Below, piece by piece: positions 1 through 32,888 of a stretch of DNA of 32,888 nucleotides. The translations under genes and the position numbers were made by a program. The notes beneath the pieces are model-generated. The model did not search any database. It was given only the letters and a program-made list of their open reading frames with translations, and was not told the origin of the DNA. Every line of letters begins with the position of its first letter. The stretch's first letter is position 1. The DNA is from Alphaproteobacteria bacterium (lineage in GTDB: Bacteria; Pseudomonadota; Alphaproteobacteria; GCA-2731375), in assembly GCA_021776235.1 (NCBI GenBank), contig JAJFGG010000105.1, positions 1-32,888 of the forward strand, given 5' to 3'.

Positions 1-2
1 CC

Positions 3-146
3 TTCCTCATGGCATATAATCACGCCAAACGACTGAAGACCTTGAAGGGTCTCACACCACACGAATATCTCTGCAAATGCTGGACAGAACAACCAGAACG
101 CTTCAATATTAATCCAATCCATCACACCCTGGGACTAAACATCTAG
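3..146 (+). pseudogene. IS481-type transposase, C-terminal fragment (cut by window edge)
   Basis: The frame is open from the window edge to a TAG at 144-146. It encodes the typical tail of IS481-family DDE transposases: a Y-N-H-A-K-R-L-K-T-L-K-G-L-T-P stretch followed by Y-L-C-K-C-W and P-E-R-F. Only about 47 residues are visible, so it cannot be told whether the upstream gene is intact; it is listed as a fragment. It shows that mobile DNA borders the accessory region. No terminal inverted repeat can be recognised in the 130 bp that follow. The family call is from recall of the conserved tail and is fairly secure. Confidence 0.75.
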
Positions 147-278
147 AGTCCGCTTTTGGCACTTCTCGCGCATAATCAAGCGTCACGGCGATTTCCGGTC
201 TTCACCTGACAGCGCGTTGGCCCGGCCGGTTCGGAAAACGACCCGATTGACCCGAAGCGGGCGCAATTCAAATGCGGT

Positions 279-1070
279 TCATGCTTGTAAGAGCTTTCCA
301 TAACCGGAGACATCGGACTGAACGCCGGCCAGTCGCAAACAGTGCCACAGACTGGCCTGGTTCGCTGATAGCACCGGTCGTTTCAAGTCCTGCTCCAACG
401 CGGCCAGGATAGCCACGCAACGAAAACCCGTGCCAGCAATCAAAACCCCATCCGCTGCTGTTGGACAGCCCGCGCTGATCTGTGCAGCAAGAGATTTGAC
501 CTCCTGCGCGAATCCCATGCCGTGCCGGTATAGATCGCCCGGCGGCAGGTCTCGCCATTCCGGGCCCGGGTCGTAACGGAGATGGGCCGCGGGTTCAATC
601 CCATGATCTTCATAGTAGCGGATACCTGCAGCTACCGTTTCATCGTTGATCCAGGGCGGAAAGATCAGGAACGGCCGTCGCACATCCGAGGCACCAAGCG
701 CGGCAAGGGTATCCAGACCATTTGTCGTGACGATTACGTTCGAGCCGAGCGTGTGGGAAAGATTTTCCACCACCGCCTCATCCCACCCCTTGCCGCCAAC
801 GAAGCTGCTGGAACTGTGGCCGATGACCACTGCAGACAAGCGCATGGCCGCGAACTGTCGGCTTCCCCGCGCCAGATCGTCATGAAGATCGACGCCGATG
901 CGGTTTTCTTGCCAACCAGCCCAGGGCGCAGTTGCGGAAATGCGGGCGGCGTGCACCGATACATTCGGGGGGAGCATGGCCCACCACTCGGCTTCCGGCA
1001 CGGCTTCGCTGCCGACGATGAACATCCCAATCCGTGCCCGGCAGCCCCAGTTGTCATTCTGTAGCATCAT
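279..1070 (-). CDS. Asp/Glu racemase-superfamily protein, arylmalonate decarboxylase/maleate isomerase-like
   Basis: The 263-aa length fits the family. Recognisable blocks are M-L-P-P-N-V-S-V-H-A-A-R near residues 32-43, the first catalytic loop V-V-I-G-H-S-S-S-S-F (81-90), and the second loop with G-T-G-F-R-C-V-A-I (213-221) followed by P-V-L-S-A-N-Q-A-S-L-W (232-242). Family members do cofactor-free chemistry at alpha-carbons of dicarboxylates (isomerisation, racemisation or decarboxylation) using one or two loop cysteines. Here loop 1 has Ser residues and loop 2 has Gly at the usual Cys place, so the usual mechanism may not apply. The start is the first of two ATGs, with AGAAGGG 6 nt upstream. 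It diverges from the GMC dehydrogenase gene, which suggests a related catabolic role (inference). The substrate is unknown. Confidence 0.75.
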   Translation of the reverse strand: MMLQNDNWGCRARIGMFIVGSEAVPEAEWWAMLPPNVSVHAARISATAPWAGWQENRIGVDLHDDLARGSRQFAAMRLSAVVIGHSSSSFVGGKGWDEAVVENLSHTLGSNVIVTTNGLDTLAALGASDVRRPFLIFPPWINDETVAAGIRYYEDHGIEPAAHLRYDPGPEWRDLPPGDLYRHGMGFAQEVKSLAAQISAGCPTAADGVLIAGTGFRCVAILAALEQDLKRPVLSANQASLWHCLRLAGVQSDVSGYGKLLQA

Positions 1071-1362
1071 AAATAGCCCTTCTGCCGCAAGTCCTCGGAA
1101 GCCAATTCTCCAGCAAACGAATATGGCATGGCTGTTGGGGTATGGTCATACGCTGACTTGTGGGTTTCTCGATTAGTTCCGGGTTTCGGGACATCCCGGG
1201 AGCGGGCGGTCTACGCGGTAATGCCCGGAGTTGTGGCTAATCGCGTAGGTTTATTGAACGGTGCGGCCAGATATGATGGTATCGGTTCTGAAGATGACCC
1301 GAAAAATACCGGTTTGCAACTCCTGTACTTGCTTCAACGCCAATTGACCCAAGAGGATAGAC
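1071..1362. other. Divergent intergenic region between the racemase-like and GMC genes
   Basis: These 292 bp must hold the promoters of both divergent genes. A GC-rich palindrome around 1180-1201 (TTCCGGG paired with CCCGGGA) is the only structure noted. No convincing sigma-70 hexamers or coding potential were seen. Confidence 0.4.
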
Positions 1363-2979
1363 ATGGATCAAGCCTCCCATAATGAGCCGGTGGATGTTCT
1401 TATAATTGGGGCGGGCGCATCCGGGGCTGCTGTCGCCTGGAGTTTAACCGAAACGCGGATGCGTATTTTGTGCCTGGAGCAGGGCGATTGGACAACGTCT
1501 TCAAATTATCCAACGAATGGAAAAAATTGGGAGGCGCAGCAGTTCGGGGCCTACAGCATAGATCCGAATGTACGGGGCCTGGAGACCGACTATCCCATCA
1601 ATAACGATGCATCGCCCATCGACGTTGTCAATTTCAATGGTGTCGGTGGCAGCACAATTCTTTATGCGGCTCACTTCCCGCGCCTGCATCCCTCGGACTT
1701 CAAGGTAAAAAGCCATGATGGCGTGGCGGACGACTGGCCTGTCGATTATGAGCAGCTGGAGCCCTACTTTGCTCAAAACGACCGGGTGATGGGCGTTTCC
1801 GGTCTGGCCGGGGATCCAATGTATCCGCCCAAGCAACCGCCGCTGCCGCCGCTGCCCATTGGTCTTGTCGGCGAAACCATGGCGAAGGGCTATGACAAGC
1901 TAGGCTGGCATTGGTGGCCTTCCGATAGCGCCATCATTTCCCAGCCCTACGAAGGCCGGGACAAATGCCTGAACCTTGGGCCGTGCACCTCGGGTTGTGC
2001 CCAGGGGGGTAAATCCAGCACCGATATCACCTATTGGCCCCAGGCTATCAGAAGCGGTGTCGAACTGCGCACCCGGTGCCGGGTGCGTGAAATAACGTTG
2101 AACGGCCACGGCATGGCGGACGGCGTGATCTATTACGACAAGGACGGCCAGGAGTGCTTCCAGAAGGCGGAGGTGGTGATCATGGCCTGCAATGGCGTGG
2201 GCACCCCACGCATCCTGTTGAATTCGAAGTCCGCGCAATTCCCCGACGGCCTCGCGAACAACAGCGGTCTGGTCGGCAAAAACCTCATGTTTCACCCCGT
2301 CAGCGTTGTACAGGGCGTCTTCGAAGAACGGTTGGACAGCCATAAAGGCCCGCAAGGTTGCTGTATTCTCAGTAAGGAATTCTATGAATCGGACGAGGAC
2401 AGGGATTTCGTGCGCGGTTACAACATGCAGATTGTCCGCGGGGCGGGTCCTCTGACCACGGCGATACATGGTCATGCGTCAGGCACCATTCCCTGGGGGC
2501 CGGGACATCACGAGGCATTTCGAAAACGCTTCGATCATGTCGCATCCATTGTCAATGTGTGCGAAGACCTGCCGGAGGAATGCAATACCGTTACACTGGA
2601 TCCGCAGTTGACCGATTCCGACGGCATTCCCGCGCCTAAAATCACCTACCGGGTTAGCGAAAACAGCCGCAAGATGCTGGCCCATAGTTTGGCGCGGGGC
2701 AAAGAGGTAATGCAGGCGGCGGGCGCCAGCGAGATCGTCAGCAATGAACTGTTGCGGGCCGCGGGCTGGCATCTGCTGGGTACGGCGAGAATGGGGGACG
2801 ACCCGGCGTCATCGGTGGTCAATTCCTGGGGACGAAGTCACGACGTGAAGAATTTGTTTGTTGTCGATGGCAGCATCTTTGTTACCTCCGGCGGCGTCAA
2901 TCCAACGAGCACCATTCAGGCGCTGGCGCTCTATATCGCCGACGTCATGAAGAAAAACCTTGCCAACCTGTTTGACTAA
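1363..2979 (+). CDS. GMC family oxidoreductase, FAD-dependent (gluconate/choline dehydrogenase-like)
   Basis: The 538-aa protein starts with a Rossmann FAD motif (G-A-G-A-S-G, residues 16-21). It has the GMC-type N-G-V-G-G-S-T block near 105. A Cys-rich segment (C-L-N-L-G-P-C-T-S-G-C, about 204-214) resembles the flavoprotein subunit of membrane gluconate dehydrogenases. The C-terminal GMC domain carries the catalytic pair: His in W-H-L-L-G-T-A-R-M-G and Asn in G-G-V-N-P-T-S-T. It should oxidise an alcohol or sugar-type hydroxyl group; the substrate is not predictable. AGAGGAT lies just upstream of the ATG. No signal peptide is visible, unlike periplasmic relatives. The next gene, 8 nt downstream, encodes a small partner subunit, so the two probably form one complex. 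Confidence 0.9.
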   Translation: MDQASHNEPVDVLIIGAGASGAAVAWSLTETRMRILCLEQGDWTTSSNYPTNGKNWEAQQFGAYSIDPNVRGLETDYPINNDASPIDVVNFNGVGGSTILYAAHFPRLHPSDFKVKSHDGVADDWPVDYEQLEPYFAQNDRVMGVSGLAGDPMYPPKQPPLPPLPIGLVGETMAKGYDKLGWHWWPSDSAIISQPYEGRDKCLNLGPCTSGCAQGGKSSTDITYWPQAIRSGVELRTRCRVREITLNGHGMADGVIYYDKDGQECFQKAEVVIMACNGVGTPRILLNSKSAQFPDGLANNSGLVGKNLMFHPVSVVQGVFEERLDSHKGPQGCCILSKEFYESDEDRDFVRGYNMQIVRGAGPLTTAIHGHASGTIPWGPGHHEAFRKRFDHVASIVNVCEDLPEECNTVTLDPQLTDSDGIPAPKITYRVSENSRKMLAHSLARGKEVMQAAGASEIVSNELLRAAGWHLLGTARMGDDPASSVVNSWGRSHDVKNLFVVDGSIFVTSGGVNPTSTIQALALYIADVMKKNLANLFD

Positions 2980-2987
2980 GGATCGGG

Positions 2988-3452
2988 ATGAGGCCAATGA
3001 CCAACGATGTAATCGCAAACGATCATCCATTGAGCAGCGCCCAGCAGCAGCGTTTGTCGGCGCTGCTCGACACCGTGTTGCCGGCCAGTGAGGATGGCAC
3101 AATGCCCAGTGCCGGGAAATTGGATTTCCTTGCTTTCGCGCTGGCGCGGTCCAAGGATTTGTTGCCTGCGCTCGCCCGGACATTGGATCACTTCGACGAT
3201 GAATTTCCTGACAGACCGTTGTCTGATCGCTTGGCCCGCGTACAGGAATACGCTGGAACGAACGCCAAGGCGTTCAATGATCTGCTGTTCCACATCTATG
3301 ACTGCTATTACCAGGACGACCGTGTGCGCGCGTTGATCGGTGCTATGCCCGGCGCGCCGTTCCCCCGGGGCAATACGGTAGAACCTGGCGATCTGTCTCT
3401 GCTGGATGCGGTCGTGGAGCGCTCACAGGGCTATCGCAGGCCGCCCCGTTGA
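2988..3452 (+). CDS. Gluconate 2-dehydrogenase subunit 3-like protein
   Basis: This 154-aa protein has the pattern of the small gluconate dehydrogenase subunit (subunit 3): an N-terminal segment L-S-A-L-L-D-T-V-L-P-A-S, helical middle, and F-N-D-L-L-F-H-I-Y-D-C-Y-Y-Q-D near residues 95-109. In the family it assists or stabilises the GMC flavoprotein, often with a Tat signal; none is seen here. The 8-nt gap from the GMC gene and AAGGA five nt before the ATG indicate translational coupling. The third, cytochrome c subunit of classical complexes is not encoded nearby, so the electron acceptor is unknown. Confidence 0.75.
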   Translation: MRPMTNDVIANDHPLSSAQQQRLSALLDTVLPASEDGTMPSAGKLDFLAFALARSKDLLPALARTLDHFDDEFPDRPLSDRLARVQEYAGTNAKAFNDLLFHIYDCYYQDDRVRALIGAMPGAPFPRGNTVEPGDLSLLDAVVERSQGYRRPPR

Positions 3453-3570
3453 AAATTCGAAAGCTCCATGGCGTTGGACAACCGAGATTACAGACACATG
3501 TTTTCGGTGCTATGATCTGATCTCGCAGTTGCCGACGTGAATACTTTTGGAACAATTCCGGAGCGCACCG

Positions 3571-3975
3571 ATGAACGAACGCCCGCCCGCATTTCGTGGC
3601 ATTCGCCACATTGCCTTTAGGATGACCAACCTGGAAGAGTGCGAGAAATTTTATACCGATGTGATGGGTATGGAGCTTCTCTATCGCGCCAACGATAATC
3701 TCGTTTATCTCACCTGCGGCAACGATAATTTGTCGCTGGCGCGCGCCAACTCGGAACCGAAAGGCGGCGGGGTCTTTGATCACTACGGGTTCATCGTAGA
3801 GAGCAGAGAGACCCTCGATGCCTGGTACGATTATTTCAAGTCAATAGAGGTGGCCGTGCTGGACCAGCCCCATGATCATGCGGACGGAGCCCGCAGTTTT
3901 CACATCAAGGACCCGGCCGGAAACATCATCCAACCGATCTACCATCCGGCGATCTCTGCTCAGCAGTTCAACTAG
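3571..3975 (+). CDS. VOC (glyoxalase/bleomycin resistance/dioxygenase) family protein
   Basis: The 134-aa single VOC module has the two beta-alpha-beta-beta-beta halves: R-H-I-A-F with His13, F-Y-x-D-V-M-G-M at 27-34, D-H-Y-G-F-I-V with His71, and D-P-A-G-N-I-I-Q at 114-121. VOC enzymes bind a divalent metal through His/Glu residues. The usual Glu after G-N-x-I is Gln121 here, so metal binding may be altered. An upstream in-frame TTG at 3547 exists, but GGAG precedes the ATG at 3571 by 8 nt and homology begins after it, so 3571 was chosen. It follows the GMC pair on the same strand after 118 bp. The substrate is unknown. Confidence 0.85.
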   Translation: MNERPPAFRGIRHIAFRMTNLEECEKFYTDVMGMELLYRANDNLVYLTCGNDNLSLARANSEPKGGGVFDHYGFIVESRETLDAWYDYFKSIEVAVLDQPHDHADGARSFHIKDPAGNIIQPIYHPAISAQQFN

Positions 3976-4022
3976 TACCAACGTCTGTCCACCTATGAGA
4001 GGCAGACTTTGGAAATGCGCGA

Positions 4023-4045
4023 GGCCGAAGCTGCCTATTTCTCAC
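4023..4045 (+). repeat. Short imperfect direct repeat, copy 1 (3' end of the RidA gene)
   Basis: GGCCGAAGCTG followed by ATTTCTCAC occurs here and again at 4594-4617, separated by 4-5 variable bases. The two copies bracket the RidA-like gene. Origin is unclear. Confidence 0.4.
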
Positions 4046-4431
4046 GAGGCAGCCGGCAACACGGCCTGACACTCGATCTCCACCTTCATGCGCGGATCGA
4101 CCAGAGCCGAGACCTCGACCAGAGTTGAGGCCGGAAGGTGCTTGCCGAAATAGTCAATGCGCCGCGGGTTGATCGCGGCGCGCTCGGAGATATCGGTCAT
4201 GAATACCTGGACCTTGACCACATGCTCCGGTGCGCCCCCCGCCGCACGAAGGCAGGCATCCATCGCATCCATGGCAATATCGAATTGTGCAACCGTGTCG
4301 TCCGGGATAGAGCCGTCGGCACGCATACCAACCACGCCCGAGACCCAGACAAGATTTCCGGCCCGCACCGAATGGCAATAATGGCTAACCGGCGTAAGCT
4401 GTCCGTCCACCATAAAGCGTTCGATCGTCAT
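4042..4431 (-). CDS. RidA/YjgF/UK114 family protein
   Basis: The 129-aa protein has typical Rid features: G-N-L-V-W-V-S-G-V-V-G near residues 26-36, an N-A-like middle helix, V-V-K-V-Q-V-F-M-T-D, and the C-terminal V-E-I-E-C-Q-A-V. RidA proper deaminates reactive enamine/imine intermediates with an Arg in P-A-R-S-x-V-E-V. Here that position reads P-A-S-T-L-V-E-V, so Arg is missing and it probably belongs to another Rid subgroup with a different activity. Two in-frame ATGs exist; GGAG lies only 2 nt before the first (4437) but 8 nt before the second, so 4431 was taken. The gene runs against its neighbours. Rid proteins in catabolic clusters often act on pathway imines or related intermediates (family knowledge; the role here is inferred). 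Confidence 0.85.
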   Translation of the reverse strand: MTIERFMVDGQLTPVSHYCHSVRAGNLVWVSGVVGMRADGSIPDDTVAQFDIAMDAMDACLRAAGGAPEHVVKVQVFMTDISERAAINPRRIDYFGKHLPASTLVEVSALVDPRMKVEIECQAVLPAAS

Positions 4432-4593
4432 ATCCATTTCTCCACAATCATTATTGAAAGGCCTAAAAACAGGCCGGCTGGCCCCTTCGGCCTACCGTAG
4501 GCTATCGTCACGGCAAGCGAGCGTCGAGTCGCTGCAGGGGCCCGCTGGAGTGATGGCCGGCATTTCGGGGACAGAACCAAAACGGCATTCCTT

Positions 4594-4617
4594 GGCCGAA
4601 GCTGGCGCATTTCTCAC
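4594..4617 (+). repeat. Short imperfect direct repeat, copy 2 (intergenic)
   Basis: This is the partner of 4023-4045, sharing an 11-mer and a 9-mer in the same order with a one-base indel between. It lies in the 290-bp gap between the RidA-like gene and the MFS gene. That gap also holds small GC-rich hairpins (for example GCCTA-CCG-TAGGC at about 4490-4502) but no gene. Confidence 0.4.
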
Positions 4618-4721
4618 AACGCCTTGACCCTGAAGGCCGGCTGCCGTCTCATCGTTGCTTCTGGCATCGCCTTGCCGGCCACGCCTTCGCCCCGGCCCCC
4701 CGAAATCTGGACATCCGCTCT

Positions 4722-5927
4722 ATGCAGGTTTTTTCGTTTATCACTCATCTCGACAAACGCTATCTAATCGTGTCGGGTGCGTGCCTCACCCAGTTCACGG
4801 TCATAGGACTTCTGTTCGCATATGGCCTGTTCTTCAAGGCTTTCGAAGTGGAATACGGCTGGTCGCGTACCTTGCTGTCGAGCGCCACGTCCTTCGGATT
4901 TGTCGTAATGGGCGTCCTGGCGTTCTTTGTCGGTCACCTGAACGACCGTTACGGCCCGCGCCCGGTTCTTGCCGCGACAGGCGCTTTGTATGGCATCGGA
5001 TTTGCCCTTTTGTCTCAGGTCACGCAGCCATGGCAGCTGTTTGCGGTTTTCGGCCTGTTGATCAGCGCGGGGATGGCGACCAATGACGTGGTAACCCTGT
5101 CGACCATCGCGCGGCAATTTCGCCGTCGCCGCGGGATCATGACCGGGGTGGTGAAGGTGGGGACCGCGGCCGGCCAGATTGCCCTGCCGCCCCTAGCAGC
5201 CATTCTCATTGCGATCTATGGTTGGCGCCTGGCGTTGATGTTTCTGGGCGTTGGTGCCGTCTTATTGCTGTTATTCGCCGCGCTGCTGATGCACAGCCCG
5301 CCGGCGAGCGGGGGAATAGGTGACAAAGCCGACACCGCCGGTTACGGTCTGCGCGAGGCGCGCGGCACGCGCGCTTTTTGGATGATCTGCGCCATTCAAT
5401 TCTCGTTCATTGCGACCCTGACGACGATCCCGCTGCACCTTGTGGTTCACGGCATGGATCTCGGCTTGACGCCCGCCATGGCCGCGACGCTCCTGTCGAT
5501 GTTGGGTGCAGCCAGCGTCGTTGGGCGTTTGTCAGTGGGGGCCCTCATCGATCGATTCGGTGCCAGGCGTGCCATGATCCTCTGCTTTCTGGCGCTTATT
5601 GCCAGCCTCCTGATGTTTCTTGTTATCGCCGCGCCATGGCTATTATTTGCAGCTGTCGCCGTCTATGGATTTGCTCATGGTGGTCTTTTCACCGTCATTT
5701 CGCCGACGGTCGCGGAGTATTTTGGCTTGAAGGCGCACGCTGCGATCTTCGGCGCCGTATTGTTTTTCGGAACGGTCGGTGGCGCCACCGGACCAATAAT
5801 GGCTGGCCGCATTTTCGATCTGACGGATAGCTATGCCCTTGCGTTTGCGGCCCTCGCGGCATTGGCCACATTGGGGCTGACGCTTGTTCTGAAGCTACCC
5901 CCAACAAGTCCCAGCTCGCACCATTAG
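4722..5927 (+). CDS. MFS transporter, 12-TM
   Basis: The 401-aa protein is hydrophobic throughout and has the two six-helix halves of the major facilitator superfamily. The loop 2-3 signature G-H-L-N-D-R-Y-G-P-R-P-V lies near residues 67-78, and its repeat G-A-L-I-D-R-F-G-A-R-R-A near 273-284. The N-terminal half (E-Y-G-W-S-R-T-L-L-S-S-A) resembles the monocarboxylate/oxalate:formate antiporter-like branch. It likely imports or exports an organic acid in the inner membrane. No strong Shine-Dalgarno precedes the ATG, but homology starts shortly after it. Its place in the catabolic region suggests it carries the pathway substrate (inference). Confidence 0.9.
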   Translation: MQVFSFITHLDKRYLIVSGACLTQFTVIGLLFAYGLFFKAFEVEYGWSRTLLSSATSFGFVVMGVLAFFVGHLNDRYGPRPVLAATGALYGIGFALLSQVTQPWQLFAVFGLLISAGMATNDVVTLSTIARQFRRRRGIMTGVVKVGTAAGQIALPPLAAILIAIYGWRLALMFLGVGAVLLLLFAALLMHSPPASGGIGDKADTAGYGLREARGTRAFWMICAIQFSFIATLTTIPLHLVVHGMDLGLTPAMAATLLSMLGAASVVGRLSVGALIDRFGARRAMILCFLALIASLLMFLVIAAPWLLFAAVAVYGFAHGGLFTVISPTVAEYFGLKAHAAIFGAVLFFGTVGGATGPIMAGRIFDLTDSYALAFAALAALATLGLTLVLKLPPTSPSSHH

Positions 5928-6008
5928 CGCTGCCGGAACCGCAGTGCTATCCGGGTGGATGAGTTTAAATGCAAAGCACCTCAGGTTGCCGCCGACCCGG
6001 TCAGGACT

Positions 6009-6314
6009 TCAGATTGCTTGGGAAAACTCGACCAGTTCCCTAGTTCTCACAACCTTGCCGGCCCAATGGCGATCGAATTCCTTGATGAAACCCTTCATTA
6101 TGTCTGAATTGAGAAGCGAATTGGCGGCTTCCAGGTCCGGAAATTCGTAAAATGCGACATGGACGTTGTCGTCCACGCTACTCCATCCTCTCTTGGCGGA
6201 GATGGCGTTAAATGCCTTCAGCGCATCAGGCAAATGTTCGTTCTGGTACCAAGTGTCAAATCCGCTCTTGGCCGAGGGCTCTACTTCGGCGCGCACGATT
6301 AAATAGGCTGTCAC
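6009..6314 (-). CDS. Small ferredoxin-like-fold (dimeric alpha/beta barrel, EthD/DUF4286-like) protein
   Basis: The 101-aa protein starts with a GTG, with an excellent AGAAGGAG 7 nt upstream. The order of elements (an N-terminal strand A-Y-L-I-V-R-A-E-V, then F-D-T-W-Y-Q-N-E-H-L-P-D-A near residues 19-31, a V-A-F-Y-E-F strand, and a C-terminal helix F-D-R-H-W) matches small dimeric alpha/beta barrel proteins. The W-Y-x-x-E-H-L-P motif is common in EthD-type and DUF4286-type proteins of catabolic clusters. The catalytic role is unknown; a role in ring or lactone metabolism would fit the neighbourhood but is inference. Confidence 0.7.
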   Translation of the reverse strand: MTAYLIVRAEVEPSAKSGFDTWYQNEHLPDALKAFNAISAKRGWSSVDDNVHVAFYEFPDLEAANSLLNSDIMKGFIKEFDRHWAGKVVRTRELVEFSQAI

Positions 6315-6498
6315 AATATAGCTCCTTCTGAATATAGCGATAAGAACAGGCTGGTTCGCTTATAGCAGATATGCGGGGGGCCGCTGTATCCATCGCTGTC
6401 GCGAAAGGCGGCGTGGGCCTGCAGCGCCCATCAAATCAGCAAACGTTGACGGATTAATTTTGACCCACTCCAGACATTCGGCGGGGAAGTCAAGGTAT
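6315..6498. other. Non-coding region left of repeat element 1
   Basis: No gene is supported here. It must hold the promoter of the small minus-strand gene starting at 6314. An AT-rich stretch near 6450-6470 (GGATTAATTTTGACCC) was noted without assignment. The longer gap 6315-6809 is mostly filled by repeat element 1. Confidence 0.5.
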
Positions 6499-6763
6499 CT
6501 AGACCACGTTCACAGAACCTAGATCCGTTTGATGGCGTGTGGAGGCCATTCGGGCAGGCGTTTTGCGCAGCGCGTAGTGGGACTACGGGCACGCAAAAAA
6601 ACGCATCCGCATGGCCTCCACGCGCCACCCAATGCCGCGCTACCCAGCGCCGTGGCGCCGTTGAAGGTTTTGCCCGTAGTCCCACTACGCGCGGCAACCT
6701 TCGCCTAGCCACGAAGCTGGGAAGTGCGGTCAAACGGGTCTAGGTTCTGTGAACGTGGTCTAG
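6499..6763. repeat. 265-bp nested-palindrome element, copy 1
   Basis: The ends are 34-bp inverted repeats (6499-6532 and 6730-6763) matching at 33 of 34 positions; they begin CTAGACCACG and end TTTGA inward. Inside lie two hairpins. Hairpin A (6540-6620) has outer stem TGGAGGCCAT/ATGGCCTCCA and tip CGTAGT-GGG-ACTACG at 6573-6587. Hairpin B (6635-6729) has tip CGTAGT-CCC-ACTACG at 6675-6689. The two tips plus a GGGC/GCCC flank are exact reverse complements, so either two hairpins or one long foldback can form. It aligns gaplessly over all 265 positions with 13854-14118. No transposase is inside. It ends 46 bp before the luciferase-like gene. It could be a miniature inverted-repeat element or a structured RNA/DNA element. 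Confidence 0.85.
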
Positions 6764-6809
6764 CCCGGGTGGGTGATATGAAATACGATCTTTCATAGAA
6801 GGAGTGAAT

Positions 6810-7883
6810 ATGATGGAATTCGGCATTGCCATGGCGACCGCAGCCGACGCTTGGAAATTGGTGCAGCGCGCCGAAGCGCTGGGTTTCTCAAATGCCTGGT
6901 TTTACGACACGCAGATGTTGAGCGCCGACTGTTTCGTCGCCATGGGGGCGGCGGCGGTGAGTACCGAGCGCATTCGTCTGGGCACAGGCGTCCTGATCCC
7001 CTCCAACCGTATCGCGCCGGTCACGGCAAATGCCTTGGCCTCATTGAACCAACTGGCGCCCGGGCGGATCGACTTCGGTGTCGGCACCGGTTTCACCGGC
7101 CGTCGCGCCATGGGCCTGGGCGCCATGAAGCTGGCCGATATGGAAGACTATATCCGTGTCGTCCGCGGCCTGCTTGACCGCGAATTGCTCGAAACCGAGT
7201 TTGAAGGGCAGAGGCGGAAGATCAGGTTTTTGAATCCGGAGCTGGGACTGATCAATACCGAAGACCCAATTCCACTGCACGTCTCGGCTTACGGTCCCAG
7301 GTCACGCGCCTTGGTCGCCAAGTTGGGCGCGGGCTGGCTCAACTTCGTCGGCGATGTCGAAACCGCTGTCGCCAGCCTGGAGGCCATGCGCGGAAGCTGG
7401 ACCGGGGCCGGCCGGGATATCGCCGATCTGTCCGCGACGGAATTCGCCCTTGGTTGCGTGCTGGCGGAGGGCGGGCCATTCGATTCACCCCGGGCCGTGG
7501 CCCAAGCCGGACCCAGGGCGGCGGTGGTGCTGCACCGCGCGGCGGACGAAGCAATCGCCGGTCTGCCCAATTCCAGCAGCATCCCCGACGCGGCGGCGGA
7601 AGCCGTCGCGGGCTATGTGGCGCACGCCATGCGCTACGAACCGGCGGATGCCAGGTATCTGGAAAATCATCGTGGCCATCTGATGTTCGTCAAACCGGAA
7701 GAACGTGAATACATCACGGCCGAGTTAATCCGCGATACGTCTTTTACCGCGACAGAAGCTGAGTTGAAAAGCCGCATCGGTGATCTACGAGACGCCGGCT
7801 ATGGCCAGTTTACCATCCAGATCGTACCCGGACAGGAAGACGCCATCGAGGATTGGGGCCGCATTCGCAAGGCCTTTGCATGA
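6810..7883 (+). CDS. LLM-class flavin-dependent oxidoreductase (luciferase-like monooxygenase)
   Basis: The 357-aa protein has the bacterial luciferase-like TIM barrel: N-terminal strand with E-F-G-I-A-M, A-E-A-L-G-F-S-N-A-W-F-Y-D near residues 22-34, then T-E-R-I-R-L-G-T-G-V near 50-59, and P-G-R-I-D-F-G-V-G-T-G-F near 86-97. The family uses FMN or F420; the cofactor and substrate cannot be told. A GTG at 6804 is in frame, but it overlaps the Shine-Dalgarno AGAAGGAG (6797-6804), so the ATG at 6810 (or the adjacent one at 6813) is the real start. The region right upstream is repeat element 1, so the promoter must lie within or beyond it, or in the 46-bp gap. Confidence 0.88.
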   Translation: MMEFGIAMATAADAWKLVQRAEALGFSNAWFYDTQMLSADCFVAMGAAAVSTERIRLGTGVLIPSNRIAPVTANALASLNQLAPGRIDFGVGTGFTGRRAMGLGAMKLADMEDYIRVVRGLLDRELLETEFEGQRRKIRFLNPELGLINTEDPIPLHVSAYGPRSRALVAKLGAGWLNFVGDVETAVASLEAMRGSWTGAGRDIADLSATEFALGCVLAEGGPFDSPRAVAQAGPRAAVVLHRAADEAIAGLPNSSSIPDAAAEAVAGYVAHAMRYEPADARYLENHRGHLMFVKPEEREYITAELIRDTSFTATEAELKSRIGDLRDAGYGQFTIQIVPGQEDAIEDWGRIRKAFA

Positions 7884-7963
7884 TTTGCGCCATGGTTCCG
7901 CACTCAGTTTTGCGCGACGCCGAAGGGTTTCCGTTCGAACGAGGGATTCGCTTCACCGGCAAG

Positions 7964-8098
7964 CTATAGCAGTTCAGGATAGAAATTTCGAAGCAGCGCG
8001 GCCCGGTAGTGGCGCACAGCGGCGGTGCCGGCCGATTCGCCGAACTTCCAGTCTGCGTCCAGCACTGCCGCGTGGGCCGTCCCGGCGTACCGTGGGAA
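7964..8098 (-). pseudogene. Possible remnant of a dienelactone hydrolase-like C-terminus
   Basis: Reading the minus strand to a TAG at 7964-7966 gives about 44 residues with a protein-like pattern: Y-A-G-T-A-H-A, then F-G-E-S-A-G-T-A-A-V-R-H-Y, and a helical end R-N-F-Y-P-E-L-L. This resembles the last part of alpha/beta hydrolases of the dienelactone hydrolase type. The reading becomes basic and protein-unlike upstream of 8098. If real, it is a decayed fragment. The 243-bp gap 7884-8126 holds nothing else recognisable. Confidence 0.2.
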
Positions 8099-8126
8099 AT
8101 GACGAGACCGGCGTGATGGCTTGGTT

Positions 8127-9767
8127 TCAATTTGAGACCGCGCCGCCCTCGATTGCTTCCAGGTCGAAGGCGGCAGCCATCAGGGCTTTGGTATAGGCGC
8201 TTTGCGGCGCATCGAAGATTTGCCCGGCCGGGCCCTGTTCCATTACCTTGCCGTTGCGCAGCACGATGACCTCGTCGGCCAGGGCCCGGACCACCTTCAG
8301 GTCATGGCTGATGAACAAATAGGCCAGGCGGTGGCGTTGTTGCAGATCACGCAACAGATCTATGATTTGCGCCTGGACCGAAACATCCAGGGCCGATGTC
8401 GGTTCGTCCAGGACAACAAAGCGGGGGTGCAGCACCAGGGCTCTGGCGATGGCTACACGCTGACGCTGGCCGCCGGAAAACTCATGGGGGAAGCGGTCCA
8501 TGGCGCCGGGTTCCAGGCCGACCTCTTCCAAAGTGCGGCGGATCAGGGCCCGCCGTTCGCCGTAATCGCCGCCCTTGTCGTGCACCATCAGGCCTTCTTC
8601 GATGATCTGGGCGATGGACATGCGGGGACTGAGGGAGGAAAACGGATCCTGGAAGACGATCTGCATCTGCCGGCGCAGGGGACGCAGCACCTTGCCGCGC
8701 AGATTATCGATGCTTTGCCCGTCGAATTGGATCGAGCCCCGGCTGGAGATCAGGCGCAAGAGGGCCAATCCCAGGGTCGTCTTGCCCGAGCCGCTTTCCC
8801 CGACCACGCCCACCGTGTGCCCCTCGCGGACGTTCAGGCTGATACCGTCCACGGCGCGCACATGATCGATGGTGCGGCGGAAAACCCCGGCCTTGATGGG
8901 AAACCAGACGCGCAGGTCTTCCACCGTCATCACCATGGCCGCGTCAGCCGGCGCCGGGGCCGGATGACCCTTGGGCTCCGCCGATAGCAGATGTTTGGTG
9001 TAGGCATGCTGCGGATTGGCGAAAACTTCCACTGCCGAGGCCTGCTCGACCATTTCTCCGGCGGTCATTACCGCCACCCGGTCGGCCATGTGGCGGACGA
9101 TGCCCAGGTCGTGGGTGATCAGGATCATGGCCATGCCCAGCTTGGCCTGCAGCTGCTTCAGCAATTGCAGGATTTGCGCCTGGATGGTGACGTCCAGGGC
9201 CGTGGTGGGTTCGTCGGCGATCAGGATTTCCGGCTCGTTGGCCAAGGCCATGGCGATCATCACCCGCTGCCTCTGGCCGCCCGACAATTGATGGGGATAG
9301 GCGTTCAGGCGCTTCTCCGGCTCCTGGATGCCGACCAGATGCAGCAACTCAAGGATCCGGGCGCGGGCCTGGGCCGGCTTCATGTCCTTGTGCAGGGACA
9401 GAACCTCGCCGACCTGGCGTTCGACCACATGCAGGGGGTTCAGCGCCGTCATGGGTTCCTGAAAGATCATCGAGATCTGGTTGCCCCGGGCCTCATGCAG
9501 GGTGGCCTCGTCTGCGCCCAGCAGCTGCTGGCCCCGATAGATGATCGAGCCGGAGGGGTGGCTGGCGGTCGAATAGGGCAGCAGTTGCAGAATTGACAGC
9601 GCCGTTACGGATTTGCCGGAGCCGCTTTCGCCGACAATAGCCAGGGTCTCGCCGGCGCTCAATTGGAACGAAACCCGCTTGACCGCGTGGCTCTGGCCGC
9701 CCTCGACCTTGAAGTCGACGGACAGATCCTCGACCTGTAACAGGGGTGTTTGTGGCTGCGGGCTCAT
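8127..9767 (-). CDS. yejF: Peptide ABC transporter, fused double ATPase (YejF-like)
   Basis: The 546-aa protein has two complete ABC ATPase domains in tandem. Domain 1 has Walker A G-E-S-G-S-G-K-S (46-53), signature L-S-G-G-Q-R-Q-R, and Walker [10 protein letters not shown]. Domain 2 has [16 protein letters not shown] and F-V-V-L-D-E-P-T-S. Each is followed by an oligopeptide/dipeptide transporter C-terminal extension (near N-P-Q-H-A-Y-T-K and A-P-Q-S-A-Y-T-K). The fused layout and length are those of YejF, which powers uptake of oligopeptides in the YejABEF importer. Its ATG overlaps the upstream permease stop (ATGA), so it is the last gene of a tightly coupled operon. Confidence 0.93.
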
Positions 9768-10870
9768 GCTGCGGTCTCGGCCTGGGTCTGTTCCGCCGCC
9801 ACCGCGCCGGCAGCCGCGCCCTTGCGCGGATCGAAGGCGTCGCGCACCGCCTCGAAGATGAAGATCAACAGCGTCAACATGACCGACAGCATGATGAAGG
9901 CGGTGATGCCCAGCCAGGGCGCCTGCAGGTTCGCCTTGCCCTGTTGCAGCATTTCACCCAGGGACGGTGAGCCGGGGGGCAGACCAAAGCCCAGAAAATC
10001 CAGGGCCGTCAGGGTGGTGATCGAACCCGACAGGATGAACGGCAGAAAGGTCAACGATGCGACCATGGCATTGGGCAGCACATGACGATACATGATCATG
10101 GCGTCGGACAGGCCCAGGGCGCGGGCCGCGCGGACATAGTCAAAGTTCCTGGCGCGGAGGAATTCCGCCCGCACCACGCCGACCAGGGACATCCAGGAAA
10201 ACACCAGCATGATGCCCAGCAGCCACCAAAAGTTTGGTTCCACGAAACTGGCCAGGATGATCAAAATATACAACGTAGGCAAACCGGACCAGACCTCGAT
10301 AAAGCGCTGAAACAACAGATCGGTCCAGCCCCCGAAATAACCCTGTACCGCACCGGCCATCACGCCCACGATGGAGGATACGATGGTCAACACCAGGCCG
10401 AACAGGACGGATATGCGGAAGCCATAGATCAGGCGTGCCACGACATCACGGCCCTGATCGTCCGTGCCCAGCCAGTTGTCCGCTGACGGCGGGGCAGGGG
10501 CCGGCACGGGCAGGTCATAGTTGATGGTGCGATAGCTGTAGCGGATGGGCGGCCAGAGGGTCCAACCGCCGCCGTCCCTGATCAGGTCGCCGACAAAGGG
10601 GTCACGGTAATCCGCCTCGGTCTCGAACTCACCGCCAAAAACGGTTTCAGGATAGGTGATGAATACCGGGGCATAGATTTCACCCTTGAAACCCAGTAGC
10701 AACGGCTTGTCATTGGCGATGAATTCGGCAAACAGGCCGAGCACGAACAGAGTCAGAAAAATCCACAGGGACCAATAGCCCCGCTTGTTGGCCCGGAAAT
10801 TGCGCAGCCGCCGCCGGGTCAGCGGTGTGATGCGCCGGCCCAGAAATCGATCCTCTCTGGCCGCTTCCAT
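9764..10870 (-). CDS. yejE: Peptide ABC transporter permease (YejE-like)
   Basis: The 368-aa inner-membrane permease has the YejE N-terminus: basic R-R-L-R-N-F-R-A-N-K-R-G-Y, then the first membrane helix, and a long periplasmic segment holding D-N-W-L-G-T-D-D-Q-G-R-D-V near residues 130-142. Several membrane helices follow, with the coupling motif E-F-L-R-A-R-N-F-D-Y-V-R-A-A-R-A-L-G near 233-250, the EAA loop that touches the ATPase. It pairs with YejB as the translocation pore. The start codon follows directly after the YejB stop with no gap, and its end overlaps yejF by 4 nt. Confidence 0.92.
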   Translation of the reverse strand: MEAAREDRFLGRRITPLTRRRLRNFRANKRGYWSLWIFLTLFVLGLFAEFIANDKPLLLGFKGEIYAPVFITYPETVFGGEFETEADYRDPFVGDLIRDGGGWTLWPPIRYSYRTINYDLPVPAPAPPSADNWLGTDDQGRDVVARLIYGFRISVLFGLVLTIVSSIVGVMAGAVQGYFGGWTDLLFQRFIEVWSGLPTLYILIILASFVEPNFWWLLGIMLVFSWMSLVGVVRAEFLRARNFDYVRAARALGLSDAMIMYRHVLPNAMVASLTFLPFILSGSITTLTALDFLGFGLPPGSPSLGEMLQQGKANLQAPWLGITAFIMLSVMLTLLIFIFEAVRDAFDPRKGAAAGAVAAEQTQAETAA

Positions 10871-11986
10871 TCAGACCTCGCGGCTTTCGAAATCGATGCG
10901 CGGATCAATGATCGTGTACATCAGGTCGCCGATCAGGTTAAGGATCAACCCCATTAGCGTGAAGACGTACAAAGTGCCCAGCACCACCGGATAATCCCGA
11001 TTCAGGGCGGCCTCGAAACCCAGCAGGCCAAGGCCGTCCAGCGAGAAAATCACCTCGATCAACAGCGAGCCGGTAAACAGGACGCCGATAAAGGCCGAGG
11101 GAAAGCCGGCAACCACGATCAGCATGGCATTGCGGAAGACATGGCCGTACAGCACGCGCCGTTCGCTCAAGCCCTTGGCCCTGGCGGTGACCACATAGTG
11201 CTTGTTGATCTCGTCGAGAAAGGAATTCTTGGTCAGCATGGTCAGGGTGGCGAAGCCGCCGATGGCCATGGCCAGGATCGGCAGCACCATGTGCCAGAAA
11301 TAATCGCCGATCCGGGCCGGCCAGCTCATATCGTCCCAACCTTCCGAGGTCAGGCCGCGCAGAGGGAAGATGTCCCAGAACGAACCACCCGCGAACAGCA
11401 CGATCAGCAACACCGCGAACAAGAAGCCGGGGATGGCATAGCCGACGATAATGACGGTGGATGTCCAGATGTCAAAGCGGCTGCCGTCGCGCACCGCCTT
11501 GGCAATGCCCAGGGGTATGCAGATCAGATAGGTCAGCAGGGTGGTCCATATGCCAAGCGAGATGGAGACCGGCATCTTGTCGATCACCAGGCCGATCACC
11601 GGCTGATCGCGGAAGAAGCTTTCACCAAAATCAAACTGCAGGTAATTCCAGACCAACAAGGCGAAACGTTCGTGGGCCGGCTTGTCCAGGCCGAATTGCC
11701 GTTCCAGATCCTTGATCAGCTCCGGGTCCAGGCCCTGGGCACCGCGGTATTTGCTGGAAATGGCCGCGTCGGCGCCCTGGCTGGCCATTTGCTGTTCGCG
11801 GTTGACCTCGGCCCCGCCGCCGCCCGAGACCCGGGAGGTCGCCTCCACCGCCGTGCCGGTCAATTGCGCAATGACCTGTTCCACCGGTCCGCCGGGCAGG
11901 AATTGCAGCACGACGAAATTCAGCAGCATAATCCCGAACAGCGTCGGGATCATCAGCAGCAGGCGGCGGACGATATAGGCGGCCAT
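10871..11986 (-). CDS. yejB: Peptide ABC transporter permease (YejB-like)
   Basis: The 371-aa protein starts with the typical [18 protein letters not shown] of DppB/YejB permeases. A soluble insert follows the first helix (about residues 43-100, including a short Gly run), then membrane helices and the EAA coupling loop ([12 protein letters not shown] near 241-252). It forms the heterodimeric pore with YejE. The gene abuts the binding-protein gene stop (11987) and the YejE start (10870) without spacers, so translation is probably coupled along yejA-B-E-F. Confidence 0.92.
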
Positions 11987-13819
11987 CTATTCGCGGCCCT
12001 GCCTGGCCGCCTTGGCCGGATCCCACCACCAGGTATCCAGAACGCCGCGGGCGTATTTCGGTTTTATCGCCGGCCGGCCGAACAGGTCCCAATAGGCAAT
12101 AGTGTGCGCGGCCTTGAACCACTGCGGCACCAGATTATGGGTCCACATGATGACCCGGTCCAGGGCATGGGTGGCGTAGCGCAGTTGTTCCCGGTTTTTG
12201 GCCTGAATGATCTGTTCGATCAGGCCATCGACGGCGGCGCTTTTCAGGCCGGTGTAATTGCGCCCGCCGGTCACATCGGCGTTCCTGGAATTCCAGGCGC
12301 TGCGCAGACCCAGGCCCGGGGTCAGAGACGAGGAATTGCGGAAGGTGGTGATATCGAAATCGAATTCCTGGACGCGCCGCTGGTATTGCGCCGGCTCCAC
12401 CAGGCGGAAGCGCGCGGCGATGCCCAATTTTTCCAGATTGCGGATATAGGGCATGACGATGCGCTCGAAGGCCTTGCCGTAGGATAGGAATTCAATCTCA
12501 AAGCCCTGGTTCTGCCCATTGACCAGTTTGCCGTCGCGTACTGTCCAGCCGGCTGCCGCCAACAGCTTTTTGGCCTGGCGCAATTGGCTGCGGATATTAC
12601 CGGAACCATTGGTTTTCGGCGCCCGGTAGACAGCGCCGAAAACCTCCGCGGGCAGCTCCTGGCGCCAGGGTTCCAACAAGGCCAGTTCGGCTCCTTGCGG
12701 CGGCCCCGCCGCTTCCATATCGGAGTTTTGAAAGATGCTGTAGGTGCGCCGGTACAGCCCATAGAACAGGTTCTTGTTGGTCCATTCAAAATCAAAGACC
12801 AGACCGATGGCCCGGCGCACCCGGCGGTCGGCGAACTTGGCCCGGCGCGTGTTCAGGAAAAAGGCCTGGAAGCCCGACGGATTATGATCGGGCAGAACCT
12901 CCTTGATCAGGCGGCCGTCCTTGACGGCAGGCACGTTGTCATACTTGGTAGCCCAGTTGCGTGAGGTGAAATCCTCGCGAAAATCAATCTTGCCCGCGAA
13001 CAGGGCCTCCAAGGCGATGTCCCGGTCGCGGTAATAATCCCAGCTGATGCGCTGAAAGTTATGGCGTCCGGCATAAACCGCCAGATCTTTGGCCCAATGG
13101 TTCGGTACCAGGGCATAAGTGATGGCGCGGCCTGGATCCACTTTCTCGACCCGGTAGGGCCCGCTGCCGAGGGGGGCGGTCATGGTGGTTTTGCTGAAGT
13201 CATGGTCCTTGTACCAGGCCTGTGAAATCACCGGCATGCTGGCCACGGTTGCGGGCAGGTCGCGGGTGTGGGCGCCTTGGGCGAAGTTGAAGCGCACCTT
13301 GCGCGGGGCCAGAACCTCGGCGCCGGCGACATCCTTGAACAGCACCCGGAAAACCGGATGGCCCTTGGCCTTCAGAGTGGCAAAGGAATAGGCCACGTCG
13401 GCGGCGGTAATCTCGCTGCCGTCATGCCAACGGGCTTCCGGGCGCAGGGTGAAGGTAATGGACTGCCCGTCTTCGGGCAGTTCCACGCCGCCGGCGATCA
13501 GGCCGTAATAGGAGTCTTCCTCGTCGCCGGCGCCGGTCATCAGGCTTTCAAAGGTCAGCAAGCGGCCGTCGACACCGAAGGGATTGCTGCCCGCGGCCCA
13601 GTGGCCCTTCAATATGAACGGATTCAGGCTGTCAAAGTTGCCGTTGTACCAAAGACGCAGCCGCCCGCCCTTGGGCGCGTCGGGATTGACATAGTCAAAA
13701 TGCCTGAAGCCGGGGCCGTATTTCAGGCTGCCCAGAACGGCAAAGCCATGCCGCGGTTCCGCCGCCGCCCCGGCGCACAATGCCAGCGATAAAATCAGCA
13801 ATAGCCGGATCCGAATCAT
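11987..13819 (-). CDS. yejA: Peptide ABC transporter substrate-binding protein, YejA-like paralogue 2
   Basis: The 610-aa family 5 extracellular solute-binding protein has a Sec signal peptide (about residues 1-21, ending A-G-A-A-A-E). Mature YejA blocks include R-H-G-F-A-V-L-G near 23-30, F-D-Y-V-N-P-D-A-P-K-G-G near 41-52, and R-P-E-A-R-W-H-D-G-S near 126-135. The C-terminal half has D-T-W-W-W-D-P near the end. It delivers oligopeptides to YejBE in the periplasm. It resembles the neighbouring binding protein along its whole length, so the two arose by tandem duplication. No clear Shine-Dalgarno precedes the ATG, but the signal peptide supports it. Repeat element 2 ends 34 bp upstream of the start. 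Confidence 0.9.
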   Translation of the reverse strand: MIRIRLLLILSLALCAGAAAEPRHGFAVLGSLKYGPGFRHFDYVNPDAPKGGRLRLWYNGNFDSLNPFILKGHWAAGSNPFGVDGRLLTFESLMTGAGDEEDSYYGLIAGGVELPEDGQSITFTLRPEARWHDGSEITAADVAYSFATLKAKGHPVFRVLFKDVAGAEVLAPRKVRFNFAQGAHTRDLPATVASMPVISQAWYKDHDFSKTTMTAPLGSGPYRVEKVDPGRAITYALVPNHWAKDLAVYAGRHNFQRISWDYYRDRDIALEALFAGKIDFREDFTSRNWATKYDNVPAVKDGRLIKEVLPDHNPSGFQAFFLNTRRAKFADRRVRRAIGLVFDFEWTNKNLFYGLYRRTYSIFQNSDMEAAGPPQGAELALLEPWRQELPAEVFGAVYRAPKTNGSGNIRSQLRQAKKLLAAAGWTVRDGKLVNGQNQGFEIEFLSYGKAFERIVMPYIRNLEKLGIAARFRLVEPAQYQRRVQEFDFDITTFRNSSSLTPGLGLRSAWNSRNADVTGGRNYTGLKSAAVDGLIEQIIQAKNREQLRYATHALDRVIMWTHNLVPQWFKAAHTIAYWDLFGRPAIKPKYARGVLDTWWWDPAKAARQGRE

Positions 13820-13853
13820 GCGGCGGATGATAACAGATTAGCGCGGCCTGGTA

Positions 13854-14118
13854 TTAGAGCAAGTCGCGGCTATTCTGATTCATTTGATGGTGCAGTCAGG
13901 CCATTGGGGTAGGCGCGCGGCGCGGCGCGATGTGGGACATCGGGCAAGCCGCGCAACGCAGCCCAATGGCCTGGCCGCGCCACCGAAGGCCGGATTTCCA
14001 GGCCCCGTGGCGGCGTTGCGGCTCTTGGCCGATGCCCCACATCGGCCTGCGAACCGCGCCTACCCACGGGGCCTGGAAATCCGGTCAAATGGTTCAGAAT
14101 AACCGCGACTTGCTCTAG
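13854..14118. repeat. 265-bp nested-palindrome element, copy 2
   Basis: The 34-bp ends (13854-13887 and 14085-14118) pair at 30 of 34 positions and share with copy 1 the outer TAGA-CA pattern and inner TTTGATGG. Hairpin A carries the tip CGATGT-GGG-ACATCG at 13928-13942. Hairpin B has a perfect 21-bp stem (13990-14010 with 14064-14084) and tip GGCCGATG/CATCGGCC around 14028-14046. It matches copy 1 without gaps at about 65% identity (171 of 265 by hand count), and many differences are paired changes that keep the stems. It fills the gap between the two YejA-like genes. Its last bases overlap the TAG stop (14115-14117) of the upstream gene. Transcribed, it would form a long structured intercistronic RNA. 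Confidence 0.85.
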
Positions 14119-15938
14119 TTCCGGCCTTTCGTGGCCGTCTGCAGGGCCTGATCCTTGACCGTATCCAGCCACCAGGTATCGGGGAAGCCAAGGCCGTATT
14201 TGGGTGGCGCGGGCGGATGGCCGAAACGGTTCCAATAGGCGATGCGGTATTTATCGATGTGCCAGTTGGGGATGACGAAGTGGTTCCACAACAGCACCCG
14301 GTCCAAGGCCCGGGTGGCCGCGACCAGACCCGCCCGGCTCTTGGCAAAGATGATGTGATCGATCAGCTTGTCGATGGCGGCGTCCTTGATGCCGATATAG
14401 TTGCGGCTGCCCGGCCGGTTGGCGGCGGCGGCGCCCCAGAAATCCCGTTGTTCGTTGCCCGGCGAGAGGGACTGCCCCCAGCCGCCGACAATGATGTCGA
14501 AGTCGAAATCGCGAAGCCGGTTGACATATTGCGAGGTATCGACCACGCGCACGCTGACCTTGGCGCCGAGGCGCTCCATGGCCCGTTGCATGGGCGCTAC
14601 AATCCGCTCAAAGCCCTGATTGACCAACAGGAACTCGACCTCCATGACCTGACCGCTCTTGGCATTGGTCAGACGGCCGTCCTTGACTGACCAGCCGGCC
14701 TCCGCCAACAGCCGCTTGGCCTGGCGCAGGTGTCGCCGGGAATTGCCGGAGCCATCGGTTTTGGGCGCTTGGTAGGCCTTGCTAAAGACTTCTTCGGGGA
14801 TCTGCCCCCTCAGGGGTTCCAGCAGCTGCAACTCCGCCGGAGCGGGCAGGCCATGGGAGGCCAGTTCCGAGTTGGAGAAAAAGCTTTGCGTCCGGGTGTA
14901 TTGGCCGAAAAACAGGTTCTTGTTGGCCCACTCGAAATCAAATGTCAGGGCCAGGGCCTGGCGCACCCGGCGGCTCTGGAATTTCTCCCGCCGGATGTTG
15001 AAGGCAAACGACTGCATACCCGTGGGGTTGCCATTGGCCAATGTTTTCCTGATCACCCGGCCTTTTTTGATGGCGGGGAATTTGTACTGGGTGGCCCAGA
15101 TCTTGGCGGTGTTTTCCTGGCGGAAATCGAACGCATTGGCCTTGAATGCCTCCAGCGAGACGGTGGAGTCGCGGTAATACTCGAACCGCAAGGTAGCGAA
15201 ATTGTAGCGGCCCTTGTTCACGTTCAGACCGCGGCCCCAATAATCCGCCACCCGTTCAAAGGTAATGCTGCGTCCGGGGTCGACCTTGCCGATGCGATAG
15301 GGCCCGCTGCCCAGGGGTGGTTCCAGCGTCGTCGTGGAGAATTCCCTGTCCTGCCAGTAATGTTTCGGCAGCACCGGCAGCTGGCCAACGATCAATGGCA
15401 GTTCTCGGTTCTTCTGGCCCTTGAAGGTAAACCTGACTTTATGTGGGGACAGGACCTCCGCCTTGTCCACATTGGCATAATAGAAGCGGTAAAATGGCGC
15501 GCCCTTTGCTTTCAGCAAATCGAGGCTGAAGGCAACGTCCTCGGCGGTGATCGGCTTGCCGTCATGCCAACGGGCCTCGGGGCGCAGATCGAACGTGACT
15601 GACGACAGATCATCCGCCACCACAACGCTTTCAACCAGCAGGCCATACTCCGCGAATGCCTCGTCCCGGGCTGACTCCAGCAGGGTGTCATAGATCAGGC
15701 CCAACCCGGCGGCCGCGTTGCCCTTGATGGTAAAACCGTTCAGGGTGTCATAAGTGCCCCGCGCTTCAAGGCGGACCAGGCCACCCTTGGGCGCGCCTGG
15801 ATTGACATAGTCGAAATGCTTGAAACCGGCCGGATACTTCAGCTCCCCGAACATGGACATGCCATGCCGCGCCGTACCCTCGGCCACGGCAGGCAAGGCC
15901 AGGAGCAACAATCCAACAATGACCAGTACGGCGCGCAT
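14115..15938 (-). CDS. yejA: Peptide ABC transporter substrate-binding protein, YejA-like paralogue 1
   Basis: The protein is 607 aa from the chosen ATG at 15938, which has TGGAGA about 9 nt upstream and begins a good signal peptide (M-R-A-V-L-V-I-V-G, cleavage near A-V-A-E). An upstream in-frame start at 15986 would add 16 non-signal residues and is less likely. The same YejA blocks appear as in the downstream paralogue: R-H-G-M-S-M-F-G, F-D-Y-V-N-P-G-A-P-K-G-G, R-P-E-A-R-W-H-D-G-K, and C-terminal D-T-W-W-L-D. It probably binds peptides with a different preference from paralogue 2 (inference). Its stop codon lies inside the terminal repeat of element 2, so the original 3' end may have been altered by that element. 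It lies 69 bp after the phosphatase gene. Confidence 0.9.
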   Translation of the reverse strand: MRAVLVIVGLLLLALPAVAEGTARHGMSMFGELKYPAGFKHFDYVNPGAPKGGLVRLEARGTYDTLNGFTIKGNAAAGLGLIYDTLLESARDEAFAEYGLLVESVVVADDLSSVTFDLRPEARWHDGKPITAEDVAFSLDLLKAKGAPFYRFYYANVDKAEVLSPHKVRFTFKGQKNRELPLIVGQLPVLPKHYWQDREFSTTTLEPPLGSGPYRIGKVDPGRSITFERVADYWGRGLNVNKGRYNFATLRFEYYRDSTVSLEAFKANAFDFRQENTAKIWATQYKFPAIKKGRVIRKTLANGNPTGMQSFAFNIRREKFQSRRVRQALALTFDFEWANKNLFFGQYTRTQSFFSNSELASHGLPAPAELQLLEPLRGQIPEEVFSKAYQAPKTDGSGNSRRHLRQAKRLLAEAGWSVKDGRLTNAKSGQVMEVEFLLVNQGFERIVAPMQRAMERLGAKVSVRVVDTSQYVNRLRDFDFDIIVGGWGQSLSPGNEQRDFWGAAAANRPGSRNYIGIKDAAIDKLIDHIIFAKSRAGLVAATRALDRVLLWNHFVIPNWHIDKYRIAYWNRFGHPPAPPKYGLGFPDTWWLDTVKDQALQTATKGRN

Positions 15939-16007
15939 GGGCAAATCTCCAGGTGAATTAGGACGTACGCCAAACGATGGCCGCACAATGGGGCGATGGC
16001 AAGGCCT

Positions 16008-16790
16008 CTAGCCCTGCAATAAAGCCAGGGCCTGGGCGTGCAGCGCGGGGTTGGCGCAGGCAATCGCGGTTTCAATTTTCACCTGGCCATCAAAACGCAG
16101 TGGCTCGCCCTGCCAGTCGGTGATGATGCCGCCGGCGTTTTCAATGACCGGGACGTGCGCCGCCATATCCCATTCGTTTAGATTTGTCTCCGTGACGATA
16201 TCGACAAAGCCCATGGCAAGCATGGCGAAGGCATAGCAGTCGGTGCCCTGGCGGGTCAGCGCGGTGGCGGCGGACAGGCGGGCAAAGGCCCGGGCCTGGC
16301 CAGGATGATAATCGTTCAATGACGTGGTGAACAGGTTGGCTCCGGCCAGAGTGTCGCGCCGGTTGGTCTTGATCGCGGTGCCGTTGAAGGTCGCGGCGCC
16401 GTCCATGCCGCCCATCCAGCGCTCGCCGCTGATCGGTTGGTCCACCACGCCGATCACCGGTTTGCCATTCCGGGACAGGGCGATCAGCGTGCCGAACAAC
16501 GGGATGCCGGTGATAAACAGCTTGGTGCCGTCGATGGGGTCGAGAATCCAGTGCCATTCGCCGCTGCCTGCCTTGGCGGGGAATTCCTCGCCACGGATGC
16601 CGTGGTCGGGGCATTGGGCCTCGATAATGGCGCGCATGGCCTGTTCGGCTTCCCGGTCCGCAATGGTCACGGGGCTCTCGTCGGCCTTTCTTTCGATGTC
16701 CAGATCGGCGCGGAAATAGGGCCGGATGATCTCACCGGCGGCGTCCGCCAGCCGTTCGGCCAGCGCCAGATAACGCCCGGCCTGGGTCAT
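16008..16790 (-). CDS. hisN: Inositol monophosphatase family, histidinol-phosphatase type
   Basis: The 260-aa protein has the metal-binding motifs of the family: G-E-E at residues 67-69, W-I-L-D-P-I-D-G-T-K at 81-90, and a C-terminal W-D-M-A-A-H-V-P-V-I-E-N-A-G-G. The D-P-I-D-G-T-K-L-F-I-T-G version and the short length are typical of the actinobacterial/alphaproteobacterial HisN branch. That branch hydrolyses L-histidinol phosphate in histidine synthesis, in place of the HisB-type phosphatase. A general inositol-phosphate or 3'-phosphoadenosine phosphatase role cannot be excluded. It starts 6 nt after the cytochrome gene ends, so the two are cotranscribed. Confidence 0.85.
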   Translation of the reverse strand: MTQAGRYLALAERLADAAGEIIRPYFRADLDIERKADESPVTIADREAEQAMRAIIEAQCPDHGIRGEEFPAKAGSGEWHWILDPIDGTKLFITGIPLFGTLIALSRNGKPVIGVVDQPISGERWMGGMDGAATFNGTAIKTNRRDTLAGANLFTTSLNDYHPGQARAFARLSAATALTRQGTDCYAFAMLAMGFVDIVTETNLNEWDMAAHVPVIENAGGIITDWQGEPLRFDGQVKIETAIACANPALHAQALALLQG

Positions 16791-16796
16791 GATCGC

Positions 16797-17357
16797 CTAA
16801 TTGTCCGGCAGGGCCGGGGGGGCATCGTGATTTTCCCGCATATAGGCAATCAGATTGGCCCGGTCCGTTGCCTTGGCGATGCCCTTGAAAACCATCTTGG
16901 TGCCCGGAATAAAGCCTTTGGGATCGGCCAGGAAGGCATCCAGATCGCCATAGCTCCAATCGCCGCCCTTATCGATCATGGCGGCGGAGTATTTATAGCT
17001 GGTGCCGGCGCCCTTGCCCCGGCCAACCACGCCGTACAGAAGCGGGCCTATCTTGTGTTTGCCACCTTTGTCGAAACTGTGACAGGCCTTGCACCTCTTG
17101 GCGGCCTTGGCGCCCTTGGCCGTGTCCGCCGCCGCCAATAGCGCGGCCAGATCGGGGCCATCGGCTTCTTTGCCGGTTGTGGCCGTATCCGCGCTGGCTT
17201 CTTCCTTGGCCTCTTCCTCGCCATCGCCGATCATGATCGCTGCCTTGGCCGGGGCCAGGGGATGCACCAGGGCATTGCCGATTTCGTTGACAACCATGGC
17301 CAATAGCGCGGCGCCCAGAACGGCGCCCAACATCTTGTTAAACTCGAACATATTCAT
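16797..17357 (-). CDS. cycM: Membrane-anchored class I cytochrome c (CycM/c552-like)
   Basis: The 186-aa protein has an uncleaved N-terminal membrane helix (about residues 8-27) and a charged, Glu/Ala-rich linker (about 46-66). A cytochrome c domain follows with heme motif C-K-A-C-H (89-93) and axial Met155 in G-T-K-M-V-F-K-G. Such proteins shuttle electrons from the bc1 complex to oxidases at the periplasmic face. The frame stays open far upstream, to 18062, but that part overlaps kdsB on the other strand. The ATG at 17357 starts the recognisable anchor, so it was chosen. It is divergent from kdsB across about 108 bp, which should hold both promoters. Confidence 0.9.
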   Translation of the reverse strand: MNMFEFNKMLGAVLGAALLAMVVNEIGNALVHPLAPAKAAIMIGDGEEEAKEEASADTATTGKEADGPDLAALLAAADTAKGAKAAKRCKACHSFDKGGKHKIGPLLYGVVGRGKGAGTSYKYSAAMIDKGGDWSYGDLDAFLADPKGFIPGTKMVFKGIAKATDRANLIAYMRENHDAPPALPDN

Positions 17358-17465
17358 GGCGGCAACCCCAATTAAGCCTTTGCTGGTGGCGGAACGACTT
17401 TCCCAGGCGGGCGGCTCACCGTATAACATCGCCATAAACGATTGGCCAGAGTGCGAAAGGACAGT

Positions 17466-18209
17466 ATGGAACAGCAGGCACTTGTGGTGATCCCGGCGCG
17501 TCTGGCCTCGGTCCGGTTGCCGGACAAGCCCCTGGCGGACATCCATGGTGAAGCCATGATCGTGCATGTCTGGCGCCGGGCGATGGAGGCTGATATCGGC
17601 CCGGTTCTGGTGGCCTGCGCCGAGCCGGAAATCGTCGATGTGATCGAAGCGGCCGGCGGCCGTGCCGTGCTGACCGATCCGCAGCATCCCTCGGGCTCCG
17701 ACCGGGTGTGGGAGGCGGTGCAAAGCGTCGACCCGGACGGGGAGCACGACATTATAATCAACCTGCAAGGCGACCTGCCCACCATGGAGCCGGCGCAGAT
17801 CCGGCTGACCCTGGCGCTTCTGGCCAATAGCGAGGTGCAAATCTCCACCCTGGCGGCTGAGATTGTCGAGGATTACGAACGCGAGGAAGCCAGCGTCGTA
17901 AAGGCCGTGATTTCGTTGCCGCCAGGGGGCCGACAGGGCCGGGGGCTGTATTTCACCCGGGTCGCCGCGCCATCGGGGCCGGGGCCGCTGTATCATCATA
18001 TCGGCATCTACGGCTATCGCCGAGCCGCTCTGGCGCGTTTCATTGCCCTGCCGCCGGGTCATCTGGAGCAGCGCGAGCGGTTGGAACAGTTGCGCGCCCT
18101 CGAGGCCGGCATGCGAATTCAGGTGGGTCTCGTTGACAGGGTTCCCTTCGGTGTCGATACTCCCGCCGATCTGGACCGGGCGCGCCGCGCCCTGGCGCCG
18201 AAAACGTAA
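17466..18209 (+). CDS. kdsB: 3-deoxy-manno-octulosonate cytidylyltransferase (CMP-KDO synthetase)
   Basis: The 247-aa protein has the KdsB N-terminus V-V-I-P-A-R-L-A-S-V-R-L-P-D-K-P-L near residues 7-23. Further blocks are H-P-S-G-S-D-R-V-W-E-A near 78-88, N-L-Q-G-D-L-P near 101-107, H-H-I-G-I-Y-G-Y-R, and L-E-Q-L-R-A-L-E-A-G near the end. It activates KDO as CMP-KDO for lipopolysaccharide inner core synthesis, so the organism makes KDO-containing LPS. The canonical P-A-R-x-x-S-x-R-L-P-x-K-P is kept. The ATG at 17466 has AAGGA just upstream and fits the family start better than an in-frame ATG at 17442. pheA follows after 30 bp on the same strand. Confidence 0.95.
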   Translation: MEQQALVVIPARLASVRLPDKPLADIHGEAMIVHVWRRAMEADIGPVLVACAEPEIVDVIEAAGGRAVLTDPQHPSGSDRVWEAVQSVDPDGEHDIIINLQGDLPTMEPAQIRLTLALLANSEVQISTLAAEIVEDYEREEASVVKAVISLPPGGRQGRGLYFTRVAAPSGPGPLYHHIGIYGYRRAALARFIALPPGHLEQRERLEQLRALEAGMRIQVGLVDRVPFGVDTPADLDRARRALAPKT

Positions 18210-18239
18210 AGTGCTTCAGATAATTAGGGGCGAGCCATC

Positions 18240-19157
18240 ATGGCCGATAAAATGACCGCCAGCAGTGTCGGCGAGCCGCGCGATCCGCGCATGAACGTGG
18301 CTTTTCAGGGCCAGTTCGGCGCCTACTCCCATCTCGCCTGTCAGGAGGGCCTGCCCGAATATACGCCCTTGCCCTGCCGCACCTTCGAAGATGCCTTCGC
18401 CGCCGTGACCGAGGGCAAGGCCGGGCGCGCGATGATTCCCATTGAAAACTCCCTGGCTGGGCGGGTGGCGGATATTCACCATCTGATACCGACCTCGGAT
18501 CAGTATATCGTGGGCGAGCATTTCCAGGCCGTGAACCACCAGTTGATGGCACCCCACGGCGCCAAATTGGCGGATATCCGTGAGGTTCACAGCCATATCC
18601 ATGCCTTGCCCCAATGCCGCAACCTTATCCGCGAACTGGGAATCACGCCGGTGGTGCATGCCGATACCGCCGGCGCCTGCCAGATGGTGGCCGAGACGGG
18701 CGACAATTCCCTGGCCGCCATCGGTTCTTCCTTGGCGGCGGAAATTTATGATCTGCAAATTCTGCGGGAAAACATCCAGGACATGGGCAATAACGTCACG
18801 CGCTTCATCATTCTGGCGCGGGAGCGGATTACCCCCCATCCCAAGGATGGCGATGTCATGACGAGTATCGTTTTTCAGGTCCGCAGCGTGCCTGCGTCGC
18901 TGTACAAATCCCTGGGCGGTTTCGCCACCTCTGGCGTCAATATCACCAAACTGGAAAGTTATATAGAACCGGGTAGTTTCGAACAGGCGCAGTTTTATGC
19001 TGATTTCGAGGGGCATCCGGAGGATCAGCGGGTCGCCTGGGCGCTGGAGGAGGCACAGTTCTTCTGCACCCGGTTGCAAATTCTGGGCACCTATCCGCGC
19101 CATCCCTTTCGCCAGGCCAAACGCGGCGACTATGAAGCGCCGCACGTGAAGAACTAG
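18240..19157 (+). CDS. pheA: Prephenate dehydratase
   Basis: The 305-aa monofunctional enzyme converts prephenate to phenylpyruvate in phenylalanine synthesis. Visible are the first-domain motif A-F-Q-G-Q-F-G-A-Y-S (21-30), I-P-I-E-N-S-L-A-G near 67-75, and the catalytic T-R-F (187-189) in N-N-V-T-R-F-I-I-L. A C-terminal ACT regulatory domain (about 208-285) carries I-T-K-L-E-S-Y, the allosteric Phe-binding loop in its common alphaproteobacterial form. It has no chorismate mutase domain. A GGGGCGAG Shine-Dalgarno precedes the ATG. It follows kdsB closely and may share its transcript. Confidence 0.95.
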   Translation: MADKMTASSVGEPRDPRMNVAFQGQFGAYSHLACQEGLPEYTPLPCRTFEDAFAAVTEGKAGRAMIPIENSLAGRVADIHHLIPTSDQYIVGEHFQAVNHQLMAPHGAKLADIREVHSHIHALPQCRNLIRELGITPVVHADTAGACQMVAETGDNSLAAIGSSLAAEIYDLQILRENIQDMGNNVTRFIILARERITPHPKDGDVMTSIVFQVRSVPASLYKSLGGFATSGVNITKLESYIEPGSFEQAQFYADFEGHPEDQRVAWALEEAQFFCTRLQILGTYPRHPFRQAKRGDYEAPHVKN

Positions 19158-19174
19158 CGGCCAGCGGTCTGGCG

Positions 19175-20215
19175 ATGCAATCCAACCGCATGATCACGGT
19201 AATCGGCTGCCATGCGGAGGGCGAGGTCGGCCGGGTGATCACTGGCGGCGTGTTGCCGCCGCCCGGCGACAGCCTGTTCGCGCAGCGGGAGTATTTGCGC
19301 ACCCGGGATGACGGCCTGCGCAAGTTTCTGTTGTATGAACCGCGCGGCGGGGCCTTTGTCCATAGCAACTTGCTGGTGCCGCCCAAGAGCCCGGGCGCCG
19401 ATGCGGGTTTCATCATTATGGAACCGACGGATTATCCGGCCATGTCCGGCTCTAACGCTATCTGCGTGGCAACGGTTTTGCTGGAGACCGGCATGGTCGC
19501 CATGCGCGAGCCCGAGACCGTGCTGACCCTGGATACCCCCGGCGGTCTGATCACGGTCGCAGCGGAATGCCGCGACGGGCGCTGCCGGAACGTGCGTATC
19601 AGCAATGTTCCCTGTTTCGTCGCCCAACTGGACGCCGCGGTGGAGGTTGCCGGTCTGGGCACCCTGGTCTGCGATATCGCCTATGGCGGGGCCTTTTTCG
19701 CCATCGTCGATGCCGCCGCCTTGGGATTTGCCGTTGTCCCCGACGAGGCCCGGGAGCTGGTGGAGATGGGCGAAAGAATAAAATCTGCCGCAGCCGCACA
19801 GCACCCGGTCAGCCATCCGGAAAACCCGGACATTCACAGCATCACTTTTACGCAGTTTGCCGCCGCCCTCAGCACGGATGCCGCCGGGCGCACGATCGGG
19901 CGTAATACGGTGGTGATCTCGCCGGGCAAGTTGGACCGCTCTCCCTGCGGTACGGGCAGTTCGGCGCGGCTGTCGGTGCTGCATGCCCGCGGGCAGATCG
20001 GGCTGGCCGACGAACTGATCAGCCAATCGGTACTGGGGACGGAATTCCATTGCCGGATCGATGCGCTATGTCAGGTCGGCGGTTTGCCGGCAGTGTCCCC
20101 CAGTGTGCAAGGCCGGGCCTGGATTACCGGCAGCCACCATTATAGTCTGGACCCTGACGACCCCTTCCCCCAGGGCTATACCCTGTCCGATACCTGGTAT
20201 CGGGCACTGGATTAG
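19175..20215 (+). CDS. Proline racemase family, Ser/Cys type (hydroxyproline epimerase or trans-3-hydroxyproline dehydratase)
   Basis: The 346-aa protein has the two halves of the proline racemase fold. The first catalytic position lies in M-S-G-S-N (Ser91 where racemases have Cys). The second is Cys258 in D-R-S-P-C-G-T-G-S-S-A. In this family Cys/Cys enzymes are racemases or 4-hydroxyproline epimerases, Thr/Cys enzymes dehydrate trans-3-hydroxy-L-proline, and Ser/Cys enzymes have shown both epimerase and dehydratase activity (established family knowledge). So hydroxyproline breakdown is the likely role; plain proline racemase is unlikely. It begins 17 nt after pheA, and an EamA carrier follows after 24 nt. 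No other hydroxyproline genes are nearby. Confidence 0.85.
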   Translation: MQSNRMITVIGCHAEGEVGRVITGGVLPPPGDSLFAQREYLRTRDDGLRKFLLYEPRGGAFVHSNLLVPPKSPGADAGFIIMEPTDYPAMSGSNAICVATVLLETGMVAMREPETVLTLDTPGGLITVAAECRDGRCRNVRISNVPCFVAQLDAAVEVAGLGTLVCDIAYGGAFFAIVDAAALGFAVVPDEARELVEMGERIKSAAAAQHPVSHPENPDIHSITFTQFAAALSTDAAGRTIGRNTVVISPGKLDRSPCGTGSSARLSVLHARGQIGLADELISQSVLGTEFHCRIDALCQVGGLPAVSPSVQGRAWITGSHHYSLDPDDPFPQGYTLSDTWYRALD

Positions 20216-20239
20216 CACATAAAGCCAACGGCGACTTTC

Positions 20240-21151
20240 ATGGAAGCTTGGATCTGGATACCGATCACCTTTCTGGCTGCCTTCATGCAAGCGGTGCGGA
20301 CTGCGGGGCAGAAACACCTGACCAGGGACTTCTCCGCCGTTGGCGCTTCTTATGTACGGTTTCTTTGGGGCCTGCCGTTTGCTCTTGTCTATCTATTGTT
20401 CTTGCAGCAACTGGGCGGCCACTCCTTGCCGTCACCGGATTGGGCGTATTTTGTCTACGCGGCATTGTGCGCCCTGTCCCAGATTGCCGCGACGGTATTG
20501 TTGGTGTTCCTCTTTTCCCTGCGCAACTTTGCCGTTGGCAGCACCTATGCCCGCACCGAAGCCCTGTTGACGGCGCTATTGGGGGCGACGGTCTTTCACG
20601 AAGCCATCGCGGGGGCCGGCTGGATTGCCATCGCCCTGGGCGCCATGGGCGTGGTGCTGATCAATCTCGCCCGCACCGGCATCGCCGGCGATACCTTGCT
20701 GCGGCGGCTATTTCAGCCCGCTGCCGGCGTTGGTCTGGCCGCAGGCCTGGGCTTTGCCGGAGCCTCGCTGTTCCTGCGGCAAGCCAGCCTGTCACTGGGC
20801 CTGGATGATTGGCTCTATGCCGCCGCCCTGACCCTGACCCTGGTGCTGTTGATCCAGACGGCGGTGATGTCGGCCTATGTGCTGTTGCGGGCGCGCAACC
20901 AGCTCACTGCCATGCTGCCCAATTGGCGCGGCTGCCTGTTCGTGGGGATTACCTCGGTGATCGGGTCCGCCGGCTGGTTCACCGCCATGACCATCGAACG
21001 GGCCGCCTATGTCAAAGCCCTGGGCCAGGTCGAATTGCTGTTTACCCTGCTCTTGTCGGTGCTGTTCTTCAAGGAACGCTCAACACCCAAGGAATTGTCC
21101 GGCATGGCCCTGGTGGCGGGCAGCATCGTGGTCCTGTTGCTGTTCGGCTGA
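20240..21151 (+). CDS. EamA/DMT superfamily transporter, ~10 TM
   Basis: The 303-aa, very hydrophobic protein has two EamA repeats of five helices. The first repeat ends with Y-A-R-T-E-A-L-L-T-A-L-L-G-A-T near residues 100-114. The second ends with A-L-G-Q-V-E-L-L-F-T-L-L-L-S-V-L-F-F-K-E-R near 257-277. This is the layout of drug/metabolite exporters in the inner membrane. The substrate is unknown; a link to hydroxyproline or amino acid export is possible from its position after the proline racemase-family gene. No clear Shine-Dalgarno is visible. It converges with the 930-aa gene across 38 bp that show no obvious terminator. Confidence 0.85.
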   Translation: MEAWIWIPITFLAAFMQAVRTAGQKHLTRDFSAVGASYVRFLWGLPFALVYLLFLQQLGGHSLPSPDWAYFVYAALCALSQIAATVLLVFLFSLRNFAVGSTYARTEALLTALLGATVFHEAIAGAGWIAIALGAMGVVLINLARTGIAGDTLLRRLFQPAAGVGLAAGLGFAGASLFLRQASLSLGLDDWLYAAALTLTLVLLIQTAVMSAYVLLRARNQLTAMLPNWRGCLFVGITSVIGSAGWFTAMTIERAAYVKALGQVELLFTLLLSVLFFKERSTPKELSGMALVAGSIVVLLLFG

Positions 21152-21189
21152 GCATTTGCACGGCAGCGAAATGCGGCCAGGACGGGAAC

Positions 21190-23982
21190 TCATTGACCGG
21201 GTGCGGGTCCGGTTCCAGTTCCTGTCCCAGGTCCAGGTCCAGGTCTGGTAGTGTTACCGGGGCCCTGTCCTTCCGTTTCCTTATCCTCAGGTTGGCCATC
21301 TCTTGGCGGCTTATGCTTTTCTGGCGGAATCCCTGTGCATCGGCCACGTTTGAAATCTTCTTTCGTCTGATAGATCGTCACGTTTTGTGGTTCAGTTCTG
21401 CCTTCGCTGGTCCAAACAAAAATTTCCGCATCTGCCATGCAGAAATTGGTACGACTTGGGCCACCGCCATATCCTGGCACCTCTATGCCCCACTGCATCG
21501 GCGCTTTCACATCAAGGAAGGTCGCGATGATGCCTTTCATGTCCGGCAATATCTCTATCTGGTCCGCCTTTTGGGAGCCGAGGGTAACAACAGTACTGCG
21601 CCAAAGATCCACCCCCATCAGCAACAGCTTGGCGGATTTTTGCCCCACATAGAGTTCCCCGAGCGAGCCCAGCGACGTTAAGCGCGGGCTGCGGCCCAGC
21701 GCATAGCCCATCTTGCGGGGAATTTCATCAGTCCGGCCTGGCAGCCGAATCTTGAATTCGAAATTTCGCTTGCTTCGCCTGGTTCCGCCCTTTGCTTCAT
21801 TTTTCCTCGCGCCGCATACCGGTTCCGCGCGTATAGGATCGGATTGAGACAAGATCATCGTCGTATGCTCTGGTGCGATAAAGCAGGAAGACACTTCGAT
21901 CATCGCTCTTTTCCACCAGCTCGGGACGGACAAGACGGCGGCAACGGAATTTTGTATCGGGACGTGGCGGAACGTTGGTTCGTCGCTGATGTCGAACTTG
22001 GGTCCGATCAACCAACCAAAATGCGTAGATTTCGGGGCGGCCGCTTGCGCTCCCTGCTGGGCAAATTGACGATCCGAGAAGCCGACGATCAAGGGCTGGC
22101 GTTTAATGGTTTGGATGCGCTGTTCTTGGCTTCTTAGATGGCTCAGCAGGCTTTCGAAATTTGCCGACGACGTCGCCGTCGCGGCGGTGTTGAGCGCAAG
22201 GTTCAACTCACGAAGCTGCGAATATAACTTTGTCACCCGTTGGATCGATTCCTTTGGGCTCGACGTATAGGAATACACCGGCGCGTTGTCCAAGGCGCTG
22301 TAAAAGTCCTTGACGATCTCCATGTCGGGACATTTTGTTTCGCCGTTTTCGGCGACGTCCGGCCAGATTTTCGGCCGGATTTTCGGTGCACATCCCGCGA
22401 ACGACCCTTTTGTCTCGGGCTTGGGGCCCGGGCTCATGGAGATATTGCAATAACCCACATCGCAGCCGGTCTTTTCAAGGTTTGCAAAGCGAGCGAGATC
22501 ATGTAGCTGAAGGTATTTGTTGACTACGAAATCGGCGATTGCCGATTGAATGACCTGCCGTTCCAATTCAAACGCCGCATTGCTCAGTCTGAACGCATGG
22601 TGCACCTGGCCGAACAGTTCATCGCTCCTGAAACGATTCAGCAGATTTTGAAGTTCAGGGCCCCTGATACTCCCGGGCGACGCCATGATGGGTTCGAATT
22701 CCGGCTTCTTAAACAGGGTGTCGAGATTTTCATGGGCCCCGGGAACAGCGTCCGTTGCCTCATCCAGCGCCTCCAACCAGGCGGAATAGCGAACGTTGGA
22801 ACGGCTTTGATCCTGGTGGTCGTTCAATTCGCCGTAAACAAGCCGCATGTAATCGAGTATGAAGCTGCGGATGTATTCAAACTCCCGATCCTGGCCCAAA
22901 TCAAGCGTGGGCTCGAAATTGCCAAACACCTGTTGCGGGTAGGGAAGATTAATGATCCGGTCAAAAAATATTTCTGAGCAATCTACTCTTTGGCTGATAT
23001 CCACACCGCGGCAGTTCTTGTAGGGCGAAGAAGAGCTTTCGCTCGTTGGGCGATTGTTTGGCTTGCTTTTCGCGAAGGCGGCCGGCGCTTGAGAATTATC
23101 TCCAATTTCCCCCCGCAGAAAATTTTCCAACTCCAGCAACACCTTCGGTGTCGTTTTTCGGGTAAAAAAGGATTGTGTCAGTTCGAAAAGATAGTCGTTC
23201 AACCGCTGTTGCGTATCCCGCAGCCACCTATTGTAGGTGTCCATCTTATCCTTGTCACCGTCGGCATTCCGCAACCTGACCTCGATAAATGCCCAGTTTT
23301 GGTTTCTTTCCTGAGGCAGGACGGTGACGTCGAACTTCATCCGGTAAAGGGTATTGCCGTTGATGTCGTGGCGGTCATCCAGTTGCGTCTCCAACAGTTC
23401 CGCCCGTATTTCCTCGCGGTAGGCCAACAGGTCACGGAAATCGTCAATTTTTGATCCAGCAGGTTTCGCCGGACCGGCACCATGCGCATTTTGGCCATTC
23501 AATAACGTCGATTTTTCTGCTTTTTCCGCCGGAGCTTTTCCGTCCTCAGCCAAAGGCGCGCCAGCACCCGGCGCTTTGCTGCCCAGCACTCCTGCTTCGA
23601 CCCTGATTTTGCCGCCGGCCTTGATCCTGTCACTTTGTTCGACAATGGCCTGATTTCGGATCCGAAGACTGTCCGCATCATCCAGGCGACGCATCAACCA
23701 TCCGTGTTGGCGCAGCCTGTCGTTCAGCAGTCGTTCGCGGGAATAGACCTCGGGACTATCGACCAGGATAAAGCCTCCATCGTGTCTTTTCGCGAACGGC
23801 AGTGAAATATTGGGGAAGGGAACATAAAGCAGAAGCCCTAAAGCGATACCAACGGCCAAGACAAGAAGCCATTTGCCGGCAGATTTCGCCAGGCGCATGC
23901 CCTGGATAGATCGCCGCCCGGCGCCAGCGGAATTCTCACGATCGGTTACGGAAATCTGGTCCGGACCGCTATTGTCGGTCAT
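21190..23982 (-). CDS. Large single-anchor membrane protein of unknown function in the RiPP cluster (orf930)
   Basis: I do not recognise this 930-aa protein. After a basic N-terminus comes one membrane helix (about residues 36-55) and then about 870 mostly soluble residues, probably periplasmic. They include an Ala/Lys-rich linker (about 125-165) and charged helical regions. Ten scattered cysteines could form disulfides outside the cell membrane. The tail is low-complexity Gly-Pro/Gly-Thr (last about 17 residues) after a charged Pro-rich stretch. The ATG at 23982 has AGAGG 9 nt upstream; a TTG at 23991 is less likely. It overlaps the 251-aa gene by 14 nt, so it belongs to the radical SAM operon. 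Roles such as displaying, processing or anchoring the secreted peptide are only guesses. Confidence 0.85.
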   Translation of the reverse strand: MTDNSGPDQISVTDRENSAGAGRRSIQGMRLAKSAGKWLLVLAVGIALGLLLYVPFPNISLPFAKRHDGGFILVDSPEVYSRERLLNDRLRQHGWLMRRLDDADSLRIRNQAIVEQSDRIKAGGKIRVEAGVLGSKAPGAGAPLAEDGKAPAEKAEKSTLLNGQNAHGAGPAKPAGSKIDDFRDLLAYREEIRAELLETQLDDRHDINGNTLYRMKFDVTVLPQERNQNWAFIEVRLRNADGDKDKMDTYNRWLRDTQQRLNDYLFELTQSFFTRKTTPKVLLELENFLRGEIGDNSQAPAAFAKSKPNNRPTSESSSSPYKNCRGVDISQRVDCSEIFFDRIINLPYPQQVFGNFEPTLDLGQDREFEYIRSFILDYMRLVYGELNDHQDQSRSNVRYSAWLEALDEATDAVPGAHENLDTLFKKPEFEPIMASPGSIRGPELQNLLNRFRSDELFGQVHHAFRLSNAAFELERQVIQSAIADFVVNKYLQLHDLARFANLEKTGCDVGYCNISMSPGPKPETKGSFAGCAPKIRPKIWPDVAENGETKCPDMEIVKDFYSALDNAPVYSYTSSPKESIQRVTKLYSQLRELNLALNTAATATSSANFESLLSHLRSQEQRIQTIKRQPLIVGFSDRQFAQQGAQAAAPKSTHFGWLIGPKFDISDEPTFRHVPIQNSVAAVLSVPSWWKRAMIEVSSCFIAPEHTTMILSQSDPIRAEPVCGARKNEAKGGTRRSKRNFEFKIRLPGRTDEIPRKMGYALGRSPRLTSLGSLGELYVGQKSAKLLLMGVDLWRSTVVTLGSQKADQIEILPDMKGIIATFLDVKAPMQWGIEVPGYGGGPSRTNFCMADAEIFVWTSEGRTEPQNVTIYQTKEDFKRGRCTGIPPEKHKPPRDGQPEDKETEGQGPGNTTRPGPGPGTGTGTGPAPGQ

Positions 23983-24724
23983 GACAATCAACCTCTGAAT
24001 TTTGATCGGTACATTGTTCGGGCGCCGTCGGCTCGACGATCAGATTGACATCGGGTTCCGTCATCTTCGAGATATCCTGAAGCAGGCGCATTTGCCGTAG
24101 CGGCCCGAAGCAACCTTCGCCCGGCTCCAATGCAAGCCTCGCCCGCGGACAAGACCGGTCCAGATTCATCCACATAACGCCACGCGTTTCGAAACCAAAG
24201 TTGAGCATTACGGTTGCCGGCTCGGCAGGGATTGCAAGGTTCGGCGTTTGGCTGTTTTTCACCGGTGGAAGCGCGGCGTTCCATGCCGGCTCGCCGCCCG
24301 GAGGCGAGATCTCGGCTCTAATCGTACAGGTTCGATCGACGGGCACGCGAATGAATTCCAGATACGCCAACAGATGGTCGGCAAATGCCCGGTATTCCGG
24401 CGTTTCGCCCGAACCAGCGGTGACCTGATCCATATCCAGATCCCAGGAAAAATTCCTCAAGTGGTTGGGGAAAGTAAAAACCTCAACGACCATGGGGCCG
24501 GCGCCGCCGTCATCGCCGCCCGTCAAGCGCAACAATTCGGCGGCTCTTGGGGTGCGCCAGGCATCACACGTTGCATCGTCTTGCGCTCTGAAATTACGGT
24601 CCGACGCAACGCGGAGCTTTTGTACGGCCCGCCAGTCGCCGGCATAGTGCGAAAATGGCCGGACGATGACCCGGCCGCCAGGCCCGGTTTGTTTCGCAAG
24701 ATCGGGCGGCTGCGGAGTCGTCAC
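23969..24724 (-). CDS. Hypothetical protein of the RiPP cluster (orf251)
   Basis: This 251-aa protein is not recognised. It has no membrane helix and no clear signal peptide, so it is probably cytoplasmic. It is rich in Pro, Arg and Trp and has six cysteines. Features seen are V-I-V-R-P-F-S-H-Y-A-G-D-W near residues 19-31, a beta-rich middle (P-M-V-V-E-V-F-T-F-P near 77-86) and P-E-P-A-type linkers. The GTG start overlaps the maturase stop as GTGA, and a run of five Gs lies just upstream as Shine-Dalgarno. The end overlaps orf930 by 14 nt. This tight coupling suggests it works with the maturase product, but nothing in the sequence tells how. Confidence 0.8.
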   Translation of the reverse strand: MTTPQPPDLAKQTGPGGRVIVRPFSHYAGDWRAVQKLRVASDRNFRAQDDATCDAWRTPRAAELLRLTGGDDGGAGPMVVEVFTFPNHLRNFSWDLDMDQVTAGSGETPEYRAFADHLLAYLEFIRVPVDRTCTIRAEISPPGGEPAWNAALPPVKNSQTPNLAIPAEPATVMLNFGFETRGVMWMNLDRSCPRARLALEPGEGCFGPLRQMRLLQDISKMTEPDVNLIVEPTAPEQCTDQNSEVDCHDRQ

Positions 24725-25920
24725 AAGGATCGCCCCCCGGCCATCGCGGGGGATGCGGTGTCAGGTTGCGCCAGTTCGGCTTCGATGTCCGCTACGATGA
24801 TATCCGTCACCGCCATTTTTGTCAGACGGCAATACATCGTCTCCGTTTCGTCAAGCCGGCCGTGTTCGAAGTACTTGTTGGACGGCGCGCCGCCGCCGCA
24901 GACGCCGAAATAATCACATGATTTGCGGCATCGTGATCGGCCAGCCTCGATTTCCCGACGTACTTTTTGAAACACGGCGCTATCCTCCAGGTCTGCCAGC
25001 CCGCCCTGGTGGACATTGCCGAATATGAAATTTCCATAGGCATCGGAAAATTGCCCCAGCAACTCGGGCGAAAAGGTGCTGATGTTGCCGTCGGCATCGA
25101 CACTGACGATGCCAAAGGGCACGACCTGATGATTGTAGAGCGCGGTATCCTGGTCAGCGGCGATCGCTGTCATGGCGTCATTGAATTCGCGAACATCCAA
25201 AACGCCCGGATGCTGTTTCACCAGGTCGAGGAAGCGATGGAAAAAACGTCTCAGCAGCACCTCGGTATCGTTGCCGGCCAAGGTTGAATTAAGATTTGCG
25301 CCTTCGATCTCCTCGATATTGAAGCCGATCTGTCCGATATCGTTGTCGGCGAAGAAGTCAAATATCTCATCGGGGTATTCCAGCGACTGCCGCGTTAAAA
25401 CGCAGATTGCATGGAAATCGATGCCGTTGTCCTGCAATCGCCCGATTCCGCGCAGCGTCCGTGCATGCGTGCCCGCCCCCGAGCGGGTTTTCCGATGGCG
25501 ATCGTGAAGAAACGCCGGACCATCGACACTTACGCCGACCTGAAGACCGGTTTCCAGAACAAAGTCGCACCAGGCCTGGTCAATCAACACCGCATTGGTT
25601 TGGATCGAATGGGTGAGTATCAGATTGTCGGGCCTTGCTTGTTCCGCCAGGGCGAAGGCATCGCGGTAAAATCCGATCGGCATGGTTGTTGGTTCGCCAG
25701 CATGCCAGACCACGCCCAATTGGCGCGACAGCAAGTTGCTTTCGAATACCGTCGCAAAAATCTGCCTCAAGGTATCAGGTTTGATCTTTCGAGTGTCGCT
25801 CCGGTTCGGCAAATAACAATAGTCGCAATCGAGATTGCAGAACGGCGTCGGCTGGATCACCAATAAATCAATCTTCGGGGATAAATCCGCGTGGCGAATT
25901 GACATGGACTTATTTTCCAT
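24721..25920 (-). CDS. grrM: Cyclophane-forming radical SAM/SPASM peptide maturase, GrrM/OscB type
   Basis: The 399-aa protein has the radical SAM cluster motif C-N-L-D-C-D-Y-C (Cys28, Cys32, Cys35) followed by Y-L-P-N-R. GrrM-typical blocks are V-V-W-H-A-G-E-P, H-S-I-Q-T-N-A, V-G-V-S-V-D-G-P, F-N-I-E-E-I-E-G, and S-T-F-S-P-E-L-L. A C-terminal SPASM region has Cys331, Cys335, Cys341 (before G-G-G-A-P-S-N-K-Y) and Cys364 in E-T-M-Y-C-R-L. Relatives make C-C crosslinks between an aromatic ring and a residue two positions later in three-residue motifs of a secreted RiPP. The precursor gene lies 91 bp upstream. The frame is open to an ATG at 25983, and another ATG lies at 25905; 25920 gives the usual short N-terminus, but the Shine-Dalgarno is weak, so the start is uncertain. 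Confidence 0.92.
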   Translation of the reverse strand: MENKSMSIRHADLSPKIDLLVIQPTPFCNLDCDYCYLPNRSDTRKIKPDTLRQIFATVFESNLLSRQLGVVWHAGEPTTMPIGFYRDAFALAEQARPDNLILTHSIQTNAVLIDQAWCDFVLETGLQVGVSVDGPAFLHDRHRKTRSGAGTHARTLRGIGRLQDNGIDFHAICVLTRQSLEYPDEIFDFFADNDIGQIGFNIEEIEGANLNSTLAGNDTEVLLRRFFHRFLDLVKQHPGVLDVREFNDAMTAIAADQDTALYNHQVVPFGIVSVDADGNISTFSPELLGQFSDAYGNFIFGNVHQGGLADLEDSAVFQKVRREIEAGRSRCRKSCDYFGVCGGGAPSNKYFEHGRLDETETMYCRLTKMAVTDIIVADIEAELAQPDTASPAMAGGRSL

Positions 25921-26011
25921 CCGCGATTCCGGTCGGTTCAATTGGCTCACATGGCTGAGGCCTAGGGAAGAAAACAGCCACATTCATGTTTCGGCGGTCA
26001 GGTATCCGGTA

Positions 26012-26329
26012 TTATCGGCGATAATTATACCAGCGTTGGTTCCGCCAATCGTTCCAGCCATTTTGCCAATTTGACCAATTGTACCATTGGGCCACCTGTT
26101 TCAAGGTTCGCAACGGCCCGTCTTTCCTGGCGCCCTGCTCGCGGAGGCTCGAGCGAATGGCCTGGATTCGGTCCGCGATGGAATTTTTTGCCTCTTCTGG
26201 CGCGGTTGCTGCACTCGCCTTATGGGCGATCGTGGCGCTAAGAACCAAACATGCGACCCCAACCGCCAACTTTGCGGTGATCAAATCCTTGATGTGTTGA
26301 CGGCGGGATTTGCTATGCGAATTTTTCAT
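26012..26329 (-). CDS. grrA: GrrA/OscA-like RiPP precursor with Trp-triplet core
   Basis: The 105-aa peptide has a basic N-terminus and a Sec-type signal (about residues 18-40, K-L-A-V-G-V-A-C-L-V-L through K-A-S-A, with likely cleavage after A40 or A42). A leader helix N-S-I-A-D-R-I-Q-A-I-R-S-S-L (49-62) matches the conserved segment of Grr precursors. The core (81-105) is tiled with W-Y-N (82-84), W-S-N (85-87), W-Q-N (88-90), W-N-D (92-94), W-R-N (95-97) and W-Y-N (100-102), ending Y-R-R. Each fits the aromatic-X-Asn/Asp crosslink motif used by three-residue cyclophane enzymes. Gly is scarce, unlike classical Gly-rich Grr peptides. AGG lies about 6 nt before the ATG. It is directly followed by the maturase gene. 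Confidence 0.85.
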   Translation of the reverse strand: MKNSHSKSRRQHIKDLITAKLAVGVACLVLSATIAHKASAATAPEEAKNSIADRIQAIRSSLREQGARKDGPLRTLKQVAQWYNWSNWQNGWNDWRNQRWYNYRR

Positions 26330-26413
26330 AGTTACCTGACTCTATTGCCAGAGATGCGATTGCGCACGTCCAAGCGGCCAACCATGACCACTACTTCTTG
26401 TAGAGTACGCCGA

Positions 26414-26443
26414 ATTAAAGCATCAAAATACCGTCATTGTCAC
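26414..26443 (-). promoter_or_regulatory. Candidate sigma-70 promoter for the grrA-grrM operon
   Basis: On the minus strand GTGACA (26438-26443) and TTTAAT (26414-26419) are separated by 18 bp. Each matches five of six consensus bases. Transcription would begin near 26407, leaving a leader of about 78 nt before the precursor ATG. No operator was identified. The gap 26330-26590 holds no other gene. Confidence 0.4.
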
Positions 26444-26590
26444 GTAGTTCGGCTGTCCCATTAGGCCGCGCTCGGGCATCTGAACCGCGGCACCTTGGGG
26501 TCCTGCGCTGCAGCGGCGCTGGCTGCGAGGATCATCGCCTGTTCCAGCCAAATAGTGTTTTTGCTCAATTAGTGGACGTCTCGCATGGAT

Positions 26591-27517
26591 TTAGTCCCCA
26601 CGCAGCCAGGCCTGAGCCAGTTGATGGGCGATGGCCAGGGGGGCGGGCATGCGCAATTTGGTCTGATCGCGCCAGCTTTCCACCATTTCCGCCACCTGGT
26701 CCCGGCTGAACCAGCGGGCTTCCTCCAATTCGTGGGGATCCACGTTGATCTCTGTGCTTTCCGCCGTGCCAAAACAGCCGATCATCAGGGACGACGGGAA
26801 AGGCCAGGGCTGCGAGAAGACATAACGCACCTCGCCGACCCGGATGCCGGCCTCTTCAAAGATTTCGCGGCGCACGGTTTCTTCTATGGTTTCGCCCGGT
26901 TCCATGAAACCGGCCAGGGCGGAATAGCTGTTCGGGGCAAAAATTTTCTGCCGCCCCAACAGGCAACGCTCGCCATCAAGCACCAGCATGATGGTGACCG
27001 GGTCGGTACGCGGAAAATGCATGGCGCCGCAGTCTTCGTCATTGCATTTGCGGGAATAGCCGGCCTCGCCCATGCTCGAGGGCTGGCCACAGACGGAACA
27101 AAAGCGGTGGCGGGCGTGCCAGTCCAGCATGGAACGGGACTGCGCCAGGATGGCGGCATCGGCAGCACTGCACGAGGCCGCCGCACTGCGCACATCGATC
27201 CATTTGCCGTAATCCTGCAACGGTGCGTCGGCCTTTCTCGGGCCGGCCGCGGAGACATCCACGGCGAAGTGCGAACGGCCGTTGACCTGACCCAGTAAAA
27301 GAGTGGTCGCGCCCTGGTTGATATATGGCTGCACATCGGCCCGCTGGCACCAGCCGATACGCAATTCATCTCCAGGCATCATCAGGCCGCGCAATTGCCA
27401 CAGCGGCAAGAAGCAGCTATCCGGGTCGGCCAATTGCTGCTGCAGCCAGTCAGCGTTTCGCCGCTCGTTGCCCATTCGGTTCATGGGACTGCCGGCGAAG
27501 GTATTGATGAACTCCAT
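26591..27517 (-). CDS. nudC: NAD(+)/NADH diphosphatase (NudC), Zn-ribbon Nudix hydrolase
   Basis: The 308-aa protein has an N-terminal NUDIX-like domain and a zinc ribbon with Cys140, Cys143, Cys158 and Cys163. The Nudix box runs from Gly203 (G-F-M-E-P-G-E-T then R-E-I-F-E-E-A-G). The S-Q-P-W-P-F-P-S-S motif (235-243) marks NADH pyrophosphatases. It hydrolyses NAD(H) to NMN(H) and AMP and can remove NAD caps from RNA. The frame runs upstream to 27673, but homology starts at M-E-F-I-N-T-F-A-G, so the ATG at 27517 was chosen. It diverges from the persulfide dioxygenase gene across 182 bp. It lies upstream of the grr operon on the same strand with its own stop 148 bp before the candidate promoter. 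Confidence 0.94.
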   Translation of the reverse strand: MEFINTFAGSPMNRMGNERRNADWLQQQLADPDSCFLPLWQLRGLMMPGDELRIGWCQRADVQPYINQGATTLLLGQVNGRSHFAVDVSAAGPRKADAPLQDYGKWIDVRSAAASCSAADAAILAQSRSMLDWHARHRFCSVCGQPSSMGEAGYSRKCNDEDCGAMHFPRTDPVTIMLVLDGERCLLGRQKIFAPNSYSALAGFMEPGETIEETVRREIFEEAGIRVGEVRYVFSQPWPFPSSLMIGCFGTAESTEINVDPHELEEARWFSRDQVAEMVESWRDQTKLRMPAPLAIAHQLAQAWLRGD

Positions 27518-27699
27518 TATCTGTCCGCTTTTTTCTGATGCATGTAATTCGTCAGCCTGGAGGGTGCCACAAGCCGGCCCCTTCGGCAAACACAGCCGCG
27601 CCATTGCGGCCGTTCTTTCGATGAAGAAATGCGTATTGCTTGTTGGCCGGCTCTGGTTCACGATTGCAGGCAAATCGTAAGCCTGTCAGGGGGTGGAGT

Positions 27700-28770
27700 A
27701 TGTTATTCCGTCAGTTATTTGATCCGCAATCGGCAACCTATACCTATCTGCTTGCCGATGCCGAGGCCGGTGAGGCGGTCCTGATCGATCCGGTCTATGA
27801 ACAGGCCCGTCGCGATGGCGCCTTGCTGAACGAGCTTGGCCTAAAGCTGAATTGCACACTTGAAACCCACGTCCACGCCGATCACGTCACCGGCGCCTGG
27901 TTGCTGCGGAATAACACCGGCAGCAGGATCGCTCTGTCGGCGGATGGCGGTGCGAATGGCGTTGATCAACTTCTGGCCCATGGCGACAGGATTGATTTCG
28001 GCGGCCGCTACCTGTCCGTCCGGGCGACACCCGGCCACACCGCCGGCTGCCTCACCTTTGTCCTCGACACGGAAGAAATGGCGTTTACCGGCGACTGTCT
28101 TTTGATCCGGGGGTGCGGGCGGACCGATTTTCAGGGCGGCGATGCCGGGCAGATGTACCGCTCCATCCATACCCAGATCTTCACCCTGCCGGACGACTGT
28201 CTGCTGTATCCGGGCCACGATTACCGTGGCTTGACGGCGACCAGCGTGGCCGAGGAAAAGGCCTTTAACCCGCGTCTTGGCGGGCAATTGAGTCAAAGCG
28301 ATTTCGTCGGCTACATGGATAATCTGGGTCTGGACCACCCGAAGAAGATGGATATAGCCGTGCCGGCGAACTTGAACTGCGGCCGGCCGGAGAACGACGA
28401 GGTTTCCGAGGACGAACCGACCTGGGCCAATCTGAACTGCACGTTCGCGGGTATCTGGGAGGTGCAACCACAGTGGCTGGAGGAGAACCTGGCCGTGGCG
28501 CAGATCCTGGACGTGCGCGAAGTGGACGAATTCGACGGGCCTTTGGGCCGAATCCCGGGCGCGGAACTGATCCCACTTGGCGATCTCGCGCAGCGTGCCG
28601 AGGAACTGGACAAGGAACGGCCAATCGTCGCCGTTTGCCGCGCCGGCGGGCGTTCGGCCCAGGCCACGGTTATCCTGCGCCGTGCCGGATTCAGCAAGAT
28701 CGCCAATCTGGCTGGCGGTATGCTGCGCTGGCGGGCCCAGCACTGCACGGTGGAAGGCGGCCGCGAGTAG
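27700..28770 (+). CDS. Persulfide dioxygenase-rhodanese fusion (ETHE1-like + rhodanese)
   Basis: The 356-aa protein joins two sulfur enzymes. Residues about 1-235 are a metallo-beta-lactamase-fold ETHE1-like domain, with H-V-H-A-D-H (57-62), His113 in P-G-H-T-A-G and Asp132 in F-T-G-D. Residues about 255-350 are a rhodanese domain with the active-site loop C-R-A-G-G-R-S, catalytic Cys313. ETHE1 enzymes oxidise glutathione persulfide to sulfite and glutathione with Fe(II) and O2. Rhodanese moves sulfane sulfur between thiosulfate/sulfite and glutathione, so the fusion can channel persulfide. A strong GGGGGTGGAG precedes the ATG at 27700; an upstream in-frame start at 27640 lacks this. No BigR-type regulator is adjacent. 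Confidence 0.9.
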   Translation: MLFRQLFDPQSATYTYLLADAEAGEAVLIDPVYEQARRDGALLNELGLKLNCTLETHVHADHVTGAWLLRNNTGSRIALSADGGANGVDQLLAHGDRIDFGGRYLSVRATPGHTAGCLTFVLDTEEMAFTGDCLLIRGCGRTDFQGGDAGQMYRSIHTQIFTLPDDCLLYPGHDYRGLTATSVAEEKAFNPRLGGQLSQSDFVGYMDNLGLDHPKKMDIAVPANLNCGRPENDEVSEDEPTWANLNCTFAGIWEVQPQWLEENLAVAQILDVREVDEFDGPLGRIPGAELIPLGDLAQRAEELDKERPIVAVCRAGGRSAQATVILRRAGFSKIANLAGGMLRWRAQHCTVEGGRE

Positions 28771-28784
28771 GCGGAGTTGGCAAA

Positions 28785-28802
28785 TTGACGCCGTGTCGTC
28801 AA
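28785..28802 (+). terminator. Weak candidate terminator after the persulfide dioxygenase gene
   Basis: TTGACG-ccgtgt-CGTCAA forms a 6-bp stem followed by TTATT, 14 bp past the stop codon. The stem is short and the T tract poor, so this is tentative. Confidence 0.25.
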
Positions 28803-28871
28803 TTATTGGTCCGCCCATCCAGGCCCCGGACCGGGGGTTAGGCCCCTTCAATGGATTGAAATTTGAAACCG

Positions 28872-28915
28872 GGCAATACCGGCTTGCGCATCGCCCTGCA
28901 AAAGCCGATATTGCC
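28872..28915 (+). promoter_or_regulatory. Inverted repeat immediately upstream of the SRP RNA
   Basis: GGCAATACCGGCTT (28872-28885) and AAGCCGATATTGCC (28902-28915) pair at 13 of 14 positions across a 16-nt spacer. The repeat ends 3 nt before the predicted 5' end of the SRP RNA, so it spans the expected -35/-10 area. A weak TTGCGC and GATATT 17 bp apart lie across its arms. It could be an operator, a stem-loop ending upstream transcription, or a chance structure. Confidence 0.4.
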
Positions 28916-28918
28916 GGC

Positions 28919-29013
28919 GGGAGAGCGGCTACGGACGGGCCTCTTGCCAATCCGGTCAGGTCCGAAAGGAAGCAGCCGTAACAAGTTTGGTCCGGGTCGT
29001 CGGCCGTTCTTCC
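28919..29013 (+). ncRNA. ffs: Signal recognition particle RNA, small bacterial (4.5S) type
   Basis: The universally conserved SRP core is present around 28954-28976: GGTCAGGTCC, a GNRA tetraloop GAAA, then GGAAGCAGCC, with the following GTAACAAG. The two ends pair: GGGAGAGCGG (28919-28928) with CCGTTCTTCC (29004-29013) using two G-U pairs. This gives a 95-nt hairpin, the usual length. It binds Ffh and targets membrane proteins to the translocon. Its place before dnaX is common in alphaproteobacteria. The remainder of the 333-bp gap 28771-29103 holds only the inverted repeat and the weak terminator. Confidence 0.93.
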
Positions 29014-29103
29014 ACTTCATCCCATTTGGCGCATTCCGTTTATTATGCAGCCCGGCCATGCTAGCCTGCGAGAAGAGGTTCCGAACTCGCTCTAAGTGAA
29101 GCC

Positions 29104-31008
29104 ATGAACGAGATTGATATGGATAGTGCGGCGCCCGCGGGCGTCACCGGCGTCGACGGCAAGCTGCCGGAGAATGCCGCCTATCGTGTGTTGGCGCGCA
29201 AGTACCGGCCACAGGATTTCAGCCAACTTGTGGGCCAGGAAGCCCTGGTCCGCACCATCACTAACGCCATCCGCGAAGACCGCATCGCACACGCCTTTAT
29301 CCTGACCGGGGTGCGCGGGGTCGGTAAGACGACGACGGCGCGCATCATTGCCCGGTCGCTGAATTGCATCGGCCCCGACGGCCAGGGCGGGCCGACCATC
29401 GATCCTTGCGGGGTTTGTGAACATTGCCGGGCAATCGCCGAGTCCCGCGATGTGGATGTCCTGGAAATGGACGCCGCTTCGCGCACCGGCGTCGACAATA
29501 TGCGCGAATTGCTGGACGGCGTGCGCTATCTGCCGGCCTCGGCCCGCTTCAAGATCTATATCATTGATGAAGTGCACATGTTGTCCCTGGCGGCCTTCAA
29601 TGCCCTGTTGAAGACCTTGGAAGAGCCACCCTCGCATGTGAAGTTCATCTTCGCCACGACGGAAATCCGTAAACTGCCGGTAACTGTGCTGTCGCGCTGT
29701 CAGCGCTTTGATCTGCGCCGGGTCGGGGCGGAAATGCTGGTGGCTCATTTCGGCGGCATTGTCGAGGCCGAGGGCGCGTCGGCGGAAGCGGAGGCCTTGA
29801 ACCTGATCGCCGGCGCGGCGGAAGGTTCCGTGCGCGACGGGCTGTCCCTGTTGGATCAGGCCATCGCCCATTGCGGCGGCGTGGTGACGGCCCAGCAGGT
29901 GCGCGAAATGCTGGGCCTGGCGGATCGGGTGCGGATCTATGATCTATTCGAGGAACTGATGCGCGGCGATGTGGCGGCGGCCTTGCAACAGTTGCGGGAA
30001 CAATACGATCTGGGCGCCGATCCGGAAGTGGTTTTACGGGATCTGTTGGAATTGACCCATTTGCTGACCCGTTTGCAGGTGGCGCCGGAGGCCGGCGCCG
30101 ATCCCGGCCTGTCGGAGGTAGAGCGGCAACGGGCCGAGGGCCTGGCCCAGGGCCTGTCCATGCCGGTACTGGCGCGTACCTGGCAGATGCTGCTGAAGGG
30201 ATTGGGCGAGGTTCGCGGCGCGCCATCGGCCCTGGCCGCTGCCGAAATGATCCTGATCCGCCTTGCCTACAGCACAAACCTGCCGACCCCCGTCGACGCC
30301 GTGCGCCAAGCCACCGGCGGCACGGACGCCGGCGCCGCACCGGCGAAGACGCCGGCACCGGCACCGGTTGCCGCGCCTTCACCGGCATCAAGCCCAGGGT
30401 CGGCCTTGGGACGGCAAATGGGGCAAACTGCCGCTGCTTCGGCGCAAGCCATGCCGGAAGCAATGCCCGTGCAGGATCCGGAACACGGCGCCGACGAGAT
30501 TGCCGGGCAGGACCCCATGCCAACCGCCTCCCGCCAGGTGTCGGAAGATCTGGCGGAACCGGTCTCTCAGGTGGCCAGCTTAGATAGTTTTGCGGCGATT
30601 GCCGATCATGCCAGGGCGGTGCGGGATGTGCGGCTGTACCATCATCTGATGGAAGATATCCGGCTGGTGGCGTTCCGGCCGGGGCATCTTGAAATTCGCC
30701 CGGAAGACAATGCCCCGGCCGATCTGGCGAATAAATTGCGCCGCAAGCTGGAAACCTGGACCGGCGAGAGCTGGGCCGTCGTGATCAACAGCCAGGCTGT
30801 TGGGCAGCCGCCACTGGCCGCCCAGCAGCGGCAAACCGCGGCTGATATATTGACCGATACGGAGAGCGACCCCCTGGTCAAGGCTGTGTTGGATACTTTC
30901 CCAGGTGCCAAGGTTACCGACGTCCGTCCCCTTGGCGATGGCCGGGACGACGGCGATGCCGCCACGCCCGGGCAAAGCGATGCCTCGAATGGAGTAGAGC
31001 AGAGATGA
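29104..31008 (+). CDS. dnaX: DNA polymerase III subunits gamma/tau
   Basis: The 634-aa clamp-loader ATPase has Walker [10 protein letters not shown] (69-77), zinc-binding Cys88, Cys102, Cys105 and Cys108, and Walker B region I-I-D-E-V-H-M-L near residues 153-160. The sensor motif is L-S-R-C-Q-R-F. After the AAA+ and domain III region comes a Pro/Ala-rich linker (about 400-495) and a C-terminal domain that in tau contacts the polymerase. No obvious slippery heptamer for a short gamma form was found. The ATG has only a weak upstream AAGTGAAG. Its stop overlaps the ybaB start (ATGA), forming the dnaX-ybaB-recR unit common in bacteria. Confidence 0.96.
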
Positions 31009-31325
31009 AAAATCTGAGCCAGATGATGAAACAGGCCCAGGAGATGCAGGGCAAGATGCAGGAGATGCAGGACCGCATGGCAGAGGTCGAAATGACCGGC
31101 CAGGCGGGTGGCGGCCTGGTCAGCGTCACCTTGAACGGCAAGGGAGACATGCGCGGCCTTAAAATTGACCCCAGCCTGAAAGATGGCGAGATCGAAGTAT
31201 TGGAAGATCTGATCGTCGCGGCCCACAACGATGCCAAGCGCCGGGTTGAGACCTATACTCAGGAAGAGATGAGCAAACTGACCGGCGGTCTGAACCTGCC
31301 CGCCGGCATGAAGCTGCCTTTCTGA
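31005..31325 (+). CDS. ybaB: YbaB/EbfC family nucleoid-associated protein
   Basis: The 106-aa protein has the family pattern: a Met/Gln-rich N-terminal helix ([15 protein letters not shown], about 7-21), the beta strand [12 protein letters not shown] near 37-48, and a C-terminal helix ending in a Gly/Pro-rich tail (G-G-L-N-L-P-A-G-M). It binds DNA as a dimer and is thought to shape the nucleoid or aid recombination. It overlaps dnaX by 4 nt, and recR follows after 20 bp. Confidence 0.95.
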
Positions 31326-31345
31326 AATACAGGTATCCAGACGCG

Positions 31346-31939
31346 ATGACGGGAACCCAGATTGATCAGCTTATTCAGCTGTTGGCGAAGTTGCCCGGCC
31401 TGGGCCCGCGTTCCGCCAGGCGGGCCGCCCTGCATCTGATCGACCGCAAGGAAAGCCTGCTGCGGCCTTTGGCCCAGGCCATGAGCCAGGCGGCCGATAC
31501 GGTGGCGCCCTGTGACAATTGCGGCAACCTGGATAGCGTGCAGCCTTGCGCGATATGCCGCGATGGCCGCCGTGACGGCAGCCTGATTTGTGTCGTCGAA
31601 AGCGTTGCCGATCTGTGGGCCTTGGAAAGGTCCGGGGTTTTTCGTGGCCGTTACCATGTTTTGGGCGGGACGCTTTCGGCTCTGGACGGCATCGGCCCGG
31701 AAGATCTGAATATCGGCGCTCTGCTCGCCCGGGCCGGAGAGGCGGCGGTGGTTGAAGTAATCCTGGCCACCAACGCCACGGTGGATGGGCAAACCACGGC
31801 CCATTACCTGGCTGAAAAACTGAGCGGTTGCGGCGTAAAGGTTTCCGGACTGGCCCATGGTGTCCCCGTTGGCGGCGAACTGGATTATCTCGACGACGGT
31901 ACCCTGGCCACGGCCCTGCGTTCCCGTCACGCGGTATAG
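31346..31939 (+). CDS. recR: Recombination mediator protein RecR
   Basis: The 197-aa protein has the helix-hairpin-helix [12 protein letters not shown] near residues 16-27. Zinc-finger cysteines are at 56, 59, 68 and 71. A Toprim domain begins at V-V-E-S-V (about 82), with G[13 protein letters not shown] near 108-122. With RecF and RecO it loads RecA on gapped, SSB-coated DNA. The order dnaX-ybaB-recR is conserved. It converges with the exporter gene across 32 bp; no clear terminator is seen there. Confidence 0.96.
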
Positions 31940-31971
31940 CCCGGCGCGGCCTGGGTCAATCTTGAGGAGCG

Positions 31972-32888
31972 CTATGGCATTATCGAATTCGGCTGCTTCA
32001 CCCGCCAGGGCTGCACGGTAATATACAACGTCGCGGCGGACAGTGTTGTTACGGTTAGCAGGATGGCGATTGGCCAGGCGCTGCCGTCGTGGGATAGTGC
32101 GATGCAAAAAGTGCCCAGGCCGCCCCCCGCCATGGGCAGGGCGCCCAGCATCGCGGCCGCGTGGCCGTGCCCGGCGCGGCAGACATCAAAGGCCCGAACC
32201 GGCCCCGTGGCGAACGCCAGCCCCAGGCCAAGGCCGAAGAAGCACTGGCTGCCCGTAATGCCCAGGGGCGTTTCCAGGCCGGCGGCAACCAAAATTGTGA
32301 TGCATCCCCCACCCACGGCACACAAGCCCAGGCCGACGGCCAACAACGGATCGCTGCTGACACGGCCGGCCAGCCGATTGGCGGCCAGAGAGCCCAGGAA
32401 AAAGGCCAACACGATGGCTGCGTAATAATAGCCATATTGCTCCGTGGGGACGAACATGCGCTCAATGAACAGGAACGGAAAGGCCGCGAGGATGGCGAAC
32501 AGCCCGCCCATTAACAGGGACAGGATCAGCGTATAGGTCATGAACGGTCTGTCCCGCAGCAAGGTAAGATAGCCGCCCAACAGACGCCTGGGGCGTAGGG
32601 CGCCACGGTCGGGTTGCCGCAGGGTTTCGGGCAAAAAACGCCAGATCAGCAGTGTTACCAAGATGATCAATCCGGTCAACAGCACGAAGTTCGACCGCCA
32701 GCCAAACCAGACATGCATATAGCCCCCGATCACCGGCCCCACGGCCGGCGCCAGGGCGATAGCCATGCCATAGGCGGCGAGAACGCGAACGGCGCCCGCC
32801 TGGTCGTAAAGCTCCCGTATCACCGCATAGGCCACCACCGCTTCGGCGCAGGCCGTCAGCCCTTGCACCACGCGGGCCAGAATAAGCA
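31972..32888 (-). CDS. Bcr/CflA family MFS drug exporter, 5' end cut by the window
   Basis: The frame stays open to the window edge. The visible part (about 305 residues) begins inside the protein at I-L-A-R-V-V-Q-G-L-T-A-C-A-E, the helix 4 motif of Bcr/CflA exporters. Next comes the antiporter-type segment A-P-A-V-G-P-V-I-G-G-Y near helix 5. Seven or eight more hydrophobic helices and a normal C-terminus follow. The missing N-terminus holds the first three helices. The family exports chloramphenicol-like drugs, bicyclomycin or sulfonamide-type compounds by proton antiport. It is convergent with recR. Confidence 0.88.
   Translation of the reverse strand, partial: LILARVVQGLTACAEAVVAYAVIRELYDQAGAVRVLAAYGMAIALAPAVGPVIGGYMHVWFGWRSNFVLLTGLIILVTLLIWRFLPETLRQPDRGALRPRRLLGGYLTLLRDRPFMTYTLILSLLMGGLFAILAAFPFLFIERMFVPTEQYGYYYAAIVLAFFLGSLAANRLAGRVSSDPLLAVGLGLCAVGGGCITILVAAGLETPLGITGSQCFFGLGLGLAFATGPVRAFDVCRAGHGHAAAMLGALPMAGGGLGTFCIALSHDGSAWPIAILLTVTTLSAATLYITVQPWRVKQPNSIMP

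Follow-up and report, generated by a model that had tools for sequence, protein, structure and literature searches.

A GrrM/OscB-family maturase locus in an alphaproteobacterium with two partner genes of no recognised family: a candidate cassette for an exported cyclophane peptide

Introduction

Why is a GrrM-like radical SAM maturase in a proteobacterium chained to two genes that match no recognised family, and what might the four genes of such a locus do together? We know of no established biological role for the cyclophane peptides of GrrM/OscB enzymes, and our literature search found no paper treating GrrM together with cyclophane and radical SAM. We analysed a window of 32,888 nt from contig JAJFGG010000105.1 of Alphaproteobacteria bacterium (GCA_021776235.1; genome G000). 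The reading that we favour, and to which we give an even chance, is that the locus may direct production of an exported cyclophane (triceptide-type) RiPP from a cassette of four genes, one of which would specify a membrane-anchored partner in the periplasm.

Organisation of the locus

The features of the locus are as follows.

26443-26414, minus strand: promoter-like element GTGACA-N18-TTTAAT, some 85 nt ahead of where the precursor begins
26012-26329, minus strand: precursor, 105 aa
24721-25983, minus strand: maturase (grrM), 420 aa
23969-24724, minus strand: orf251, 251 aa
21190-23982, minus strand: orf930, 930 aa counted from ATG
21152-26590, strand unassigned: 5.4-kb block, from the nudC stop codon to the EamA stop codon

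The ORF coordinates agree with the original prediction of four chained minus-strand genes: grrM and orf251 overlap by 4 nt, orf251 and orf930 overlap by 14 nt, and 28 nt separate the precursor from the maturase. A TTG codon 9 nt upstream of the ATG is an alternative start of orf930 and would give a product of 933 aa (orf933). Neither a protease nor a dedicated exporter could be recognised in the block, and a search for matching repeats at the ends of the 5.4-kb block found none. The GC content of the block is 0.550; as a sign of transfer this is weak, because other kilobases of the window lie at 0.555-0.60.

The proposed promoter ahead of the precursor is present in the sequence, and both of its hexamers are identical in a second species of the genus (G187). 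Around the second hexamer 23 of 25 bases match, and the remaining upstream region is more weakly conserved than the element. In a search of six genomes that allowed up to 3 mismatches, a 23-nt core matched nowhere but at this locus. A simple sigma-70 consensus scan, which accepts only A as the second base of the second hexamer, did not list GTGACA-N18-TTTAAT; its 3 matches in the region, against 2.7 in shuffles, represent no excess.

The maturase and the precursor

The maturase scored 464.9 bits against TIGR04261 (GrrM/OscB; curated cut-off 310). Cys 49, 53 and 56 of its CX3CX2C radical SAM motif are present in all aligned GrrM proteins (84/84), as are the C-terminal Cys 352, 356, 362 and 385 (84/84). 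The score and the conserved cysteines confirmed the earlier assignment: the maturase is a GrrM/OscB-family radical SAM/SPASM protein, and cyclophane formation is predicted for it. In PADLOC, GrrM had only a weak match, to viperin, such as any radical SAM enzyme is expected to give. GrrP had been noted as absent from the locus; none (TIGR04262) exceeded the curated cut-off in the whole genomes G000 and G187, and the weaker binding-protein matches in G000 fell below it. Of 17 genomes in a positive control, five had a GrrP above the cut-off, and each of these had been reached via cyanobacterial loci.

By eye, the precursor begins with a Sec-type signal peptide. Its 25-residue C-terminal tail, QWYNWSNWQNGWNDWRNQRWYNYRR, contains six W-x-N/D triads, with N or D at i+2 for each of the six Trp residues; six triads were reached in 4 of 200,000 shuffles of the tail, and all six are retained in G187. 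The peptide therefore carries the C-terminal aromatic-x-Asn/Asp triads by which triceptide precursors are recognised. Against TIGR04260 (GrrA/OscA1) it scored 30.4 bits (E 4.6e-7), 0.6 bit short of the curated cut-off of 31, and because of this score we name it GrrA-like only. The predicted precursor is thus borne out by its anatomy, a signal-like leader and a W-x-N/D tail, but not by the family model. OscB is reported (PMC11002830) to join Trp C7 to C-beta of Asn/Asp at i+2, and the triads of the window have the W-x-N/D motif on which it reportedly acts.

The locus resembles the cyanobacterial GrrM/OscB-GrrA/OscA loci in its maturase, which is over the TIGR04261 cut-off, and in the leader and aromatic triads of its precursor. 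Unlike the Gly-rich cyanobacterial loci, however, it has triads placed nearly head to tail without Gly-rich spacing. It also differs from cyanobacterial Grr loci in lacking a GrrP over the cut-off, in a precursor below the TIGR04260 cut-off, in the addition of two overlapping genes of no known family, and in its proteobacterial host. The tandem triads without Gly spacers are shared with other loci of tandem W/F-x-N/D type (L024, L071 and others); unlike those with nSTAND, TIR or WD40 genes, the block has orf251 and orf930 as partners and no NTPase, TIR or WD40 gene.

orf251 and orf930

As had been claimed, orf251 and orf930 lie outside known families: neither had a match over cut-off in NCBIfam, Pfam or PADLOC, and PDB sequences matched them at E 0.1 or worse only. 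orf251 is predicted to be cytosolic, with no signal peptide seen by eye. It is 64-65% identical to its G187 counterpart, and among 385 genomes of the class two carry it; no relatives outside the genus were found in the sequences searched, and the gene was seen in the two species only. An orf251 profile showed no relation to the orf930 family.

The sole sub-threshold Pfam match of orf930 was DUF2388 (E 0.0095). Relatives of orf930 were found in G187, L030, G732, G753 and G756, with partial ones in G393 and G390; the proteins of G732, G753 and G756 found orf930 at E 1.2e-44, 7.2e-26 and 5.4e-33, respectively. In relatives outside the genus the similarity spans most of the length (the evidence includes alignments A5 and A7), and members are 900-1300 aa long. 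The N-terminal motif of orf930 is ILVDSPEVYSRERLLNDR. By eye, the N-terminus of both the window protein and its G187 counterpart includes a hydrophobic segment, and relatives at L111, L112, L118 and L030 have at the same place a lipobox-like cysteine. Given this segment or cysteine, the bulk of orf930 should face the periplasm, the expected destination of a Sec-exported peptide. Judged by its sequence, orf930 is a member of an undescribed family of putatively signal-anchored or lipoprotein-type proteins, which is absent from the libraries searched. A possible resemblance of its C-terminal part to an IPT/TIG-like Ig fold had no Pfam support and was set aside.

Presence and absence of the block

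G187 has the same four genes in the same order between the same flanking genes; the 4-nt overlap is kept, and an overlap of 8 nt replaces that of 14 nt. In four other members of the genus (G359, G390, G388 and G386) the block is absent: nudC and EamA are direct neighbours, and their stop codons overlap. The four-gene block therefore appears to have been gained or lost as one unit. Calculated from dN and dS between the two species, dN/dS was 0.25 for the precursor, 0.19 for grrM, 0.28 for orf251 and 0.36 for orf933, with orf930, at 57% identity, showing the lowest conservation among the four proteins. Protein-level constraint acts on all four genes.

A failure of orf251 and orf930 to co-occur with grrM had been named as a result that would refute the original prediction. 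Within the genus the association held, in both species, with order kept and the block all-or-none. Beyond the genus, an orf930 relative was found next to GrrM once, in the gammaproteobacterium of L030, where it lies 15 nt after GrrM and no precursor was recognised; but the orf930 family also occurs without GrrM (G732, G753 and G393), and orf251 was not found. Since the family occurs without GrrM, the function of the family itself cannot depend on GrrM.

A possible mechanism

For the cassette, we propose that GrrM would link the ring of every Trp to C-beta of the Asn/Asp at i+2, so that the 25-residue tail would be made rigid by as many as six three-residue cyclophanes. Led by its Sec-type signal, the peptide would leave the cytosol, with cleavage near Ala-Ser-Ala. 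Held in the membrane and lying mostly in the periplasm, orf930 might bind, display or tolerate the peptide, and orf251, cytosolic and translationally coupled between grrM and orf930, might aid modification or hand-over. The roles proposed for these two proteins are guesses, because structure predictions failed (pLDDT 29.3 for orf251 from 2 sequences and 31.7 for orf930 from 3). The compact block, its fixed partners, the empty sites in sister species and the promoter-like element make the role of the peptide testable.

nSTAND, TIR and WD40 genes near other GrrM loci

An unexpected wider pattern concerned GrrM loci with tandem W/F-x-N/D precursors and no Gly spacers. By Pfam domains, nSTAND, TIR or WD40 genes lay within 7 kb at 8 of 13 such loci (L024, L027, L028, L029, L048, L052, L071 and L099) versus 0 of 50 Gly-rich loci, a count in which few of the loci are independent and which contains only 2 phylogenetically independent contrasts. 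The pattern had been seen before any count was made, and the probes were drawn partly from the same loci. It suggests that RiPPs and NLR-like immunity may be connected. No such gene was found within 7 kb of grrM in the window or at L025.

Alternative interpretations

The peptide might instead attack the cell envelope of competitors, with orf930 shielding the producer or sensing the peptide. The strict linkage of orf930 inside the block is consistent with an immunity protein or receptor of this kind, as is the fact that its family, putatively membrane-anchored or of lipoprotein type, accompanies a secreted RiPP in two distinct contexts; immunity proteins can be poorly conserved, as orf930 is relative to its neighbours. 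We consider this role unlikely: family members exist without GrrM, 900-1300 aa is unusually large for an immunity protein, and no killing activity of the peptide is known. The relatives without GrrM would also fit a reading in which orf251 and orf930 are passengers of the same insert and only precursor and maturase belong together. The orf930 family is missing from 52 of 53 other GrrM-bearing genomes examined (L030's being the one that has it), and orf251 stands beside no other GrrM among the loci examined. However, passengers would hardly be expected to overlap in both species, to come and go with the block as one piece, to be under purifying selection or, for orf930, to recur next to GrrM in L030, and we regard this reading, too, as improbable.

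A further alternative makes the block a conflict (counter-invader) module, in which the modified peptide would be sensor or effector, as is suspected of other GrrM loci that neighbour nSTAND and TIR genes, and orf251 and orf930 would stand in for those partners. The neighbour count favours it. At L024 and L071 nSTAND/TIR/WD40-type genes are followed directly, on the same strand, by precursor and GrrM, and one relative of orf930 follows a CD-NTase and patatin pair at a distance of 115 nt, in the neighbourhood of a TIR gene. In the available portion of Kaur et al. (2020, PMC7159879), a radical SAM enzyme modifying a standalone peptide effector is proposed for the multi-gene vWA-MoxR FtsH ternary conflict systems, which the window block resembles in this respect; GrrM is not named in that portion (0 occurrences), and no vWA, MoxR or FtsH-like gene was recognised in the window block. 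Against a conflict module, neither the window block nor that of G187 has an nSTAND, TIR or WD40 gene, PADLOC returned nothing for orf251 or orf930, no defence gene was recognised beside the orf930 relatives of G732 and G753, and the count carries the biases given above. We judge it highly improbable. The broader proposal, that GrrM/OscB systems are of two kinds, one with Gly-rich GrrA and an older, wider tandem-triad kind in NLR-like (nSTAND, TIR, WD40) counter-invader systems, and that the window block is a proteobacterial version of the second kind, with orf930 and orf251 replacing NTPase/TIR and a cross-linked RiPP as immune sensor or effector, strikes us as quite unlikely.

In the GrrM phylogeny, the window protein did not fall within the cyanobacterial set but grouped with L024 and L071, weakly supported (84/87). 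The data were compatible with a clade uniting it and the L030 GrrM (p-AU 0.207) but did not establish one. A Vibrio plasmid encodes a relative of the C-terminal part of orf930 (27% identity over 22% of the query), which has only unnamed neighbours.

The four-gene GrrM/OscB block

All four ORFs of the original prediction were found in place on the minus strand, overlapping as claimed, by 4 nt at grrM/orf251 and by 14 nt at orf251/orf930 (the ATG of orf930 is at 23982); the gap between precursor and maturase is 28 nt. The maturase, proposed to be GrrM-like, indeed matched the NCBIfam GrrM/OscB model with 464.9 bits (cut-off 310), and seven of its Cys residues (49, 53, 56, 352, 356, 362 and 385) were invariant across the 84 GrrM proteins aligned. 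The precursor scored 30.4 bits with the GrrA/OscA1 model, slightly below the cut-off of 31. Its tail, QWYNWSNWQNGWNDWRNQRWYNYRR, contains every Trp of the protein (six), and all six have Asn or Asp at +2, an arrangement that 4 of 200,000 shuffled tails also showed. OscB reportedly links Trp C7 to the beta-carbon of Asn/Asp at +2 (PMC11002830). Inspection by eye suggests that the precursor leader is a Sec signal peptide with Ala-Ser-Ala as its last residues.

The genus has a second species, G187 (identical in sequence to JAQBYC010000004.1, 'Proteobacteria bacterium isolate casp150-mb.302'), that carries all four genes in the same order; as in the window, they lie between nudC and an EamA transporter gene. 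Between the two species, dN/dS was 0.25 for the precursor, 0.19 for grrM, 0.28 for orf251 and 0.36 for orf933 (orf930 counted from an upstream TTG); all four genes are under protein-level constraint. Two stretches of the window are relevant here:

26443-26414, minus strand: promoter-like GTGACA-N18-TTTAAT upstream of the precursor, conserved in G187
21152-26590: 5.4-kb block, occupying a junction left empty by four close relatives

Both hexamers of the promoter-like element are identical in G187, 23 of 25 bases match around the second, and the surrounding sequence is more weakly conserved. Allowing up to three mismatches, the core occurred at this locus only among 6 genomes; the list of a consensus promoter scanner did not include the site. 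A 30-nt direct repeat (70% identical) is present at 26051-26080, in the coding region of the precursor tail, and at 26541-26570, just behind nudC; the repeat may reflect a decayed second precursor, or chance.

The nudC/EamA junction

nudC was present in every one of 13 further genomes that we surveyed from the genus and family. In four of them (G359, G390, G388 and G386), nudC and EamA are convergent with overlapping stop codons and no sequence between, so that the block fills a junction that is empty in these four. In G394, 44 nt separate the two genes; in G389 and G281, the contig ends at nudC, and in G385, G391, G392, G393 and G067, nothing matching EamA adjoined nudC in the available stretch. 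G387 has about 0.4 kb of other sequence at the junction (contig L141, about 10963-11366), with no match to any of the four block proteins; because this insert is unrelated, the site may take inserts repeatedly. The nudC tree did not settle the order of the window, G187 and G359; the block may have been gained by the lineage that the window shares with G187, or it may have been lost elsewhere.

Occurrence of GrrM, orf251 and orf930

GrrM exceeded the cut-off in 5 of 385 genomes sampled from the window's class, in 2 of the 11 genus genomes examined and in none of 4 other genomes of the family. orf251 was found in 2 of the 385 (the window's genome and G187) and not in the remaining loci examined or the plasmid collection, in a search whose scope excluded genus members G385 to G391.

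The orf930 family has no match over cut-off in Pfam or NCBIfam, and none in PADLOC or among PDB sequences. It was present in 4 of 96 relatives (the window, G187, a C-terminal relative in G393 and a fragment in G390), in 3 of 398 genomes of a phylum sample (the window, G732 and G753) and in 2 of 76 genomes around that of contig L030 (G754, the L030 genome itself, and G756). On L030, from a MAG named Gammaproteobacteria, an orf930 relative (34% identical) begins 15 nt behind a GrrM gene (46% identical) and runs for 162 residues before the contig ends; no tandem-triad ORF was recognised at this locus. The ORF just upstream is presumably transposase-like.

L030's genome was the only one with the orf930 family among 53 other GrrM-bearing genomes (50 from 80 loci plus 3, the window's genome and G187 excluded). 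GrrM was not found at E 1e-20 in the carriers G732, G753 and G393, and was absent from the 17.5-kb stretch around the G756 relative; radical SAM matches in G390 were weaker, below the GrrM cut-off. The 1/53 count and the carriers without a GrrM match argue against a general partnership of orf930 with GrrM. The locus is a GrrM/OscB cluster with orf251 and orf930 as additional genes, new within that kind. The proposed new subtype is supported to this extent, but orf251 is so far limited to two species, and the orf930 family is generally not tied to GrrM.

By eye, distant relatives of orf930 (on L111, L112, L118 and L030) have a lipobox-like Cys at the N-terminus; at this position, the proteins of the window and G187 carry a hydrophobic anchor instead. 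The C-terminal tail of the window protein is rich in Gly-Pro-Thr; its G187 counterpart (L009 8349-11468) is longer (1039 aa), with an extra C-terminal stretch that, by eye, seems to duplicate the domain before it. On L118 (4238-11123), a patatin-like phospholipase and a CBASS-type CD-NTase, matched by the effector and cyclase models of PADLOC, precede a relative of 1313 aa by 115 nt, and a TIR gene is close by. Solitary C-terminal pieces of an orf930 relative occur in other members of the bacterial family (L010 8468-10642 and L011 4765-5241); we take the ORFs upstream of the L010 piece to be transposase-like.

Most likely, GrrM would install up to six three-residue cyclophanes in the precursor tail, a step well supported by sequence and comparison, and the peptide would be exported by Sec, a step fairly supported by the same evidence. 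Anchored orf930 would then most likely receive, display or tolerate the peptide in the periplasm, and orf251 would help from the cytosol; linkage and predicted location are all that suggest these two roles.

GrrM phylogeny and neighbouring genes

Trees built from 86 and from 31 proteins paired the window and G187 GrrM proteins with full support and placed them outside the cyanobacterial group. Their grouping with L024 and L071 was weakly supported (84/87), and a grouping with L030 was neither established nor rejected (p-AU 0.207). Since the root is the midpoint, it is a guess that the tandem kind is older than the Gly-rich kind.

Large NTPases were seen to adjoin the precursor and maturase among the GrrM neighbourhoods outside cyanobacteria. 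Pfam matches were as follows:

nSTAND1: L024, L071, L099
TIR: L071, L099
nSTAND1 and WD40: L027, L032
TIR and WD40: L028
WD40: L048, L052

Tandem W/F-x-N/D loci adjoining nSTAND/TIR/WD40 genes include L024 3684-10387, L071 2422-9230 and L099 7575-14923; others are L027/L028, L032, L037, L040, L048 and L052. On L071, TIR, nSTAND1, precursor and GrrM genes run head to tail on one strand. The tandem-type loci of the window and G187 are without nSTAND, TIR and WD40 genes. All three were likewise absent from eight large neighbour ORFs at other GrrM loci (five Gly-rich, three without recognised precursor; 3 of the 8 ORFs had no family match).

By precursor, 84 GrrM loci comprised 13 tandem (W/F/Y-x-N/D), 50 Gly-rich and 21 with none recognised. 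An nSTAND/TIR/WD40 match lay within 7 kb at 8/13, 0/50 and 3/21, respectively (tandem versus Gly-rich, Fisher p 3.3e-7), counts that include related loci several times over and rest on a typing rule drawn up once the pattern had been noticed and on probes derived in part from tandem-type loci. Looser limits with a TIR profile gave 8/13, 0/50 and 4/21, the extra locus being L080 (E 8.6e-4). The trait requires at least 5 changes on the GrrM tree; the pattern is not significant by independent contrasts because the tree offers 2, too few to reach significance.

Kaur et al. 2020 propose a radical SAM enzyme and peptide effector in vWA-MoxR conflict systems (PMC7159879); no other published link of cyclophane maturases to STAND or TIR genes was recognised in literature searches. 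Near GrrM on a verrucomicrobial contig (L084 2755-4607), there are an MNIO-type RiPP enzyme (MbnB_TglH_ChrH) and a subtilase.
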